Shown here piece by piece: positions 1-64,000 of a stretch of DNA of 64,000 nt. Under the pieces are notes generated by a model, which was given only the letters and a program-made list of their open reading frames with translations, searched no databases and was not told where the DNA came from. The position numbers and the translations under genes were made by a program. The stretch is taken from the NCBI RefSeq assembly GCF_021431925.1, contig NZ_CP090371.1, positions 806,001 to 870,000 on the forward strand, in the 5' to 3' direction. This stretch comes from Halobaculum sp. CBA1158 (GTDB lineage: Archaea; Halobacteriota; Halobacteria; Halobacteriales; Haloferacaceae). How positions within the stretch are numbered: position 1 is the stretch's first letter; each line of letters begins with the position of its first letter.

Positions 1-541
1 AACTCAGCGCGTGTTCGCGGTGGTACTCCTCCTCGGCCAGCGCCTTGCCGACGCGGTCGGCGAGGGGGGCGTAGCTGGTGTCGACCAGCGCCTCCAGGCG
101 GATCCGCTCGGCCACGTCGTACAGGTACGTGCGGACGACGGCGTCGCCCCAGCCGTCGTCGTCGAAGGGGCGCTCGACCAGCGTCGCGTGCGTCCACTCT
201 CCGGCGGGACGCCGCCAGATGCACTCCTCCTCGGTGTAGCCCAGTTCCTGCAGGAGGTCGTACCACAGGCGGGCGTGGCCGAACTCGTCCTGCGCGACGT
301 TAGCGAGCGCGAGATCGGACTCGATAGTCGGCGCGAATATCTGCCACTCGGTGAGTCGCTCGGCGTGGACGAACTCGTCGTCGGCGAGCCGGAACAGCAG
401 CTCCTCCAGCGCGACCTGCTGCTCGGGAGTGAGGTCGTCACGGTCGAGCGAGGCGGCGGCGGGCCCGTCGTCGCCGCCGGGTGCGTCGTCGCTGCCGGGC
501 GCGTCGTCGCCGGCGTCGCCCGTGCGGGGATCGTCGCTCAT
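1..541 (-). CDS. paaC: Phenylacetyl-CoA epoxidase subunit PaaC (3' end outside window)
   Basis: Partial gene: it reads from an ATG at 541 off the left edge with 180 codons visible and no stop. After an acidic, disordered N-terminus of about 35 residues it shows a ferritin-like helical fold, with FADDEF/FVHAERL-type helices, the segment VAQDEFGHARLWYD, and EEEYHREHAL near the edge. PaaC is the structural, metal-free partner of PaaA in the ring-epoxidising complex acting on phenylacetyl-CoA in the cytoplasm. The start overlaps the paaB stop by 4 bp (ATGA), so the two are translationally coupled in a paaA-B-C operon. Later paa genes should follow outside the window. Confidence 0.9.
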   Translation of the reverse strand, partial: MSDDPRTGDAGDDAPGSDDAPGGDDGPAAASLDRDDLTPEQQVALEELLFRLADDEFVHAERLTEWQIFAPTIESDLALANVAQDEFGHARLWYDLLQELGYTEEECIWRRPAGEWTHATLVERPFDDDGWGDAVVRTYLYDVAERIRLEALVDTSYAPLADRVGKALAEEEYHREHALS

Positions 542-879
542 ACCTCCCCCTCCGACTCCAGTTGCTCGCGTCGCTTCCGGGCCGCCTCGCGCTGTTCGGC
601 CTCGCTGTCGGCGACCTCCTCGGCGAACGACGCGTCGATGTCGTTGTACGTCATCGCCCAGCGGTACGACTTGTCGGTGCGGCCGCCGAAGGCGGCGTCC
701 TCGGCGTCGACCTCGCCGATCTCCGACCGCGGGACGACCCACAGCGAGTTGGTCTGCATCCGGCGGGCGTGCTGGACCTGCGCGAACAGCGTCGCCATCT
801 CGCGGTCGGGCGCGTGGACGTTGCCGACGTGGCGGTGGGCGTCGCCGGACTCCTCCTGTCTGAACACTTCCCAGATCAT
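538..879 (-). CDS. paaB: Phenylacetyl-CoA epoxidase subunit PaaB
   Basis: The product is 113 aa, beginning MIWEVFRQEESG and continuing into the PaaB-typical segment HVGNVHAPDREMATLFAQ and a long basic/acidic C-terminal helix. PaaB is a small accessory subunit that bridges PaaA-PaaC heterodimers. It has no catalytic residues of its own. The ATG at 879 lies only 2 bp after the paaA stop, and the gene overlaps paaC by 4 bp, so all three subunits should come from one transcript in similar amounts. The length matches the bacterial family (about 95-110 aa) plus a short charged tail. Confidence 0.93.
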   Translation of the reverse strand: MIWEVFRQEESGDAHRHVGNVHAPDREMATLFAQVQHARRMQTNSLWVVPRSEIGEVDAEDAAFGGRTDKSYRWAMTYNDIDASFAEEVADSEAEQREAARKRREQLESEGEV

Positions 880-881
880 GG

Positions 882-1820
882 TCAGTCGGCCGCCTGCGGC
901 GCTCCCGCCGCGCCGTCCTCCCAGCTCTCGAGGCTGTCGCGGACCCACTCGACGGCCTCCTGTCGGCGGGCGCGCGAGCCGATCTGCTCGCGGCTCCCCT
1001 CGTAGTCGTTCCTCGCGATGGCCCAGAACTCGTCCCAGTCGAGGTCGTCCTCGCGGACGGCCATCGTCCCGTCGTCGCGCTCGAAGATCCGCGGGTACTC
1101 CGGAATCTCGAGGCCGTACTTCTCGGCCTTCGGGATGTACATGTTCAGGAACGAGTTCCGAAGCTCGTCGTTTGAGGTCGTCTTCAGGCCGACCTCCTGG
1201 GCGAAGCCGTCGTGAGTCGACTCGTCGTTCGTCGGCCCGAAGAACTGGAGGATGCGGGGCCACCACTCCTCGAAGATCTCCTGGGTGCGCTCCTGGGTCG
1301 CCTTCGACCCCCGCATCAACTCCCGGAGGATCGACTCGCCGTGTTTCACGTGGAACCCCTCCTCGAAACAGACCTTGTCCATCGCGTGGGCGTACGGGGT
1401 CCAACTCGTCCGTTTCAGGGTCGCCTGCCGGCGCATCGCGCCGCCGTCGACGAAGAAGTCGATCATCGGTGCCTCGTACCACGAGTCGACCGGGTAGTGG
1501 AAGCAGTTGAGGAACTTCCCCTCGCCCGCCTGCAGTTCCTCGAGCATCTCGTCACGCGTCTTCACGCCGAGCGTCTCGGCGGCCCGGTACAGCAGTTGCG
1601 CGTGGCCGATCTCGTCTTGCACCTTCGCGGTGTTCGCCAGCTTCCGGTCCAGCGACGGCGCGTGTCGGGTGAACTCCTTGTCGAGGTACCCGCCCATCAC
1701 CTCGCTGTTCGCGTGGAACTGGATCATCCGCGTCGCCCGAACGCGGTACTCCTCGGGCATGTCGTCGTTCGGGCCGAACTGTCGCGGCCCGGCCCGGGCT
1801 CTCACCTCGTCGAGATCCAT
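882..1820 (-). CDS. paaA: Phenylacetyl-CoA epoxidase catalytic subunit PaaA
   Basis: The product is 312 aa. PaaA is the di-iron subunit that inserts one oxygen atom into the ring of phenylacetyl-CoA. Visible metal-ligand helices include KVQDEIGHAQLLYRAAE (about residues 66-82) and VCFEEGFHVKHGESILREL (about 150-168), the E-x2-H patterns expected for this ferritin-like family. The start at 1820 (MDLDEVRARAG) fits the family N-terminus; the frame stays open upstream but the extra residues are arginine-rich and unlike coding sequence. This is the first gene of the operon and it diverges from the HTH-10 regulator at 1904 across an 83-bp gap holding an 18-bp palindrome. Confidence 0.95.
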   Translation of the reverse strand: MDLDEVRARAGPRQFGPNDDMPEEYRVRATRMIQFHANSEVMGGYLDKEFTRHAPSLDRKLANTAKVQDEIGHAQLLYRAAETLGVKTRDEMLEELQAGEGKFLNCFHYPVDSWYEAPMIDFFVDGGAMRRQATLKRTSWTPYAHAMDKVCFEEGFHVKHGESILRELMRGSKATQERTQEIFEEWWPRILQFFGPTNDESTHDGFAQEVGLKTTSNDELRNSFLNMYIPKAEKYGLEIPEYPRIFERDDGTMAVREDDLDWDEFWAIARNDYEGSREQIGSRARRQEAVEWVRDSLESWEDGAAGAPQAAD

Positions 1821-1855
1821 ATGATCGTTCGTTATCGTTGTCGCACTTACCGATT

Positions 1856-1873
1856 CACCCGTACATACGGGTG
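1856..1873. promoter_or_regulatory. 18-bp palindromic operator between paaA and HTH-10 gene
   Basis: This is a perfect inverted repeat, CACCCGTA-CA-TACGGGTG (8-bp arms, 2-bp spacer). It lies directly upstream of the TATA box of the gene at 1904 and 35 bp upstream of the paaA start codon, so a dimer bound here could affect both divergent promoters. The neighbouring HTH-10 protein is the obvious candidate ligand, but that link is inferred. Confidence 0.65.
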
Positions 1874-1874
1874 T

Positions 1875-1882
1875 TTTATATA
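1875..1882 (+). promoter_or_regulatory. TATA box of HTH-10 regulator gene
   Basis: The sequence TTTATATA is centred about 25 nt before the ATG at 1904. That is the spacing of a haloarchaeal core promoter giving a leaderless mRNA, so this box also decides the start of the downstream gene. Confidence 0.75.
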
Positions 1883-1903
1883 GCAATCGTGCGGACTGAC
1901 CGC

Positions 1904-2542
1904 ATGATCGAGGAGTGCCTCGCCGTCGAGGTCCGCGTGAGCGGCGACGACTGCCCCCTCGCCGAGGCGACGGCGGCCACGGGGACGCGGGTGCGTGCGG
2001 AGCCGCCGCAGTTGCGCGACGACGGGAACGTCCTCCTCCGGTTCGGCGCACCGCGGACCGACGACCTCGGGGCCGCGCTCGACGCCGACGACCGGATCCG
2101 GTACCTGCACCGATCGCGGACCGACGAGCGCGACACCTTCCGCTGTCTCTCGAAACACCCCTGCGTCGTTCACGAACTCGTCTCGGCCGGCCTCCTCGTG
2201 GAGGACGTGACCTACCGCGCGGGCGACGCGACTGTGTCGGGCGCGGTCGTCGGCCACGAGGTGTTGCGCGGGGTGATGACGACCGCCGGCGAGACGGTCG
2301 GCGTCAGACTCGCGCGGACGTACCCGCTGCGCGAGGAGGAGTCGCCGGTGGCCGAGCGACTGGGTCTCACCCCGCCGCAGGCGGAGGCGCTTCGCGCCGC
2401 AGCCGACGCCGGCTACTTCGCCGTGCCGCGGGAGGCGAGCTCCGAGGCCGTCGCCGCCGAACTGGGCGTCTCCAAGAGCGCCTTCCTGGAGCGCCTCCGA
2501 CGCGCGGAGGCGACGCTCTACGGAGAGCTGTTCGGGAAGTGA
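1904..2542 (+). CDS. HTH-10 (Bat-type) transcriptional regulator, probable paa regulator
   Basis: The product is 212 aa. The C-terminal third carries the bacterio-opsin-activator type HTH-10 domain: LTPPQAEALRAAADAGYFAV followed by the recognition region EAVAAELGVSKSAFLERLRRAE. The N-terminal 150 residues form the sensor-like region typical of single-domain haloarchaeal HTH-10 proteins, containing RCLSKHPCVVHELVSAG. The start at 1904 is chosen because a strong TATA box sits about 25 nt upstream. Divergent placement next to paaABC and a shared palindrome suggest it controls phenylacetate degradation. The direction of control and the ligand cannot be read from the sequence. Confidence 0.85.
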   Translation: MIEECLAVEVRVSGDDCPLAEATAATGTRVRAEPPQLRDDGNVLLRFGAPRTDDLGAALDADDRIRYLHRSRTDERDTFRCLSKHPCVVHELVSAGLLVEDVTYRAGDATVSGAVVGHEVLRGVMTTAGETVGVRLARTYPLREEESPVAERLGLTPPQAEALRAAADAGYFAVPREASSEAVAAELGVSKSAFLERLRRAEATLYGELFGK

Positions 2543-2699
2543 CCGCTCGTCGGATCGAGCGATCTTCGACCCGGTTCGAATCGCAAGCGGACGGCGACGC
2601 GGCGATTCCTGCCGATTCTCAAACCGCTGTAAAGCGGCTCATTCGGGGCTCTGACGCGCGAATCGCGCTGGTTATACCCGTGCGATGGGAACCGATGCT

Positions 2700-2876
2700 G
2701 TGACGAGTCACGAGTTCGATCCCGCCGACCGGCACGTACCGCTGTCGAGCCACGCCTACCGGATCACCGTCGACGACGGTCGGGAGACGTTCGACGCCCT
2801 GGAGATCACCGACGGCCGGTCGTCGGAGTCGTATCTGATGTCGGATACGGTCCACTCGCTGGACCGGATGCGATAG
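2700..2876 (+). CDS. Small haloarchaeal protein of unknown function
   Basis: The product is 58 aa from a GTG at 2700. An in-frame ATG at 2685 would add five residues, but the TATA-like element GTTATACC at 2671-2678 lies about 26 nt before the GTG, which fits a leaderless start there. The protein is acidic, has no cysteines or membrane segments, and ends in a block (SSESYLMSDTVHSL) that resembles the C-terminus of small single-domain haloarchaeal families. No function is recognised. It stands alone between the HTH-10 gene and a convergent hydrolase. Confidence 0.6.
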   Translation: MTSHEFDPADRHVPLSSHAYRITVDDGRETFDALEITDGRSSESYLMSDTVHSLDRMR

Positions 2877-2905
2877 CCGGCTGACTGAGTCGATTCGAGT
2901 CGATT

Positions 2906-3640
2906 CTACTCCTCCCGCGCGTTCGCGAGTACCCGTTCGACCCACTCGAACTCCCCGTCGACGACGTGGTGACCGACGCCGTCGTACACGCGTTCGGTCA
3001 CGTCGCCGCCGAGGTCCCGGAGCACTCGCGCCGTCGCGCGGAGGCGAGCGGGCGGCACGCGCTCGTCGTCCGCCCCGCCGGCGACGAGGACCGGCGTCCC
3101 GGCGAGGTCGCCCTGGTAGTCCCCTCGGTCGTCGTCGCCGGCGCTGTCCACCTCCGTTCCGTCGCCGTCGTCGGTTCGGTCATCGCCGGCGACTGTCGGT
3201 CCGAGGAGGGTCCCGTTGAGGACGGCGACCGGGTGTGAACCGCCCTCGCGAGCGGCGCACTCGGCGGCGACGCACCCGCCCTGTGAGAAGCCCAGCAGGA
3301 GCACCCGTTCGGGCGGCAGGGCCAGTCGCTCCTGAGTCGCCGAGAGCGTCGTCGACGCGACCGCGACCGCGCTCGCGACGTGTCTCTCGTTGCGCTCGCG
3401 GGGCTCGTCGGCCGCATACGGGAACCACCGGCTCCGGTCGGCGTGGGGCGCGACGAACGCGAGGCCGTGGTCCGCCAGCGGGTCGAGGAGGTTGATCACC
3501 CCCTGTGCGGTCGCGCCGCGGCCGTGGAGCGCGACGACCGCCGCCTCGGCCCCGCCGCGGGGCGCGCCCGCGGTGACGACCGGGCGGCCGGCGTGCGGTC
3601 CCGGGAGATCCGACGGGAGGCGTCCTCCGGGAAACATCAC
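2906..3640 (-). CDS. Alpha/beta hydrolase, phospholipase/carboxylesterase (MhqD-like) family
   Basis: The product is 244 aa with an alpha/beta hydrolase fold. VVALHGRGATAQG forms the oxyanion region near residue 40, the nucleophile elbow is GFSQGG (about residue 119), PVLVAGGADDERVPP carries the acid, and GVGHHV carries the catalytic histidine. An acidic insert of about 35 residues (GDDRTDDGDGTEVDS) interrupts the loop after the nucleophile. The start overlaps the end of the dioxygenase-like gene upstream by 4 bp. In Bacillus the same pair, MhqD-type hydrolase with MhqO-type dioxygenase, is induced by quinones and catechols, so a role in aromatic or quinone detoxification is a reasonable inference. 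Confidence 0.85.
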   Translation of the reverse strand: MMFPGGRLPSDLPGPHAGRPVVTAGAPRGGAEAAVVALHGRGATAQGVINLLDPLADHGLAFVAPHADRSRWFPYAADEPRERNERHVASAVAVASTTLSATQERLALPPERVLLLGFSQGGCVAAECAAREGGSHPVAVLNGTLLGPTVAGDDRTDDGDGTEVDSAGDDDRGDYQGDLAGTPVLVAGGADDERVPPARLRATARVLRDLGGDVTERVYDGVGHHVVDGEFEWVERVLANAREE

Positions 3641-4629
3641 GCGTCTCCGTCGCCGTTACTGTCGCCACCGCCGTCGCCGTCGCGACCGACGCGGGGCACG
3701 TCGAGCGGGGGCAGTTGGTCCTCGATCATCCCGCGGTCCTCCTCGGCCCACGGCGGGAGGACGAGCGATTGGCCGAACGCGGACTCGTCCTCGTCGACCC
3801 CGAACCCCGGTGACTCCGTCGACAGTTCGATCAGGATCCCGCCGGGCTCGCGCACGTAGATCGCCTGGTAGTAGTGTCTGTCTCGGATCCGGGAGACCTC
3901 GATGTCCCGCTCGCGGAACAGGTCGTGCCACTCTCTGAGTTCGTCGGCGTCGGCGACCCGGAACGCGACGTGGTGGACGCTCCCGACGCCCTCGCGGGCG
4001 AACCCGGCGTCGCGGTCGAGCAGGTCGACCACGGTCGCGTGGTCGCCGCCGGCGCGGTACCGGACGCGGTCGCCCGCCTCGCCGACGAGTTCGAGCCCGA
4101 GCGTGTCGAGGACGCTCGCGGTCGCGAAGGGGTTCGTCGGGAGCATCGTGACCCCGTGGACGCCGCGGATCGCGGCGCGCTCGGGGACCGGGCTCCCCGC
4201 CCACGGCTCGACCGGCTGATCGTCGGCGACGAGTTCGAGCCGAGTGCCGGCGGGGTCCTCGAAGCGGAGGGCGGACTCGTCGAACCGATCGACGCGCTCG
4301 GCGTCGACGCCGCGGGTCGCGAGCCGGTCGGCCCAGTAGTCGAGTGCGTCCTCGGGCACAGCGAACGCCGTCGCCGTGATCTGCGGGCGGCCGCGTCGCC
4401 CGGGCGGCTCGTTCGGGTACGGAAAGCAGGTGTACACGGTCCCGAGGTCGCCCGCGCCGTTCCCGTAGTAGAGGTGATACCGGAGCACGTCCTGGTGGTT
4501 GACAGTACGCTTGACGAGGCGGAGACCGAGAGCCTCGACGTAGAACTCGAGGTTCGCCTGCGCGTCGCCGACCATCGACGTGACGTGGTGGATCCCGGGG
4601 GTGTCGGTGAGCATCCGGTGATCGGTCAT
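3637..4629 (-). CDS. VOC-family ring-cleaving dioxygenase, MhqO/PcpA-like
   Basis: The product is 330 aa with two vicinal-oxygen-chelate modules. The N-terminal module contains PGIHHVTSMVGDAQANLEFYVEALGLRLVKRTVN, the family signature of MhqO/PcpA hydroquinone-type extradiol enzymes. The C-terminal module contains VGSVHHVAFRVAD and IYVREPGGILIELSTESPGF. Conserved H (GIHHVT), H (SVHHVAF) and E (LIELSTE) supply the expected 2-His-1-carboxylate iron site. The tail is an acidic linker (DGDGGGDSNGDGDA). It is first in a two-gene operon with the MhqD-like hydrolase. The true substrate is unknown; proximity to the paa genes adds a weak link to aromatic metabolism. Confidence 0.87.
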   Translation of the reverse strand: MTDHRMLTDTPGIHHVTSMVGDAQANLEFYVEALGLRLVKRTVNHQDVLRYHLYYGNGAGDLGTVYTCFPYPNEPPGRRGRPQITATAFAVPEDALDYWADRLATRGVDAERVDRFDESALRFEDPAGTRLELVADDQPVEPWAGSPVPERAAIRGVHGVTMLPTNPFATASVLDTLGLELVGEAGDRVRYRAGGDHATVVDLLDRDAGFAREGVGSVHHVAFRVADADELREWHDLFRERDIEVSRIRDRHYYQAIYVREPGGILIELSTESPGFGVDEDESAFGQSLVLPPWAEEDRGMIEDQLPPLDVPRVGRDGDGGGDSNGDGDA

Positions 4630-4967
4630 GCGTCCTCGATGGTGTTAGCCCCCGCGGCTGACGAACGGCGCGTCGATCCCTCGATACTCGGCTCGCGTGG
4701 CGGTGCGCTCTCTCGGGGCCGTCGAGGACGGCCGATCGGTATTCGGTCCGTTCCGAAAGAGTCAACTCCCGATCGTGCTATTCACCAACATGGACATCGC
4801 CGACGGCAGCGGTTCTCCGCACGATATCCTCCGAGCTGACCTCCTCGCGGCCATCGTCACCGCTCGGCCCTCCGTCCCGGTCGATGTCACGGCGACCGAC
4901 CGGAAACGGAATACCGATTCCCGACCACGTACCGCGGTCACACCCGAGATATCGCTCGGGGGAGCCG
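4630..4967. other. Intergenic region, no gene seen
   Basis: The 338-bp gap between two divergent genes has open frames on both strands, but their amino-acid composition is not haloarchaeal-like and none has a convincing start or promoter. A purine-rich ribosome-binding site (GGGGGAG) at its right end serves the gene at 4968. Confidence 0.5.
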
Positions 4968-5279
4968 ATGCCGAGTGACCGGCCGAGCGACATCGACGTC
5001 GACTACGACCCCGAGACGGAACGCTACTCGGCGGAGTTCGATCCGGAGGCGGTCACCGCTACGGTGGCGGTCGTCGAGGTGACCGCGGCGATCCGCGACG
5101 CCAGCTCGATGTCGCACGACCCGCTGTTCGAGGTGATCGACACGGCCGCCGTCGATCGACTCTGCCGCGGCTCACACGACGCCGACGACGTGGCGATAGA
5201 GTTCACCTACCTGGATCACCACGTCCGGGTCGAGGCGGAGGGACGGATCGCGGTCTCTCCCCTCGATTCGGAGGCGTGA
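4968..5279 (+). CDS. HalOD1 output-domain protein
   Basis: The product is 103 aa. The body matches the HalOD1 pattern found alone or at the C-terminus of haloarchaeal signalling proteins: an N-terminal strand, VTATVAVVEVTAAIRDASSMSHDPLFEVIDTAAVDRLC, then VAIEFTYLDHHVRVEAEGRIAV. The ATG at 4968 is preferred over upstream starts because a GGGGGAG ribosome-binding site sits just before it and the domain begins at once. HalOD1 is thought to be an output or protein-interaction module; its partner here is unknown. The next gene is convergent. Confidence 0.8.
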   Translation: MPSDRPSDIDVDYDPETERYSAEFDPEAVTATVAVVEVTAAIRDASSMSHDPLFEVIDTAAVDRLCRGSHDADDVAIEFTYLDHHVRVEAEGRIAVSPLDSEA

Positions 5280-5297
5280 TGGCCGGTCGGCGGGGCG

Positions 5298-5852
5298 TCA
5301 CGACTCGACGACGAGCACCCGTGTGTTCCCGCGCCTGTCCTCGTATCGGTCGCCCGCGGGCGGCTTGATGTCGATCGAGAGCGTCCCCTGTTCGCGGTTG
5401 GGGCCGAGCGTCGGATCGACCGTCACTGTCGCGACCCCGTCGTCGCCGGTTCGAGCGGTCGCAACTCCGTCGAGGCGGGCGGTGTCGCCGGCGACGACGA
5501 CGGTCGCGCCGGCGACCGGACGACCGTCCGGATCGACGACTGTCAGCGTCAGGTCCTGTTCGCCCGGCGTCGTCACCTCCGGCTCCGGCCGCACGTCGAG
5601 TTCGGCGACGGCGAGCCCCTGCACGCCGCTGATCATGTTGAGCATCACGCTGAGGCAGGCGACGCCGACGACGAGCGCGATGACGAGCCGAACCGGAAGC
5701 CCCTCGATCGCGCGGTCGTCGCGCCGGAGTTCCGCGAGGCAGGTGTACTGATCGGCGACGATTCCGCGGAGGGTGTCGCCGAAGTCGTCGGGCGATCGAC
5801 AGAGGCTGTCGCCGAGACCGTCGAACGGGCGGCCGCGTCGGTCGGTGGACAT
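5298..5852 (-). CDS. Membrane-anchored protein with carboxypeptidase-regulatory-like domain
   Basis: The product is 184 aa. A cytoplasmic N-terminus of about 50 residues is followed by one membrane segment (LPVRLVIALVVGVACLSVMLNMI, about residues 52-74) and an extracellular beta-sandwich of about 95 residues with the repeat VDPDGRPVAGATVVVAG and TGDDGVATVTV, as in carboxypeptidase-regulatory-like/Ig-like domains. The layout recalls haloarchaeal pilin-like envelope proteins, but no clear class III signal cleavage site is visible. An AAATAC promoter element lies about 25 nt before the ATG, so the mRNA is probably leaderless. The gene diverges from the ATPase gene at 5927. Confidence 0.75.
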   Translation of the reverse strand: MSTDRRGRPFDGLGDSLCRSPDDFGDTLRGIVADQYTCLAELRRDDRAIEGLPVRLVIALVVGVACLSVMLNMISGVQGLAVAELDVRPEPEVTTPGEQDLTLTVVDPDGRPVAGATVVVAGDTARLDGVATARTGDDGVATVTVDPTLGPNREQGTLSIDIKPPAGDRYEDRRGNTRVLVVES

Positions 5853-5926
5853 GGGGTGGCTGGAGGCGGTTCCGTATTTGAACCTTCACACGAGCGTTTA
5901 TCGCCGAACGCGCGACCAGCGGGAGC

Positions 5927-7072
5927 GTGCACGTCATCGGACGAGGGGACGGCCGCGACGGGGACGGACGGACCGACCGTGAGTACGGCGGCGACGCCGC
6001 CGGAGGCGAATCATCCGGCGGACCGGTCGCTCCGCGTAGTGGACCGGCCGCTCCGGTCGGTGAACCGGTCGCTCCGCTCGGGCGGTTTCTCGCGCGCGAC
6101 GGGAGCCTCGGATCGCACGTCGGGGTCGACGTAGATCGACCACACGCCGCGCTCGTGGTCGGGAAGCGCGGATCGGGGAAGACGCATACGCTGGCGGTCC
6201 TGGCTGAGGGCGTCGACGCGGCGGACGGCGTCGCGCCGGTCGTGATCGACCCGATGGGGGCGCTCTCCGGCCTCGCCGACGCCGACGGGACGGTTCGCCG
6301 GCAGCCCCGGGTTCGGCCCGACGCGATCCCCGCATCAGCGTGGCCCGACCTCCTCGGGCTCGACCCCGCCGGCCCCGCGGGATCGCTCGTCTGGCGGGCC
6401 ATCGCCGAATCCGATCGCTCGACTCCGACGGCGGCGATCGACCGCGTCGCCGACGCGGACGCGACGCGCGCCGCCCGACGGGCCGCCGAGACGCACCTCG
6501 CGCTCGCAGCCGAGTGGGGCGTGTTCGATCCCGAGGGGCTCGTCCCCGCCGACCTCGTGGCCGGCGGTCCGACCGTGCTCGACTGCTCGGCGCTCGCGCC
6601 GGCCGCGGCCGACGCCGTGTGCGCGGCGGTCGCTCGGGGGCTGTACGAGGCGCGCGTCACCGACGGGATCCGTCGGCTTCCGTGGCTGTTCGTCGACGAG
6701 GCGCACGCCTTCTTCGACGGCGTCGCCGGCGCGGCCCTCCGGACGCTCCTGACGCGCGGGCGAGCCCCGGGCGTGTCGCTCGTGTGTGCCACCCAGCGAC
6801 CCGCGGCGCTCCCGTCGGCCGCCGTCTCGCAGGCGGACCTCCTGATCGCCCACCGGCTTCACGCCGGCGACGACGTGGACGCACTCGCCGCGGCTCGACC
6901 GGGTTCGATCGGCTCCGACCTCGCCGATCGGCTCCCCGAGGGGGTCGGCGAGGCGCTCGTCGTCGACGACGGCGCGGCGACGGCGACGACGGTTCGGGTC
7001 CGCGAACGTCGGACGCCCGACGGCGGGGCGAGTCCCCGGGCGAGTCGGATCCGCGCGGATCGGGGCTCGTGA
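5927..7072 (+). CDS. HerA/VirB4-like P-loop ATPase
   Basis: The product is 381 aa. After a disordered Gly/Pro-rich N-terminus of about 50 residues comes a HerA-type nucleotide-binding core: Walker A GKRGSGKTHT (79-88), Walker B LFVDEAHAFF (about 253-262), and the arginine-finger/sensor segment LLTRGRAPGVSLVCATQRPAALP. Proteins of this type pump DNA or drive conjugation and repair. No NurA-type nuclease is nearby, so the function stays open. The GTG start is supported by TTTATC about 28 nt upstream, giving a leaderless mRNA. A small membrane-protein gene follows 60 bp downstream. Confidence 0.8.
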   Translation: MHVIGRGDGRDGDGRTDREYGGDAAGGESSGGPVAPRSGPAAPVGEPVAPLGRFLARDGSLGSHVGVDVDRPHAALVVGKRGSGKTHTLAVLAEGVDAADGVAPVVIDPMGALSGLADADGTVRRQPRVRPDAIPASAWPDLLGLDPAGPAGSLVWRAIAESDRSTPTAAIDRVADADATRAARRAAETHLALAAEWGVFDPEGLVPADLVAGGPTVLDCSALAPAAADAVCAAVARGLYEARVTDGIRRLPWLFVDEAHAFFDGVAGAALRTLLTRGRAPGVSLVCATQRPAALPSAAVSQADLLIAHRLHAGDDVDALAAARPGSIGSDLADRLPEGVGEALVVDDGAATATTVRVRERRTPDGGASPRASRIRADRGS

Positions 7073-7115
7073 GTCCGAACTCCAGGTTTAACCGCGTCGC
7101 CGACGAACTCCCGAC

Positions 7116-7136
7116 ATGGACGTGACTCTGCCGTGA
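7116..7136 (+). other. Six-codon leaderless mini-ORF before gene at 7133
   Basis: ATG GAC GTG ACT CTG CCG TGA begins about 27 nt after the promoter element GTTTAAC (7087-7093), so it would be the first codon of a leaderless mRNA. Its TGA overlaps the GTG start of the next gene (GTGA). This looks like a coupling device, but chance cannot be excluded. Confidence 0.4.
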
Positions 7137-7270
7137 GCGGCGAGGACCGGTCGGTGTCGGAGCGTCTCCTCGCCGGCGCGGTCGAGAAGCCGGTGCTCGG
7201 CGTGTTTATGGCGGTACTGCTGGTGATGGCGCTCGGATTCCTCGTCGCGTTGGTACTCGTCGTCATCTGA
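7133..7270 (+). CDS. Small single-pass membrane protein
   Basis: The product is 45 aa: a hydrophilic start (VSGEDRSVSERLLAGAVEKP) followed by one long hydrophobic helix (VLGVFMAVLLVMALGFLVALVLVVI) running to the last residue. Codon use and third-position G+C match the surrounding genes. The GTG start overlaps the stop of a six-codon mini-ORF whose position matches the promoter. The function is unknown; haloarchaea encode many such one-helix proteins. Confidence 0.6.
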   Translation: MSGEDRSVSERLLAGAVEKPVLGVFMAVLLVMALGFLVALVLVVI

Positions 7271-7313
7271 ACGCCCCTCACACGGCTCGCTCGTCGGTTG
7301 GCGGCACCAGAAC

Positions 7314-7333
7314 GCGCCCGGAGCGGGATTTGA
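7314..7333. repeat. 20-bp copy of the tRNA-Asp 3' end
   Basis: This is an exact 20-bp repeat of the tRNA-Asp 3' part (its other copy is at 7475-7494, acceptor stem plus T-arm), in the same orientation and 161 bp away. A lone tRNA 3' fragment next to the intact gene is what an integration/excision scar looks like. The roughly 140 bp between the copies hold no gene. Confidence 0.7.
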
Positions 7334-7475
7334 CCCTGCACAGACGGTCCTGCTCGCCTCGCTCGCGCTCGGCTGCGCGGGCTGCGACTGTTGGTGTTCA
7401 AATCCGCTCAAATACGTTCTCGACTCGCGGTTCACTCGTCGCTACGCTCCTCGTTCACGGTGCGAGTCGAAGAAG

Positions 7476-7548
7476 CGCCCGGAGCGGGATTTGAACCCGC
7501 GTCACGACCGTGACAGGGTCGTATGATGGGCCACTACACCATCCGGGC
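7476..7548 (-). tRNA. tRNA-Asp (GTC)
   Basis: The 73-nt cloverleaf on the minus strand has acceptor GCCCGGA pairing with TCCGGGC, discriminator G, anticodon loop CCTGTCACG with anticodon GTC, and T-arm GCGGG-TTCAAAT-CCCGC. There is no intron and CCA is not encoded. It lies divergent from the RNA polymerase operon. Confidence 0.95.
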
Positions 7549-7760
7549 GTGCATCGCGTCGGCGGGTTTCCACCTCGCCTCTGCGTACTCTCTCATTCCC
7601 CGGGTAGATAATTAAGGCTTGTTATCGAACCCGTCCGTGTCCCGCGATACCGTGCGCCGTAACGTTCATAGTCACGGAAACTGATGAGCTATTCGTGCGA
7701 GCGGTGTGGTCGCCAGCCGTCGGTCCCCAACCCGTTTAACAAGCGTTATGTGGTCGGGTC

Positions 7761-7768
7761 GTATATAC
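7761..7768 (+). promoter_or_regulatory. Probable TATA box of the RNA polymerase operon
   Basis: GTATATAC lies about 75 nt before the rpoH ATG and would give a 5' leader of roughly 45-50 nt. It is the only strong AT-rich promoter element in the gap between tRNA-Asp and rpoH, which otherwise holds nothing convincing. Confidence 0.55.
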
Positions 7769-7838
7769 AACCGTAGTATCTCGTGAAGACTTCTCCCAAC
7801 CGAGGACGGCCGCGCGCGACCACGAATCTCATCAAGCC

Positions 7839-8069
7839 ATGGTAAACGTAAGCGAACACGAACTCGTGCCAGATCACACGCTCCTCGACGACCCCGACGA
7901 CGTCGAGGAGGTGCTCGAGGAGTATAACGTCAAACGCACCGATCTCCCGAAGATCAAGCGAACCGACCCGGCGCTCTCGAACGAGGCCGAAGCCGGCGAT
8001 GTCGTCCGCATCGAACGGGACTCCCGGACCACCGATACGGCCGTCACCTACCGGCTGGTGGTAGAATGA
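7839..8069 (+). CDS. rpoH: DNA-directed RNA polymerase subunit H (Rpo5)
   Basis: The product is 76 aa and is the archaeal counterpart of the C-terminal domain of eukaryotic RPB5. Recognisable blocks are [25 protein letters not shown] and [11 protein letters not shown], then [10 protein letters not shown] and YRLVVE at the C-terminus. It binds the A' subunit at the polymerase jaw. It is the first gene of the rpoH-B''-B'-A'-A'' operon, and its stop overlaps the rpoB'' start (ATGA). Confidence 0.96.
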
Positions 8070-9631
8070 ACAGGGAGAGCCGCCGCTCCGTCTCCCGGGA
8101 GTACTTCTCCCAGGAGCGACTCGCGGAGCACCACTTCCGCTCGTTCAACAACTTCCTCGGCCGCGGCATGCAGCGCGTGGTCGACGAGAAGGAGACGATC
8201 GAGACGGACATCGGCGACAAGGAAGGACAGGAGCCCGTCTACGTCGAACTCGGCGACGTGCGGATGACGACCCCGCGCGTCCGCGAGGCCGACGGCTCCG
8301 AGGAACTGCTGTACCCGCAGGAGGCGCGCCTCCGCAACATCACCTACGCCGCCCCGGTCTTCATGGAGATGAAGATCATCCGCGGCGGCGAGGACGAGCC
8401 CGAGACGGTCGTCGACCAGACCGAGACGAAGGTCGGCCGGATGCCGATCATGGTCGGCTCCGACAAGTGCAACATCTCCGGGTTCTCCGACGAGGAACTC
8501 ATCGAGATCGGCGAGGACCCCGTCGACCCCGGCGGCTACTTCATCGTCAACGGCTCCGAGCGCGTGCTCATGACCAGCGAGGACCTCGCGCCCAACAAGA
8601 TCCTCGCCGAGTACGACTCGAAGTACGGCGACGAGATCCAGGTCGCCAAGACGTTCTCCCAGCGCCGGGGGTACCGCGCGCTCGTCCTCTGCGAGCGCAA
8701 CCGCGAGGGGCTGCTCGAGGTCTCGTTCCCCTCCGTCTCCGGCTCGGTCAACTTCGTCACGCTCGTTCGCGCGCTCGGGCTGGAGTCCGACGAGGAGATC
8801 GTCCACCGCGTCTCCGACGACCCGGAGATTGTCAAGTTCATGCTGGAGAACCTGGAGGAGGCCGACGTGCAGACCGAGGAGGAGGCCATCGAGACCCTCG
8901 GCGAGCGCGTCGCCTCCGGCCAGGGGAAGAACTACCAGCTCAAGCGGGCCAACTACGTCATCGACCGCTACCTCCTGCCGCACCTCCACGAGGAGGGCGT
9001 CGAGGAGGAGGACGTCCGCATCAACAAGGCGTACTACCTCTGCCGGATGGCCGAGGCGTGCTTCGAGCTCGCGCTCGACCGCCGGGAGTCCGACGACAAG
9101 GACCACTACGCCAACAAGCGCCTCAAGGTCTCGGGCGACCTGATGACGGACCTGTTCCGGACGGCGCTCAACAAGCTGGCCCGCGACGTGAAGTACCAGC
9201 TCGAGCGCGCCAACATGCGCAACCGGCAGCTCACCGTCAACACCGTGGTTCGCTCGGACGTGCTGACCGAACGGCTCGAACACCCCATCGCGACGGGGAA
9301 CTGGGTTGGCGGCCGCTCGGGCGTCTCCCAGCTCGTCGACCGGACGGACTACATGGGCGTCCTGTCGCACCTCCGCCGCCTGCGCTCGCCGCTGTCGCGG
9401 TCGCAGCCGCACTTCGAGGCGCGCGACCTGCACGCGACCCAGTGGGGTCGCATCTGCCCCTCGGAGACGCCGGAGGGACCGAACTGCGGCCTGGTGAAGA
9501 ACTTCGCCCAGGCGATGGAGCTCTCCCAGAACATCGAGGACGAACAGGGACTGAAGCGAGAACTCGCGTCCATGGGTGTCGAGGGAATCCCTGGCATCGA
9601 GGGCGTTGACCGCGCATCCGCGGACGACTAA
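8066..9631 (+). CDS. rpoB2: DNA-directed RNA polymerase subunit B'' (N-terminal half of beta)
   Basis: The product is 521 aa, the N-terminal portion of the beta-type subunit, containing the protrusion, lobe and fork regions. Clear marks are the start [29 protein letters not shown], the block [14 protein letters not shown], and near the end [43 protein letters not shown], the fork region conserved in all beta subunits. The split from B' near this point is typical of haloarchaea and many methanogens. rpoB' follows after a 3-bp gap. Confidence 0.97.
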
Positions 9632-9634
9632 CAC

Positions 9635-11461
9635 ATGGCAAGCACACGAGAAGCGAAAGTCTACGTCAACGGGAGCCTGGTCGGGACCCACCCGGACCCG
9701 AACCAGCTCGCCACACAGATCCGAGAGGCGCGCCGACGCGGCGACGTCTCCGACATGGTGAACGTCTCGGTGAAGGACCGGACCAACGAGGTCATCGTCA
9801 ACGCCGACGCCGGCCGCGCTCGCCGGCCGCTCATCGTCGTCGAGAACGGCGAGCCGCTGCTCGACGACGAGACGATCGAGGCGGTCGAGAACGACGAGAT
9901 CGAGTTCGAGGACCTCGTCGACCACGGCATCGTCGAGTTCATCGACGCCGAGGAGGAGGAGGACATCCTCGTCGCCACCGACGAGGAGGACGTCGGACCC
10001 AAGACGACGCACCTGGAGATCGACCCGCAGCTCATCTTCGGCATCGGCGCGGGCATGATCCCGTACCCCGAGCACAACGCCTCGCCCCGGATTACGATGG
10101 GGGCGGGGATGATGAAGCAGTCGCTCGGGCTGCCGTCGGCGAACTACCGCATCCGGCCGGACACGCGCCAGCACCTCCTGCACTACCCGCAGCTGTCGAT
10201 GGTCAAGACCCAGACCACCGAACAGATCGGGTTCGACGAGCGCCCCGCGGCGCAGAACTTCGTCGTCGCGGTCATGTCCTACGAGGGATTCAACATCGAG
10301 GACGCGCTCGTCATGAACAAGGGGAGCGTCGACCGCGCGATGCAGCGCTCGCACTTCTTCCGCACCTACGAGGGCGAGGAGCGCCGCTACCCCGGCGGCC
10401 AGGAGGACCGCTTCGAGGTCCCCTCCCAGGACGTGCGCGGCGCTCGCGGCGAGGACGCGTACACGCACCTCGATGAGGACGGCCTCGTCAACCCCGAGAC
10501 GAAGGTGGACGAGAACTCCGTGCTGCTCGGAAAGACGTCGCCGCCGCGGTTCCTGGAGGAGCCCGACGACATGGGCGGCCTCTCCCCGCAGAAGCGGCGT
10601 GAGACCAGCGTCACGATGCGCTCGGGCGAGTCCGGCGTCGTCGACACGGTGACGCTGATGGAGGGCGAGGACGGATCCAAGCTCTCGAAGGTCTCGGTTC
10701 GCGACGAGCGGATCCCCGAGCTCGGGGACAAGTTCGCGTCCCGGCACGGCCAGAAGGGCGTCGTCGGCCACCTGGCCCCGCAGGAGGACATGCCGTTCAC
10801 CGAGGACGGCCTCGTTCCCGACCTGGTGCTCAACCCGCACGCGCTCCCGTCGCGGATGACGGTGGGCCACGTGCTGGAGATGCTCGGCGGCAAGGTCGGC
10901 TCGCTGGAGGGCCGCCGCGTCGACGGGACGGCGTTCCAGGGCGAAGACGAGGAGGAACTGCGCGACTCGCTGGAGGAGCACGGCTACAAGTCCTCCGGGA
11001 AGGAGGTCATGTACTCGGGCGTCACCGGCGAGAAGATCGAGGCAGAGATCTTCGTCGGGACGATCTTCTACCACAAGCTGTACCACATGGTGAGCAACAA
11101 GCTGCACGCCCGCTCGCGCGGACCCGTGCAGGTGCTCACCCGCCAGCCGACGGAGGGGCGTGCCCGCGAGGGCGGCCTCCGCGTCGGCGAGATGGAGCGC
11201 GAGGTGCTCATCGGACACGGGGCGGCGATGGCGCTGAAGGAGCGCCTGCTCGACGCCTCCGACAAGGAGACGGTGTACATCTCCGAGGAGACGGGGATGG
11301 TGGCCGTCGAGGACGTGGAGCAGCGTCGGATCTACGACCCCATCACGGGCGACGAGGACGACATCCACGAGATGGAGATCAGCTACGCGTTCAAGCTGTT
11401 GCTCGACGAGATGAAGGCGCTCGGCATTCGGCCCACCCTCGAACTGGAGGACGCGGTCTAA
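9635..11461 (+). CDS. rpoB1: DNA-directed RNA polymerase subunit B' (C-terminal half of beta)
   Basis: The product is 608 aa, the C-terminal portion of the beta-type subunit with the hybrid-binding, wall and clamp regions. Diagnostic blocks are [55 protein letters not shown] and the anchor/clamp segment [16 protein letters not shown] followed by [11 protein letters not shown]. Together with B'' it forms one side of the active-centre cleft. The first 200 residues are rich in Glu/Asp runs ([17 protein letters not shown]), a halophilic feature. The gene sits 6 bp before rpoA'. Confidence 0.97.
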
Positions 11462-11467
11462 CACACT

Positions 11468-14398
11468 ATGGCAGGACAAACACCCAAAGAGATCGGCGGC
11501 ATCAACTTCGGGCTCATGGACCCGGAGACGTATCGGGACATGTCCGCGACGAAGGTCATCACCGCGGACACCTACGACGACGACGGCTTCCCCATCGACA
11601 TGGGGCTGATGGACCCGCGGCTGGGCGTCATCGACCCCGGACTGGAGTGTCGCACCTGCGGCAAGCACTCCGGGTCGTGTAACGGGCACTTCGGCCACAT
11701 CGAACTGGCCGCGCCCGTCATCCACGTCGGCTTCACCAAGCTCATCCGTCGGCTGCTGCGCGCGACCTGCCGTAACTGCGGTCGCCTCGCGCTCACCGCC
11801 GAAGAGAAGGAGGAGTACAAGGACAAGCTCCAGCGGACGAAGGACCTCGGCGGCGACCCGACGGACGTGCTGAAGTCGGCGGTCCGGCAGGCCCGCAAGG
11901 CGAGCACGTGCCCGCATTGCGGCGAGCCGCAGGCGGACATCAAACACGAGAAGCCGACCACCTACTACGAGGTGCAGGACGTGCTCTCGGGGGACTACTC
12001 CGAGATCATCACCCGCGCGATGCAGCCCGACGAGGAGGAGGACGCCGAGGCGATGTCCCCGATGGATCTGGCCGACGAGACGGACATCGCGCTCGACCGT
12101 ATCAACGACATCCTCTCCGGGGAGTTCCGCCCGCGCAAGGAGGACCGCAAGGCGATCGAGCGGGCCCTCGACATCGACCTCACTATCGAGGACATGAACA
12201 AGCTGATGCCCAGCGACATCCGCGACTGGTTCGAGGACATCCCCGACGAGGACCTCGAGCCGCTGGGCATCCACCCTCAGAAGTCGCGACCGGAGTGGAT
12301 GATCCTGACCGTGCTCCCCGTGCCGCCGGTCACGACGCGCCCCTCGATCACGCTGGACAACGGCCAGCGCTCGGAGGACGACCTCACCCACAAGCTGGTC
12401 GACATCATCCGGATCAACCAGCGGTTCATGGAGAACCGCGAGGCCGGCGCGCCCCAGCTCATCATCGAGGACCTCTGGGAGCTGCTCCAGTACCACGTGA
12501 CGACGTTCGTGGACAACGAGATCTCCGGCACGCCGCCGGCGCGTCACCGCTCGGGCCGACCGCTGAAGACGCTCTCTCAGCGCCTCAAGGGCAAGGAGGG
12601 TCGCTTCCGCGGCTCGCTGTCCGGGAAGCGCGTGAACTTCTCCGCGCGGACCGTCATCAGCCCCGACCCCACGCTTAGCCTGAACGAGGTCGGCGTCCCC
12701 GAGCGGGTCGCCGAGGAGATGACGCAGGTGATGAACGTCTCCGAGCGCAACCTCGACCGCGCGCGCCAGTACGTGCGCAACGGCCCGGAGGCCCACCCCG
12801 GCGCGAACTACGTCAAGCGCCCCGACGGTCGCCGGCTGAAGGTGACCGAGAAGAACTGCGAGGAGCTGGCCGAGAAGGTCGAGGCCGACTGGGAGGTGAA
12901 CCGGCACCTCGTCGACGGCGACATCGTGATCTTCAACCGGCAGCCCTCGCTGCACCGGATGTCGATCATGGCCCACGAGGTCGTGGTCATGCCGTACAAG
13001 ACGTTCCGGCTGAACACGACCGTCTGCCCGCCGTACAACGCCGACTTCGACGGCGACGAGATGAACATGCACGCGCTCCAGAACGAGGAGGCCCGCGCGG
13101 AGGCGCGCGTCCTCATGCGCGTGCAAGAGCAGATGCTCTCGCCGCGCTTCGGCGAGAACATCATCGGCGCGATCCAGGACCACATCTCGGGCACGTACCT
13201 GCTGACCCACGACAACCCCGAGTTCACCGAGACGCAGGCGCTTGACCTGCTCCGGGCGACCTCGGTCGACGAGCTTCCGGAGCCGGACGGGACGAACGAC
13301 GCCGGCGAGCCCGTCTGGACCGGTCGGACGGTGTTCTCGGAGCTGCTGCCGGACGACTTGAACCTCGAGTTCACGTCCTCGGCGGGCGACACCGTCCGGA
13401 TCGAGAACGGCCAGCTCGTCGAGGGGACCATCGACGAGGACGCGGTCGGCGGGTTCGGCGGGGAGATCGTCGACACGCTGACGAAGGTCTACTCGAAGAC
13501 CCGCGCCCGCGTGTTCGTCAACGAGGTGGCGTCGCTGGCGATGCGCGCCATCATGCACTTCGGCTTCTCGCTGGGCATCGACGACGAGTCGATCCCGCCG
13601 GAGGCGAACGAGCAGGTCGACGAGGCGATCGGCTCGGCCTACGAGCGCGTCCAGGAGCTGATCGCGACGTACGACGCGGGCGAACTCGAGAGCCTGCCCG
13701 GTCGCAGCGTCGACGAGACGCTGGAGATGAAGATCATGCAGACGCTCGGCAAGGCCCGCGACTCCGCGGGCGAGATCGCCGAGGACCACTTCGAGGACGA
13801 CAACCCGGCGGTCATCATGGCCCGCTCGGGCGCGCGTGGGTCGATGCTGAACCTCACGCAGATGACCGGCTGCGTCGGTCAGCAGGCGGTTCGCGGCGAG
13901 CGCATCAACCGCGGCTACGAGGACCGAACGCTCGCCCACTACGAGCCGAACGACCTCTCGGCCGAGGCGCACGGCTTCGTGGAGAACTCCTACCGCTCGG
14001 GGCTGACGCCCGAGGAGTTCTTCTTCCACGCGATGGGCGGCCGCGAGGGGCTGGTCGACACGGCGGTCCGGACCTCCAAGTCCGGCTACCTCCAGCGCCG
14101 GCTCATCAACGCGCTCTCTGAGCTGGAGGCGCAGTACGACGGCTCGGTGCGGGATACCTCCGGCACCATCGTCCAGTTCGAGTTCGGCGAGGACGGCACC
14201 TCGCCGGTGAAGGTGTCCTCCAACGAGGACAGCCCGATCGACGTCGAACAGATCACCGACCGCGTCGTCGACGCCGAGTTCGCCTCCGAAGAGGAGAAGG
14301 AGCGCTTCCTCGGCCGCAAGGAGCCGCCGACGAACCTCTCGGAGTACGCCGGGCCCGGTCTCGACAAGGCCGGCGGCGTGGGGGTGAGCGATGACTGA
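11468..14398 (+). CDS. rpoA1: DNA-directed RNA polymerase subunit A' (N-terminal part of beta')
   Basis: The product is 976 aa. Zinc-binding motifs occur near the N-terminus ([18 protein letters not shown], about residues 58-75) and again at CRNCGR...CPHCG. The catalytic Mg2+ loop [12 protein letters not shown] lies at about residue 523, and the bridge-helix region follows with [31 protein letters not shown]. The length is slightly above the family mean. The 3' end overlaps rpoA'' by 8 bp, so A' and A'' are coupled. No intein is present here, unlike A''. Confidence 0.97.
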
Positions 14399-17123
14399 CG
14401 CCGGCTCGGTCGACCGCTTCGTCGACGCCCACGAGTCGGTCACCGAGGACATCGCGCTCGTCGTCGAAGACACGGAGCTCCCGCGGCGGCTGAAGAACGA
14501 GATCTACGAGAACATCGACGGCCGCGGCGGCGTGACCGCCGAGCAGGCCAACGAGATCGCCCAGGCCGCCGAGTCGCGCTACCTCGACACGCGCGTCGAC
14601 CCGCTGGACCCCGTGGGAACGGTGAGCGCTCAGAGTATCGGCGAGCCCGGGACGCAGATGAGCGTCCCCGCCGACGAGCGCGTCGTCATCCGTCGCGGCG
14701 GTGAAACGGACGTGACCGAGATCGGCCCGCTCGTCGACCGGCTCATGGAGTCGCAGGACGTTCGCGAGATCGACGGCCACGAGGTCGCGCTCGCGCCTGA
14801 CGAACTGGAGGTCCCGAGCCTCCGCGAGGACGAGCAGGTCGAATGGAAACCCGTCGAGGAGGTCAGCCGCCACGAGACGCCCGACGAGTTGCTGCGGTTC
14901 GAACTGGAGTCGGGACGGACGATCCGCGCGACGAAGGCGCACTCGTTCGTCACCCGGCGTGACAACGAGGTCGTCCCGGTCGCCGGCGACGAACTGGACG
15001 AGGGCGACTGGCTTCCCGTCGTTGCAGACGTGGGCGCGTCCGCGGACGCACCGGAGACGGTCGACGTCCGTGAACACCTCTCGGCCGAGGACTACTGGTT
15101 CACGTCGACGCTGACGGACGGCGGTGCGGCGGCCACGGACGGGACGTTCCCTGTGGGCGACGAGCAGGTCGCCAACAAGCGGAACTCGCTCGACGCTGGC
15201 GAGATCGAAGAGGGGTACGCGTACCCTGTCGGCGGTAACGTCGGTCTGCCCGAGGAACTCCCGCTTGACGAAACAACCGGATTCTTCGTCGGCGCGTTCC
15301 TCGCCGAGGGTAACCTGACGGACTACTACGTGTCGGTCTCGAACGTCGACGCCGAGTTCCAAGAACGAGTCCGTGCGTTCGCGGAGCGGTTCGACCTCTC
15401 GGTGAACGAGTACGAGAACACGAGCGGCTTCGCGGACAGCTACGACATCCGCGTGAACGGGACGGTGCTCGCGGACCTGCTGTGTGCGACGTGTACCGAG
15501 GGCGGCGAGAAAGTCGTCCCCGGCTTCGCATTCGGCGCACCCGACGAGTTCGTCCGCGCGCTGCTTCGCGGCTACTTCAGCGGCGATGGGAACGTGGGAA
15601 GGAACTCGATCCGAGCCAGCTCAGTCAGCAACCGACTCACCGCAGGTGTCGCGCTGCTGCTGTCGCGGGTCGGCGTCTACGCCACGCTCGGTGAGACCGA
15701 TGACTCGCGTACGCTTCGGATTCCCGCGAAGCACGTCCGGCGGTTCAACGAGCGTGTCGGAATCGTCGGCGAACGCGGCGACGAACTTGCCGAACTGGCC
15801 GCGACGGTCGACCCGGACGGTCCGGACGCGACCGACCAGATCCCGAACTTCGGTGACGCGCTTGGGGAGGTCGCAGCGGACGCCGGCATCCCGAGCAGAC
15901 AGGTGAACGCTGCCTCCAACCGCCAGCGGATCGGCCGTAATCGCCTCGCCCACTTCGTCGACGAAGCCACCGAGGCCGGTGTCGACTCAGCAGCGCTCGC
16001 CGACCTCGAACGGGCAGTTGACTGCGACGTGGTCTGGGACCGAATCGCCTCGATCGAGGCGGTCGAGAGCGACCACGAGCACGTGTACGACTTCTCCGTC
16101 GAGGGACTGGAGACGTTCACCACCGCCGAGGGCGTCATCACACACAACACGATGAACACGTTCCACTACGCGGGCGTCGCGGAGATGGACGTGACTCAGG
16201 GGCTGCCGCGGCTCATCGAGCTGGTGGACGCCCGGAAGACGCCGGACACGCCGATCATGGTCGTCCACCTCGACGACGAGCACGCCACCGACCGCGAGAA
16301 GGCCCACGAGGTCGTCTGGCAGCTGGAGGCGACGAAGATCCTCGCGCTGGGCGACGTGTCGACCAACGTCGCGGACATGGTCGTCAGCGTCGACCTCAAC
16401 GAGGAGACGCTGCTGGAGCGGTGGCCGACCCACGACGACCCGACCGAGGTCGCCGGTATCGTCGCCGACACCATCGAGGACTCGCTGGGCGTCAGCACGC
16501 GCCACTCGGGAACGAACATCCAGTTCGGCCCCGACGAGCCGAGCTACCGCCAGCTGCTCCAGTTAGTCGAACAGCTGCGCGAGATCGTGTTCAAGGGGAT
16601 CGAGGAGGTGACCCGCGTCGTCATCCGCAAGGAGGAGGTGGACGACGGCGACGAGGAGTACGTCCTCTACACCGAGGGGTCGGCGTTCGCCGACGCCCTG
16701 GAGATCGAGGGCGTCGACGCCTCGCGGACGACGTGTAACAACATCCACGAGATCTACCGGACGCTCGGCGTCGAGGCCGCCCGCGAGACCATCATCAACG
16801 AGACAATGGAGACGCTCGAGGAGCAGGGCCTCGACGACGTGAACATCCGCCACCTGATGCTCGTCTCGGACATCATGACGAACCGCGGCACCGTCGAGTC
16901 GATCGGTCGCCACGGCATCTCCGGGTCGAAGGACTCCGTGCTCGCGCGCGCGGCGTTCGAGGTGACGGTGAACCACCTGCTCGACGCCGCGATCCACGGC
17001 GAGGCGGACGACCTCAACGGCGTCATCGAGAACGTCATCGTCGGGAAGCCCGTCTCGATCGGCACCGGCGACGTGGACCTCCGGATGGGCTCTGCGCCCG
17101 ACCCGAAGTCCGCGGACGACTGA
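14391..17123 (+). CDS. rpoA2: DNA-directed RNA polymerase subunit A'' (C-terminal part of beta'), intein-containing
   Basis: The precursor is 910 aa, more than twice the usual size of A'', because a 496-residue intein (residues 91-586) interrupts it. After splicing the extein is 414 aa. The junction rejoins [12 protein letters not shown] to [25 protein letters not shown], the conserved trigger-loop region, so correct splicing is needed for a working polymerase. The extein ends with [31 protein letters not shown], the canonical A'' C-terminus. nusA follows 2 bp downstream in the same operon. Confidence 0.96.
14661..16148 (+). mobile_element. Intein with LAGLIDADG homing endonuclease in rpoA''
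   Basis: The in-frame insert of 496 codons begins with Ser ([22 protein letters not shown]) straight after GTQM and ends GVITHN before Thr+1. N-terminal splicing block A and C-terminal blocks F ([17 protein letters not shown]) and G (VITHN|T) are present. Between them lie both LAGLIDADG helices: [13 protein letters not shown], with catalytic Glu, and [12 protein letters not shown], with catalytic Asp. Both acidic residues are kept, so the endonuclease may still be active. Inteins at this site of A'' are known in other archaea. The acidic composition matches the host, which suggests long residence. Confidence 0.93.
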
Positions 17124-17125
17124 CG

Positions 17126-17551
17126 GTGCGCGTCGAGATCACCGACGAGGCGCGCCGGTACATCGGCACGTTCGACGACCTCGTCGGCGTCGCGCCGCTG
17201 GACTGCCTCGTGTTCGACGGCGGCGACCGCCTCGTGTTCCTCCTCCCGGCGGGGGAGATGAGCGAGGCGATCGGTCCCGGCGGCCGCACCGTCGACCGCG
17301 TCGAGGACCGCCTCGGCGCGAGCGTCGAACTGGTCGAGGACGCCGACACGCCCGAGGCGTTCGTCGCGAACGCGCTCGCGCCGGCGGCAGTGCGGGGCGT
17401 GACGGTGAGCGATCAGGGCGATACCGTCGCGTACGTCGAGGTGATCGACGCCGACCGCGGCGTCGCCATCGGCACCGACGGACGCAACATCGAGACGGCG
17501 CGAACGCTGGCCGAGCGCCACTTCGACATCGACGACGTGCAGTTAGCCTGA
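17126..17551 (+). CDS. nusA: Archaeal NusA-like transcription factor
   Basis: The product is 141 aa from a GTG start. It carries two KH RNA-binding motifs with GxxG loops (AIGPGGRTVDRVEDRLGASVELVE and AIGTDGRNIETARTLAERHFDIDDVQL) and lacks the N-terminal polymerase-binding and S1 domains of bacterial NusA, as is normal for archaea. It follows rpoA'' by 2 bp, the conserved archaeal order rpoA''-nusA-rps12. Its role in termination or elongation is inferred from the family. Confidence 0.94.
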   Translation: MRVEITDEARRYIGTFDDLVGVAPLDCLVFDGGDRLVFLLPAGEMSEAIGPGGRTVDRVEDRLGASVELVEDADTPEAFVANALAPAAVRGVTVSDQGDTVAYVEVIDADRGVAIGTDGRNIETARTLAERHFDIDDVQLA

Positions 17552-17773
17552 CCGTCGCCCGGGTACGCACCGACTGTTCTTCGGGCCGGACGCGGACGGA
17601 CGTACGGGTGACGCCGATTCAGTCCGAGCCGCTCCCGGTTCCGGTGACGGTCGTCGTCGCGACGCTCGCGATCGGGACCGACCGGAGTAGCCTCTGACCG
17701 GACGGTTCCGACGATGACCGACGGACTCGTCGGACCGACGCCGTTTACTTTCAGACAGGCTTGGGTGGACGTT

Positions 17774-18172
17774 GTGAGCGTCGACATCCCGGAGGAGATG
17801 GCCACAATCACCGAGCGGCACGCGGGCGAGAAACTGCGCTTCTTCGCGGTCGTCGACCCCGACGACCGCGAGGTCGACCCCGTCAGGCTCCGGTCGGATC
17901 TGGAGTGGACCGAGAACCGCGAACAGTTGGTCCAGGGGGAACTGATGGAGGTCGTCGCCAAGGAGAGCTACGAACAGGAGATGAACGCGACGAACGTGAA
18001 CCAGATCATCAAGGTCGCTGACGACAAGGTGCTGTTCACGGGGTTCGTCGCCGACGACGTGGTCGTCGCCGCCTTCGATCGGGGAATATTCGGATCGTTG
18101 CCGCCCATCGTCTCGGAGTTCGCCGAGTTCATGCGCGCGCACGACATCGACTTCGTCTCCCTGGAGATGTAG
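17774..18172 (+). CDS. Conserved haloarchaeal protein of unknown function
   Basis: The product is 132 aa from a GTG at 17774. The start is chosen because TTTACTT at 17744-17750 is centred 27 nt upstream, indicating a leaderless mRNA; the frame is open further upstream. It is a soluble alpha/beta protein with LRFFAVVDPDDREVDPVRL and VVAAFDRGIFGSLPPIVSEFAEFM, resembling small haloarchaeal roadblock-like families. No catalytic motif is seen. It interrupts the archaeal nusA-rps12 order, has its own promoter, and is probably not part of the polymerase operon. Confidence 0.65.
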   Translation: MSVDIPEEMATITERHAGEKLRFFAVVDPDDREVDPVRLRSDLEWTENREQLVQGELMEVVAKESYEQEMNATNVNQIIKVADDKVLFTGFVADDVVVAAFDRGIFGSLPPIVSEFAEFMRAHDIDFVSLEM

Positions 18173-18359
18173 CGGACGGCCGGCGCGGTAGCGACGCCCG
18201 CAGAGAGGCGTATCCAGGCCGAAACGCTCGCTACAGTCGTGATCTGATCTGTGAGACTCCCTCAGATCCCGCGAGAGGTACCGCTAATCGCCTCTCACGT
18301 CGTTTCTCCGCATACGAAAGGGAACCCTTAGGTAGCTCGGCCGAAAACGAGGTGCTACG

Positions 18360-18788
18360 ATGGCGAACGGCAAATACGCCGCGCGCAAGCTCAAGAAGGA
18401 CCGCCAGAAGCGACGGTGGTCCGACTCGGAGTACGCGCGCCGCGAGCGCGGTCTCTCGGAGAAGTCAGATCCCCTCGAAGGTGCCCCCCAGGGCCGCGGT
18501 ATCGTCCTGGAGAAGGTGGGTATCGAGGCGAAACAGCCCAACTCGGCGATCCGGAAGTGCGTCCGGGTCCAGCTCATCAAGAACGGGAAGCAGGTCACCG
18601 CCTTCTGCCCGGGCGACGGCGCGATCTCGTTCATCGACGAGCACGACGAGGTCACCATCGCGGGGATCGGCGGCGCGAAGGGTCGCGCGATGGGCGACCT
18701 CTCGGGCGTCAACTACAAGGTCGAGAAGGTGAACGGCGTGTCGATGATCGAACTCGTCCGCGGTAACGCGGAGAAGCCCGTCCGATAA
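18360..18788 (+). CDS. rps12: 30S ribosomal protein S12
   Basis: The product is 142 aa of the uS12 family in its archaeal/eukaryotic (S23-like) form. The decoding-centre loop [15 protein letters not shown] (about residues 59-73) and [19 protein letters not shown] are clear, as is the basic N-terminus [20 protein letters not shown]. It forms the S12-S7 pair of the str-type cluster; the stop codon overlaps the rps7 start by one base (TAATG). Confidence 0.97.
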
Positions 18789-19426
18789 TGAGCGAGTCAG
18801 AGCAAGACGCCGACGCCGAGGCCGAGGCACCGGAACCCGACGCGCCCGCCGACTCCGAGCAGGCCGTCGAGAACGCCCTGCTGTTCGGCGAGTGGGACGT
18901 CTCCGAGATCGAGTACTCCGAGCCGTCGACGCGACGGTACATGAACGTGACCCCCATCGCCCACACGCAGGGGCGTCACGCCTCGAAGCAGTTCAAGAAG
19001 TCCGAGATCTCGCTGGTCGAGCGGCTCGTCAACCGCCTGATGCAGACCGAGGAGAACACGGGCAAGAAGGAGCAGGCCCAGCGGATCGTCCGCGACGCCT
19101 TCGACGAGATCCACGCGCGCACCGAGGAGAATCCGGTGCAGACGCTCGTCGAGGCCGTCGAGAACGCCGCGCCGCGCGAGGAGACCGTCCGCCTGAAGTA
19201 CGGCGGCATCTCCGTCCCGAAGGCGGTCGACGTCGCGCCCCAGCGCCGCGTCGACCAGTCGCTGAAGTTCATCGCCGAGGGCGTGCTGGGCTCCAGCTAC
19301 AAGACGACGACCAGCGCCTCCGAGGCGCTCGCCGACCAGCTCATCGGTGCCGCGCGATACGACGTGCAGACGTACTCGATCTCCCAGAAGGAGGAGACCG
19401 AACGCGTCGCCGCCGCCGCGCGCTGA
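18788..19426 (+). CDS. rps7: 30S ribosomal protein S7
   Basis: The product is 212 aa of the uS7 family. An acidic N-terminal extension (SESEQDADAEAEAPEPDAPADSE), typical of halophiles, precedes the core with VERLVNRLMQTEENTGKKEQAQRIVRDAF, NAAPREETVRLKYGGISVPKAVDVAPQRRVDQSLKFI and the C-terminal SISQKEETERVAAAAR. It binds 16S rRNA in the head of the small subunit. A T-rich stretch just after the stop may end the transcript; EF-2 is not directly downstream as in some archaea. Confidence 0.97.
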   Translation: MSESEQDADAEAEAPEPDAPADSEQAVENALLFGEWDVSEIEYSEPSTRRYMNVTPIAHTQGRHASKQFKKSEISLVERLVNRLMQTEENTGKKEQAQRIVRDAFDEIHARTEENPVQTLVEAVENAAPREETVRLKYGGISVPKAVDVAPQRRVDQSLKFIAEGVLGSSYKTTTSASEALADQLIGAARYDVQTYSISQKEETERVAAAAR

Positions 19427-19540
19427 GCCGTTCGCGCCGTTTTCGTCGCGAACGCCCGACATCGAATCGACAGCGACAGCGACGGCGTCGGCGACGCTGG
19501 CGTCTCGCTCCCCACGCGCTCGGCCGACCCGTCGCCTCGC

Positions 19541-19690
19541 CTAGCCGCGGTTGTGGACGTTCGTGCTCCCGCACTCCGGACAGCGCGTGAGCCTGCCGAG
19601 CGTCGGGTCGGAGACGTGGTCCCACGCGTCGCTCCCCGTCGGTTCCTCGAAGCCGCAGCCGTCGCAGGTGAGTACGCTCGCGGGCGGCAT
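19541..19690 (-). CDS. Small CPxCG-type zinc-finger protein
   Basis: The product is 49 aa (start 19690, stop 19541). It has two zinc knuckles, CDGCGFEEP near the N-terminus and CPECGSTNVH near the C-terminus, separated by 26 residues, which is the layout of the small zinc-ribbon proteins abundant in haloarchaea. It lies on the strand opposite rps7, downstream of the aldolase/HAD pair. The function is not known; such proteins often act in regulation or protein interaction. Confidence 0.7.
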   Translation of the reverse strand: MPPASVLTCDGCGFEEPTGSDAWDHVSDPTLGRLTRCPECGSTNVHNRG

Positions 19691-19774
19691 GGGCGGCCGT
19701 ACGACGCCCGAGAGAATAGGCGTGTCGACGTGTCACCGATCGATGACGTGTCCGCCCGGTCGAGTCGCCGACGG

Positions 19775-20428
19775 TCAGGCGTCCTGTCCGTAGCCCTCGA
19801 ACTGTTCGATGGCGGTGTCGAGTTCGGACTCCAGGAGCTCAACCGGGTCGCCTACGGCGGACGACTGGAGGTAGAGCCGGGAGAGGTCCTCGACGTGCGT
19901 CGTGTGCTCGAGGGCCGTCTCGACGTCGTCGGCCGTGACGACCAGACCGTGGTTCTCGATGAACGACGCCGTCGCGTTCGCCTCCTCCATGGCGGCGACG
20001 ACGTTCGCCGCGAGTTCCTCGGTGCCGTAGGGCGCGTACTCGGCGACGGGGACGCGCTTCCCGACCGAGACGATCATGTAGTGGATGGGCGGGAGTTCCT
20101 CGTGGAGCACCGCCATCGTCGTTGCCCACGGCGAGTGGGTGTGGACGATGGCGTCTGAGCCGTAGCCGCGGTAGATGTGGCGGTGCATCGGCACCTCGCT
20201 GGAGGGCTTCATCCGGCCGGCGACGCGCTCGCCGTCGAGGTCGACCACGGGCACGTCGCCGGCGTCGAAGGCGTCGTAGGCGACGCCCGTCGGCGTGACG
20301 GCGAAGCGGTCGCCGTCGCGGACGCTGAGGTTGCCCGTCCGGCCGGGCGTCAGCCGGGCGAGTTCGGGGGCGTACTCGACGACCGCCTCGCGGGCGTCCG
20401 CGAGCACGTCGGGCGCGGCGTCGCTCAC
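19775..20428 (-). CDS. Class II aldolase/adducin-family protein
   Basis: The product is 217 aa from a GTG start. It shows the class II aldolase core with [21 protein letters not shown] (substrate/phosphate loop), the zinc ligands HTHSPWA, the segment [18 protein letters not shown], and IENHGLVV carrying the third histidine. The family includes fuculose-phosphate aldolases and methylthioribulose-phosphate dehydratases. The sequence alone does not settle the substrate. The start overlaps the upstream HAD phosphatase gene by 4 bp (GTGA), suggesting that the two act on the same phosphorylated sugar pathway. Confidence 0.82.
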
Positions 20429-21144
20429 AGCGCCACCTCCGTCACCCCCGACAGCGAGTCGATCCGATGGTCGGGCGTTCGGAGCTCCCCGAGATCGTCG
20501 TCTCCCCCGCCGATGTCGGCGTCCGGACCGTTGAACAGCGCCGTCTCCATGCCCAGCGCGTTTCCGCCCTCGATGTCGTTCGCGGGGGAGTTGCCGACGA
20601 CGAGCGCCTCCGAGGGCGTCCGGTCGAGTCGGGCCAGCGCGGTCGTGAACACGGGTGCTGCGGGCTTCTCCCGGCCGACCTCCTCGCTGGTCACGAACGC
20701 GTCGAGGTGTTCGTCGACGCCCAGGCGCGCCAGCTTGCGGAGCTGAACGCGGGTCGTGAGGTTCGTCACGACCGCGACGGCGACGTTGGCCTCCCGGAGC
20801 GCCGCGAGCGTCTCGAGCGCGTTCTCGAAGGCGACCATCTCGTCGAGGTACGCGTTCCAGTAGGCGTCGCCGAGCGCGCGCGCCAGTCCGGCGTCGAAGG
20901 GGCCGGGGAGGTCGTCGACCAGCCGCGTGTAGTAGATGTGGCGGCTGTGGCTGGCGGCGGTCGCAGGTATCTCCCGCTTGGTCGCGCGGCGGGCGCGGGC
21001 GCGACTCGCCTCGAACCCGTCGGCGTCGAGGGTGCCGCCGCGGTCGCGGTACGCCTCGAAGGCGGCGCGCTTGCCCGCCTCGTTGCACGGATCGTACGGG
21101 TAGAGGGTGTCGTCCAGATCGAACAACACGGCGTCGACCGTCAT
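20425..21144 (-). CDS. HAD-superfamily hydrolase
   Basis: The product is 239 aa. It has HAD motif [11 protein letters not shown] (nucleophile Asp near residue 10), motif II VTNLTTR, motif III around REKPAAPVF, and motif [19 protein letters not shown]. The alpha-helical cap between motifs I and II is of the C1 type. The start at 21144 ([14 protein letters not shown]) is chosen because the frame upstream adds only non-conserved residues. Coupling with the downstream class II aldolase suggests a phosphatase acting on a sugar or nucleoside-derived phosphate; the substrate is not evident. Confidence 0.85.
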
Positions 21145-21254
21145 ACCGAGCGCTCGGGCCCCCCGCCGCATAGGTGTTGGCGTCCGCGCGCGGACCCGCG
21201 AACGTGGACCACACCGGGGGAACGGCTATACTCCCCGAACCGGCATCCGGACAC

Positions 21255-21884
21255 GTGTTCCCCGAGGTCATCGAGACCGACCGCCTCAGGCTCGAACGGC
21301 TCTCCCGCGAGCGCGTCGACGCGCGAACCCTGTACGAGGCCGCCTCCGACCGGAGCCCGACGATCGACGAGGAGACGGCGTACCTCCCGTGGTCGCCGGT
21401 CGACACCCTCCGCGAGGCCGAGGAGCGGCTGGCGGAGTTCGAGCGCAGTTGGGACGAACGCGAGCGCGCGGAGTGGGCGATCCGGCCGCGCGAGCACGAG
21501 ACGGGAGCCGGCGAGTTCGCGGGGACGGCCGGACTGATCTGTCGGTGGGAGAACGACCTCGCGTTGCCCGCGATCTGGCTCCGTGAGTCGTTCTGGGGGC
21601 GGCGATACTCGGGCGAGCGCGCCGACGGGCTCCTCGAGGTGGCGTTCGATCGGCTCGACATCGGCGTCGCAGCGGTGCCGATCCACGGCGACAACGACCG
21701 CTCGCGCCGGGCCGTCGACCGGTACGTCGACCGCCACGGCGGCCGGTACGAGGGGCTGCTCCGCAACCACGCGGGACGCTACGACGAGCCGGCGGACCAC
21801 CACCGCTTCTCGGTGAGCCGCGAGGAGTGGCGCGAGGCGGGCGGCGCTCGCACCACCGTTCGGTATCCCGACGCGGACGAGTGA
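21255..21884 (+). CDS. GNAT-family N-acetyltransferase (RimJ/RimL-like)
   Basis: The product is 209 aa from a GTG at 21255, 26 nt after a CTATA element (leaderless). The start [22 protein letters not shown] and the core [61 protein letters not shown] fit the RimJ/RimL type, with the acetyl-CoA loop degenerate (FWGRRYSGE). The family acetylates alpha- or side-chain amines of proteins and small molecules; the target is unknown. Two later blocks ([17 protein letters not shown] and [11 protein letters not shown]) are typical of haloarchaeal members. Confidence 0.8.
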
Positions 21885-22160
21885 TTCCGCTGCGTCCGCG
21901 ACCGTCCCGGGTGGAGCGGTCGCTCGGGGACGGTTGTCCACCCGGTGACGACTCGCCGAGTCAGCGCTGCCGAGCACGGACGACCCGGCCGAGGGTTCAA
22001 ATACGAACACGGAACCACCGACGAGCACGGGCGATGGGTCGCGCCCGTTCGGCTCGCGAGCCACACCTGCCCCGCTCTCTCGGGCGCTCCCGGCACGTCC
22101 GATCGGTGAACGAGTGGGGCTCGATCCGGCAGCGAGCGACGGCTCCGTCGAGTCGTCGCG

Positions 22161-22928
22161 TCAGTCGGCGGCCGCGGGTCCGCCGGCGTCGGCGTCGACG
22201 GCGTACAGGCGGGCGGCGTCGACGAGCGCCTTCCGGTACTCGGACTCGGAGGGGTCCTCCGCGAGCGATCGGAACAGCCGCGTGAACGCCGACACGTCGA
22301 CGTCGGGGGCGTCGTCGGCCGCCGCGTGCGCGAGGTCGTACAGTCGGTGGTCGTCGTCGACGAGGTCGTGGCGCTCGCACATCGCCAGCGCGAACGCGGC
22401 GTTGACGGCGGTGATGTCGGGGTCGGAGCCGGCGGTCAGTCGCCGGGACTCCGGTCTGGGTCGCGCCCGCGGTCGGTCGGCGACGGCCGCCGCGAGTCGC
22501 GACTCGAGGAAGGTGACGAGCTTCCCGCCCGGCCCCACCGAGAGGGTGATGTCGTCGGCGTAGACGTCCTTCATGTGGTTCGCGATCTGATAGCAGTGCG
22601 TGAGCTTCCGGCGTTCGACGGAGGCCCCCGACAGCGCGAGAAACAGCGCCTCGTCCGTCGACTGGTGGTGCGAGGGGTGCGACTCCTCGTAGCGGGCCAT
22701 GTGCGACAGCTCGTGGAGCGCGAGTTCGCGCGCCATCGCCGAGGTGGCGGCCTGTCGCGAGATGTTGAGCACGTGGCGGTCGTCGTAGTGGCCGGCCCAG
22801 GTGCGCTCCTCGGGACTGTCGCGAACCCGGACCTCCACGGGCAACGAGAGGTCGCGTTCCGTCTCGAACAGCGACGCCGCCCCGAGAAAGGGATCGGGCG
22901 GAACGGAGCCGCGGACTCGGATGTCCAT
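22161..22928 (-). CDS. DUF5781-like haloarchaeal protein with HExxH-type motif
   Basis: The product is 255 aa. A conserved segment ARELALHELSHMARYEESHPSHHQSTDEALFLAL contains HELSH, the zinc-metallopeptidase HExxH pattern, followed by further His and Glu residues that could complete a site. Next comes CYQIANHMKDVYADDITLSVGPGGKLVTFLE. The C-terminal 90 residues are helical and acidic. It matches my memory of the DUF5781 family. Peptidase activity has not been shown to my knowledge and is inferred from the motif. An ATG at 22943 could add five residues. The gene diverges from the globin gene. Confidence 0.7.
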   Translation of the reverse strand: MDIRVRGSVPPDPFLGAASLFETERDLSLPVEVRVRDSPEERTWAGHYDDRHVLNISRQAATSAMARELALHELSHMARYEESHPSHHQSTDEALFLALSGASVERRKLTHCYQIANHMKDVYADDITLSVGPGGKLVTFLESRLAAAVADRPRARPRPESRRLTAGSDPDITAVNAAFALAMCERHDLVDDDHRLYDLAHAAADDAPDVDVSAFTRLFRSLAEDPSESEYRKALVDAARLYAVDADAGGPAAAD

Positions 22929-23093
22929 GTGTGGAATTACCATGGGGTGGGCAGGTATGACTCTTGTGCCGATCCGACGGGACTCGGAGGGACAACTCGG
23001 ACGAGTACCGGCCTCGCGCACCGATCCACGGATGTGCGTTTCGCACGCAACCATCACGTACAATTATGATGATTAGGTGGGACGTGTGCACGG

Positions 23094-23513
23094 ATGAGCG
23101 AATCGGAATCCGAGTCGCTGTACGAGCGCCTGGGCGGCGCGTACGACATCGCCGGCGCTGTGGACGTACTGACCGAGCGGCTGTTCGAGAACGACACGGC
23201 GAATCAGAACCCCGTCACGGCCGAGTTCCACGAAACGCACGACCCTGCGGGGTTCAAGTACCTCGTGACCGCCTGGACTATCGAGCACGCCGGCGGGCCG
23301 GAGGTGTACCCCGGCCGGGAGATGGACGAGGCTCACGAAGAACTCGAGGTCACCGAACTGGAGTTCGACGTGGTCCGCACGGAGATCAAGGCGACTCTGT
23401 ATCACGTCGGCGTCCCGGAGCCGGAGACGCGAGAGCTGATGGGGATCATCGACATGTTCCGGGACGAGGTCGTGGCCGACAACCACCGAGACGAGAACTG
23501 GAGCGCCCCGTAG
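23094..23513 (+). CDS. Truncated hemoglobin (globin, group 1-like)
   Basis: The product is 139 aa with a two-over-two globin fold: SLYERLGGAYDIAGAVDVLTERLFEND at the N-terminus, GFKYLVTAWTIEHAGGPEVYPGREMDEAHEELEVTELEFDVV in the middle, where the AHEEL histidine is the proximal haem ligand, and a C-terminal helix. Such proteins bind O2 or NO and act in nitrosative-stress defence or oxygen sensing. The start is supported by an AATTATGA promoter element about 28 nt upstream, so the mRNA is near-leaderless. It is a single gene, divergent from the DUF5781 gene. Confidence 0.85.
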   Translation: MSESESESLYERLGGAYDIAGAVDVLTERLFENDTANQNPVTAEFHETHDPAGFKYLVTAWTIEHAGGPEVYPGREMDEAHEELEVTELEFDVVRTEIKATLYHVGVPEPETRELMGIIDMFRDEVVADNHRDENWSAP

Positions 23514-23696
23514 CGTCCCGGGCGAGGGTCGACCGACACCGTTCGTTCCGTCCTGGCGGGTCGGCACGTGGCTCGCCGACGCGAGCGGTCCAGACGGGCA
23601 CGAGACGCCGTACCACGGTGTTTCCCACTATGACTCGGCGGTTTCGGCGACGGCAAAGCACTACCCTTTTGGCCGGGCGGAGAATACCGGTCGGTA

Positions 23697-25889
23697 ATGG
23701 GCCGACGCAAGAAAATCGTACAGGAATGTGAGGAACTGATGGACGAGCCGGAGCAGATCCGGAACATCGCCATCGCTGCTCACGTCGACCACGGAAAGAC
23801 GACACTTACTGACAATCTCCTCGCGGGCGCGGGCATGATCGCCGACGCGGACGAGGCGACGCAGCTCGTGATGGACACCGAGGAGGACGAGCAGGAGCGC
23901 GGGATCACCATCGACGCGGCGAACGTCTCGATGACCCACGAGTACGAGGACGAGAACCACCTCATCAACCTCATCGACACGCCCGGCCACGTCGACTTCG
24001 GTGGGGACGTGACCCGCGCGATGCGCGCCGTCGACGGCGCGCTCGTCGTGGTCGACGCCGTCGAGGGCGCGATGCCCCAGACGGAGACCGTCGTCCGGCA
24101 GGCGATCCGCGAGGGCGTCAAGCCGGCGCTGTTCATCAACAAGGTCGACCGCCTCATCTCCGAGCTTCAGGAGGGGCCCGAGGAGATGCAGCAGCGACTC
24201 CAGGCGGTCATCTCGGACGTGAACGAGCTCATCCGCGGGATGACCGAGGAGATGGACGACATCACCGAGGACTGGACGGTCTCCGTCGAGGAGGGCACCG
24301 TCGGGTTCGGGTCGGCGCTGTACAAGTGGGGCGTCTCGCTCCCGTCGATGCAGCGCACCGGCATGTCGTTCGCCGACATCATCGAGCTGGAACAGGACCA
24401 CAAGCGACAGGAGCTCCACGAGCGGACGCCGCTGTCGAACGTCGTGCTCGACATGGTCGCCGAGCACTTCCCGAACCCGCTGAAGGCGCAGCCGTTCCGC
24501 GTCCCGCGCATCTGGCGCGGCGACAACGACTCCGACATCGCCGAGGACATGCGGACGGTCAACCGCGACGGCGACATCGTCTTCATGGCGACCGACATCG
24601 GGATGGACCCCCACGCCGGCGAGATCGCGACGGGTCGCGTCTTCTCCGGTACGCTCGAGAAGGGCCAGGAGCTGTACGTCTCCGGCACCGTGGGCAAGAA
24701 CCGCGTCCAGTCGGTCGGGATCTACATGGGCGGCGAGCGGGAGGAGCTCGACCGGGGCGTTCCAGCCGGGAACATCGCGGCCGTCACCGGCCTCAAGGAC
24801 GCCATCGCCGGCTCCACCGTCTCCGACAAGGAGATGACGCCGTTCGAGTCGATCGAGCACATATCCGAGCCGGTCATCACGAAGTCCGTGGAGGCGCAGA
24901 ACATGGACGACCTGCCGAAGCTCATCAAGACGCTCCAGCAGGTCGCCAAGGAGGACCCCACCATCCGCGTGGAGATCAACGAGGACACCGGCGAGCACCT
25001 CATCTCCGGGCAGGGCGAGCTTCACCTCGAGGTCATCACCCAGCGCATCCAGAAGAACCAGGGCATCCCGGTGCAGACCGGTGAGCCGATCGTCGTCTAC
25101 CGCGAGCAGCCCCAGGGCGAGTCCCGCGAGGTCGAGGGCGTCTCCCCGAACCGCCACAACAAGTTCTACATCACCGTCGAGCCGCTTCCGGACGACGTCG
25201 TCGAGACGATCAAGCTCGGCGAGGCGTCGATGGACATGCCCGAACTGGAGCGCCGCGAGGCGCTGCAGGAGGCGGGGCTGGACAAGGACACGTCCCAGGA
25301 GGTCGAGCACATCCACGGGACGAACATCCTCATCGACGACACGAAGGGGATCCAGCACCTGAACGAGACGATGGAGCTGGTCATCGAGGGCCTCGAGGAG
25401 GCGCTCGACGACGGTCCCCTCGCGGCCGAGCCCGTGCAGGGCGCGCTCTTGCGCCTGCACGACGCGCGGCTGCACGAGGACACCATCCACCGCGGTCCGG
25501 CGCAGGTCATCCCCGCCGTCCGCGACGCGGTCCACCGCGCGCTCATCGACGCGGAGGTCAAGCTCCTGGAGCCGATTCAGGACGTCCGCATCGACGTGCC
25601 GAACGCCCACATGGGCGACGCCTCCGGGGAAATCCAAGGCCGTCGCGGTCGCGTCGACGACATGTACCAGGAGGGCGACCTCATGGTCATCGAGGGCATC
25701 GCGCCCGTCGAGGAGATGATCGGCTTCTCCAGCGACATCCGCTCGGCCACCGAGGGCCGCGCCTCCTGGAACACGGAGAACGCGGGCTTCCGCGTGCTCG
25801 TCGACAACCTCCAGCGCGAGAAGATCATGGAGATCCGCGAGCGCAAGGGCATGAAGCTCGAACTGCCGCAGTCGATCGACTACATCTGA
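23697..25889 (+). CDS. fusA: Translation elongation factor EF-2
   Basis: The product is 730 aa. The GTPase domain shows [15 protein letters not shown] (G1), [16 protein letters not shown] (G3) and NKVDRL (G4). Domain IV carries the diphthamide region [16 protein letters not shown] with the modified His at about residue 598, the target of Dph enzymes. EF-2 moves peptidyl-tRNA from A to P site. It is transcribed from its own promoter (CCCTTTTGG about 27 nt upstream) rather than with rps7. No intein is present. Confidence 0.97.
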
Positions 25890-26067
25890 GGAAGGCCCGG
25901 CCGCCCGCGGTTGCGGCCGACCCGCGGTTCGTTCTCTCTTCGCGTTCGACCTCGCTGTCGCACGAGCCTCAGCGTCGAACTCTCGACGATCGAGCGTCTT
26001 CTCCGAGAGACCGTCGGCGATTCCACAGGATCGTTCACGACCTGGCAAGCATCGCCACGGTAGAAGG

Positions 26068-26073
26068 CTTATC
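26068..26073 (+). promoter_or_regulatory. TATA box upstream of leader ORF/ACT/hom operon
   Basis: The element GGCTTATC has its core at 26068-26073, centred about 28 nt before the ATG at 26099. This places the transcription start within a few bases of that ATG and makes the small Thr-rich ORF the first, leaderless cistron. Confidence 0.6.
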
Positions 26074-26098
26074 ACCTCCCCGTCTACACGAGAGAGAC

Positions 26099-26290
26099 AT
26101 GCCAGTTGGCACGACCCACGGTCGGCGCGACGGCTGCAGACAGCACACCCAGCCCCGCACGCCGATCACAATTATCGGGTCGAACGCCACACCGTCCGAC
26201 GGAACACGGACGACGCGGACCGCCGGCGGACCGGTCGCGACCGCCGCCGCGGCCGTCGCGGGGACGCCGACCGAACGGGGTGACCGGTAG
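26099..26290 (+). CDS. Threonine/isoleucine-rich leader peptide of the ACT-hom operon (putative)
   Basis: A 63-codon ORF starts exactly where a leaderless transcript should begin and ends one base before the ACT gene. It has 13 Thr (21%) and 3 Ile; between residues 17 and 41 these make up 11 of 25 residues, including TPITIIG and GTRTTRTA. The downstream genes make homoserine, precursor of Thr and Ile (and Met), so the composition matches what an attenuator peptide would sense, like bacterial ThrL. After the Thr/Ile block the DNA can form GC-rich hairpins (26232-26260). ACT translation has its own ribosome-binding site. An attenuation role is inference; composition could also reflect chance in a GC-rich frame. 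Confidence 0.5.
   Translation: MPVGTTHGRRDGCRQHTQPRTPITIIGSNATPSDGTRTTRTAGGPVATAAAAVAGTPTERGDR
26236..26260 (+). promoter_or_regulatory. GC-rich hairpin in the ACT-hom leader
   Basis: CGCGAC (26236-26241) pairs with GTCGCG (26255-26260), with a further 3-bp inner stem. It overlaps an alternative self-complementary 12-mer CGGTCGCGACCG (26232-26243), so the two folds exclude each other. It lies inside the second half of the Thr-rich leader ORF, 31 nt before the ACT start codon. GC-rich DNA forms such pairs easily, so significance is uncertain. Confidence 0.35.
26277..26283 (+). promoter_or_regulatory. Ribosome-binding site of ACT gene
   Basis: GGGGTGA ends 8 nt before the ATG at 26292 and is close to the haloarchaeal consensus GGAGGTGA. 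It fixes the start of the ACT gene and shows that this gene is translated as an internal cistron, not from a leaderless 5' end. Confidence 0.6.
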
Positions 26291-26291
26291 G

Positions 26292-26945
26292 ATGCCCTCG
26301 GAGCCGACGCCAGCCCCCGACGAGCGGTCGGTGGACGCCGACACCGCTTGCACCCACGACGCGGACGCCGTGCCCGACGGCGGCGAGGGTGACGACGAGG
26401 ACGCCGAGACGGACGGCGGCCACGAGACGGAGTTGCAGGCGCACACGATCCGGCTCGAGCTGGTCGACGAGCCGGGGCAACTGCTCGCGGCGCTGAAGCC
26501 CATCGCGGACAACGGCGCGAACCTGCTGTCGATCTTCCACGAACGCGGGAGCCTCACGCCCCGCGGTCGGATCCCCGTCGAGGTCGACATCGAGTGTCCG
26601 CCCGCGCGCTTCGAGCCGATCCTCGAGGACCTGCGCGAGCGCGGCGTGAACGTGATCCAGGCCGACGCCGAGGAGTACGGCGACGAGGTGACGGTCGTCC
26701 TCGTGGGTCATCTCGTCGACACGGATCTGTCGGACACTCTCAAGAGCATCCAGAACCGCTCCGGGGCGTCGGTCGCCGACATCGACCTGTCGGCACCCGC
26801 GGGCGCGGGCTCGGAGGCGTACTCCAGCGCCCGACTCCGACTGCGCGCTCGCGCCGGCGAGACGGCCGACGTGGTCGCGTCCGTCCGCGAGGTGGCCGCC
26901 GAGAAGGACGTGCGCGTCATCGCGCCGCTGGAGGGCCGCCGATGA
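26292..26945 (+). CDS. ACT-domain amino-acid-binding protein
   Basis: The product is 217 aa. After an acidic N-terminus of about 50 residues comes an ACT domain (HTIRLELVDEPGQLLAALKPIADNGANLLSIFHERGSLTPRGRIPVEVDIECPP), then a second alpha/beta half with DADIDLS-like strands. It belongs to the small archaeal ACT proteins encoded beside homoserine dehydrogenase (COG2061 type). It likely binds Thr or another aspartate-family amino acid and supplies allosteric control that the downstream enzyme, which lacks an ACT domain, does not have. The stop overlaps the hom start by 4 bp (ATGA). Confidence 0.85.
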   Translation: MPSEPTPAPDERSVDADTACTHDADAVPDGGEGDDEDAETDGGHETELQAHTIRLELVDEPGQLLAALKPIADNGANLLSIFHERGSLTPRGRIPVEVDIECPPARFEPILEDLRERGVNVIQADAEEYGDEVTVVLVGHLVDTDLSDTLKSIQNRSGASVADIDLSAPAGAGSEAYSSARLRLRARAGETADVVASVREVAAEKDVRVIAPLEGRR

Positions 26946-27916
26946 GGCTCGCCGTGCTGGGCGCGGGCGCGGTCGGCCGGGCGGTCGCCGAGTTGGCCGG
27001 CGAGTACGGTCACGAGGTGACCGCGCTGGCGGACTCCTCGTCGGCCGTCGTCGACGCCGACGGGGTCGACGTGGCGGCGGCGCTGACCCGGAAAGACGCC
27101 GGCGAACCGCTGGGCGATGCCGCCCCCGGCGACGCGCTGACCGCGGAGTACGACGCGCTGGTGGAGGCGACGCCGACGACGCTGGGCGACGCCGAGCCGG
27201 GCTTCTCGCACGTGCGGTCGGCCCTGGAACGCGATCGCGACGTCGTGCTCGCGAACAAGGGGCCGGTCGCCGAGCGCTACGCCGACGTGCGGGCGCTCGA
27301 GGCCGACTCCGCCGGGGAGGTGTACTTCGAGGCGACCGTCGGCGGCGCGATCCCGGCGTGTGCGACCGTCGACGACCTCGGGGCCGAGCACGTCTCGGCG
27401 GTCCGGGGCGTGCTCAACGGCACGGCGAACTTCGTGCTCTCGCGGATGGCCGCCGAGGGGCTGGACTACGACCACGTGCTCGCGGAGGCGCAGGACCTGG
27501 GCGTCGCCGAGGCGGACCCCTCCTTCGACGTGGAGGGGACCGACGCCGCCCTCAAGTGCGTCATCGTCGCGAACGTGCTCCGGGAGGCCGACTGCGACTC
27601 CCTCGAGGAGCTTCGAGCACGGGAGGTCACGCTCGCGGACGCCGACGTGGAGGGCATCCGAGACATCCCGGGGAGCGCGCTGGAGTTGGCCGCCGAGGAC
27701 GGCCGGACGGTTCGGCTGATCGGGGAGGCGACGCGCGAGTCGGTGTCGGTCGGTCCGCGGCTCGTCCCCGAGCACGGGACGCTCGCGGTGACGGGCACGC
27801 GGAACATCGTCGAGATCGACCACGAGTACGCGGGCACCCTCGCCATCTCCGGGCGCGGCGCGGGCGGCGAGGAGACCGCGAGCGCTGTGCTCGCCGACGT
27901 GGCTCGACTGGAGTAG
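26942..27916 (+). CDS. hom: Homoserine dehydrogenase
   Basis: The product is 324 aa. The Rossmann start [20 protein letters not shown] binds NAD(P); [15 protein letters not shown] and [20 protein letters not shown] are the signature substrate blocks, and [56 protein letters not shown] covers the catalytic region. It reduces aspartate semialdehyde to homoserine, the branch point to Thr, Ile and Met. It has no C-terminal ACT domain; regulation probably comes from the ACT protein encoded just upstream and perhaps from the Thr-rich leader. Confidence 0.93.
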
Positions 27917-28073
27917 TCGTCGGGCTCTCCCCCGTGCAACCCCGACACACGGGACGGTCACACACGCGAAACCGCAAGACGACGGAGGGTCGCCCTGTTC
28001 AGCGTATCGAAATGGTTTTAGGGCGTTCGACCGTTACACGTCCTTACAGAGCGCCTCAGCGCTTGATTCAACA

Positions 28074-29339
28074 ATGAGCGACAAACCCCACCAGAACCTG
28101 GCCATCATCGGCCACGTCGACCACGGGAAGTCCACGCTCGTCGGGCGGCTCCTCTTCGAGACAGGGAGCGTCCCCGAGCACGTGATCGAACAGCACCGAG
28201 AGGAAGCCGAAGAGAAGGGCAAGGGCGGATTCGAGTTCGCCTACGTCATGGACAACCTGGCCGAGGAGCGCGAGCGCGGTGTCACCATCGACATCGCCCA
28301 CCAGGAGTTCGACACCGACGAGTACTACTTCACTATCGTCGACTGCCCGGGCCACCGTGACTTCGTGAAGAACATGATCACGGGCGCTTCCCAGGCCGAC
28401 AACGCGGTACTGGTCGTCGCCGCCGACGACGGCGTCGCGCCCCAGACCCGCGAGCACGTCTTCCTGGCGCGCACGCTCGGCATCAACGAGCTGATCATCG
28501 GGATCAACAAGATGGACCTCGTCGACTACGACGAGGGCAAGTACAAGGAGGTCGTCTCGGAGGTCGAGGAGCTGCTCAAGCAGGTCCGCTTCGGCACCGA
28601 GGACGCCAGCTTCATCCCGATCTCGGCGTTCGAGGGCGACAACGTCTCCGAGGCCTCGGAGAACACGCCGTGGTACGACGGCGAGGTCCTCCTGGAAGCG
28701 CTCAACAACCTGCCGGAGACGGAGCCGCCGACGGACGCGCCGCTTCGGCTGCCGATCCAGGACGTGTACACCATCTCGGGCATCGGGACCGTCCCCGTCG
28801 GCCGTATCGAGACCGGCGAGATGCGCCCCGGCGACAACGTCTCCTTCCAGCCCTCGGACGCGGGCGGCGAGGTGAAGACGGTCGAGATGCACCACGAGGA
28901 GGTCGACTACGCGGGCCCCGGCGACAACGTCGGATTCAACGTCCGCGGCGTCGGCAAGGACGACATCCGCCGCGGCGACGTCTGCGGTCCCGCCGACGAC
29001 CCGCCGACGGTCGCCGAGACGTTCCAGGCGCAGGTCGTCGTCATGCAGCACCCGTCGGTCATCACGGCCGGCTACACGCCCGTCTTCCACGCCCACACGG
29101 CGCAGGTCGCGTGTACGATCGAGTCCCTCGACCAGAAGCTCGACCCGTCCTCGGGCGAGGTTGCCGAGGAGAACCCGGACTTCATCAAGTCCGGCGACGC
29201 GGCCATCGTGACGGTGCGTCCGCAGAAGCCCCTCAGCATCGAGCCGTCCAGCGAGATCCCGGAACTGGGTTCCTTCGCGGTTCGCGACATGGGTCAGACC
29301 ATCGCGGCCGGCAAGGTGCTCTCCGTCGACGAGCGCTAA
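28074..29339 (+). CDS. tuf: Translation elongation factor EF-1 alpha
   Basis: The product is 421 aa. GTPase motifs are [15 protein letters not shown] (G1), [26 protein letters not shown] (G3) and NKMDLVDY (G4). Domains II and III follow with [11 protein letters not shown] and [35 protein letters not shown]. It delivers aminoacyl-tRNA to the ribosome. A TTTTA promoter element at 28016-28020 with CGAAATG upstream suggests a leader of about 30 nt. It is followed directly by rps10, whose ATG starts on the base after the stop codon, the classic archaeal tuf-rps10 pair. Confidence 0.97.
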
Positions 29340-29654
29340 ATGCCCGGGCAACAAGCGCGCGTCCGACTCGCGGGCACGAGCCCCGACGACCTGGACGACA
29401 TCTGCGACGACGTCCGCGAGATCGCGGACAAGACCGGGGTGGCCCTCTCGGGCCCCATCCCGCTCCCGACGAAGACGCTGGAGGTCCCGTCGCGAAAGTC
29501 CCCCGACGGCGAGGGGACGGCGACGTGGGAGCACTGGGAGATGCGCGTCCACAAGCGGCTGATCGACATCGACGCCGACGAACGCGCGCTCCGGCAGCTC
29601 ATGCGGATCCAGGTCCCGAACGACGTCTCCATCGAGATCGTCCTCGAGGACTGA
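29340..29654 (+). CDS. rps10: 30S ribosomal protein S10
   Basis: The product is 104 aa of the uS10 family, with [69 protein letters not shown] and the C-terminal [13 protein letters not shown]. It belongs to the head of the small subunit. It is co-transcribed with EF-1 alpha, with no gap between stop and start. Confidence 0.97.
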
Positions 29655-29707
29655 CCTGAGGCGCACCGGACGCCCACGCGGGAGTCCGTTCGACGACCGA
29701 TTCATCC

Positions 29708-29714
29708 GTTTTTC
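29708..29714 (+). terminator. T-run after rps10
   Basis: A GTTTTTC stretch about 55 nt after the rps10 stop is the only T-run in the gap before the next gene. Haloarchaeal terminators are often plain T-runs, so it is a plausible end of the EF-1A/S10 transcript. Confidence 0.4.
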
Positions 29715-29763
29715 ACCTCGCAAGCGGCGGCACCGTTTTGCGCACGGCTCGCGACCGTCGACC

Positions 29764-30372
29764 GTGACCCTCCGATCGATCGCCGGCCGCGACGCGGTTC
29801 GCCCGGTCGCGGAGACGCTCACCGCGATGGCGGTCGCCTCCGTGGCGTTCCGGGTCGTCGACGCGGTCGCGGCCCCGCTGGCCGCGGCCCTGTTCGTGCT
29901 CTCGACGCCGACGCTCGCGCCGTGGACGCTCGCGACGAGCGTCTACGCCCACGCGGGGGTCGGTCACCTGTTCGGCAACGCCGTACTCGTCGTCGTTGCC
30001 GGGGTCCCGATCGCCGCCGGAACGACCAGGGCGCGCTTTCACGCGTTCGTGCTCGCCACGGGTGCGCTCGCGGGGGTGGCGCAGGTCTGGATCGGCGGCC
30101 TGCTCGCACCGGCGACAGTCGGCGTTCTCGGAACCAGCGGAGCGGCGTTCGCGCTCGCGGGCTACGTCGCCGCCGCCAATCCCGCCGCCGGCGCGGCGGG
30201 ACGGCTGATCGAGCGACTGGGCGCGTCGCCGCGGGCGGTCGTGTTCGTCGTCGCGCTCCTCGCGCTCGCGGTCACGCTGGCGTTCAGCCCGCCCGGGAGC
30301 GCGCTGGTGGCGCACTTCGTCGGGCTAACCCTCGGGATCGCGGCCGGCTCCGTGCGACTGCTTCGTGTGTGA
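29764..30372 (+). CDS. Rhomboid-family intramembrane serine protease
   Basis: The product is 202 aa from a GTG start, with about six membrane helices. Hallmarks are YAHAGVGHLFGNAVLVVVAG (L1 loop/helix 2, H-x-N region), GTSGAAFALAGYVAA containing the catalytic Ser, and LVAHFVGLTLGIAAG with the catalytic His of the final helix. Rhomboids cleave membrane proteins inside the bilayer; in haloarchaea they have been linked to envelope glycoprotein processing. The substrate here is unknown. It stands alone between rps10 and tRNA-Ala. Confidence 0.85.
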   Translation: MTLRSIAGRDAVRPVAETLTAMAVASVAFRVVDAVAAPLAAALFVLSTPTLAPWTLATSVYAHAGVGHLFGNAVLVVVAGVPIAAGTTRARFHAFVLATGALAGVAQVWIGGLLAPATVGVLGTSGAAFALAGYVAAANPAAGAAGRLIERLGASPRAVVFVVALLALAVTLAFSPPGSALVAHFVGLTLGIAAGSVRLLRV

Positions 30373-30435
30373 GAAACGCACGGGGGCGGGGTGAAACGGA
30401 AGTCTCAAGTGCGATCCCGGGTTCCGATGTAATGC

Positions 30436-30507
30436 GGGCTCGTAGATCAGCGGTAGATCGCTTCCTTCGCAAGGAAGAGGCCCTGGGTTCAAATCCCAGC
30501 GAGTCCA
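30436..30507 (+). tRNA. tRNA-Ala (CGC)
   Basis: The 72-nt cloverleaf has acceptor GGGCTCG pairing with CGAGTCC and discriminator A, anticodon stem CTTCC/GGAAG with loop TTCGCAA (anticodon CGC), and T-arm CTGGG-TTCAAAT-CCCAG. There is no intron and CCA is not encoded. Its last 14 nt are repeated at 33459-33472, marking it as the insertion site of a small element. Confidence 0.95.
30494..30507 (+). repeat. Left attachment repeat (inside tRNA-Ala 3' end)
   Basis: TCCCAGCGAGTCCA, the last 14 nt of tRNA-Ala, matches 33459-33472 exactly in the same orientation, 2,965 bp apart. Integrases of archaeal elements commonly target this part of a tRNA gene and leave such repeats at both ends. Confidence 0.75.
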
Positions 30508-30684
30508 TCCCACTTCGGCTCGCTCTCGAAGGACCACAAAACGGCGAGTCACAACCCTGAATCGGGTGCTTCCTCCGTAGCCACGCGAAACGAACCTGAA
30601 AAGTACAGAGAGTTCACTGACATTCTCGGCGATCCCCGTGCAGTCGCGCGAATGAAGGCGGTGCTCCGGGGTGGTGTTGCATGA
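30508..30684 (+). pseudogene. C-terminal remnant of an unidentified gene
   Basis: The frame ending at TGA 30682-30684 encodes a convincing protein tail (ATRNEPEKYREFTDILGDPRA, then VARMKAVLRGGVA) with haloarchaeal codon use, but no start codon precedes it; the frame simply runs back into the tRNA. A second ORF of 15 codons (30681-30728, MSVTADPNGRNSVHR) overlaps its stop by ATGA, which is normal operon spacing. The parent gene is not recognised. Loss of the 5' part at the attachment site fits a deletion when the element decayed. Confidence 0.55.
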
Positions 30685-30727
30685 GCGTCACCGCAGACCC
30701 GAACGGGAGGAATTCGGTTCACCGGTA

Positions 30728-30770
30728 GGGGGTGTAGCTAAGGCCACCTCATCATTAGACCACAGCCCCC
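30728..30770. other. 43-nt imperfect hairpin, possible structured RNA
   Basis: GGGGGTGTAGCTAA can fold back on TTAGACCACAGCCCCC with one bulge and a mismatch, leaving a 13-nt loop. On the minus strand the loop region reads TCTAATGATGAGG, similar to the 5' half of some tRNAs and to a box C (ATGATGA), but no matching box D or full cloverleaf is seen. Confidence 0.3.
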
Positions 30771-31279
30771 GCGACGTGAGCCGCAGGCGAAGCACCCCTC
30801 CGGGCGCGCGAAAAAATTCGTCAGAAGCAAAGTGGAACGGCTGTTAGGAAGGGATTGCCCACCCACCTTTTGCGCTGCGGGCCGGCTCCGCCGGCCCTCG
30901 GCAAAAGCTGGAGCAAAAGCACTCCTCCCTCGCTTCAGGCGGCGGAGCCGCCTTCCGCTCGGTCGTCGGCCCGCTCGCTCGCTACGCTCGCTCGCGGTGG
31001 GTGCGTCTATTGTTCTTAGTTTCTCTGTATTGACGGCAACTGGAACAGGATATATCACGTGCAGAGGATTTCAACAGAGCCACTCTACCGGGTATACCTC
31101 GAGTCATCACACCGAGCACGTGACCTCCGTGACCGTCAATAATACGCAGCGCCGGAGACGGGGTTCAGTCTCGCATGTATGTCGCTTCGATGGTCCACCC
31201 ACCGTGTGATCTGGAATCGGGTACGATCACAGACCCGCCTATCACGTGCTCACTTACGGTCAGTACATCGCGGACCCAG
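30771..31279. other. Non-coding stretch inside the element
   Basis: No convincing gene lies in these 509 bp. The middle (30860-31010) is made of GC-rich short inverted repeats (for example CCGGCTCCGCCGG and GGCGGCGGAGCCGCC) and CTCGCTCGC stretches, a pattern seen in haloarchaeal accessory regions. Open frames across it are rich in Arg, Ser and Pro and are probably spurious. Confidence 0.5.
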
Positions 31280-31849
31280 TCAACAGAGGTAGTACCTTTG
31301 ATCGCCATCAAGTAAATCGATACAGTACACGGTATTTTGATACCGGAGATACACGGCACTCACGTAATCAGGGACTGGTGTATCTGGGTTCTCTTCCTCA
31401 TAAGCGGTTGTTTGCTGAGAGAGGCGATCAATGATTTGATTGATTAGTTCTTGCAACCCAGCTGTTCGGTCAGTCTCCGGAATTCCCTGCTGAGCAGGGT
31501 ATTCAACCTTGTACTCGTACCCTGTGATCGCATAATCGAGGATTTCCTTTTTATTTGAAGACAGGAGATCATACCGTACCGGGTCGATATTTGACCGCTC
31601 TTCGTCGGAAAGCTGGACCTGGTTTAGTCGAATAGAGGTTTCAGAAGTCGGAAAAGTCGTCTGCGTCGGCGATTCCGTCGTTTCAGGTGTCGGAGATGGA
31701 CTCGACTGCCCACTAGTGGACTGTCGCTCGGTCTCGGTCATCTCTGTAGCGGAACGCTGTCCCTGTTCCGACTCCCCGAGGCACCCAGAAATCCCGAGCA
31801 CAATTGCTACTATTCCACTGAGCATAGACCGCCTCGAGCACACATTCAT
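31280..31849 (-). CDS. Secreted lipoprotein of unknown function
   Basis: The product is 189 aa. The N-terminus has an arginine-containing signal (CSRRSMLSGIVAIVLGISGC) ending in a lipobox LGISGC, so Cys22 should be lipid-modified and the protein anchored outside. A Ser/Thr/Pro/Gln-rich linker of about 50 residues, a likely O-glycosylation region, leads to a C-terminal domain of about 110 residues with several aromatic residues and two cysteines (YCIDL and the final Cys). No family is recognised. The gene is notably AT-richer than its surroundings, consistent with its place in the integrated element. The 244 bp upstream are AT-rich and show no gene. Confidence 0.75.
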   Translation of the reverse strand: MNVCSRRSMLSGIVAIVLGISGCLGESEQGQRSATEMTETERQSTSGQSSPSPTPETTESPTQTTFPTSETSIRLNQVQLSDEERSNIDPVRYDLLSSNKKEILDYAITGYEYKVEYPAQQGIPETDRTAGLQELINQIIDRLSQQTTAYEEENPDTPVPDYVSAVYLRYQNTVYCIDLLDGDQRYYLC

Positions 31850-32093
31850 CGGTTATTTCTCATTATATTCTACTTAAATGGTTTGTGTATAAGTAGCAAT
31901 AAAAATGGAAACTTTCATACTAATTATCTAAGTCGATATTTAATAATTCTTGTACGAATTATGGAGGGAGATGTAATATCGAGGTAGACAAACGAGTCTA
32001 TCTGTACCAGACAAATAGCCTGTACTGGCTTTGTTGAAATCTCAGTTATTCGACATCTTTCTTGCTGAAACAGCCGACAGGGAGGCGTGCGAA

Positions 32094-32396
32094 TCAATCA
32101 ACTCTCGTTCCTCGAACCACGCCGGATGCCGCGTAGTAGAGTGCACCGAGGAGAACGGACAGTAGATATGTATATATGAAGAATATACCAGCGATCAGCG
32201 GGAGACACGACAGCGTCCTACAACCCGAAATCCGGCCCGATTCGAGCGCGAGAGTCCAGACGGTGCCGGCCAACCAGTCGAACTGTACGGAACCATCCGT
32301 GAGTAACGGAGGGACGACCCCCGAAACAAGAATCAACAGGAACGCCGCTAGGACAGCCCGATTCAGGAAGATAGTGCGAATTCGCCGCCGCTCCAT
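32094..32396 (-). CDS. Small two-helix membrane protein
   Basis: The product is 100 aa from the ATG at 32396, supported by a GGGAGG ribosome-binding site just upstream. It has a basic start (MERRRIRTIFLNR), a first helix (AVLAAFLLILVSGVVPPLL), a polar loop with a Cys pair (GCRTLSC), and a second helix (LPLIAGIFFIYTYLLSVLLGALYYAAS). The frame is open upstream to 32468 but that part lacks supporting features. The function is unknown; codon use is less GC-biased than in chromosomal neighbours. Confidence 0.6.
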   Translation of the reverse strand: MERRRIRTIFLNRAVLAAFLLILVSGVVPPLLTDGSVQFDWLAGTVWTLALESGRISGCRTLSCLPLIAGIFFIYTYLLSVLLGALYYAASGVVRGTRVD

Positions 32397-32483
32397 AGGC
32401 CCTCCCTTCAGGACACTCCGGTAAGTGCTTTGACTGTATCTATCGCTGTCAACTGTGAGGTCGAAGCACAAAACCGAGCGTCG

Positions 32484-32633
32484 CTACTCCTCGTCGCCGC
32501 CGTCCGCGATCCGCTTCCCGCCGGCACGGTAGTCCTCGGGGTCGCCGCCGAGATCCTCGGCGAGCGCCTCCCGCAGCTCCTCGCCCTGTTCGTCCATCGC
32601 CTCCTTGAACTCCGTGAATTCCTCGTCGGTCAT
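32484..32633 (-). CDS. Small acidic protein, third gene of HicB-like mini-operon
   Basis: The product is 49 aa, strongly acidic (MTDEEFTEFKEAMDEQGEELREALAEDLGG at the start), predicted helical and without cysteines. Its ATG overlaps the stop of the upstream gene by 4 bp, so it is translated with it. No family is recognised. Confidence 0.6.
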   Translation of the reverse strand: MTDEEFTEFKEAMDEQGEELREALAEDLGGDPEDYRAGGKRIADGGDEE

Positions 32634-33004
32634 CGGTTCCGTGTTCCGTGCCATTCCTCGTACCTCTTGATATACCGTTCGCCGTGTTCGGATAAGTGTT
32701 CTTCGGCGAACGACAACGCCTCGCTCGGCGGCATCGGCGGGAACACCTCTCCACCGTCGATCTGCTCGCCGTCGCGGTACACGTCCATGTGGACCCCCTC
32801 TTCCAGCACGTCGTGCCCGAAATCCGATTCGGGGTCATGGTCAAAGCGCACGATGGGTTCCCACCTGTCGCCGTGGTCGTACTCGATCTGCACGACGAAG
32901 CGGGTTATCGTCCCGTTGTCGGAGGTGTAGCCGATTCGCCGCCGAACACGGTAATCGATCGGCGTGGTGAACTCGCGATCGTACTCGCGTGGCTCGTCAC
33001 TCAT
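32630..33004 (-). CDS. DUF7718-like haloarchaeal protein
   Basis: The product is 124 aa. The segment IGYTSDNGTITRFVVQIEYDHGDRWEPIVRFDHD, then EEGVHMDVYRDGEQ and EALSFAEEHLSEHGERYIKRYEEWHG, resembles a haloarchaeal family I recall as DUF7718. It is the middle gene of a three-gene set: its start overlaps the HicB-like gene by 8 bp and its stop overlaps the 49-aa gene by 4 bp. Placement behind a small antitoxin-like gene suggests a toxin-antitoxin-type role, but no nuclease motif is visible. Confidence 0.7.
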   Translation of the reverse strand: MSDEPREYDREFTTPIDYRVRRRIGYTSDNGTITRFVVQIEYDHGDRWEPIVRFDHDPESDFGHDVLEEGVHMDVYRDGEQIDGGEVFPPMPPSEALSFAEEHLSEHGERYIKRYEEWHGTRNR

Positions 33005-33149
33005 CAGCGCGTTCGAGGTCTGAGGCGTCGAGGTTCGATAGCGCCTCTTCCCGGATCTCCCCGGTCCCGGTGACGCCGGATTCCTCGTCGACGGCGGCGC
33101 ATTCGCCGTCGTCCGTCTGGATGAGACGGATGTCGCGCTTCGTGTTCAT
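32997..33149 (-). CDS. Small HicB-like antitoxin-type protein
   Basis: The product is 50 aa (start 33149). The core AAVDEESGVTGTGEIREEALSNLDASDL matches the short beta-beta-alpha HicB antitoxin pattern, in which a strand is followed by TGV.TQG.TREEAL.NL. It lacks the C-terminal DNA-binding domain of long HicB proteins. A HicA-type toxin is not adjacent; the partner may be the DUF7718-like protein. The start codon lies 10 bp after an 18-bp palindrome that overlaps the promoter, which suggests autoregulation. Confidence 0.6.
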   Translation of the reverse strand: MNTKRDIRLIQTDDGECAAVDEESGVTGTGEIREEALSNLDASDLERADE

Positions 33150-33158
33150 GGTCGGTCG

Positions 33159-33176
33159 TTGTCCGAAATCGGACAA
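33159..33176. promoter_or_regulatory. 18-bp palindromic operator over the HicB-like promoter
   Basis: TTGTCCGA-AA-TCGGACAA is a perfect 8-bp inverted repeat with a 2-bp spacer. It covers the space between the TATA-like CTTTTG (centred about 27 nt before the ATG, minus strand) and the start codon, so a bound dimer would block initiation. It is much more symmetrical than its surroundings. Confidence 0.65.
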
Positions 33177-33186
33177 AAGCCTTCGG

Positions 33187-33426
33187 TCAGTCCTCGTCGT
33201 CGGGGGAATCGTCTATCACGGCGTCGAAGTCGCCCGTATCCTCGTACCTGTCTCCAGGATTATAAATAAGTCGTCTGTCGACGCAGGCCTGCTCACGGCC
33301 GTCGACGGCTCAGTCGGAGGGTTCCCCGCTGGCGTGCTCGCGTTCCAGTTCGTGGTGTTCAGCCTCTCGGCGGCCGTTCTCGCCCTCGAAGTGACTTACA
33401 CGAATGCGCTGTGAGCAGTCGTACAT
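33187..33426 (-). pseudogene. 38-codon ORF continuing in frame past a TGA
   Basis: From ATG 33426 a 38-aa product is encoded (starting MYDCSQRIRVSHFEGENGRR and ending HASGEPSD, stop at 33310). The same frame then continues 40 more codons with haloarchaeal-like acidic sequence (NPGDRYEDTGDFDAVIDDSP) to a stop at 33187. This suggests a gene of about 79 codons broken by one in-frame TGA, or a 38-aa protein by itself. It lies directly inside the right attachment repeat. No family is recognised. Confidence 0.4.
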
Positions 33427-33458
33427 TGTGAATGCACAAGAGAGGCCTAGTGGAACGC

Positions 33459-33472
33459 TCCCAGCGAGTCCA
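33459..33472 (+). repeat. Right attachment repeat (copy of tRNA-Ala 3' end)
   Basis: Exact 14-bp match to the tRNA-Ala 3' terminus, followed by CTCCCGC and a T5 run that resembles a tRNA terminator. It marks the right end of the integrated element. Confidence 0.75.
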
Positions 33473-33491
33473 CTCCCGCTTTTTCCGACGC

Positions 33492-34163
33492 CTACGTCCC
33501 GGAGACGAGCGTCTCGCGCAGTTCGTGAAGCGAGTCGACGTCGAACGCCGGTTCGGGTTCGAGTTCGTCGTCGGTGTTGAACTCCCGGCGAACGAACGCG
33601 GCGTCGATGCCGACGTTGTGCGCGGCGGCCACGTCCGAGGGTCGGTCCCCGACGTACACCGCCCGGTCGGGCGTCAGGTCCGCGAGCGCCCGGTTCATGT
33701 ACCGCGTCCCCGGCTTCTCAGCGCCGACGTCCTCGACGCCCGGTCGGAGGCCGTAGTAGGTGTCGAAGCGGTCGTCGAGCCCGAACCGGTCGAGCACGCG
33801 TTCGATGGCGCTGTGCTGGTTGTTGCTCACGATACCGCGGGCCGTCGGGAGGTCGAGGAGGGCGCGCGCGTCGTCGTACAGCGCCTTCTCGCCGTCCGTC
33901 ATCGCAGTCACCTGGTTCTCCGTGACGAGCTCGTTTCGGCGGTGCCACAGGTCGTCGAAGCGGATCCCGTATGTCGACGCGAAGTGCTCCCGGGCGGCCG
34001 CGAGCCCGCCCTCCAACGTTCGAACGACGCGGAACTCTCGGGCGGTCGGGTCGTCGATGTCCGCCTCCGCCAGCGTCCGCTCGGCCGCGTCGTCGAACAC
34101 CCACGACGGCGACCGCTCCACCAACACCCCGTCCATGTCGAACACGACGGCGTCGTACTCCAT
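33492..34163 (-). CDS. HAD-superfamily phosphatase (phosphoglycolate phosphatase-like)
   Basis: The product is 223 aa. Motif I is DMDGVLVERSPSW (nucleophile Asp9), motif II GIVSNNQHSAIERVLDRFGL, motif III GAEKPGTRYMNRAL and motif IV VYVGDRPSDVAAAHNVGIDAAFVRR. An alpha-helical C1 cap lies between motifs I and II. The class covers phosphoglycolate phosphatase and similar small-molecule phosphatases; the substrate is not evident. It diverges from the glycosyltransferase gene at 34276 and is the first gene outside the integrated element. Confidence 0.85.
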   Translation of the reverse strand: MEYDAVVFDMDGVLVERSPSWVFDDAAERTLAEADIDDPTAREFRVVRTLEGGLAAAREHFASTYGIRFDDLWHRRNELVTENQVTAMTDGEKALYDDARALLDLPTARGIVSNNQHSAIERVLDRFGLDDRFDTYYGLRPGVEDVGAEKPGTRYMNRALADLTPDRAVYVGDRPSDVAAAHNVGIDAAFVRREFNTDDELEPEPAFDVDSLHELRETLVSGT

Positions 34164-34275
34164 GACGCTTGCAGCGCCCCCGTGTGCATGAGGCTGACGG
34201 GTGACCTGTCACGACCCGCTGGGTACCGCCCCAAGACACATATCCGAGGCGTCGAAGACAGCCCCAGACACCACC

Positions 34276-35652
34276 ATGGCACCGACGGTAGCCGTCGCAC
34301 ACTACCCCGAGGGGGCGGGGCACGCGACACGGATGCTCGCGATCGCCGAGGCGATCGAGGACGCCGGGGGGACCGTCCGGATGGCTGGCGGCGGTGCCGG
34401 CACCGAGTTCGTTGCGCTCAACGGGTACGACGAGTTCGAGCCGACCGTCGTCGACTACATCGGCGACTATCAGGACGGGTCGGTGTGGCGGACCGCGACC
34501 CGAAGCCTGCCGGCGAGCGTCGACCGGATCGCCGACTACCGGGCGTGGCTGTCGGCGACCGAGCCGGACGCGCTCGTCACCGACGACATGTTCGCGGCCA
34601 TCGCGGCGACGCGGTGCGACGTGCCGCTGTACGTGCTGAAACACGACATGCCGGGGCTGTACGACGACCTGCTCGAACGAACCGGGGCGGGCGTTCACAC
34701 CCGGTTCCAGCTGTCGGCCGCGCGGGAGTTCTTCTACCCGGTCGTGTGGCCCGAATCCGGCGCGGACCCGCCGCGTGCGACGCGGATCCCACCGGTCGCG
34801 CTCGACGGCGAGCCGCCGGTTCGAGACGGGTACGACGTGGTGGTCGTGCCGAGTCACTACTCGTCGCTGTCGCGGATTGCCGACCACCTCCGGCGACAGG
34901 GGTACGACGTGCTCGACGTGTCCGACGAGTCGTGGGAGCCCGTCGAGTCGCTGTTGCCGTATCTCCGCGGAGCCGACGCGGTCGTCTGCTCGGGCTACTC
35001 GACCGTGATGGACGCCGCCGTCGCCGGAACGCCCTGCGTCGTCCACCCGGCGACCGACGAGCAGGACGCCGTCGCGGAGTGGCTCGAGCGGTTCGACGTG
35101 ACCGGCTTCGCCGTCGCGCCAGATCCGATCGACGTGCTCGATGCCGTCGCGGCCCCGCCCGACCCGCCGGCGTTCGAGAACGGGGCCGAGTTCATCGCTC
35201 GGCGGGTCACGACCGATCTGTGTGACCCCGACCCGTACGCGGCCGAGGAGGTCGACGGTGCTGAGGAGATCGACGGTACCGGGGCGGTCGACGGGACCGA
35301 GGTGCAGGCGACGGACCCGGAGGCGGCCGCCGGGATGGCCCGCGCGAACGCTCCCGTCGCCACCGGATCTCGCCTCGCGTCGTTCGCGGCCGTGCCGGCG
35401 CTCGCGGCGGCGTGTCTCGTCACGACCGGGAGCCTCCTGTCGCCCTCGCGTGCGGGACGGTCCGTGGCAGGGACGGTCGCGCGGGGCGTCGGCGGGCTCC
35501 GAACTGCCGGCGGCCACCTGCGCCGGGCGGGCGGTCGCGTCGCCGGTGCGGTCGCCGGCGCTGTGACCGATGCGTTGTCGGCTGGCCGCGACGGGTGTGG
35601 GGACGCGGTCGGTCGAGTTCGCCGTGTCGTCCCCGATCGGAGTCCGTTCTGA
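34276..35652 (+). CDS. GT-B fold glycosyltransferase (MurG/UDP-glycosyltransferase-like)
   Basis: The product is 458 aa. The N-terminal half has the acceptor-side loop VAVAHYPEGAGHATRMLAIAEAI. The C-terminal half has the donor-binding pattern PYLRGADAVVCSGYSTVMDAAVAGTPCVVHPATDEQDAVAEWLERF, like the glycosyltransferase family 28 C-terminal domain. After residue 320 an acidic linker leads to an Ala/Gly/Arg-rich tail with a hydrophobic stretch (FAAVPALAAACLVTTGSLL), possibly a membrane-association segment. It probably glycosylates a lipid or envelope component; substrates are unknown. The start at 34276 gives the canonical N-terminus, and upstream in-frame residues are not conserved-looking. Confidence 0.8.
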   Translation: MAPTVAVAHYPEGAGHATRMLAIAEAIEDAGGTVRMAGGGAGTEFVALNGYDEFEPTVVDYIGDYQDGSVWRTATRSLPASVDRIADYRAWLSATEPDALVTDDMFAAIAATRCDVPLYVLKHDMPGLYDDLLERTGAGVHTRFQLSAAREFFYPVVWPESGADPPRATRIPPVALDGEPPVRDGYDVVVVPSHYSSLSRIADHLRRQGYDVLDVSDESWEPVESLLPYLRGADAVVCSGYSTVMDAAVAGTPCVVHPATDEQDAVAEWLERFDVTGFAVAPDPIDVLDAVAAPPDPPAFENGAEFIARRVTTDLCDPDPYAAEEVDGAEEIDGTGAVDGTEVQATDPEAAAGMARANAPVATGSRLASFAAVPALAAACLVTTGSLLSPSRAGRSVAGTVARGVGGLRTAGGHLRRAGGRVAGAVAGAVTDALSAGRDGCGDAVGRVRRVVPDRSPF

Positions 35653-35686
35653 GCGCGAACTGCCGTCCGGTGTCGTGCGCCGTCGA

Positions 35687-36115
35687 CTACACGCGCCGCT
35701 CGGTCACGTCGCCGTCGGCGTCGACGAGGAGGAGCCGGTCGACGCCGTCGAGCACGTCCGACCGGACGGCGTCGGCGTCGCTGGCCGGGAACGCGAGGGC
35801 CGTGTAAACGCGGTCGATGTCGACCGCATAGACGCGGCGGTCGAGGCTTTCGGCGTACCGGCCGTCCGCGACCTCGCGGAGCTTTCGCGCGTCGTCGACG
35901 TCGAAGTACGGCTTGCTCTCGACGACCAGCACGTCCCGCTCGCGGTAGGCGACGACGTCCGGCACGATCGACCCGCCGTGTTTTGTGCCGTCGGCGCGGT
36001 CGGCCGGGTGGAGCCGCAGCCCCGACCCGCTGGTGGGGTAGTCGACGGCGAACATGGTCCACCCCTCGCGCGTCAGGTGCGCTTCGACGGCCTCGGTGAC
36101 TCGTTCCTCGTTCAT
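35687..36115 (-). CDS. PD-(D/E)XK nuclease-fold protein
   Basis: The product is 142 aa. The core HGGSIVPDVVAYRERDVLVVESKPYFDVDD holds a textbook PD-(D/E)XK motif: Pro52-Asp53 and Glu66-x-Lys68, in the beta-hairpin of the restriction-nuclease fold. The N-terminal helix (NEERVTEAVEAHLTREGW) is also typical. It starts 7 bp after the stop of the 416-aa gene upstream and ends the three-gene operon that begins with the methyltransferase-glycosylase fusion. A DNA-cleaving role, possibly as restriction subunit, is inferred from motif and context. Confidence 0.75.
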   Translation of the reverse strand: MNEERVTEAVEAHLTREGWTMFAVDYPTSGSGLRLHPADRADGTKHGGSIVPDVVAYRERDVLVVESKPYFDVDDARKLREVADGRYAESLDRRVYAVDIDRVYTALAFPASDADAVRSDVLDGVDRLLLVDADGDVTERRV

Positions 36116-36122
36116 CGCCGAG

Positions 36123-37373
36123 CTATCCCTCCCGCCACAACGCCCCGTCGTGAAACAGGATCGCGTCCGCGAAGTAGGCGTAACACCGGACGAGTTTCCG
36201 CTGTGTGTAGCGGGTGCCGTGGCGAACCTGCATGTAGTACCGGGGGATCTCGTGGGGCCGAAGGTCGTCGTACTCCCGCCCGAGCAGCAGTCGGCCGTCG
36301 ACCGACACCACCTTGTTAACCTCCTCAAGGAACGCCTCGACGGACGAGCCCTCCTCGCTTCTGGCCGACACCGACAGCGACCCGTCCTCCACGCTCACGC
36401 TCCCCCAACAGAACACCAGATTCCTGTCGCGCTCTCTGTACGACTCGCCGATGCGCGTCTCCAGGTAGTCGATGGCCGCCAGCGCGCCGGGATACGGGTC
36501 GCCGCGGATCTTCGCGTTCGCCGAGTAGATGACGGTCTCGTCGCGGCGTTCGAGCAGTTCCGGCGTGCAGTCGGGGTCTTCCTCCTCCAGATACTCCACG
36601 ACGAGGTCAGTCGGAACCGTGGTCGTGCTGGTGAGCGGCGACCACGTCCGATCGGGGCCTCCCTTGCTCGCGAACTCCTGGTGCATCCAGTTCCGGCGCT
36701 CGCGGATCGTTCGGTTCTTGATGAACTCGCGCTCGCTCCCGCCGGTGGCGCGGTCGACGAACACGTCGATCACCTCGAACAGGCGCTGCATCTCGGGGTC
36801 CGACCGCTCGGGCTGTCCCGCGATCTCGTCGTCGTACCGGAGTCCGTTCTGCGAGGAGGCCGCGGTCGGCGGCGAGCCGTCGCCGTCGAAGTCGGTCGGA
36901 TAGTAGAACAACAGCGCCGGTTCGTCGTGGATCTGCATCGCGCTCTCGAGGGCCCTGAACACGAGCGGATTGAGTTCGTCCCAGTCCTGGCTGTTCGTGC
37001 GGACGATGAACGACGCCTCGGGGTAGATGTACAGCGCCGGCACCGACGCCTCCACGGAGGCGGCGATCCGCGGGAACCGCTGGAACGCGTTGTGTCCGGT
37101 GCCCGCCTCCTCCGATATCTCGACGGTGAACAGCGGCTCGTCGTTCGCCTCGACGATCAGATCCGGCGAGTCCAGATAGAGGATCTCCTTGATGTGGTCG
37201 GGGACTCGGTGGAACTCCCGAGGGTCGCCGGCGTCGCTCTTCGGGAGGTGTTCCGTCTCGATGTCGGCCCCGTGTGCGGCGAGGTCGGTGTTCTCCACGA
37301 TGTACCGCGCGAACCGTTCGCTGTCGTGCCAGAGCCGAAACATCGGTCGATGGAACCGACTGGTCGCCGTCAC
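36123..37373 (-). CDS. Candidate restriction endonuclease of the methyltransferase operon
   Basis: The product is 416 aa, with no family recognised with certainty. Residues 68-90 (LDSPDLIVEANDEPLFTVEI and on) resemble an atypical PD-(D/E)XK hairpin (Pro70-Asp71, Glu85-x-Ser87) in which the lysine is replaced. The next block GTGHNAFQRFPRIAASVEASVPALYIYP looks like the helix and strand that follow it in such folds. The C-terminal 250 residues are mixed alpha/beta with many aromatics (RTWSPLTSTTT, EIPRYYMQVRHGTRYTQRKLVRCYAYFADAIL). It sits 64 bp after the m5C methyltransferase gene and 7 bp before a second nuclease-fold gene, so a type II restriction role is likely but unproven. Confidence 0.6.
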   Translation of the reverse strand: MTATSRFHRPMFRLWHDSERFARYIVENTDLAAHGADIETEHLPKSDAGDPREFHRVPDHIKEILYLDSPDLIVEANDEPLFTVEISEEAGTGHNAFQRFPRIAASVEASVPALYIYPEASFIVRTNSQDWDELNPLVFRALESAMQIHDEPALLFYYPTDFDGDGSPPTAASSQNGLRYDDEIAGQPERSDPEMQRLFEVIDVFVDRATGGSEREFIKNRTIRERRNWMHQEFASKGGPDRTWSPLTSTTTVPTDLVVEYLEEEDPDCTPELLERRDETVIYSANAKIRGDPYPGALAAIDYLETRIGESYRERDRNLVFCWGSVSVEDGSLSVSARSEEGSSVEAFLEEVNKVVSVDGRLLLGREYDDLRPHEIPRYYMQVRHGTRYTQRKLVRCYAYFADAILFHDGALWREG

Positions 37374-37437
37374 GTATTAAACCGGCGCGGATCGGTCCGC
37401 TTGTCGCTCGGCAGTCGTCGACGCCGGCGAGGGCGGC

Positions 37438-39471
37438 TCAGTCGTCGCGGGGGAACCGACACCGAAGCCTCGCCGGGCAGGCGTCACACCGCGGCGACGC
37501 CGCGGTACAGGTCTCACTCGCGAACGCCAGCAGCGAGCGAACGTACGCCGCGGGGTCGTCCTCGGGGGCGATGGCCTCGGCGAGTTCGCGGAGGTACTCA
37601 TCGTCGTCTCCGAGATCCGACCCGAACGAGCGGTCCACGTCGTCCGAACCCAGACCGTAGTAGCGACCGTACACCCTCGCGACGCGCTCGTCCACCACGG
37701 GGGCCGGGTCGCCGACGCCGAAACAGACGACCGTGGCGGCGACCGCCGGGGTCACGTGTGGCAGGTCGGTGAGCCTCTCCACGGTGGTCGGAAGGTCGCG
37801 GAAGAGCAGTTGCGTGCAGATGTCCCGCAGGTCGGCGATCCGGGCGTCGGCGTCGTCGATCCCGTGACGCTCGAGGAGCGTAGCGAGCGCCTCAGAGTCG
37901 GCCTCGCTGACGGCGTTCGCGTCCGGGTAGCGCTCGATCAGTTCGGCGTACGCCGCCGACACGTCGCCGTCGGTAGCGTCGCCGTCGGCGGTGTCGCCGT
38001 CGACAGCGTCGCCGGCGGCGTCACCGAGCAGGAGTTCGCCCGCGAGCACCTCGAACGGCGTCGGATCGGCGTCGGAGCGCATCCAGGGACGGACGGCGTC
38101 GCCCGACACGTCGGCCTCGCGGACGGCGTCGACCAGCGCTTGCGCGTCCCGCCCCCGGCGGACCGACTCGCCGATCCGTTCGGCCAGCAGCGGCGGGACG
38201 GCCATCCCCGTCTGTACGCGCCCCTGGACCGTGCCGCCCTCGAAGCGGAACGAGTCGGGGAACGACTGGAGGCGGGCGCGCTCGCGGACCGACAGTCCGC
38301 GGGACTGCTCGAAGTGACCGTACTGGAACTGCGGTCGGATCCCCCCGGCGATGATCGTCGGTCCCGGCTCGTCCGGGTGGAGGCGGATCCGCTGTCTGAA
38401 GCGGTCGTACATCGGCTCGCCGGGGTCGGTCCCCTCGACCCGGTCGATCGTCGTCTGTCGGTGATTGGGTGCCTGGTGGTTCGCGAGCGACGCGTCTGCG
38501 TCGCTGTCGTCACGGGTACCGTCGCTTCCGTCGCTGTCGTCGCGAGCACCGTCGTCGTCGCCGCTCTCGCCGTCGTCCGCGGCGGTGTCGCGCCCGTCGG
38601 CGACTCCCGCGTCGCGCTCGCGCATCAGCCGCTGGTACTCGGTGAGGTCGCCGTCGCCGGCCGCGTCGCGCTCAGTCGCGGCCTCGCCCGCGGCCAGCGC
38701 CGGCAGGTCGCCGATCGCCTCGGCGGCCGTCCGGTGATCCTCCTCGTGGGTCGGTCGCGGCCACAGGACCGGCGCGTCGGTTCGCGTTCCGAGGAAGAAC
38801 AGCCGCCGGCGCGTCTGCGGGACGCCGTAGTCCGCGGCGTTGAGGATCCGGTGGTCGACGGTGTAGCCGAGCCGGTCGAGGCACTCCTCGATCGCCTCGA
38901 CGAAGCCGCCGTCGTCGGCGGCCTTCATCGTCGAGACGTTCTCGATGAGGACGTACTCCGGGTCCAACAGCCGGACGCCCCTGATGAACTCCTCGAAGAG
39001 GTAGTTCCGCTCGTCCTCGTCGTGCTGCTTGCGGTTGGCGATCGAGAAGCCCTGGCAGGGGATGCCGGCCGTCAGCAGGTCCAGGTCGTCGCCGTCGAGC
39101 GCCTCCTCGGCCACCGTCGAGAGCATCGTCGACTCGACGGCGTCGTCGCTGTCGACGACGTCGAAGATGTCGCGCTCGTCGTCGTCCCGCTTGTTGATCC
39201 GCCGAATGTCGCCGAGGATCGTGTGAGCCTGGGGGTGGTTCTGCCGGTAGGTCCGCACCGACGGCTCGTGGATGTCGACCCCGAGCACCGCCTCGAAGCC
39301 GGCCCGTTCGAGCCCCGTCGAGATGCCGCCGGGACCGGAGAACAGGTCGATCACCGTCGGCCGGTCGCGGTCGCGCGACCCCGGTTCGACCGGGGGGAAG
39401 TGCTTCGGCTCGTCCGCCCAGTTGTGGCGGTTCTCCTCGATCTCGCTCCCGGGCTCCCACGCGTCAGCCAT
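37438..39471 (-). CDS. DNA (cytosine-5) methyltransferase fused to an Fe-S HhH-GPD DNA glycosylase
   Basis: The product is 677 aa. Residues 38-445 form a complete C5 methyltransferase: motif I DLFSGPGGISTGLERAGF, motif IV GIPCQGFS with catalytic Cys139, motif VI ENV (177-179), motif VIII QTRRR (219-223) and a C-terminal motif X region. An acidic low-complexity insert occupies about 260-335. Residues 470-677 form an EndoIII/MutY-type HhH-GPD domain: helix-hairpin-helix near 570-583, catalytic Asp594 in VVDERV, and a [4Fe-4S] loop C655-x6-C662-x2-C665-x5-C671. The usual EndoIII lysine position is Ala, so it is likely a monofunctional glycosylase. The start at 39471 places motif I at the usual distance. 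It is the first gene of a three-gene operon. Confidence 0.88.
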   Translation of the reverse strand: MADAWEPGSEIEENRHNWADEPKHFPPVEPGSRDRDRPTVIDLFSGPGGISTGLERAGFEAVLGVDIHEPSVRTYRQNHPQAHTILGDIRRINKRDDDERDIFDVVDSDDAVESTMLSTVAEEALDGDDLDLLTAGIPCQGFSIANRKQHDEDERNYLFEEFIRGVRLLDPEYVLIENVSTMKAADDGGFVEAIEECLDRLGYTVDHRILNAADYGVPQTRRRLFFLGTRTDAPVLWPRPTHEEDHRTAAEAIGDLPALAAGEAATERDAAGDGDLTEYQRLMRERDAGVADGRDTAADDGESGDDDGARDDSDGSDGTRDDSDADASLANHQAPNHRQTTIDRVEGTDPGEPMYDRFRQRIRLHPDEPGPTIIAGGIRPQFQYGHFEQSRGLSVRERARLQSFPDSFRFEGGTVQGRVQTGMAVPPLLAERIGESVRRGRDAQALVDAVREADVSGDAVRPWMRSDADPTPFEVLAGELLLGDAAGDAVDGDTADGDATDGDVSAAYAELIERYPDANAVSEADSEALATLLERHGIDDADARIADLRDICTQLLFRDLPTTVERLTDLPHVTPAVAATVVCFGVGDPAPVVDERVARVYGRYYGLGSDDVDRSFGSDLGDDDEYLRELAEAIAPEDDPAAYVRSLLAFASETCTAASPRCDACPARLRCRFPRDD

Positions 39472-39808
39472 CGTCCTCGATCGGGGCGTGGGTCGGTTCG
39501 GGGGCGTGCGCAGCCATCGGATCGGAGGAGTGCGCGGGGTCGTTTCATCGTTTCGCTCCGCACGGGCCGAACCCCTGCGAACGGTCCCCCGGCGACCGCG
39601 TCGGTAACGGGGCCGTCTCGGCGACGGCGACCGCGTCGGCGACGCGACCGCGCCAGCGCCGCAACCGGACCGCCAACGCGACCGCGCCGGCGACGTAGTC
39701 ACGTCTGTCTCGCGACGCGGTCACAACCGCCCTTCCTCGCAGTACCTCGGTTTCACTTTCACTCCGCATGGCTCGCGTACAAGTCGTCCCCGTCCATCAC
39801 GGTGAGGT

Positions 39809-39991
39809 ATGAGCACGAGTCAGGCCGTCGCCCGTCCCGAGCGCGTCGAGGTCGAGACCGGCACACGCGCGCGCATCGACGTGAGCGAGACCACGGTCCA
39901 CGAGGTCGAATCGTTCCTGCGGCGCAACGACTGCACCGTCCACCTCGAGCGGCGCGGCGGGAGGACGGACCTGGTCGTTCTCGCGGACTGA
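39809..39991 (+). CDS. Small conserved haloarchaeal protein
   Basis: The product is 60 aa: VEVETGTRARIDVSETTVHEVESFLRRNDCTVHLERRGGRTDLVVLAD, an alpha/beta unit with one cysteine and no membrane segment. Codon use is typical of the chromosome. The function is unknown. It stands alone between the methyltransferase operon and the convergent ribonuclease gene. Confidence 0.6.
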   Translation: MSTSQAVARPERVEVETGTRARIDVSETTVHEVESFLRRNDCTVHLERRGGRTDLVVLAD

Positions 39992-40027
39992 CGGGACCCC
40001 GTCGGCGTCGCGGTCGCGGCAGCGACG

Positions 40028-41359
40028 CTACTCGGGGACGGTCTCGGGTCGGTCGTACTGGGCGTCCTCGGGGTCGTCGACGACCTCGACGCCGCGGTTG
40101 TTCACCGCGTAGGAGTCGAGGCCGACCTCCTGCATGAACTGCTTGTAGAGGCGCTCGGCCGTCTCGCCGTCCTTCTGCTTGTCGGAGGCGCGGTCGCACA
40201 GTTCGATGAGATTCTCCGGGACGTCGTTCTCGTGGACGATCCAGTGGTTGATGAGGTCCGAGAGCCGGCGGATTGGAGAGGTGAAGTGTCCGTAGATGTC
40301 GAAGTTGAGGGCGTGGTGACCGCCGAAGGGGTCGTTCATGTACTTCGCACGGGGCATCACCTTCAGCACGGCGCGCTGGATCTTGTTGAGCTGGCGGTCG
40401 GGTGCCTGTTCGAGGGCGGCGTTGACGGCCTTTCGGGGGTCGTCGCCCCAGGCGTCGCCGGGGATGGAGACGCTGTCGAGCTCCTGGATCTCGTTGAGCG
40501 CCTCGTTCCACTGCTCGGGCGTGGGCTGCGGGTGGACGCGGTACATCGCCTCGACGCCGCGGTTCCACATCAGCTCGTGGGTCACCGCCTTGTTCGCCTT
40601 CAGCATGCACTCCTCGATGATGGTGTGGGCGCGGTCGCGGCTCGGATTCAACACCAGCGAGCCGTCCGCCTTGCGCTGCTCGTGGAGCTGGTCGGCCACG
40701 TCGTACGCGAGGACTGACTCCTCGTGCAGCGGGGCGTCGGGGTCCTCCAGACGCGCCTCGCATTGCTTGTAGGTGAGTCGCTCGTCGGAGTTGATCACGG
40801 ACTTGTAGATGTCCAGTTCCTCGAACGAGAGCGTCTCCTTGTCGAGGCGCATCTCGACGGTGTGTGCGAGGCGGTCCTCGTTGGGGACCAGCGAACACAC
40901 GGTCTCCGCGAGGATCGGCGGAAGCATGTGGACGGTGTAGCCGGGGAGATACACGGTGTTGCACCGCTCGACCGCCTCCTCCCACATCGCCGAGTCGGGA
41001 TGAACGTAGTGGCTCACGTCGGCGATGTGGACCCACAGGTGGTACTCGTCGCCGTCGTCCTCGACGGAGATGGCGTCGTCGAAGTCCTGTGCATCGGCGG
41101 GGTCGGTCGTCCACGTCGTGAGGTCCCGGAGATCGCGTCGCTCGTCGACCTCGTCTCGTATCTCCTGTTGGACGCCCTCGGTTCGGTCCTTCGCCTCGCG
41201 TTTCACCTTCGGGGGAAACTCGTCGCGGATCTCGAACTCGGCGAACAGCGACTCGCGTTTGTCGGCGAGCGCGTCCGCGAGCCCCTGCGTGATGGTAACC
41301 GGTCCCTGGTCCTCGGCGGTGCCCTGGTCCGGCTCCTCTTCCGACTGTGCGTCGCTCAT
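40028..41359 (-). CDS. rnr: RNB-domain exoribonuclease (RNase R/II family)
   Basis: The product is 443 aa, essentially an RNB domain alone. The metal-binding catalytic loop DPADAQDFDDAIS (residues 86-98) has the four conserved Asp, followed by WVHIADVSHYVHPDSAMWEEAVERCNTVYLPGYTVHMLPPIL and, near the end, HFTSPIRRLSDLINHW. The N-terminal 50 residues are acidic and disordered. Bacterial members carry cold-shock and S1 domains that are absent here, as usual in haloarchaea. It should degrade RNA 3' to 5'; archaea without an exosome use this enzyme as a main exonuclease. Confidence 0.9.
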   Translation of the reverse strand: MSDAQSEEEPDQGTAEDQGPVTITQGLADALADKRESLFAEFEIRDEFPPKVKREAKDRTEGVQQEIRDEVDERRDLRDLTTWTTDPADAQDFDDAISVEDDGDEYHLWVHIADVSHYVHPDSAMWEEAVERCNTVYLPGYTVHMLPPILAETVCSLVPNEDRLAHTVEMRLDKETLSFEELDIYKSVINSDERLTYKQCEARLEDPDAPLHEESVLAYDVADQLHEQRKADGSLVLNPSRDRAHTIIEECMLKANKAVTHELMWNRGVEAMYRVHPQPTPEQWNEALNEIQELDSVSIPGDAWGDDPRKAVNAALEQAPDRQLNKIQRAVLKVMPRAKYMNDPFGGHHALNFDIYGHFTSPIRRLSDLINHWIVHENDVPENLIELCDRASDKQKDGETAERLYKQFMQEVGLDSYAVNNRGVEVVDDPEDAQYDRPETVPE

Positions 41360-41462
41360 GGCGGCGGCTACGAGGGTGCGGTACGTGAGGGTTTCGGGGA
41401 GTGCGCGGTTCGAGACGCGAGCGAAGCGAGCGACGCGAGCGAGCCGACGATCCGGTGGCGAC

Positions 41463-41804
41463 TCAGTCGCCGCGGCCGTCGGCGTCCTCGGCGTCGGCGT
41501 CCGGCTCCGCGTCCGGGTCGCCGTAGCGGCGCTGGACCTCGCGTTGGTAGGCGCGCACGTACGCCTCCTGTGAGTCGCCGCCGGCGGCCGCCTCCACCTC
41601 GCTCAACAGCGCCTCCAGGTCGTCGCGCGGCTGGTGGGACAGCCCGCGGTAACAGCCCTTACAGAGGTACTCGAACTCCTTGTCGCGACGGCTCCAGCGG
41701 TCGCCCTCCTTGTCGTACTCGCGGGCGTCCTCGCGGGACAGCGACTCCCCGCAGGCGATACAGACGACGGTCGACCGGTCCCGGTCCCGCCGGGAACCCC
41801 ACAT
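41463..41804 (-). CDS. DUF7562-like zinc-binding haloarchaeal protein
   Basis: The product is 113 aa. The N-terminal 65 residues contain two CxxC knuckles, CIACGES and CKGC, flanking AREYDKEGDRWSRRDKEFEYL, so a zinc ribbon is likely. A helical segment (DDLEALLSEVEAAAG) and an acidic tail (DAEPDADAEDADGRGD) follow. It resembles the haloarchaeal family I recall as DUF7562. The function is unknown. It diverges from the PUA-protein gene. Confidence 0.7.
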   Translation of the reverse strand: MWGSRRDRDRSTVVCIACGESLSREDAREYDKEGDRWSRRDKEFEYLCKGCYRGLSHQPRDDLEALLSEVEAAAGGDSQEAYVRAYQREVQRRYGDPDAEPDADAEDADGRGD

Positions 41805-41954
41805 ACCATCATGTCCGGGAGCGTCGAACTTAGCGTTTTTCGTGGGACCGATCGTCGCGCGCCGGCCGGTCGAGTGTGGACCGCCGTTCGGACTCGACCG
41901 CGAGCGTCGGGAACCGAGCGGTCGATTTATGCGCCGGACGCGCGGAGTCCGGGT

Positions 41955-42446
41955 ATGGACGTCAAGTCGCGCCATCACCTCCGAAGCGACGCGGTCGCGG
42001 AGATCCGCGAGACGCTCGCCGAGCGCCTCGGCGTCGACCTCGAGGGCGACTCCTTCGAACTGGTCGAGCTCACCGACTCGCCGTTCGACCTGGTGCTCGT
42101 CGACGGCGACCCGGACGTGCTGTACCACGAGGACGACGGCGGGCGCGAGCCGTTCCTCACGGTTCGCGGTGCCAACGACCACCCGCCCGAGCGCGGCGTC
42201 GTCACGGTCGACGCCGGCGCTGTGTCGTTCGTCTCCGACGGCGCGGACGTGATGCGCCCCGGGATCACCGAGGCCGACGGCTCGATCGCCGAGGGCGACC
42301 TGGTCGTCGTCGCCGAGGAGACGCACGGGAAGGTGCTGGGCGTCGGCCGCGCGCTCGTCGACGGCGACGACATGGTCGGCGACTCCGGAAAGGTCGTGAC
42401 GTCGCTGCACCACGTCGGCGACGACCTCTACGAGTTCTCGATCTGA
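41955..42446 (+). CDS. PUA-domain RNA-binding protein (Tma20/MCT-1-like)
   Basis: The product is 163 aa. The N-terminal part (VKSRHHLRSDAVAEIRETLAERLGVDLEGDSFELVEL) matches archaeal pre-PUA domains, and the C-terminal 80 residues form a PUA domain: VTVDAGAVSFVSDGADVMRPGITEADGSIAEGDLVVVAEETHGKVLGVGRAL. The eukaryotic relatives (MCT-1/Tma20) bind the ribosome and act in initiation and recycling; the archaeal protein is probably ribosome-associated. The ATG at 41955 gives the family start. Confidence 0.87.
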   Translation: MDVKSRHHLRSDAVAEIRETLAERLGVDLEGDSFELVELTDSPFDLVLVDGDPDVLYHEDDGGREPFLTVRGANDHPPERGVVTVDAGAVSFVSDGADVMRPGITEADGSIAEGDLVVVAEETHGKVLGVGRALVDGDDMVGDSGKVVTSLHHVGDDLYEFSI

Positions 42447-42491
42447 GGCGGCCGCAGCTCCGACCGTCGCAGGTCCCACCGCCGCCCCGAC

Positions 42492-42830
42492 TCACAGGAG
42501 CAGTTCGGTCACAGCGACGGCGACGGGGCTGCACGCGAGGAGTCCGACCCCGTAGAAGAACACGCGCACGTCGGATCCCATCGACGCCGGCGCGCCCTCG
42601 CCCGGGTCGCGGACGGTCCCCGCGACGCCCATCGAGTCGGCGTTCGAGACGGACGTCGTCGTCCGGGTGTTGCCGCCGCTCATCGTCACCCACAGGATCG
42701 ACGCCAGCCCGGCGACGAACGTTCCGACCGCGCCGCCCGGGCCGGCGATCGCGACAAGCAGCGCGACCGACGCGCCGCCGCCGAGCAGGCTGTACCAAAA
42801 CAGGCCGCGACGAAGGAGGGGCCAATTCAC
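42492..42830 (-). CDS. Haloarchaeal integral membrane protein, unknown function
   Basis: The product is 112 aa with three likely membrane helices: residues 9-31 (GLFWYSLLGGGASVALLVAIAG), 33-50 (AVGTFVAGLASILWVTMS) and 89-110 (VFFYGVGLLACSPVAVAVTELL). The loop between helices 2 and 3 is polar and outside or inside cannot be assigned. The start MNWPLLRRGLFWY follows the positive-inside rule. It resembles a haloarchaeal DUF family; no function is recognised. Confidence 0.65.
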   Translation of the reverse strand: MNWPLLRRGLFWYSLLGGGASVALLVAIAGPGGAVGTFVAGLASILWVTMSGGNTRTTTSVSNADSMGVAGTVRDPGEGAPASMGSDVRVFFYGVGLLACSPVAVAVTELLL

Positions 42831-42909
42831 ACGACAAAACGACCGCGAGCCGGCAAGTAGCTTCCGCCGGAGGTCGAGTGAACGATCGTCGTCCGCGCCG
42901 GACGACCGA

Positions 42910-43698
42910 TCACTCGCCGCGATCGGCGTCTTCCCCGTCGCGATCGGCGTCTTCCCCGCTGCCGTCGTCGCCCTCCCCGCCGTCGGCGTCCGACTCCCCG
43001 TCGGTCTCGTCGTCGTCCAGTTCGTCGGCGTACTCCTCCATGAGGATCTCTCGCCCGCGACGCGCCTCCTCGAACGTCTCGCGCAGGTCGGCGATCGGCG
43101 TCTCCGTCGCGTCGACGCGCAGGTCGTCGTAGTACGTGCCGATGTCCCGCTCCTCGGTCGTCTCGACCTTCAGCGCGGCCGACTGCACCGGCAGGTGTTC
43201 GCGCTTGTCGCCGCCCTCGGCGTGGCCCGCCTCCAGCGCGTCGATCAGGCGCTCGGCGAGGGGGGCGTCGCCGAAGGCGTCGGACTCGTAGGCGCTCGCG
43301 ACCGAGTCGATCACGGCTTCGCCGGTGAGGAGGTTCCCCGCGACCGTGTAGTTCTCGCCGCTCGTGTGGCCGTACCAGTCGTTGCACTCCTCGCCCGAGA
43401 AGGTGAACGTGCCGTCGGCGTCGACCCCGTGGAGCTGGCGCTGCGGGGAGCCGTCGTCGGCGTTGAGCAGCGACCGAAGCGCGTCGTCGACGGCCAGGCC
43501 GTCGTCGATGTACTCGATCCCCTTGCGCCCCAACTCCACGTTCACGAGCGACTGGGTCGCCACCGCGCCGTTCTCGGAGACGAACGGACAGAGGGTGCCG
43601 ACGCCCGGCAGGCGGGTGGTCACGGCGACGCCGAAGCGGGTCTGTCGCTCCCCCTCGTCGTCGGTGTACTCCTCGCGGACGCAGATGCTGAAGGTCAT
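42910..43698 (-). CDS. DUF1028 (Ntn-hydrolase-like) protein
   Basis: The product is 262 aa. It opens with MTFSICVREE and continues with FGVAVTTRLPGVGTLCPFVSENGAVATQSLVNVELGRKGIEYIDDGLAVDDALRSLL, the DUF1028 pattern with an Ntn-hydrolase fold. GENYTVAGNLLTGEAVIDSVASAYE follows. The last 50 residues are an acidic tail (DDDETDGESDADGGEGDDGSGE). Members are suspected amidases or peptidoglycan/amino-acid metabolism proteins, and their substrate is not established. The start MTFSIC is the usual family N-terminus. Confidence 0.8.
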   Translation of the reverse strand: MTFSICVREEYTDDEGERQTRFGVAVTTRLPGVGTLCPFVSENGAVATQSLVNVELGRKGIEYIDDGLAVDDALRSLLNADDGSPQRQLHGVDADGTFTFSGEECNDWYGHTSGENYTVAGNLLTGEAVIDSVASAYESDAFGDAPLAERLIDALEAGHAEGGDKREHLPVQSAALKVETTEERDIGTYYDDLRVDATETPIADLRETFEEARRGREILMEEYADELDDDETDGESDADGGEGDDGSGEDADRDGEDADRGE

Positions 43699-43860
43699 TC
43701 GAGCGCGACTCGGGCCGGTCGGAGCAAAAAGGCGGGGTTCCCGGAACGCCGCCGACGCCGCTCGCGCGGTTCCTGGCGGACCCCGCCGATGACGGCGTCC
43801 GACGCGCGCGTGACGCGTCCGACGTACAGACTTATGGGTGGAGGGGGTTTGATGCCCTAC

Positions 43861-44217
43861 ATGGGCATCATGAGCAAGATCCTCGGCGGCGGCGGCACCC
43901 ATAGCGCCGAGGACTACGTCGAGTTGGACCTCGACGACGTCGAGAGCGCCCGCGGCGGGGCGGGGATGCAGGTGCACATCGCGGAGATCGGGGACCAGCG
44001 CGACGTGATCGACATCAAGGACGCCGTCTACGACGGCGACTTCGTCATCGCGGACATCACGCGTCACTCGACGACCGACCAGACGGTCGAACGCATCATT
44101 GACGAGCTTCGTCAGGTCGCCGACGAGGTCGACGGCGACATCGTTCAGAAGGGCGACGACCAGCTCATCATCACTCCGACGGGCGTGACGGTGAGCCGCG
44201 AGAAGCTCGGCGAGTAG
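43861..44217 (+). CDS. sepF: Cell division protein SepF
   Basis: The product is 118 aa. It starts MGIMSKILGGGGTHSAEDYVELDLDDVE, with a short amphipathic membrane-binding helix, and then the SepF core MQVHIAEIGDQRDVIDIKDAVYDGDFVIADITRHSTTDQTVERIIDELRQVADEVDGDIVQKGDDQLIITPTGVTVS. SepF anchors FtsZ to the membrane at mid-cell and is essential in Haloferax. The start at 43861 is supported by a CTTATG element about 28 nt upstream (leaderless) and by the homologous N-terminus; upstream in-frame codons are not needed. Confidence 0.9.
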   Translation: MGIMSKILGGGGTHSAEDYVELDLDDVESARGGAGMQVHIAEIGDQRDVIDIKDAVYDGDFVIADITRHSTTDQTVERIIDELRQVADEVDGDIVQKGDDQLIITPTGVTVSREKLGE

Positions 44218-44253
44218 GGTCGACCCGGCGCGGTTCGACCCGACGTTCTCCCC

Positions 44254-45291
44254 TCAGGCGTCGAACTCCGTCAGCTCCGGCTCCGGAACGCCGTCGCCGG
44301 TGGTCTCGTCGCTTCCGTCGTCCCCGTCGGTACCGTGGGCCGCCCGATACGCGGCCCGGTACGCGCCGATCTTCCGGATGAGCACGAGCGCGAACACGCC
44401 GTCGAACAGCGCGATGTAGACGAACGAGGACGCGAGCGACGGGAGACCGACCACGGAGTTCAACACGGCCGACCCGATACCGACGGTGGAGTTGTACGTC
44501 GCGTGGATGAGCGCCGCGATGATCAGCCCCTTGATCACGATCGGGCCGCGGTTCTCGGGGTTGAACTTCGCCAGCCCGAGGTAGTAGCCCGCGAACGCGG
44601 AGTAGATGACGTGTCCCGGGCCCGCCAGCGCGCGGGTGAAGGTGATGCCGCCCCCGACGCCGATCAGTCCGACGCCGAGGTCGAGGCCGGTCTGTTCGAC
44701 GCCGCGGGAGATGTACAGCGCGTTCTCGATGAACGCGAAGCCGAGGCCGGCCATCGCGCCGTACACCGCGCCGTCGAGCACGGAGTCGAAGCTGTCGTGG
44801 CCGTAGGCGTACAGCCGCACGGCGAGCAGCTTCACGGTCTCCTCGACGGGCCCGACGATGATGAAGAAGAACGCGAGGGTGCCGAGGAAGCCGATCGGCT
44901 CGAAGAACGGACGCGCCACGGAGTTGAGGATCGCCGCGAAGTTGGCGGTGAGCACGCCCAGGAGGAACGTCGCGACGAGCAGGCCCAGCGGCTCGCTGGT
45001 CGTGATGTCGGAGCGATACACGTACACCGCAAGCGCCAGCGCCGGCACGGCCGACAGCGCGGTCAGCGCGCCGATCGCCGGGTCGGTGACCGCCGAGAAG
45101 CCGCCGAACCCGAGCAGCAACACGGCCGCGACGAGGATCGTCCCCCATCGGGCCGACCCCGAGAGGACGCGATAGATGGCGACCGACAGCCCGTCCAGGG
45201 AGGTCCGCTCCTCCCACGTCGCCACGTCGTACAGGTCGTTCTCGGAGGTGGCGGCGTCCTCGATCGGGTCCGTCCGCTCCTTCTTGGTCAT
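44254..45291 (-). CDS. PrsW-family intramembrane metalloprotease
   Basis: The product is 345 aa with about eight membrane helices. The family motifs are present in order: FFFIIVGPVEETVKLLAVRL (EExxK), GLGFAFIENALYIS (FxxxE), GPGHVIYSAFAGYYLGLAKF (HxxxxxxxG) and ALIHATYNS (H). The histidines and glutamates form the metal site. The N-terminal about 45 residues are cytoplasmic and acidic, and the C-terminal tail is acidic. PrsW cleaves membrane anti-sigma factors in Bacillus; archaeal substrates are unknown. It is convergent with sepF and divergent from the gene at 45406. Confidence 0.87.
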   Translation of the reverse strand: MTKKERTDPIEDAATSENDLYDVATWEERTSLDGLSVAIYRVLSGSARWGTILVAAVLLLGFGGFSAVTDPAIGALTALSAVPALALAVYVYRSDITTSEPLGLLVATFLLGVLTANFAAILNSVARPFFEPIGFLGTLAFFFIIVGPVEETVKLLAVRLYAYGHDSFDSVLDGAVYGAMAGLGFAFIENALYISRGVEQTGLDLGVGLIGVGGGITFTRALAGPGHVIYSAFAGYYLGLAKFNPENRGPIVIKGLIIAALIHATYNSTVGIGSAVLNSVVGLPSLASSFVYIALFDGVFALVLIRKIGAYRAAYRAAHGTDGDDGSDETTGDGVPEPELTEFDA

Positions 45292-45405
45292 CGTGTGTCG
45301 ACTCGATCGACCGCCTCCGCCTTGTTTCTTGTCGCGGCATCGAACTCCCGGCCGGGCGTCGAGCGCGACCGGTACGTTTGACACGCCGCCCGTCCAAGTC
45401 GGCGT

Positions 45406-45777
45406 GTGCACTTTGACCCGCGCGAACAGGCCGCGCTCCGCGCGGTCGGACTCGACGACGAGGACATCGAGACGGCCGCAGACCACGTCGCGAGCGCGGT
45501 CGACGAGGCCGCCGCCGACCTCGACGACTTCTTCGGCGGCGGCACGTACTACTCCGACATGGACACGGTACACGACGACGGTAAGATCCGCGAACACGAG
45601 GTCGACCACCTCGACGTGTACACTCACGCGGCCGACCTGCGAGGATACCTGAAGTTCGACCGCTGGGGCGTCCCCGTCGAGGACGGCCGCGTGCTGAACG
45701 ACGGGGTGGTCGAACTCACCCTCGGCGACACGGTCAACGACCGGGTCAGGTTCGCCCGGGACCCCGACGCGCTATGA
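45406..45777 (+). CDS. DUF7532-like haloarchaeal protein
   Basis: The product is 123 aa from a GTG start. The pattern PREQAALRAVGLDDEDIETAADHVASAVDEAAADLDDFF, YYSDMDTVHDD, VDHLDVYTHAADLRGYLKFDRWGVPVEDGRVLNDGVVELTLGDTVNDRVRFA resembles a haloarchaeal family I recall as DUF7532. It is soluble and acidic. Its stop overlaps the start of the FAU-1-like gene by 4 bp (ATGA), so the two are coupled, suggesting a link to RNA metabolism. Confidence 0.7.
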   Translation: MHFDPREQAALRAVGLDDEDIETAADHVASAVDEAAADLDDFFGGGTYYSDMDTVHDDGKIREHEVDHLDVYTHAADLRGYLKFDRWGVPVEDGRVLNDGVVELTLGDTVNDRVRFARDPDAL

Positions 45778-47300
45778 GCGAACGGAGGCCCGGCGGCGAC
45801 GGCGACGCGGACGGGAGCGACGCCGGCGGGAGCGACGCGAGCGACTCCGACTCGACGACCCACCGGGTCCGCGTCCGTGGAATCTACGCCACGGCCCTCA
45901 CTCGGTCGCTGCTCTCGGCCGGCCACGAGGTGGTGCAGGCGAGCCCGCCGATCCGGCGGCGCTTCGACGCCGACCTCCCCGCCGCCGACCACGACGCGAG
46001 CGTCGAGACGACCGACGACCGCCAGGGCGTCGGCGTCGCCGGCGACCCCGCGGCCGTCGCGGACCTCCGGGACCACCTGCTCGGCGTGGGAGTCGACGCG
46101 CTCGCCTGGGACGACCCCGCGCCGCTCGGGACCGTGTTCGACGGCGTCGTGACCGAGACGCTCGGCGGCGGCGCGGTCGTCGACCTCGGCGAGGTCGGCG
46201 ACGACGCCCCCGAGGGGTACCTCCCGTTCGGCAACGCCGACGACCACGTCGCCAAGGGCGACGCCGTCCGCGTGCAGGTGCTCGAGGCGGCCGCGCCGTG
46301 GGCGGACGACCGCGCCGTGCTCGACACGCGGATCCGGGCGATGGCCGGCCTCGCGACGCTCGTCCCCGGCCGGGAGGGCGTCCGCGTGAGCGGAGCGGAC
46401 GACGCCGACGCCCGCGAACTCGCCGGGATGACCGACCTCCTCGCGGCGGACGTGCCCGACGGCTGGGGGATCGAGTGGAGCCGCGACGCCCGCGACGCGA
46501 GCATGGACGCCCTTGGCGACGCGCTGGCGCGGGCGAGCGACCGCGCTCGAACGCTCGAGTCGGCGCTGGAGGAGCCGCGGGGCGAGCCGGGACCCCTCGC
46601 GTCGCCGACGGCGGGCGCGTGGGTGTGGTTCGGCCGCAGTTGTCGATTCGCCCTGGACGAGACGCGCCGCGAGGTGACGACGACGATGCCCGGCCACCAC
46701 CGGACGAAGGCGGCCTCGCGGTCGGCGTCCGCGGGCGTCGACCTCGCGGAAGCGCTGGTCGCGTCGGACGAGTTCTCCCGCGACTCCGGCGCAGACACGG
46801 ACTTCCCGTTCGGCGTCGTCGCCGACCAGTTCGGCCCCCGCGAGGGCGACCGGATCGCCATCGGCCACGGAAAGCCCGACGGGAGACTCATCGTGCTCGG
46901 CCGCGGGGACGTGACCGACCTCGACCCCGCCGACGGCTCGCTCACGCTCGAACGACGGATGAGCGCCGGCGGGAGCTACGACGCCCTCGACGCCCGACGC
47001 GAGGCCGGCGACGTGGCGACGACGACGTTCCGCGAGGGTCGGTGGTGGTACCCGACCGTCTACCGCGACGAGGACGGCGACAGGAAGGGGACGTACGTGA
47101 ACGTCTGCACGCCCGTCGAGGCGTTCCCCGACTCGGTCCGCTACGTCGACCTCCACGTCGACGTGGTCAAACACGGCGACGGTCGCGTCGAGCGCGTCGA
47201 CGACGACGAACTCGACGAGGCCGTCGAACGCGGCGAGGTCACCGAGGAACTGGCCGAGAAGGCCCGGAGCGTCGCGAGCGCGCTGGAACGGGCGCTGTAA
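45774..47300 (+). CDS. FAU-1-like ribonuclease (RNase E/G N-terminal-like plus DUF402)
   Basis: The product is 508 aa. An acidic, low-complexity N-terminus of about 25 residues precedes an RNase E/G-like RNA-binding half (VRVRGIYATALTRSLLSAGHEVVQASPPIRRRF; GTVFDGVVTETLGGGAVVDLGE; EGYLPFGNADDHVAKGDAVRVQV, an S1-like strand set). The C-terminal half is a DUF402 domain ending with YVNVCTPVEAFPDSVRYVDLHVDVVKHGDGRVERVDDDELDEAVERGEV. FAU-1 of Pyrococcus binds AU-rich RNA and processes rRNA precursors. The sequence fits that architecture; activity is inferred from the family. Confidence 0.88.
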   Translation: MSERRPGGDGDADGSDAGGSDASDSDSTTHRVRVRGIYATALTRSLLSAGHEVVQASPPIRRRFDADLPAADHDASVETTDDRQGVGVAGDPAAVADLRDHLLGVGVDALAWDDPAPLGTVFDGVVTETLGGGAVVDLGEVGDDAPEGYLPFGNADDHVAKGDAVRVQVLEAAAPWADDRAVLDTRIRAMAGLATLVPGREGVRVSGADDADARELAGMTDLLAADVPDGWGIEWSRDARDASMDALGDALARASDRARTLESALEEPRGEPGPLASPTAGAWVWFGRSCRFALDETRREVTTTMPGHHRTKAASRSASAGVDLAEALVASDEFSRDSGADTDFPFGVVADQFGPREGDRIAIGHGKPDGRLIVLGRGDVTDLDPADGSLTLERRMSAGGSYDALDARREAGDVATTTFREGRWWYPTVYRDEDGDRKGTYVNVCTPVEAFPDSVRYVDLHVDVVKHGDGRVERVDDDELDEAVERGEVTEELAEKARSVASALERAL

Positions 47301-47351
47301 CGGGACCGGACTCGCTTGCGGACCGGCTTCCGCTCGTCGCCCGGTCTCCCC

Positions 47352-47672
47352 TCAGAAGTGGTCCGACGACTCCGTCGAGTACTGTAGGTCGCCGCCGCGG
47401 CCGCCCTCGACGGTGCTGGAGCCCATCTCGCCGGTGTCGGGCACCTTCACGTGCACCTCCTCGACCTCGTCGAAGTCCATGATAAGGTCGCGTTTGATGT
47501 TCTGTGCGGTGATGTCGGAGATGCCACAGCCCGAGCAGGTGCCGCCGAGCTCGACGACGACGACGCCCTCATCGGGGTCGGCCTCGCGCACGACGCTGGT
47601 CCCGCCGTGCATCTGGATGATCGGCATCTGTCCGACCATCCACGTCTCGACGCGCTCCGCGAGGTCGCTCAT
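47352..47672 (-). CDS. NifU C-terminal-domain Fe-S scaffold protein
   Basis: The product is 106 aa. The core [50 protein letters not shown] carries the C46-x2-C49 pair that binds a labile [4Fe-4S] or [2Fe-2S] cluster for transfer. The C-terminal stretch is acidic and disordered. It works in iron-sulfur cluster assembly together with Suf proteins. The start at 47672 gives [15 protein letters not shown], the usual haloarchaeal N-terminus. It is convergent with the FAU-1-like gene. Confidence 0.88.
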
Positions 47673-47853
47673 TACTCCGAGTTGGTACCCGGAGGGTTGA
47701 AAGGTTGCGGTTCCGCGAGCACGCGGGCCGCCGGAAGAAACTTCCTCACGGTCGTTGCGGACGGATACGCGTCGTCCGCCGGCGACGACGGTGGCGGTCG
47801 GCCATCGCCGTCGCCTCCCCCGCGGTGGCCCGGCGGCGTCACCCCTCACGGCG

Positions 47854-49458
47854 TCACCCCTCACAATCCTCGGAGCCACCGGAGCGCCGTCGCGCGCGGC
47901 CGAGCGCGAGGGCCCCGCTGGCGAGGAGGCCGCCGACCGCGCCGGCGACGCCGAACCCCGGGCCGGCCGCGTGCGACTTGGTCTCGCCGTCGCCGGTTCC
48001 GTCCTCTCCGTCGTCGTCGCCCGCGCGGTCGGCCGTCGCGCCCCCGGAGCCGTCGGTTCCGGTCGACGGCGATCCGGCGGTCGAACTCTCGGCCGTCGGC
48101 GAGTCGGTCGAACCGTCGCCGGCGTCGTCGCCCTCGGCGTCCGCGCGCAGGCGATCCCGGCTCCCGCCGACGCCGGCGGCGTCGGGGAACGTCCAGACGC
48201 CGGCCGGCGCGCCGCCGTCGGTTCCCATCGACGACGCGAGGAAGAACGACCCGCGCTCGCCCGCGACGGCCGTCCAGAAGCGCGCCGCCTCGGGGTCGGC
48301 CCACCACGTCTCCTCGACGGGGTCGGCCGGGTCGGAGATGTCGTGGCGCTTCACGCCGCCCTGATACCACGAGGTGTACAGCGTCCCGTCGGCGATGTCG
48401 AGGTTGTGGGCGGTCGTCCAGACGCCGTCGAAGGTCGGGTCCGGCGTCGCCGGCGGGGCGACGGTCGACAGCAACGACGGCTCGGCGGGGTCGGACACGT
48501 CGTAGAGGTCGACGCCGCTGGGGCCGCCGATGCGGCCGCCGTCGCGCTCGACGGCCCAGCTCTCGCGGCCGACAGCGAGGGTGTCGCCGCCGGGCGCGAG
48601 CACGGCGACGTGGTGGTTGCCGGGGGGCACGAAGCTCTCCCGGGGCGGCGGATCGCGAAGCGCCGCCGGGTCGCCGGGGTCGACGCGACCGATGAGGACG
48701 GGGGCTGACGGGTCGCTCACGTCGAGGAGGGCCGTGCCGGCGTCCCAGTAGGCCACCGCCGCGACGCCGTCTCGGACGGTCACGTCGTGGACGGTCCGTA
48801 GGCCGGCGTCCACGTCGGCCCAGGCCTCGTCGGCGTCGAACAGCGACCATCGGCCGACCTCGGCCGGGGACTCGGCGTCGACGACGACCACCGGCTCGCC
48901 CCGCTGGCCGTTGCCGGTCAGATAGCAATAGCGCCCGTCGATCGTGCAGTTGTGGATGGGGAACGTCGTCTCGTGGAACCCCACCTCCTCGGGGTCGGCC
49001 GGGTCGGACACGTCGACGACGAGCAGGCCCCGTGCGAGGCCGCCACGGCGTTCGGCCGGGCCGACGACCGCGAGGCGGTCGCCCGAGACCGACACGTCGT
49101 GGACGAGGCCGAACGGGTCGCCCGCCCGGTCGGCCAGCGGTTCGCGACGCTCGGCCAGCACGGTCGGGTCCGACGGGTCCGAGCAGTCGACGGTCGCGTA
49201 GCCGTCACCGAGCGCGAGATACGCCGTGCGGCCGTCGGTCGAGACGACCGCCTCGCGGGTGCCCGCGAGGTCGAGTCGCCCGAGGGGCGCGTACGGGTCC
49301 GACGAGGCCGGCGGAGCGTCGTCGCCGACGGAGAACGCGTCGTCGCCCGCGGGGGAGCCGTCGCCGTCGTCGCCGGCGGCCCTGCCGACGACGGTGCCGA
49401 CGCCCAGGCTCGCCGCGAGGGCGGAACCGCCGGATCGGAGGAGGCATCGGCGTCGCAT
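47854..49458 (-). CDS. Tat-exported LVIVD-repeat protein with PGF-CTERM-like anchor
   Basis: The product is 534 aa. The N-terminus has a twin-arginine-like signal ([19 protein letters not shown]). The body consists of seven-bladed-type LVIVD repeats: [68 protein letters not shown] and [16 protein letters not shown] Thr/Ser/Gly/Asp-rich stretch follows, and the protein ends [29 protein letters not shown], an archaeosortase A (PGF-CTERM) sorting signal. It should be exported folded and attached to the surface. The substrate or partner is unknown. Confidence 0.85.
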
Positions 49459-49515
49459 GGGGCCGTGTGTACCGGGCCGTGGGCCCGGATGGTAAAAGCG
49501 CTAGCGCCGACCGAC

Positions 49516-49598
49516 GGTCACGCCGTGGAACTGCGACGGAGGGTCACGCCGTGGAACTGCGACGGAGGGTCACGCCGTGAAACTGCGACGAGGACTCA
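49516..49598. repeat. Three 26-bp tandem repeats
   Basis: The unit, beginning GGTCACGCCGTG, starts at 49516, 49542 and 49568, and a decayed fourth copy at about 49594 overlaps the stop of the ROK gene. The copies are nearly identical, so the array arose recently. There are no spacers, so it is not a CRISPR array. Confidence 0.85.
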
Positions 49599-50558
49599 CG
49601 CCGTGCGCTCGCCGGTGCCGTCGGTGATCGCCGACGCGAGCGCGCCCTTGACGACCACGTCGTCGCCCATGTCGGTGAGGCGCACGTCGGGGACGTTGAC
49701 GAAGGTGGTGTCCTCCAGGCGCTCGCGGACGGGATCGAGGACGATTTCGGGGTTGTTGAGCGCGACAGCGCCGCCGACGCGGACGACCAGCGGCGCGTAG
49801 GCGTTCGCGAGGTTGGTGAAGCCGACGACGTTCCAGTCGGCCACGCGCTCGACGACGCGGTCGGCCAGCGGGTCGTCGCCGTGAGCGTCGAACACGTCGA
49901 CCGCCGAGAAGTCCGGCGAGTCGAGCGCCAACTCCGTCGGGAGGCCGTCCGTCGTCTCGGCGAGGTAGCGCGCGTACTCGGGGATGTTGTTGCCGGAGCA
50001 GTACGCCTCCCAGTGGCCGTCGCGGCCGCACCCGCACGTCATCGCGCCGTCGGGGTCGACGACCATGTGGCCGACCTCGCCGGCGTTACCGTCCCAGCCC
50101 GAGAGGACGTGGCCGTCGACGCACACGCCAGCGCCAAGCCCGGAGGAGATGGTGACGTACACCATGTCGTCGGGGTTGCGGTCGCTGTGGAACCGCTCGC
50201 CGATGACGCCCGCGATGGTGTCGTTGTGGAGGAAGACGCGGTCCGTGTCGAGCAGTTCAGAGAGCGGTCCCACGAGTGGAACGCGGCCGACGTCGGGGAT
50301 GTTCGCCGGACCGTCGATGACGCCCTCGGCCAGGTCGAGCGGGCCGATAGAGCCGATCCCCGCCGCCGCCACGTCGGTGGGATCGACGCCGGCGGCCGAG
50401 CACGCCTCGCGGACGACCCGCAGAACCGCCTCGGTGATCGCGATGCCGGAGCCGCGGGGGGTGGGCGTCTCCGCCCGCGAGCGGATCTCCGCACGGTCGT
50501 CGCCGACGACGGCGCGGAGGTTCGTGGCCCCCAGGTCCACGCCCACGTAGTGAGCCAT
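49596..50558 (-). CDS. ROK-family glucokinase
   Basis: The product is 320 aa. It starts MAHYVGVDLGATNLRAVVGD (phosphate loop, DxGxTxxR-like). Glucose-binding blocks include FLHNDTIAGVIGERF, ISSGLGAGVCVDGHVLSGWDGNAGEVGHMVVDPDG and the zinc-binding motif CGCGRDGHWEAYCSGN, where the third zinc-ligand cysteine of the consensus CxCGxxGCxE is a histidine. AYAPLVVRVGGAVALNNPEIV is near the end. It phosphorylates glucose or a related hexose with ATP. The 3' end carries 26-bp tandem repeats that may modulate its end. Confidence 0.88.
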   Translation of the reverse strand: MAHYVGVDLGATNLRAVVGDDRAEIRSRAETPTPRGSGIAITEAVLRVVREACSAAGVDPTDVAAAGIGSIGPLDLAEGVIDGPANIPDVGRVPLVGPLSELLDTDRVFLHNDTIAGVIGERFHSDRNPDDMVYVTISSGLGAGVCVDGHVLSGWDGNAGEVGHMVVDPDGAMTCGCGRDGHWEAYCSGNNIPEYARYLAETTDGLPTELALDSPDFSAVDVFDAHGDDPLADRVVERVADWNVVGFTNLANAYAPLVVRVGGAVALNNPEIVLDPVRERLEDTTFVNVPDVRLTDMGDDVVVKGALASAITDGTGERTA

Positions 50559-50655
50559 CGGATCAGCGTTCGCGCGGCCGCACTTACGGATACCGTTTTC
50601 TCACACGGAACCGAGTACCACCTCGACGACGCCTCGTCGTCGGATCCACCGACGG

Positions 50656-51099
50656 CTACGCCTCGCGGACGAACGTCACCGGGCACGGCGCGGACAGCAG
50701 GATCTGCTGGGCGGTCGACCCGAACACCGCCTTACCGGTGGGCGAGCGCTTCCGCCCCCCGACGTACACCCTGTCCGCCCCGACGCGCTCGGCGAGTCGG
50801 GCGATCTCCGCTCCGGGGTCGCCGACGACGCCCGCGATCTCGTAGTCGACGCCGGCGGCCTCCAGCGCCGTCGCCGTCCGACGGACGCCCTCCAGCCGGC
50901 GGGCCACGTCCGTCGGCGTCCCGTCGACGCCCTCCAGGCGCTCGAGCGCGCTGTCCACGTCCGACTGCGTCTCGAAGGCGTGTGCCACCACGACGCGCGC
51001 GCCCGTCGCCGTCGCCACCTCGATCGCCTCCTCGGTCAGCCGGTCGAGGCGCTCGCCGTCGTCGCGCTTCACCGTCACCAGAATCGTCTCGATGCTCAC
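50656..51099 (-). CDS. Universal stress protein (UspA family)
   Basis: The product is 147 aa from a GTG start. It opens VSIETILVTVKRDDGERLDRLTEEAIEVATATGARVVVAHAFE, with GDPGAEIARLAERVGADRVYVGGRKRSPTGKAVFGSTAQQILLSAPCPVTFV at the C-terminus; the last block has the G-x2-G-x9-G-S/T ATP-binding pattern, so an ATP-binding type is likely. It is a single gene. Role in stress survival is inferred from the family. Confidence 0.87.
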   Translation of the reverse strand: MSIETILVTVKRDDGERLDRLTEEAIEVATATGARVVVAHAFETQSDVDSALERLEGVDGTPTDVARRLEGVRRTATALEAAGVDYEIAGVVGDPGAEIARLAERVGADRVYVGGRKRSPTGKAVFGSTAQQILLSAPCPVTFVREA

Positions 51100-51251
51100 A
51101 CCACGCGATACGCCACCCCGGGTCAAAAGGATGTCGTGGAGTTAACTCGAATTCGAATAAACAGTTGTCGCGCGGAGGCGCGCGTCGGTTCGGGTACGCC
51201 TCGATTCAGCGGACACGCTTCGACTCCGAGACCCGCCGGCGAGGCGGGTGC

Positions 51252-51635
51252 TCAGTAGTCGGGTGCGTCGTCCTCGACCTCGCGTTTCATCGATTCGCGG
51301 CGGGACTTCGCGTCGCGGCCGGTGGCGTCGAGGAGGAACTGGTTCTTCGCGTCGACGGCGTCGGCGGCGGCGTCGGCGTTGCCCTCGGCGATGACGTCCT
51401 CGGCGGGTCGCTCCTCGAAGTGGACGGCGAGCTTGTCCTTCTTGCCCGAGTAGGCGGCCGCGCCGGCCACGATCCGTTCGAACACCGGATTCTCGGGGTC
51501 CTCGACGACGTACAGTTCGTGACCGTCGAACTCCTCGGTGCCCGCGACGGGGCCGAACCGTTCTTCGATCTCGGCTTTCAGGTCGGGCATCCGGTCCTCG
51601 AGATGCTCGCCGCGACGCATCTTGTACTGTTTCAT
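51252..51635 (-). CDS. DUF5611-like haloarchaeal protein
   Basis: The product is 127 aa. It begins MKQYKMRRGEHLEDRMPDLKAEIEERFGPVAGTEEFDGHELYVVEDPENPVFERIVAGAAAYSGKKDKLAVHFEERPAEDVIAEGNADAAADAVDAKNQFLLDATG, matching the DUF5611 pattern as I recall it. It is soluble with a charged C-terminus. The frame is open upstream to 51767 but the ATG at 51635 gives the family start. The function is unknown. Confidence 0.75.
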   Translation of the reverse strand: MKQYKMRRGEHLEDRMPDLKAEIEERFGPVAGTEEFDGHELYVVEDPENPVFERIVAGAAAYSGKKDKLAVHFEERPAEDVIAEGNADAAADAVDAKNQFLLDATGRDAKSRRESMKREVEDDAPDY

Positions 51636-51767
51636 GGCGGGGCGTTCGCCCGGGGCCGATAAACACGTTTCGTCAGACGACCGCTCCGGGAACGCCGAGC
51701 GTTTCACGACCGGCTCGAGGACGTGGCCCCACGGCCGCCTCGCCGGCGTACCCGTGTTTACCGCCAC

Positions 51768-53315
51768 TTACTGGAGTTCGCGCTCCTCGATGTACCCGCG
51801 CTTGCACTCGGGACAGATGTCGCCCGCCCGCATCGACGACGCGCCGACCGCCTCGCGGGTGCCGCAGTCGGGACAGACGTAGACGGTTTCGCGCTCGTCG
51901 ACGGTCGTGGTCAGGTCGACGCCCGGGGATCCCGCGCTGGCGTCCGTACCGGCGGCCTCGGAGGCGTCGCCCGCGCCCGCACCGCGCTCGTGTGAACCCC
52001 CCGTGCCGGCGGCACTCTCGGCCGAGTCACCCGCAGTCGAGTCCGGTCTCGCGGACGCCGCCGGGTCGCTCGCATCGCCGGAGGTGGCGTCGCTCCCCGA
52101 ACCCCCGCGGTCTTCGGGATCGGCCTCGATGAACTCCACGTCCCCGTCGTCCGGGATCTCGCCGTCCACCTGCGGGGTGAGGTTCCCGTCGACCGAGACG
52201 CCGGCGTCGCCGTCGCCGTCGTCGCCGACCGCCGCGTCAAACCCCTCGTCGTCGCCGCGCCGCTCGGGCCACCGACCGGGTCCGTCGCCGTCGACGAACT
52301 CGGCGTCGTCGCCGTCGCCGGCGACTCCGCCGGCCGGGTCGTCGCCCGCCTCGGCGTCGGACGCCACGTCGGTCCGCGCCTCGCTGGCGGCCGCGGACTC
52401 CGAGGCCGCGCTCGCGTCGCCGTCGATGAACTCCACGTCTTCGGACTCGCCCTCAGCGGGGCGGTGGGGGCCGTTCGCGTTCGCGTCGGCCGTCCCGCTC
52501 GCTCCGGTCGCCCCGCCCGCATCCGCGGCGTCGCCGTCGGGGTCGTCGGGCTCCTCGTCGGGCCACGCCGACGATCCCTCCGTGGTCGTTCCGGGTCGGT
52601 CGGCCTCGTCGCGGCGGTTCGCGTCGGCGTCGGGCCACTCCCCGTGGGCGCGTCCGTCGTCGCCGGCGTCCGGGGTCGCGTCCGTCGCTCCAGCGTCCGG
52701 GGTCGCGTCCGTCGCTCCAGCGTCCGGGGTCGCGTCCGTCGCTCCGTCGTCGCCTCCGCCCTCGGTCGCATCCCCGGTTCGGTCGTCCCCCGCGGTGTCG
52801 GTCTCGTCGTCGGTTGCCGGCCGCTCGACATCGCTATCCGGACCGTCGTCGATGATCTCGGCGTCCTCGGTCGCCCCCGTGTCGTCGACGCTCGGCTCGT
52901 CCGCCTCGACCGCCGGGTGATCGAAGTCGTCCTCGGCGGCGGCCTCGCCGGACTCGGCGTCGGTGATCGTCGGTGCGTCCGCGCTCGCCTCCGTCGCGTC
53001 GGGTGTATCCGTCACGTCGGGTCCACCTGTCGCGTCGGATCCACCGGTCGCGTCCGCGGTCGTCCCGCCGGTCGACCGAGCGGCACCCACACCCTCGACC
53101 GGTTCGTCGGCGACAGACTCCTCTCGAGCGCGTTCCGCCGGCGGCCGACTCATCGCGGTGACCTCCTTGTTCTCGGAGACCACGCGCGTCTCGCCGCACC
53201 GCCTGCACTCTTTCACCTCCCGGATGGAGACGATGACCTCGTCCCCTCGCTCCTCCCGGTCGCGTTCCGTCCTCGGCTCGGTGAAGTCGTGGCCGAGGAG
53301 ACACCTGAGACCCAT
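51768..53315 (-). CDS. DUF7093-like acidic protein with zinc ribbons at both ends
   Basis: The product is 515 aa. Residues 1-50 form an N-terminal zinc knuckle (MGLRCLLGHDF ... VKECRRCGETRVVSENKEV), and the C-terminus is a second ribbon (YVCPDCGTREAVGASSMRAGDICPECKRGYIEERELQ). Between them about 400 residues are low-complexity, with more than 40% Asp/Glu/Ala/Gly, and include three copies of TPDAGATDA. The TTTTATGG element 27 nt before the ATG makes it leaderless. It resembles a haloarchaeal family I recall as DUF7093. A long flexible acidic linker between two metal-binding ends suggests a scaffold, but no partner is known. Confidence 0.75.
   Translation of the reverse strand: MGLRCLLGHDFTEPRTERDREERGDEVIVSIREVKECRRCGETRVVSENKEVTAMSRPPAERAREESVADEPVEGVGAARSTGGTTADATGGSDATGGPDVTDTPDATEASADAPTITDAESGEAAAEDDFDHPAVEADEPSVDDTGATEDAEIIDDGPDSDVERPATDDETDTAGDDRTGDATEGGGDDGATDATPDAGATDATPDAGATDATPDAGDDGRAHGEWPDADANRRDEADRPGTTTEGSSAWPDEEPDDPDGDAADAGGATGASGTADANANGPHRPAEGESEDVEFIDGDASAASESAAASEARTDVASDAEAGDDPAGGVAGDGDDAEFVDGDGPGRWPERRGDDEGFDAAVGDDGDGDAGVSVDGNLTPQVDGEIPDDGDVEFIEADPEDRGGSGSDATSGDASDPAASARPDSTAGDSAESAAGTGGSHERGAGAGDASEAAGTDASAGSPGVDLTTTVDERETVYVCPDCGTREAVGASSMRAGDICPECKRGYIEERELQ
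52674..52745. repeat. 27-bp tandem repeats inside the DUF7093-like gene
   Basis: About 2.7 copies of a 27-bp unit (starting at 52674, 52701 and 52728) encode three TPDAGATDA-type nonapeptides. The unit length is a multiple of three, so copy number can change without breaking the frame. Confidence 0.85.
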
Positions 53316-53431
53316 TGCCCGTACGAACCGGCTTGGCCCATAAAAGCGTTCGCTCGCGTCCGACGCGCGGCACGCGCGCTCGCGCTGTCACCGCCGGTAC
53401 ACGTAAGCCGACGCCGAGCGATCAGCCCTCC

Positions 53432-53731
53432 ATGAGGGTGCCGCCCGATTACCGCGACAGGGACGACACCGAGGTTGCGGTGCTCGACGCGCTGGTCGGC
53501 CGGGCGGAGGACGGAATGACCGTGCTCGAACTCCGTTCGGGCGTCGACGCCACGATCGACGAGGTGGAGGCCGCGCTCGCGTCGCTGAAGGAGGCCGGTC
53601 TGATCGAGGTCGAGCAAACCGACGACCGCGTCCGGATCTACCCCGACGACCGCGTGGTCCCGAACCCGGGCGAGCAGATCGAGGAGGAGCCCGGGCTGTT
53701 CGAGGCCATCCGCGACCGCTTCGGACTGTGA
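53432..53731 (+). CDS. DUF6432-like winged-helix protein
   Basis: The product is 99 aa. The core [64 protein letters not shown] folds as a helix-turn-helix/winged-helix unit and resembles the haloarchaeal DUF6432 family. A TATA-like ACGTAAG about 27 nt before the ATG supports this start. It is probably a small DNA-binding regulator or an accessory; it diverges from the DUF7093-like gene, which may be a target. Confidence 0.72.
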   Translation: MRVPPDYRDRDDTEVAVLDALVGRAEDGMTVLELRSGVDATIDEVEAALASLKEAGLIEVEQTDDRVRIYPDDRVVPNPGEQIEEEPGLFEAIRDRFGL

Positions 53732-53846
53732 CTCCGTCGCCGATCCCGCCGGCTCGACCGCCGCATCGGAGCTGGTCGTCTCCGCGTCCGACTCGGTCCC
53801 CGCCACTTCCGCGTCCCTTTTTGGGCACGGGAGCCACGCATCGGGT

Positions 53847-54950
53847 ATGAGTCTCGTCGCCGACGTTCACGCCGACCACGGCGCGACCTTCGTCGAGCGC
53901 GGCGGCCGCGAGGTCGTCGCCGACTACGGCCGCCCGGACAGCGCCGCCCGCGCCGTCCGCAACGGCGTGGGCGTCATCGAGATGGGGTACGGCGTCGTCG
54001 TCGTCGAGGGCGACGACCGCGTCGAGTTCGTCGACAACGCCGTCTCTAACCGCGTGCCTGCCGCGGACGGCGAGGGATGTTACGCGCTCTTGCTCGACCC
54101 GCAGGGAGCGATCGAAACGGAGCTGTTCGTCTACAACGCCGGCGAGCGCCTCCTGTTGTTCGTCCCGCCGGACCGCGCGGAGCCGCTGGTCGACGACTGG
54201 GAGGGGAAGGTGTTCATCGACGACGTCGAACTGCGCGACGCCAGCGAGGAGTTCGGCGTCTTCGGCGTCCACGGGCCCACCTCGACCGAGAAGATCGCCT
54301 CGGTGCTCAACGACGCGGGCTCGCCAGAGCCCGAGTTGACGTTCGTCCGCGGGCGGATGGACGGCGTCGGCGTCACCGTGATCGCCGCCGACGGTCCGAC
54401 CGGCGAGGAGGGGTACGAGGTGGTCTGTGCCGCCGGAGAGGCTGAGGACATCTTCGACACGCTCCTCACTCGGGGGCTGAACTCCGCGCCGTTCGGCTAC
54501 GCGACGTGGGACACCCTCACGGCCGAGGCCGGGACGCCGCGGTTCGAGACGGAACTGCGCGGTCGCCTGCCGAACGTCGCCGGCGTCCGCTCGGCCGTCG
54601 ACTTCGAGAAGGGCTGTTTCGTCGGTCAGGAGGTCGTCTCGAAGGTCGAGAACCGCGGCCGGCCGAGCAAACGACTCGTCGGAGTCCGACCCGAAGCCGT
54701 TCCGGAGGCGGGCGCGGCGATCTTCGCCGGCGACGCATCCGTCGGCGAGGTGACTCGCGCCGTCGAGTCGCCGAGTCTCGGTGGCCCGATCGCGCTCGCG
54801 TACGTGGATTTCGACGCCAACGCGACCGACCTGACCGTCCGTGTCGACGGCGACGAGGTCGCCGCCGAGCGCGTCGACCTCCCGTTCGTCGAGGGGAGCG
54901 CGCGCTCCGGACGACTACCCACGTACCCGGAGGCCGCCGAACAGTCGTAA
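53847..54950 (+). CDS. YgfZ/GcvT-like folate-binding protein
   Basis: The product is 367 aa with the three-domain aminomethyltransferase fold. The motif KGCFVGQEVV (about residue 253) is the YgfZ/IBA57 hallmark, which separates it from true glycine-cleavage T protein. AGTPRFETELRGRLPNVAGVRSAVDF precedes it. Bacterial YgfZ helps repair or assemble iron-sulfur clusters with tetrahydrofolate; the archaeal role is probably similar. The start at 53847 gives MSLVADVHADHGATFVERGGREVVADYG. Confidence 0.85.
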   Translation: MSLVADVHADHGATFVERGGREVVADYGRPDSAARAVRNGVGVIEMGYGVVVVEGDDRVEFVDNAVSNRVPAADGEGCYALLLDPQGAIETELFVYNAGERLLLFVPPDRAEPLVDDWEGKVFIDDVELRDASEEFGVFGVHGPTSTEKIASVLNDAGSPEPELTFVRGRMDGVGVTVIAADGPTGEEGYEVVCAAGEAEDIFDTLLTRGLNSAPFGYATWDTLTAEAGTPRFETELRGRLPNVAGVRSAVDFEKGCFVGQEVVSKVENRGRPSKRLVGVRPEAVPEAGAAIFAGDASVGEVTRAVESPSLGGPIALAYVDFDANATDLTVRVDGDEVAAERVDLPFVEGSARSGRLPTYPEAAEQS

Positions 54951-55142
54951 CGCTGAGTGAACGACGGATGAGTACTGAGTGACGATCTCCGACTCCCCAC
55001 GGTCGTGCGAACGAGACTCCGGGCGCGAACGAGGGTCCGGATACTACGCTCGATCGACCTCTTTCGGGGTGGGACTGGAAGCAACGGCTGGGCGTCCGCG
55101 GTCGTCGTCCCGAGACCCACGACAGAATCGTGGACAGCGATC

Positions 55143-56222
55143 CTATGAGAACAGCTTTCTCAGGTGTTCCCGGGAGAAGAAGGAGCTCGGCTCGTCCATG
55201 TGGACCCCGATCTCGCCCGACAGCGCCCACAGCCCGGCCCGTTGCACCGGCTCCGGGAGCGAGTACGCCCGGCGGATCCACCGACCGAACCGGATCTCGC
55301 GAGACAGCTCCTCGCGCCAGCCCTCCTCGTAGCGGGCGAGCGTCGTCGGGTCCTCGGGATCGACGGCGTCGGCGGCGACGTCCGCGGCGCGCATCCCGTA
55401 GAGGATGCCGCCGCCCGTGAACGGCTTGGTCTGGGCGGCGGCGTCGCCCAGGAGGAACCCGCGGTTCGCGACCGTCCTCTCCGGCGGTCCGATCGGGATC
55501 GCCCCCGAGCAGAAGCGGTCGGTCTCGACGTCGTACTCGTCGGTCAGGCGAGCGAACAGCTCGTTCACCTCGTGACCGGGCGGCGCGGCGAGGCCGTACT
55601 CGACGCCGGCGTCGCCGCGGGGGATGCGCCAGGCGAAGAAGCGCGGCGCGGTGAGGTGCACGTCGACGTAGTCGCCGTGGTCGGCCTCGTCGGCGAACGC
55701 GAGCACGCCGTGGAGCGTCTCGGTCGGCTCGGGCAGGGCGAGCTGCTTCCGGACCCGCGACACCGGGCCGTCCGCGCCCGCGACCATTCGCGCCTCGAAC
55801 GTCTCCTCGCTGCCGCCGACGCTGGCGGTCACCTCGACGTGGCCCGGCCGCTCCTCGACGTTCGTGACTGTGTGGCCCTCGCGCACGTCAGCGCCCGCGT
55901 CCCGGGCGGCGTCGGCGAGCGTCCGGTCGAGTTCGACGCGGTCGATGACGTTCGATATCTCCTCGCGCTTGTAGAAGCGGCGCGAGGGGGAATCGGGGCC
56001 GCCGACGTGGAAGTCCGCGCCGTACACCCGGTTCTGGCGCAGACGCTCCTCGGTGTCGTCGGGGACGTACTCCCAAACGTCGGTGGAGACGTGCCCCGAG
56101 CAGGCCAACGGCTCGCCGACCGTCCCCTTCTCCAAGGCGAGCACGTCGTAGCGGGCCTCGGCGGCCCGCCGGGCGAAGCGCGCGCCCGCTGGGCCGACGC
56201 CGACCACGACGAAGTCGTACAT
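55143..56222 (-). CDS. Geranylgeranyl reductase-like FAD oxidoreductase
   Basis: The product is 359 aa. The N-terminal FAD site MYDFVVVGVGPAGARFARRAAEARYDVLALEKG is of the GxGxxG type. PLACSGHVSTDVWEYVP, DGPVSRVRKQL and GFLLGDAAAQTKPFTGGGILYGMRAADVAADAV are typical of geranylgeranyl reductases, including the enzyme that saturates archaeal lipid chains (digeranylgeranylglycerophospholipid reductase). It may act on isoprenoid lipids or quinones; several paralogues are common in haloarchaea. The start at 56222 is chosen because the Rossmann fold begins at once. Confidence 0.82.
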   Translation of the reverse strand: MYDFVVVGVGPAGARFARRAAEARYDVLALEKGTVGEPLACSGHVSTDVWEYVPDDTEERLRQNRVYGADFHVGGPDSPSRRFYKREEISNVIDRVELDRTLADAARDAGADVREGHTVTNVEERPGHVEVTASVGGSEETFEARMVAGADGPVSRVRKQLALPEPTETLHGVLAFADEADHGDYVDVHLTAPRFFAWRIPRGDAGVEYGLAAPPGHEVNELFARLTDEYDVETDRFCSGAIPIGPPERTVANRGFLLGDAAAQTKPFTGGGILYGMRAADVAADAVDPEDPTTLARYEEGWREELSREIRFGRWIRRAYSLPEPVQRAGLWALSGEIGVHMDEPSSFFSREHLRKLFS

Positions 56223-56505
56223 ACCTCTCGGTTCGTGCGAACGGAGATATATCTCGTGGCTCGTCGCCGTCGCCGTTGCTGTCACCGTCGCTATTGCTCT
56301 GGACGCCGGTGATCCGTCGATATGGCCGACATATGGCTGACAGGCGACCCGTGCCGTGTCCGCGCGGGTGGGTCGCTCGCTCGCGGCGTGCGTCGCTCGC
56401 CGCTCGCGTCGAAGCGCTCGCGTCGCTCGCGCCCCGCTCCCGCCGTGGCCCGCGCGGTCGATCGGTTAGCTCACGGCGGCGCTGGTCCCGGCATCCGATT
56501 TGAAC

Positions 56506-57507
56506 CTACGGGAGCACGGCGACCCCGCGGGCGGTCTGGTCTCGGAGCCGCCCCGGCCAGTCGACGTCGACCTCGGCCCACGTGTCGCCGGCGTCGCCGC
56601 TGCGGTACAGTCCCCGATTCGAAAGCGCGTAGAACTCCCCCGCGTCGCCGGCGGCGACCACCGGACGGGTGACGCCCTCGCCGAGCGGGAGGCCGCGGTC
56701 GTCGAGCCGATCCCAGTCGTCAGATCCCGCCTTCCGGTACACGTACGTCTCCGCGGTTTCGGCGGTGTGCGCCTCGCGTGCGCCGCGCGCGGCCGAGACG
56801 AGAACGCGGTCCGGGTTCCCGGCGTCGACAGCGACGCTCCAGCAGTAAGTCCGATCGAGGCCCGTCTGGGGGTGATTCCACGTCCGTCCCGCGTCGTCTG
56901 TCTCGGCGTAGCCGTCACCGGCGGCGGCCCAGGCGCGACCGGGCGCGTCGGGATGGGTCGCCACCGAGTGCGTGTCCCGGCGCGATCCGGACACGCGATC
57001 CGACCAGGTCTCGCCGGCGTCGTCGGTCGTGACGAGCGCGCCTGCCTCGACGGCGACGTACAGGTGTTCCGGCTCTGCGGGATCGGGTTCGATCCACCGG
57101 ACGTGATGCGTGTGCGGGCGCGGCGGGAAGGCCCACTCGTCGCTGGAGGGGAGGTCGACCAGTCCGTCGCGGTGGATCCAGGTGTCGCCGCCGTCGGTCG
57201 AGCGGTAGACGCGCGAGGGCTCGGTTCCGGCCCAGATCACGTCGGCGTCGTCGGGCGAGACTGCGACTGCCATCACCGCCTCCTGTTCGATGGAATCGTC
57301 CCCGACGCGCTCGAACGTCGACCCCGCGTCCGTCGACCGCCAGAGGCCGGACTCGAAGGTGCCGACGAACACGCGGTCCGGCCTGTCGGGGTGGACCGCG
57401 ACGCACTCGAGCGCGCGGCCGTCGAGGTCGGACGCGACGGTGGCACTCTCGGCCATCGGATCGACGACGTGGAAACTGTCGCGCATCGCGGCGTGAACGG
57501 TCGCCAT
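56506..57507 (-). CDS. BNR/sialidase-like beta-propeller protein
   Basis: The product is 333 aa with repeated Asp-box units: STDAGSTFERVG, STDGGDTWIHR, TTDDAGETWSD, TDDAGRTWNHP and SGDAGDTWAEV, at roughly 50-residue spacing, as in BNR/photosynthesis-assembly-type propellers. No signal peptide is visible, so it is probably cytoplasmic. No catalytic residues of sialidases are kept. The start at 57507 (MATVHAAMRDSFHVVDPMAES) could also be Met8. It lies downstream of uvrA in the same direction with a 56-bp gap. Confidence 0.75.
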   Translation of the reverse strand: MATVHAAMRDSFHVVDPMAESATVASDLDGRALECVAVHPDRPDRVFVGTFESGLWRSTDAGSTFERVGDDSIEQEAVMAVAVSPDDADVIWAGTEPSRVYRSTDGGDTWIHRDGLVDLPSSDEWAFPPRPHTHHVRWIEPDPAEPEHLYVAVEAGALVTTDDAGETWSDRVSGSRRDTHSVATHPDAPGRAWAAAGDGYAETDDAGRTWNHPQTGLDRTYCWSVAVDAGNPDRVLVSAARGAREAHTAETAETYVYRKAGSDDWDRLDDRGLPLGEGVTRPVVAAGDAGEFYALSNRGLYRSGDAGDTWAEVDVDWPGRLRDQTARGVAVLP

Positions 57508-57563
57508 GAGCGTCTGTTCGCGACGGAACGCGAAAAGGTTCGGCCGTTCGGCCGGCTCCCGTG

Positions 57564-60500
57564 TCAGTCGTCGGTCGCAGGTGCCTCGACCGCCTCCTCG
57601 TCGCTCTCGGCGTCGTCCCCGTCCGCCGACTCCGTCGCCTCGGCCGCCAGAGCGGGCATCCGGCGGTCGCTGCGGGGACCCTCGGCGTCCACCCTCGGGA
57701 GGTAGTCGCGGAGGTAGCGTCCGGTGTGTGACTCGTCGACGCGGGCGACCGCCTCGGGGGTGCCCTCGGCGACGACCTCGCCGCCGCCCTCGCCGCCCTC
57801 GGGACCGAGGTCGACGATGTTGTCCGCGTTCTTCACCAGGTCGAGCTCGTGCTCGATGACGACGACCGTGTTCCCCTTGTCGGTGAGCCGATGGAGCACG
57901 TCGATGAGCTTCCGTTCGTCGGCCTTGTGGAGCCCCGTGGTCGGCTCGTCCAACAGGTAGAGGGTGTCGCCGGCGTCCTTCTTCCCGAGCTCCTCGGCGA
58001 GCTTCACGCGCTGGGCCTCGCCGCCCGAGAGGGTGGTCGAGGGCTGGCCCAGTTGCATGTAGTCGAGTCCGACGTCCTTCAGGAGGCCGAGCCGGCGTTC
58101 GAGGCCGGAGTGGGACTCGAAGAAGTCGTACGCCTCGTCGACGCTCATGTCGAGCACGTCCGCGATGGTCTTCCCCTTGTACGTCACGTCGAGCGTCTCG
58201 TCGTTGTAGCGAGCGCCGCCGCACTCCTCGCAGGGGACGTGCACGTCCGACAGGAAGTTCATCTCGATCTTCACCTGTCCCTGACCGCCGCACTCCTCAC
58301 AGCGGCCGCCCTTGACGTTGAACGAGAAGCGGCCCTTGTCGTAGCCGCGCTGGTTCGCCAGTTTCGTTTCCGCGAACAGCTCACGGACGTAGTCGAATAC
58401 GTCCGTGTACGTCGCGGGGTTCGAGCGCGGGGTTCGGCCGATGGGCGACTGGTCGATGAGTCGCACGCCTTCGATGTGATCGGTCCCGGTGATGCGGTCG
58501 TGCTCGCCGGGGTCGACCTCCGTGTTGTCGTTCATCTCGCGAGCGAGCCCCTTGTACAGCACGTCGTGCATCAGGGTGGACTTGCCGGACCCGGAGACGC
58601 CGGTGATGGCCGTGAACTGGCCGACAGGGATGTCCACGTCAACGTCCTTCAGGTTGTGCTGGCGCGCGCCCTCGACCGTCAGCGCCGCGTCGCTGTCGCG
58701 ACGGCTGCCCGGCACCTCGACGACCTCGCGACCGGCGAGGTAGTCGCCCGTGACCGACTCGTCGGTGTTCACGATGTCGTCGAAGTCGCCCTGGGCGACG
58801 ATCTCACCGCCGCGCTTGCCCGGCCCGGGACCGATGTCGATGATGTTGTCGGCGCGGCGCATCGTCGCCTCGTCGTGCTCGACGACGAGCAGGGTGTTTC
58901 CGAGGTCGCGAAGTCCCTCCAGCGTGTCGAGCAGGCGGTCGTTGTCGCGCTGGTGGAGGCCGATAGACGGCTCGTCGAGGACGTACAGCACGCCCACCAG
59001 TCCGGAGCCGACCTGGGTGGCCAGTCGAATGCGCTGGCTCTCGCCGCCCGAGAGGGTCGACGCCTCGCGGTCGAGGGTGAGGTACTCGAGGCCGACCTCC
59101 TCCATGAAGCCGAGACGCGCGCGGATCTCCTTGAGGATCTCCGTGGCGATGGTGCGCTCGCGCTCGGTCATCGTCTCCTCCATCCCCTCGAAGTGTTCGA
59201 GGGCGTCGCCGATGGACAACTGATTCACCTCGGTGATCGACGTACCGTCGACGTACACCGACCGCGACTGCGGCTTCAGGCGCGTCCCCTCGCACTCGGG
59301 ACATGTGGTGACGGCCATGAACTCCTCGATGTGCTCGCGGGTGCGGTCGGAGTCGGTCTCGACGTGCCGCCGCTCCAGGTTCGGGACGACGCCCTCGAAG
59401 CGCTGGGTCTTCCGGCGCACCCCGTTTTTCGTCTGCTGTTCGAACTCGACCTGTCGATCGGTGCCGTAGAGGAACTGCCGCTGCTCGGACTCGGACAGCG
59501 CCTCGAAGGGCGTCTCGACGCTGACACCGAAGTGATCGGCGACGTTGTCGAGGCGAGTCCGGTAGTACGAGCGGTTGTAGCTCCACGGCTCGAACACGTG
59601 CTTGATCGGCTGGCTCGGGTCCGTGACGACGAGGTCCTCGTCGACTTCCTTCGTCGAACCGATCCCCTCGCACTCGGGGCACGCGCCGTGCGGCGAGTTG
59701 AACGAGAACGAGCGCGTCTCGATCTCCGAGAAGTCGATGCCGCAGTGGGTGCACGCGAGATCCTCGGAGAACTCCACGACGAGTCGGTCGTCCGCGTCGC
59801 CGGCGAGGTCGCCGGTCGACCGCGACTCGTTGCCGCCGAGGTCGAACTCGTCGCCCTCCGGCGGGTCCGGAAGGATCACCTTCAGCACGCCGTCGGCCTC
59901 CTCCAGCGCGGTCTCCACGGAGTCGGTGATCCGAGACCGGTCCTCCTCGCGAACCTTCACGCGGTCGACGATCACGTCGATCGTGTGGTCGTAGTTCTCG
60001 TCCAGCTCGGGGCGCTCCAGCGAGAGGTCGAACTGCTCGCCGTCGACCTCGACGCGCGAGTAGCCCTCGGCCGCCAGTTCGTCGAACAGGTCCTCGAACG
60101 CGCCCTTCTGGTCGCGGACGACCGGCGCGGCGATCTTCGCGCGGGTTCCCTCCGGCAACTCGAACACGCGACCCGCCATCTGCTGGGCCGACTGTTCGCC
60201 GACCTCGCGGCCGCACTCCGGGCAGTGCGGATGTCCGACGCGGGCGTACAGCAGGCGAAGGTAGTCGTGAAGCTCGGTGACGGTCCCCACGGTCGACCGA
60301 GGGTTGTTGGCGGCGTTCTTTTGATCGATAGAGATCGCCGGCGAGAGTCCCTCGACGCTCTCGACTTGCGGCTTGTCCATCTGCCCGAGGAAGTTCCGGG
60401 CGTACGCCGACAGCGATTCGATGTACCGCCGCTGACCCTCGGCGTAGACGGTGTCGAACGCGAGCGACGACTTGCCCGATCCCGAGAGACCGGTGACGAC

Positions 60501-60587
60501 GTTGAACTGCTCGCGCGGGATCTCCACGTCGAGGTCCTTGAGGTTGTTCTCCTCGGCACCGCGGACCTCGATGAACTCCTTGGGCAC
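57564..60587 (-). CDS. uvrA: Excinuclease ABC subunit UvrA
   Basis: The product is 1007 aa from a GTG start. It has two ABC ATPase cassettes, with Walker [11 protein letters not shown] (33-42) and a second one [10 protein letters not shown] (about 667), and the signature loops [11 protein letters not shown] and [14 protein letters not shown]. Zinc fingers include [11 protein letters not shown], the [10 protein letters not shown] pair, and [29 protein letters not shown]. The C-terminus is acidic. UvrA finds bulky DNA lesions for nucleotide excision repair with UvrB/UvrC. A leaderless 18-codon ORF ends on its start codon (TAGTG). Confidence 0.96.
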
Positions 60588-60643
60588 TACGCGTCACCCC
60601 GCGATCGGTTCGCGATCCGGTGACGCACGGCTCCTGCGCTCAT
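60587..60643 (-). other. 18-aa leaderless upstream ORF of uvrA
   Basis: ATG at 60643 begins about 28 nt after a TTAAG promoter element (60669-60674), as a leaderless start would. It encodes [18 protein letters not shown] and stops at TAG whose last base is the first base of the uvrA GTG. The product is very basic and unlikely to be a functional protein, so a coupling or leader role is more plausible. Confidence 0.45.
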
Positions 60644-60851
60644 TGCGATAGACCTGGGGTCGGAGCCACTTAACGGGCCCGTCATCGACGGATTCCCGAG
60701 CAGACTGCCGTCCGCTCCGTCCGAGCGTTTTTCTCCGATGACGGGACCACCCGCACCGTGACCTGAACCGTCGCCGTCGGGGAACACGGCGGGTGTGCGG
60801 TCACCCCCCGACGGATCCGGGCTCACACGCCCACGCGACGCCGACCGCCTG

Positions 60852-61175
60852 TCAGCCCACCACGCCACGGACGAGTCCGCCGACAGCGCCGGCGACGAGG
60901 GATGCGCCGGCGGCGACAGCGAGCGGTTGGCGCATCGCCCGCGCCGTCTCGACGGCCGCCGGGCCAGCCAGCGCCAGCGACGCGCCGGCGACGAGGAGCG
61001 CGAGTCCCCCGAACGCGACGCCGGCGGCGACGCCGCGGGGGAGCGTCCGCTGCGGGAGCGAGACCAGCGCCGCGCCCGCAACGAGGCCGAGCCAATGGGC
61101 CGACGCCAGGCCGAGGCCGGCGATCGTCGCCAGCGCGGTCGCCGCCCACCGTGTGGCCGAGTCGCTCCGCGTCAC
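60852..61175 (-). CDS. Small alanine-rich membrane protein
   Basis: The product is 107 aa from a GTG start, with three or four hydrophobic segments ([78 protein letters not shown]). It overlaps the end of the penicillin-acylase gene by 4 bp (GTGA), so it is the second gene of that operon. The function is unknown. Confidence 0.65.
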   Translation of the reverse strand: MTRSDSATRWAATALATIAGLGLASAHWLGLVAGAALVSLPQRTLPRGVAAGVAFGGLALLVAGASLALAGPAAVETARAMRQPLAVAAGASLVAGAVGGLVRGVVG

Positions 61176-63616
61176 TCCGGATCACCTCCGTGGAAGCGGG
61201 TCGCAAACTCCCCACGCATCGCCAGGTCCATCGGCTTGTACTCGCCGTTCGCCCAGCGGCGCAGCTGGTCGTCGTACGACGACGCGTAGGCGTTGCCGTC
61301 GTTGCCGCCAGGGAGGATGCACCGCGAGGGAGCGTCGCCCTGCGGACACACCTGCCGCCAGCTGCTGCCGGCGCTCGACGTCACGCGGAAGTTGAACAGC
61401 GTCGCCGCCGAGCCGTCGATCGGATACCGAGGGTAATTGAGGAACGCCTGGTCGAACGGGTGGTCGATCGCCGTCCGGTTGTAGTCGCCGTACGTCTCCC
61501 ACCCCTCGTCGTCGATCTCCGCCACCGCCGTCGCGAACGCCTCCGCCGCCGCGGTCGCGCGGTCCGGGTCGAACCACTCGTCGCCGAGCGTCGCCAGTAC
61601 CCATTGTGTCGGGGCGTACGCGGCGGCGTCGCGGCGACCGTCGAGTCCGGAGAGCGCGTCGGCGACGAAGCGTGCCTCGTAGGCGTCGAGAAAACGCACG
61701 AACACGAGCGGCTCGCGGGCGTCGCGGGTCGCCTCGGCGTCCCACTCGAGGACGTCGTCCAACTCCGCTCTCGTGTCGCCCGAGAGCTCCCGCCGTGCCT
61801 CCTCCAGCACCGGTCGGAATCGGTCGAGTCGGCCGTCGCGGGTGTCTCGTTGGAGGTCGCGCATGTCAGCCGGCGTCACGTCTCCGTCGTCGACGAGCGC
61901 GTCCAGGCGTTCCCACAGTCGGATCCCGCGGAACGGATCGCTGTACGCCTCCGCGAGATAATAGGGGTACTCGTCGTCGTCGACGATCCGCTGGTTCGCC
62001 GTGCCGACGTACTCGGGGTCGTCGTCGTGGGGCATCTCGTCGTACGGGATGAACCCCTCCCACGACGACTCGCCGTACGGCGTGTAGCCGGCCCACTCGC
62101 CCTCGCGGGCGGAGCCGTCGAACACGCGGTCCCCCGGAACGAGGTCGCCGTCGGTTCGACGGAGCGGTACTCGCCCGGTGACGCGATAGCGAACCTCCCC
62201 GTCTCGGTCCGCGTAGACGAAACACTGGGTCGGCTCGCCGAACTCGCGCAGCGCCTCGTCGACGTCGTCGGCCCCGCGGGACCGGTTGAGCCGAAGGATC
62301 GCGTTGGTCACGTTCGTCGCCGAGAGCCCGGTCCACGCGACGCCGAGTTCGTCCCGGAACTCGTCGCCGCCGGCGTTCGCCCCCAGTACCGCGCCGTGGA
62401 CCGACTTCCTCACCGCTACCTCGCGGTCGGGGGCGTCGGCGACCGCGATCGTTCGGGTCTCGGTGTCGAAGGCGCGCCAGTCGTCGCCGTAGCGATACTC
62501 CGCGCCGTCGGCCCGCGTCTCGTACTCGTAGAAGTCGATCACGTCCGCGCCGGCGTTGGTGAACCCCCACGCGCCGCGGTCGTTCTCTCCGATGACCACG
62601 AACGGAACGCCGGGAAACGTGACGCCGTGAACCTGGTACTCGGGGTGGCGAAGCACCTGCTCGTACCACACCGGCGGGGCCATCAGCGAGAGGTGCGGAT
62701 CGTTCGCCACGATCGGCGCGCCGGACTCCGTGTGATCGCCGGCGACCGCCCAGGAGTTCGACCCGGCCCACGCGGGCGGTTCGACTCCCGAGAGCCACCG
62801 ATCGAGCGCGGGATCGGACGCAACGGCGGCGCGCGACCCGGTCGGTTCGTCGGCCGTCGATCGGCTCCCCTCGCCGTCGCCGTCCGGAACCGCCCAGTCG
62901 TCGGTCGCGCCCTCGCGTCCGAGGATCGCGGCGTCGTGGTCGAGTCGCTGGGGCACGAGCGTCTCGGCGGCGTCCGCGCCGAGTTCGGCGCGAAGGGTCT
63001 CCCTGCGTAGCGTTCGGAACCCACCGGTGAGCGTCCACGCGATCTGTTTCTCGGCGAGCATCACGTCCGCGGGCGTCCACGGGTCGGCGTCGTAGCCCAG
63101 GAGTTCGAACTCCAGCGGTCGCGGAGTGTCCTCCCGGGCGCGGTTCACCCCCTCGCAGTACGCCTCGACGAGCGGGCCGGCCTCCGTGTCCCGGACGCGC
63201 TCCCACGTCGCGTCCGCGGCCGCGGCGAAGTCCATCGCGACGTGGAAGCGATCGGAGTCGAGCGTCGCCTCGCCGACGACCGCCGAGAGCTCCCCGCGTA
63301 GCTGGCGTCGCTGGAGGTCCATCTGAAAGAGCCGGTCGCCGCCGTGCGCGTATCCGACCGCGAACGTCATCGCCGCCTCGTCGTCGGCTTCGATCCGGGG
63401 GACGGCCTGGTCGTCGTAGCGGAGGGTCGCATCGCCGTACGGGCTGTCGACGGTAGCCGGGCGATCGTCCGCGGCGGCGTCCCACGCGCCGCCCGACAGC
63501 GGGGCGAACGACGAGAGGTAGCCGCGGACCGGTCCGAGCGCCCCACCGGCGGTCGTGCCGCCGACGATCGCGGCCAGGAGCGCTCGCCGAGTCGAACTGA
63601 TCGAACGTTCGGTCAT
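61172..63616 (-). CDS. Penicillin-acylase-family hydrolase, probably exported
   Basis: The product is 814 aa. The start (TERSISSTRRALLAAIVGGT) is a twin-arginine-like signal with an alanine/glycine core. Residues of the alpha chain follow (VDSPYGDATLRYDDQAVPRIEADDEAAMTFAVGYAHGGDRLFQMDLQRRQLRGELSAVVG). Ser286 in PAWAGSNSWAVAGDHTESGAPIVANDPHLSL is the autocleavage site and nucleophile, and YEQVLRHPEYQVHGVTFPGVPFVVIGENDRGAWGFTNAGADVIDFYEYE follows. The family hydrolyses amide bonds of small molecules such as N-acyl-homoserine lactones or acyl amides. The substrate is unknown. A membrane protein gene overlaps the end. Confidence 0.85.
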   Translation of the reverse strand: MTERSISSTRRALLAAIVGGTTAGGALGPVRGYLSSFAPLSGGAWDAAADDRPATVDSPYGDATLRYDDQAVPRIEADDEAAMTFAVGYAHGGDRLFQMDLQRRQLRGELSAVVGEATLDSDRFHVAMDFAAAADATWERVRDTEAGPLVEAYCEGVNRAREDTPRPLEFELLGYDADPWTPADVMLAEKQIAWTLTGGFRTLRRETLRAELGADAAETLVPQRLDHDAAILGREGATDDWAVPDGDGEGSRSTADEPTGSRAAVASDPALDRWLSGVEPPAWAGSNSWAVAGDHTESGAPIVANDPHLSLMAPPVWYEQVLRHPEYQVHGVTFPGVPFVVIGENDRGAWGFTNAGADVIDFYEYETRADGAEYRYGDDWRAFDTETRTIAVADAPDREVAVRKSVHGAVLGANAGGDEFRDELGVAWTGLSATNVTNAILRLNRSRGADDVDEALREFGEPTQCFVYADRDGEVRYRVTGRVPLRRTDGDLVPGDRVFDGSAREGEWAGYTPYGESSWEGFIPYDEMPHDDDPEYVGTANQRIVDDDEYPYYLAEAYSDPFRGIRLWERLDALVDDGDVTPADMRDLQRDTRDGRLDRFRPVLEEARRELSGDTRAELDDVLEWDAEATRDAREPLVFVRFLDAYEARFVADALSGLDGRRDAAAYAPTQWVLATLGDEWFDPDRATAAAEAFATAVAEIDDEGWETYGDYNRTAIDHPFDQAFLNYPRYPIDGSAATLFNFRVTSSAGSSWRQVCPQGDAPSRCILPGGNDGNAYASSYDDQLRRWANGEYKPMDLAMRGEFATRFHGGDPE

Positions 63617-63699
63617 ACGCCACGACGGGAGTCGACGTGTGATAAGTCCCCGCGGTGCGGAAAGCTTCTTAACCATGGGTGTTGTTATCACGGTTGTCA

Positions 63700-63873
63700 A
63701 TGCCAGACACGAAGCGCGGACGTGAACGTCAGGGTCGCAAGAAGCGCGAGCAGCTCGAAACCCACCTCGCGAAACGAGAGATCGAGACGCTCGACGACGA
63801 CACCTCGCCGGAATACCCGCCCGAGGAGACCGAGTCGGACCTCCTGTCCGCGCCGCCGCAGGGCGAGGAGTGA
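63700..63873 (+). CDS. Small conserved haloarchaeal protein
   Basis: The product is 57 aa: a basic, helical N-terminal half (MPDTKRGRERQGRKKREQLE and on) and an acidic, Pro-rich C-terminal half ending SAPPQGEE. The ATG at 63700 lies about 28 nt after TTAACC, so the mRNA is leaderless; an upstream in-frame ATG is not needed. No function is recognised. The 127 bp after it, up to the window edge, show no complete gene. Confidence 0.65.
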   Translation: MPDTKRGRERQGRKKREQLETHLAKREIETLDDDTSPEYPPEETESDLLSAPPQGEE

Positions 63874-64000
63874 CTGTTTCGGCTCGCACGCCTACGAGCA
63901 CGACCTTTGCGTTGACTATTCGTCCGGTATCGCCGAGCGAGTAGCGGCGGCCGATCGCCACGTCCGGTCGATCATCATGGGAACCGGCGCACTCGACCGC

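Follow-up and report, generated by a model that had tools for sequence, protein, structure and literature searches.

The 64-kb stretch of Halobaculum chromosome analyzed here, referred to below as the window, carries genes for EF1A and S10, a rhomboid gene and a tRNA-Ala(CGC) gene on the left and a HAD gene on the right, with an insert of 2965 bp (30508–33472) located 3′ of the tRNA. The tRNA-Ala(CGC) gene, the target of the proposed insertion, occupies positions 30436–30507 on the (+) strand and is intact according to ARAGORN and Rfam. A repeat search revealed that its last 14 nt, TCCCAGCGAGTCCA, which we designate the left core (attL; 30494–30507, (+) strand), recur exactly at 33459–33472 on the same strand (right core; attR), and these are the only two exact copies in the window, just as an earlier reading of the sequence alone (the sequence-only reading) had noted. 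The repeat is exactly 14 nt long because the adjoining bases differ on both sides. Inexact copies of the tail (≤3 mismatches) were not in excess in the window, with 13 found versus 9.8 expected from shuffles, and the weight of the argument is therefore carried by the exact copy only. A chance repeat next to ordinary variable intergenic DNA, with no integration at all, would fit the shortness of the sequence and the lack of excess among inexact copies, but only ~0.0004 exact copies are expected per strand of the window under a first-order Markov model, exact copies of the core also bound the inserts of two congeners (G007 and G009), and the empty site of a third (G003) joins at the core; we give this explanation almost no credence.

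The AT-richer interior already noted is borne out by a GC content of 0.45–0.63 between the cores compared with ~0.62–0.77 in the flanks. On the 3′ side of the right core, a run of five T residues (33480–33484) falls within a segment (33473–33486, (+) strand) that, on comparison with empty sites, is plausibly the displaced trailer of the tRNA, because its position matches the T-rich stretch found directly 3′ of the tRNA at the empty sites of G002 and G003. The sequence-only reading, which took the T run for a displaced tRNA terminator, is thus plausible on this point.

The insert contains a dispersed, hairpin-bearing, GC-rich repeat of ~140 bp (30856–31003, unstranded); the same genome and many relatives carry copies of it with 72–96% identity, frequently more than one each. 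The protein-coding genes that follow are all on the (−) strand. A cargo gene for a 189-aa protein (31280–31849), judged lipoprotein-like from its N-terminus, matching no family above the cut-off and absent from the 2-kb element B of G009 described below, is followed by one for a 100-aa membrane-protein-like product (32094–32396), also cargo. The DNA around the latter (32088–32445) has a copy with 89% identity elsewhere in the same chromosome (G000:C1:2009575–2009932) and a 79% copy in G009, away from the tRNA-Ala site. Next come a 56-aa acidic protein (32484–32654), overlapping the gene for a 124-aa DUF7718 protein (32630–33004; Pfam PF24839, E-value of 1.4e-29), and a truncated DUF7387 gene (32997–33149), which survives as a 50-aa frame with ~40 of 85 family positions left. 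Relative to G007, the DUF7387 gene has been cut by a ~150-bp deletion between short imperfect repeats, and this deletion is common to the window and G009 and not found in G007. DUF7387 is a family that we take to be HicB-like, and no match to a HicA-like partner was detected among the proteins of the element. The claim that a HicB-like module had been kept was therefore not upheld, since the gene is truncated and the survivors are DUF7718 and the 56-aa acidic protein. Searches of Pfam, NCBIfam and PHROGs detected no viral structural genes (pleolipovirus spike, membrane or ATPase) among the five proteins of the element.

Within the decayed element, DUF7718 and its acidic partner look intact, and the same overlapping pair recurs in other genomes and in one viral contig, the small gene lying behind DUF7718. 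DUF7718 is present in 29 of 99 genomes of the family, and the search of viral contigs returned one relative, whose neighbors resemble tail genes as judged by eye. The dN/dS ratio was ~0.33 for DUF7718 (versus G007 and G006) and ~0.19 for the 56-aa gene (versus G007), in each case with few changes; these ratios suggest that the pair is kept. With respect to function, DUF7718 has no PDB relative by sequence (best E-value of 1.1), and its AlphaFold structure, predicted with moderate confidence from an alignment of two sequences (mean pLDDT of 79), yielded no Foldseek match better than an E-value of 0.55. A likeness to TumE-type toxins is at most conjectural, as none of these searches supports it.

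Comparison with 10 congeners (G001 to G010) revealed the tRNA-Ala(CGC) gene 3′ of S10 in all 10. Strains without the insertion, which the sequence-only reading had proposed to look for, do exist: in G003 and G002 the HAD gene directly follows the tRNA, and the window with 30508–33472 removed aligns with G003 straight through the core. A second exact core precedes the HAD gene in G007 and G009, and none was found in the first stretches examined behind the tRNA in G001, G004 and G008. No close HAD relative was found in G004, G008 or G010, the contig of the last stopping ~1.2 kb past the tRNA. Conserved synteny across genera, which would speak against an insertion, was not seen, and even within the genus the HAD gene follows the tRNA in part of the genomes only. 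In G005, ~20 kb separate the tRNA from the HAD gene, and a second exact core was not found there despite the presence of a window-type left end.

The expectation that like content comes with the right repeat held in G007 and G009 but failed in G006, where ~6 kb lie between the tRNA and the HAD gene and no second core was found behind the like content. Taken alone, G006 is the pattern that speaks against an insertion. However, other genes occupy the place of its right end, and we therefore read that end as lost secondarily. The right end of G007 is the same as that of the window, whereas its left end differs; this G007-type left end is also present in G006, ahead of a DUF7718 block. Both genomes (loci L041 in G007 and L042 in G006) accordingly have a common non-window left end in front of window-like content, and the arrangement looks as if a deletion had taken out the middle core between two tandem elements and so fused them. 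The genus thereby offers a clean series at one tRNA (empty, single, tandem and fused), which illustrates the arrival of elements at a tRNA and their subsequent decay.

A second variable segment was observed to the right of the HAD gene (34203–39738), missing in G003, G006, G007 and G009. It contains a DNA methyltransferase gene (37438–39702) and a stretch (36123–37373) that weakly matches a type II nicking endonuclease (E-value of 1.9e-6), and because of these two it is possibly a restriction-modification island. In G004 and G008, from which the HAD gene is also missing, sequence corresponding to position 39738 follows the tRNA within ~0.5 kb.

The integrase-bearing element that had been sought in the same tRNA was found in G009, in tandem with a relative of the window element. 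The order there is tRNA, a 51-kb element (A), a middle core, a 2-kb element (B), the right core and the HAD gene. Element B displays 88% identity to the left end of the window element (30494–30858) and 91% to its right end into the HAD gene (32436–34202), with a different interior. Element A encodes a 344-aa tyrosine integrase, the stop codon of which lies just ahead of the middle core; among 10 proteins examined (eight from element A and two from G007), Pfam matched six, including DUF7845, VWA, AAA and subtilase domains. When 392 genomes of the order were searched with the element A integrase, 337 had matches with an E-value of ≤1e-30, and the window's own genome had none at this threshold. 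At the best 30 integrase loci, that of G009 included, the tRNA-Ala tail (counted with up to three mismatches in 14) was found 7–75 nt past the integrase stop in all 30, against a chance expectation of ~0.02 per locus derived from shuffles of the window. Among named relatives, taken from 12 matching phage records, the integrase displays 53% identity to that of Harhisp1, 43% to HHPV4, 42% to SNJ2 and 41% to HRPV-9; none was found in viral contigs with this single-protein query, which reaches close relatives only. We also considered an integrase relic inside the window element and rejected it, as a hidden Markov model (HMM) of the 30 relatives gave a best score of 2.6 bits (E-value of 8.3). The earlier description of an old insertion without an integrase is consistent with this result and is further supported by the empty sites and the tandem relative.

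Tail-derived repeats of another kind occur in other genera: units of ~90–100 bp, arranged as tail, inverted tail and tail with a variable hairpin in each gap, at tRNA-Ala genes (L157–L176, L088, L092, L096–L100, L020 and L026). The strict pattern was found in 46 of 392 genomes of the order, and none of the listed genomes contained the reversed control; the window's own genome had no match. Among 29 extracted units, with at least two places represented twice, 19 are immediately preceded by a T-arm, which places them on a tRNA-Ala 3′ end, and others immediately follow the attR core of an integrase-bearing element. The sequence of their second hairpin varies while its complementarity is kept. The units might represent structured trailers, decoy attachment sites or integrated elements of minimal size.

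When the two ends of the window element are joined as in a circle, a single open reading frame of 81 codons runs from 33404 to a stop codon at 30682–30684, with both parts on the (+) strand. Its N-terminal part (33404–33472; 23 codons) passes through the right core and rejoins in frame with its C-terminal part (30508–30684; 58 codons plus stop). The frame has the same length in the window, element B of G009 and G005, while the rejoined frame of element A is 78 codons long and that of G007 is broken and does not rejoin across the core. The arrangement resembles the gene that, according to section 3.7 of PMC7911831, spans attP between the integrase gene and a CxxC gene in pleolipovirus-like proviruses and is split in the provirus. 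The start of the next gene overlaps the stop of the bridging frame (ATGA) and is cut after 15 codons (30681–30728, (+) strand, read from the sequence). In G007 and element A of G009, a CxxC gene begins near this position; in the window element it is gone, and the 15-codon start alone is left, which, together with the truncated DUF7387 gene, confirms that the genes are partly broken. Between the window and element B, the bridging frame has 23 differences (3, 12 and 8 by codon position), and with a dN of 0.12 and a dS of 0.21 this comparison gives no sign of selection and does not support a frame that is still selected.

A frame divided between the two ends and rejoining across the core is also the geometry of suicidal (SSV-type) integration as set out in PMC8371274, in which the split frame would be a cut integrase gene. 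Such an origin is exceedingly improbable here, as the joined frame has just 81 codons, the family HMM detects no integrase in the window element, element A of G009 has the same frame beside a separate, complete integrase gene, and the gene order of Harhisp1 likewise contradicts it.

A further mark lies past the left core. The motif CGAAGGACC (30527–30535, (+) strand) is a putative arm-type integrase site by positional conservation, with CGAA starting at nucleotide 20 beyond the core in the window, G005, element A of G009 and Harhisp1. Among the 28 integrase loci with sufficient sequence on the right, CGAA is at position 20 in eight, including element B of G009, and is missing from the other 20; its absence would be expected wherever the right side of the locus is chromosome. 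CGAA was absent at position 20 in all seven genus flanks taken as chromosomal (six congeners plus the right side of the window) and in all 16 tRNA-Ala(CGC) flanks of other genera (CGTAGGACG occupies this position in one of them). In G006 and G007, AGAAGG takes the place of CGAA. The fixed position suggests that the integrase may bind at CGAAGGACC, and it offers a testable guess at the binding place of SNJ2-type integrases. Remnants of this family that lack an integrase may be recognizable by two simple marks, namely a small frame restored when the ends are joined at the core and a CGAA at constant spacing from the core.

Taken together, these observations make it very probable that an SNJ2-type (pleolipovirus-like) integrative element once inserted here and that the 2965-bp stretch is what deletions have left of it. 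The stretch has a tRNA 3′-end core at both ends, an empty site in relatives and an attP within a split small frame, and it has neither an integrase gene beside the core nor a CxxC gene behind the bridging frame. Because the integrase gene is absent, we file it as a remnant and not as an intact member, and because neither an integrase remnant nor a viral structural gene was found, its type is read from its ends.

A composite scar, in which the right core would stem from an older or more extensive visitor while several later events (further insertions and recombination) assembled the content, no one element having ever possessed both of these ends, seems quite unlikely to us. It would account for G007, which has the right end of the window but another left end, for the differing interiors of the window, element B and G007, and for the left end without a right core in G005, but both ends are common to the window and element B at the identities given above, and in both the halves join in frame. 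The same three interiors are drawn on by another reading that we regard as doubtful though worth entertaining, namely that the locus is a mobilizable att island: non-autonomous, moved or reshuffled in trans by the SNJ2-type integrases of elements arriving later at this tRNA, with exchangeable cargo between two conserved ends, and retained at its site by DUF7718 and its 56-aa partner.

For the favored remnant of an integrated element, the circular form would have carried its attP, the 14-nt tRNA-Ala tail, in a small frame between the integrase gene and the next gene, and a tyrosine integrase would have recombined the circle with the 3′ end of tRNA-Ala(CGC). Integration would have displaced the trailer by 2965 bp and divided the small frame between the two ends, while the tRNA would have stayed whole because the core is identical. 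Later deletions would have stripped the element of its integrase gene and of most of its remaining genes, leaving the two ends and a changing cargo. The restored tRNA would go on receiving elements, as may be seen in G009 with a 51-kb element ahead of the relative of the remnant, and in the sister species G007 the left end would derive from a different element, a later arrival at the restored tRNA. We infer this order of events at the site and also that the element is no longer able to move by itself.

Among known systems, the likeness to HicAB modules amounts to a 50-aa frame matching DUF7387 only; the copy in the window is truncated, no HicA partner was found, and the genes that survive encode DUF7718 and the 56-aa acidic protein. 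SNJ2 (Natrinema sp. J7-1 virus 2), which integrates in tRNA-Met, is a functional virus in another tRNA, unlike the window element, and shares with it a 14-nt att site, its integrase being the 42% relative of that of element A. The length of the SNJ2 att site is given in PMC8371274, and SNJ2 orf26, as described in PMC13107129, spans attP, is translated and is required for replication after excision. Harhisp1, a Haloarcula hispanica provirus of the Pleolipoviridae (MW344767), is reported in tRNA-Ala in PMC7911831. It resembles the window element in its tRNA-Ala target and in the CGAA that begins at nucleotide 20 beyond the core, and its attP lies just behind the integrase that is 53% identical to that of element A; Harhisp1 is, however, a complete virus of 19.5 kb, whereas the window element has no integrase or detected virus genes. 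The two elements of G009 use the same tRNA and core as the window element: element A differs in its 51-kb length and its own integrase, and element B, 2 kb long with another interior, has both window-type ends.

Follow-up and report, generated by a model that had tools for sequence, protein, structure and literature searches.

The three-gene locus in Halobaculum sp. CBA1158

In the window, by which we mean the whole 64,000-nt stretch of Halobaculum sp. CBA1158 DNA that was analyzed, three genes lie on the minus strand: one encoding a 677-aa fusion protein, then, after a gap of 64 bp, a 416-aa gene and, 7 bp further on, a 142-aa gene, a layout described in the earlier note and recovered here unchanged. 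We refer to the 416- and 142-aa proteins as P2 and P3, and to the CBA1158 version as the window copy. The features, in window coordinates, are the following.

35546..39737, no strand: acquired cassette, approximate extent; homology to the empty site of a same-genus genome ends and restarts here
37438..39471, minus: 677-aa fusion of a C5 cytosine methyltransferase and a C-terminal HhH-GPD/Fe-S domain; start codon fixed by homologues
38155..39363, minus: C5 methyltransferase domain, residues 37-439, catalytic Cys139 (PF00145)
37438..38136, minus: apparently decayed Mig.MthI-type HhH-GPD domain, residues 446-677 (fold, tree, residue comparison)
37946..38019, minus: 15-bp GC-rich tandem repeat encoding an Asp-rich insert next to what was the base-reading segment (Mig R47-A50) (sequence)
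37459..37509, minus: four-cysteine Fe-S loop, residues 655-671, C655-x6-C662-x2-C665-x5-C671 (sequence)
36123..37373, minus: P2, 416 aa, likely large nuclease subunit, P70/D71/E85 (fold of BsmI residues 1-444)
35687..36115, minus: P3, 142-aa PD-(D/E)XK protein, probable small nuclease subunit, D53, E66-S-K68 (sequence, conserved neighbor of P2)

The fusion begins at an ATG common to all homologues (M-S/A-D-A/V-W). A match to the C5 methylase family (Pfam PF00145, E 1e-64, profile positions 2-322 of 324) covers residues 39-437, the motifs GIPCQGFS, ENV and QRR are present and conserved in four homologues, and around residues 285-328 the domain has a linker rich in Asp. Judged from its sequence, the N-terminal half is an intact m5C methyltransferase, and a search of the genome for C5 methylases found no other.

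The order fusion-P2-P3, the subject of the neighborhood check proposed in the earlier note, is also found in three other haloarchaeal genomes (4 of the 391 including this one), and the arrangement is therefore not due to chance. In a closely related genome of the same genus (G293), the cassette is missing from the equivalent slot; its borders, examined for repeats, showed no clean duplication. The three genes most likely constitute a restriction-modification (R-M) cassette, as had been proposed, with the nuclease-like P2 and P3 accompanying an m5C methyltransferase, and this cassette was horizontally acquired. Neither a P2 relative nor the fusion was found in viral contigs, and plasmid records held no P2 relative. 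Scanning genome contigs with the fusion alignment under strict patterns gave a single match, in Haloferax marisrubri, on the same contig as the homologous locus L017. A search of the open-access literature for a methyltransferase-glycosylase fusion found none. A Thermus plasmid match annotated as a methyltransferase, together with its relatives, was rejected as a fusion, the genes being adjacent or overlapping.

P2 and P3 as probable nuclease subunits

Both downstream genes carry the PD-(D/E)XK signatures ascribed to them earlier, atypical in P2 (P70-D71...E85, without the Lys in the window copy) and classic in P3 (D53...E66-S-K68). A PDB sequence search with P2 returned nothing useful, and BsmI was found by fold search only, with four BsmI entries as the only strong matches to the P2 model. 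The modeling suggested in the earlier note thus led to a restriction enzyme, the model having the fold of BsmI residues 1-444 (VIA Z 15.1 over 312 residues). Of 10 P2 homologues, 8 match the PADLOC nicking-endonuclease profile PDLC03392, and the spacing of P70/D71/E85 is the same as that of the BtsIB motif, P57/D58/E72 (PMC2909958).

Homologues of P2 and P3 also adjoin unfused C5 methyltransferases, at loci L018, L020 and L023. At L097, the two ends of a single restriction-enzyme profile are covered by a pair of 509 and 241 aa, the smaller of which (241 aa) matches BsmI residues 460-596. For P3, there was no direct sequence match to the C-terminal half of BsmI, the 142-aa family and the L097 small subunit did not match when their profiles were compared, and searching the family against the PDB gave only weak Hjc matches. 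The idea that P3 is an AP endonuclease or Vsr-like repair nuclease was dropped, since P3 accompanies P2 also where there is no glycosylase domain. Of the two nuclease-like partners first described, the nuclease motifs stand in both, but the pair is most likely one two-subunit BsmI/BtsI-like nuclease and not two separate nucleases, with cutting by two subunits a step that we infer.

BsmI is a single chain and BtsI and BsrDI have two subunits, all being Type IIT/IIS restriction enzymes; known two-subunit enzymes of the BtsI kind have asymmetric sites and usually two methyltransferases. The window system resembles them in the BsmI fold of P2, its BtsIB motif spacing and the small PD-(D/E)XK protein encoded next to it. 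It differs in being haloarchaeal, in P3 lacking a direct BsmI sequence match, and in having one C5 methyltransferase instead of a strand-specific pair, and the last two points count against the BtsI-like scheme. At L016, a second C5 methyltransferase lies next door.

Lineage, residue losses and constraint in the HhH-GPD domain

The HhH-GPD match spans residues 503-610 (PF00730, 26.0 bits versus a cut-off of 26.2), and the same C-terminal domain matches mutY (5e-14) and nth (2e-8). Its model is confident (pLDDT 83) and, among solved structures, comes closest to 1kea, the T:G glycosylase of Methanothermobacter (Foldseek E 2e-9, TM 0.73), so that the earlier description of a complete C5 methyltransferase joined to an HhH-GPD domain holds. 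PADLOC profile PDLC03398 matches the domain (E 1e-9), as it does stand-alone Mig-like proteins. In the HhH tree, the fused clade (support 100/99) nests with stand-alone, methyltransferase-adjacent glycosylases (99/96) and is separate from the MutY and Nth proteins of the CBA1158 genome. Five other HhH-GPD matches occur in this genome; the three of them that aligned to the family are MutY- or Nth-like, and none of these is Mig-type. The fused domain thus falls in the T:G-glycosylase lineage of Mig.MthI. Intact members of this lineage, encoded as separate genes, adjoin C5 methyltransferases in numerous haloarchaea as well as on plasmids of Thermus and Caldicellulosiruptor.

Asp594 and C655, C662, C665 and C671 are all kept in the window copy, confirming the catalytic Asp and intact Fe-S loop first noticed there, and the Glu42 equivalent is kept as E479. 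Among the four homologues, Glu42 is absent in two; the cysteines are incomplete in L016 and L017, with L016 lacking three of the four Fe-S ligands. At the catalytic-lysine/Tyr126 position the window copy has Ala576, the hairpin Gly124 is Thr574, and, compared with Mig, A50 has become Gly and Asn146 and Leu187 have both become Arg. Other residues have taken the place of the base-reading segment R-T-T-A, and the repeat-derived Asp-rich insert comes next. The repeat, located at the start of the domain, had been missed by the earlier note, as had the Ala at the Tyr126 position and the replaced hairpin glycines. Key Mig positions are kept in 11 of 32 cases in fused copies, versus 110 of 112 in stand-alone and 29 of 32 in plasmid-borne ones. 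Loss is heaviest in the window copy among the four fusions, and L019 is mildly altered, with Tyr126 kept. The hairpin glycine is Thr, Asp or Glu across all four, and a hairpin His together with this Gly loss is common to them and not found in the stand-alones.

The substitution Y126S is reported to abolish the T:G activity of Mig.MthI (PMC2714593) and, because the window copy has Ala at this position, T:G repair by the fusion appears unlikely. Some glycosylase activity may still be possible, since Asp594, the four cysteines and E479 are kept and L019 retains Tyr126. With the residues needed by T:G glycosylases mostly lost, the fusion resembles a worn or repurposed repair tool, not a ready-made one, and the best reading of the domain is a captured glycosylase that is probably mostly non-catalytic. 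The proposal that the system carries its own repair enzyme survives as to lineage, one paired with m5C methyltransferases, and is not supported as to working repair, since residues needed to excise T from T:G have been lost in the fused clade.

The tip branch of the window copy, the longest among the fused copies, is 1.53 for the HhH domain versus 0.12 for its methyltransferase, and dN of the fused domain is 2.2-4 times that of its methyltransferase. Because the same ratio also reaches 4 in stand-alone pairs (median 1.85), the dN comparison alone is no proof of relaxation. Estimated dN/dS of the domain is 0.22-0.27 in the two closest pairs, with synonymous sites near saturation; as these estimates are similar to those for the 142-aa protein, the domain is not free-drifting junk and is retained under apparent constraint. 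No stop codons or frameshifts occur in it in any of the four fusions.

Competing explanations and known systems

We favor, with a probability of roughly two-thirds, a mobile Type II R-M cassette composed of a methyltransferase, a two-subunit nuclease and a captured, decayed glycosylase domain. Domain identities, gene order, the empty site, lineage and residue losses, all taken from sequence or structure, underlie this reading. Under it, we infer, the N-terminal methyltransferase would mark a cytosine at its own recognition site and so protect the host, and the P2/P3 endonuclease would cleave unmodified DNA, P2 recognizing the site and cutting one strand and P3 cutting the second. The HhH-GPD domain would have been captured once from Mig.MthI-type T:G glycosylases, elsewhere neighbors of C5 methyltransferases, and would then have lost most T:G-excision residues, probably leaving no working T:G glycosylase here; it would be retained as a structural or DNA-contacting part of the methyltransferase.

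That the fused domain is instead an active T:G (or U:G) glycosylase, mending deaminated m5C at the sites of its own methyltransferase, was the original proposal and seems unlikely. Its lineage, whose glycosylases accompany C5 methyltransferases in both archaea and thermophilic bacteria, the presence of Asp594, E479 and four cysteines, a confident fold closest to 1kea and the lack of Mig-type members among the genome's three other alignable HhH-GPD proteins are in keeping with such activity, but the Ala at the Tyr126 position, the Thr, Arg and base-reading replacements with their Asp-rich insert, and the Glu42 and Fe-S losses among homologues argue against it. We are slightly less doubtful of a single protein that makes m5C and inspects its own sites, in which the altered domain, with its Asp and Fe-S cluster, might read deaminated or methylated cytosines, possibly without excision or with a different specificity.

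Tentatively, and with somewhat better prospects, the domain may be repurposed, excising no base and binding mismatched or methylated DNA, or steering or regulating the methyltransferase, for example by holding methylation in check or helping processivity at high salt. Its preservation in all four fusions without frame breaks, the apparent purifying selection and the fusion-specific hairpin features point this way; replacement of the hairpin glycine in every fusion argues against canonical HhH DNA binding, and the faster dN also weighs against repurposing. A passenger without function, decaying but tolerated at the C terminus, would fit the long tip branch, the repeat expansion inside the domain and the loss of most of the Fe-S loop in L016, but is hard to square with uninterrupted frames, dN/dS estimates well below 1 and a confident model, and we consider it improbable.

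On the Methanothermobacter plasmid pFV1, Mig.MthI has the C5 methyltransferase M.MthTI as its partner. The window domain shares with it the HhH-GPD/Fe-S lineage and the association, within R-M, with an m5C methyltransferase; Mig.MthI, however, is a separate, active enzyme, whereas the window domain is fused and no longer has Tyr126, the hairpin Gly or the base-reading residues. The stand-alone C5 methyltransferase and Mig-like pairs of haloarchaea and of Thermus and Caldicellulosiruptor plasmids couple the same two activities, but from separate genes with intact catalytic residues, adjoining ATPase-like genes and not BsmI-like nucleases; in the haloarchaeal pairs, the glycosylase is the sister clade of the fused domain and the methyltransferase belongs to a different clade. 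Dcm/Vsr of E. coli likewise links an m5C methyltransferase to the handling of its deamination product, although Vsr is an endonuclease, not a glycosylase, and has no homology to the window domain.

Two surveys of archaeal R-M systems (PMC10609329, PMC6471742) do not mention glycosylases. Beyond the Methanothermobacter plasmid from which it was known, the association of m5C methyltransferases with T:G-type glycosylases is common among haloarchaea and plasmids of thermophiles, and it arose on more than one occasion; probable split BsmI-like enzymes are added for archaea. One lineage has seen the repair partner become fused and afterwards lose catalytic residues. The intact stand-alone enzymes, the mildly altered L019 and the strongly altered window copy form a natural series on which to test if dedicated repair of self-inflicted mutations is something that R-M systems require or grow out of.

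A conserved cassette in a variable slot

The cassette is real and conserved, and its methyltransferase-glycosylase fusion is unusual: no report of such a fusion was found in the open-access literature searched or in two archaeal restriction-modification (R-M) surveys (PMC10609329, PMC6471742). The genes, in window coordinates, are as follows.

37438-39471, minus strand: 677-aa fusion of a C5 methylase domain and a C-terminal HhH-GPD domain
36123-37373, 64 bp after the fusion gene: 416-aa protein P2
35687-36115, 7 bp after P2: 142-aa protein P3

These reading frames match an earlier note, which had described the two-domain fusion and both following genes at the same lengths and spacings. The fusion, whose start codon is common to its homologues, contains a complete C5 methylase domain (PF00145, E 1e-64); no second C5 methylase turned up in this genome. 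GC-rich repeats within the coding sequence at 37946-38019 and 38499-38614 have expanded Asp-rich stretches in both domains; homologues are without them.

Among 391 haloarchaeal genomes searched with the P2 protein, 10 gave a match, including the window's own, and the P2 family profile matched 12 genomes of the haloarchaeal set. The gene-neighbourhood check recovered the same three-gene order in three other genomes (loci L016, L017 from Haloferax marisrubri, and L019), where P2 adjoins the same fusion and a PD-(D/E)XK homologue of P3 (142-175 aa) lies in the same order and orientation. Elsewhere (L018, L020, L021 and L023), the P2 homologue is near an ordinary C5 methyltransferase of 359-363 aa without the HhH domain, its gene reading as two adjacent frames in L018, and a small PD-(D/E)XK protein is also present in L018, L020 and L023. 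As the nuclease pair sits with either a fused or an unfused C5 methyltransferase, the pair and the methyltransferase form the core, with the HhH domain as an optional addition.

Close relatives differ in the presence of the cassette. P2 was not found in any other sampled member of the genus by protein or family-profile search, and in the closest member examined, G293, whose flanking RNase gene is 96% identical to the window's, the cassette is absent and the flanking genes are joined, homology ending near window position 35545 and restarting at 39738. L020, from another family, has the unfused version in a similar slot, flanked by the same RNase gene and by tRNA-Ala/S10/EF-1alpha. This slot (RNB-type RNase gene to tRNA-Ala/S10/EF-1alpha; window 28074-41359, L020:5810-13604) holds differing R-M versions in the two haloarchaeal families, and its gene content varies within the genus too. 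Just after tRNA-Ala, at window 30500-33000, G+C falls to 53-58% vs ~70%; this stretch, possibly also acquired, holds a small lipoprotein-like gene and a 124-aa gene.

The P2/P3 nuclease pair

P2 is a large nuclease subunit of the BsmI kind, and a small partner is conserved beside it. It has no Pfam match; the PADLOC Type II nicking endonuclease profile matches 8 of 10 P2 homologues. In a structure search with its AlphaFold model (pLDDT 67, pTM 0.74), the only strong matches were four structures of the single-chain restriction enzyme BsmI (E 2e-9 to 1e-8), and the model re-aligned on BsmI 1-444 with Z 15.1 over 312 residues. The P70/D71/E85 motif of P2 has the spacing of P57/D58/E72 in BtsIB, the large subunit of two-subunit BtsI (PMC2909958). 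DNA recognition and the cutting of one strand fall to the large subunit of BtsI and BsrDI, with a small subunit responsible for the second strand (PMC4081073). The two nuclease-like partners of the earlier note, P2 and P3, are most simply read as halves of one enzyme rather than as two nucleases; for P3 the assignment is by position and PD-(D/E)XK motif, and direct tests of P3 as a nuclease half were negative or weak.

A more distant haloarchaeal pair (L097:4252-8233, genome G232; 509 and 241 aa) is a split BsmI-like restriction enzyme, covering both ends of one restriction-enzyme profile, and its 241-aa protein matches BsmI 460-596 (E 8e-12). It is accompanied by an N6/N4-type and a D12-class amino-methyltransferase, a haloarchaeal case of the classic arrangement with two methyltransferases.

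Origin and residue losses of the fused HhH-GPD domain

The HhH-GPD identity proposed for the C-terminal half of the fusion was borne out by PF00730 (26.0 bits) and by a domain model (pLDDT 83) closest to 1kea, the Methanothermobacter T:G glycosylase Mig.MthI. The C-x6-C-x2-C-x5-C loop lies at residues 655-671, and Asp594 is also present. Many haloarchaea carry stand-alone relatives, most of them 208-250 aa long; 11 of the 14 members sampled in the nearest clade have a C5 methyltransferase within ~2 kb, often directly adjacent, and the fetched flanks of six from the neighbouring clade contain none. Maximum-likelihood analysis groups the four fused domains in a single clade (100/99), which joins the nearest stand-alone clade (99/96) and is set apart from the MutY and two Nth-like proteins of the window's genome. 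The methyltransferases beside the stand-alone glycosylases and the fused methyltransferases fall into separate clades, so that the coupling apparently arose independently.

The same pairing occurs on Thermus plasmids (L124, L125, L126) and Caldicellulosiruptor pCALKR01 (L127), where a C5 methyltransferase gene lies next to or overlaps the gene for an intact Mig-like glycosylase; the L127 pair also adjoins a PLD-type restriction enzyme gene. A recurrent haloarchaeal island (L062:1928-6817, L066, L067, L071, L074, L058, L059 and similar loci) combines a C5 methyltransferase (~371 aa) and an intact Mig-like glycosylase (~211 aa) with a ~634-aa protein whose ATPase-like motif reads 'VREVLQNANDQ' (PADLOC PDC-M33A, E 3e-22) and a ~345-aa protein; some copies also include a DUF6339 protein. 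It appears to be a defence island, one that has been little described.

Eight positions important or conserved in Mig.MthI were scored (E42, T48, A50, G124, Y126, D144, N146, L187). Methyltransferase-adjacent stand-alone proteins keep 110/112 and plasmid-borne ones 29/32, vs 11/32 in the fusions; E42 and D144 are the only two retained in the window copy. In Mig.MthI, Y126S abolishes T:G activity, and A50 and L187 set base preference (PMC2714593). The earlier claim of an R-M system carrying its own repair enzyme for the mutations it causes suits the stand-alone relatives better than the fusion. The 15-bp tandem repeat at 37946-38019 has placed an Asp-rich insert beside the DNA-reading segment, and Fe-S cysteines are lost in L016 (three of four) and L017 (one). 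HhH tip lengths rise from 0.30 (L019) through 0.62 (L017) and 0.96 (L016) to 1.53 (window); those of the attached methyltransferases are 0.12-0.20 throughout. As all fused copies are in frame and dN/dS is 0.22-0.27 for the two closest pairs, a rough estimate with synonymous sites near saturation, the domain is probably still constrained. The value for P3 is similar (0.20 for window-L016) and equally rough, with synonymous sites near saturation.

Proposed mechanism and number of methyltransferases

We propose that the P2/P3 pair would cut unmethylated sites and that the methyltransferase of the fusion would protect the host. Less certainly, the C-terminal domain may no longer excise T from T:G and may have a structural or DNA-contacting role instead. 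Sites of BsmI/BtsI-like enzymes are usually asymmetric and such systems usually have two methyltransferases, whereas here there is one C5 methylase; possible explanations are a palindromic recognition site or help from an amino-methyltransferase elsewhere. In L016, a second C5 methyltransferase of another clade (L016:6702-7958) lies directly upstream of the fusion, which would fit a requirement of that system for two methyltransferases.
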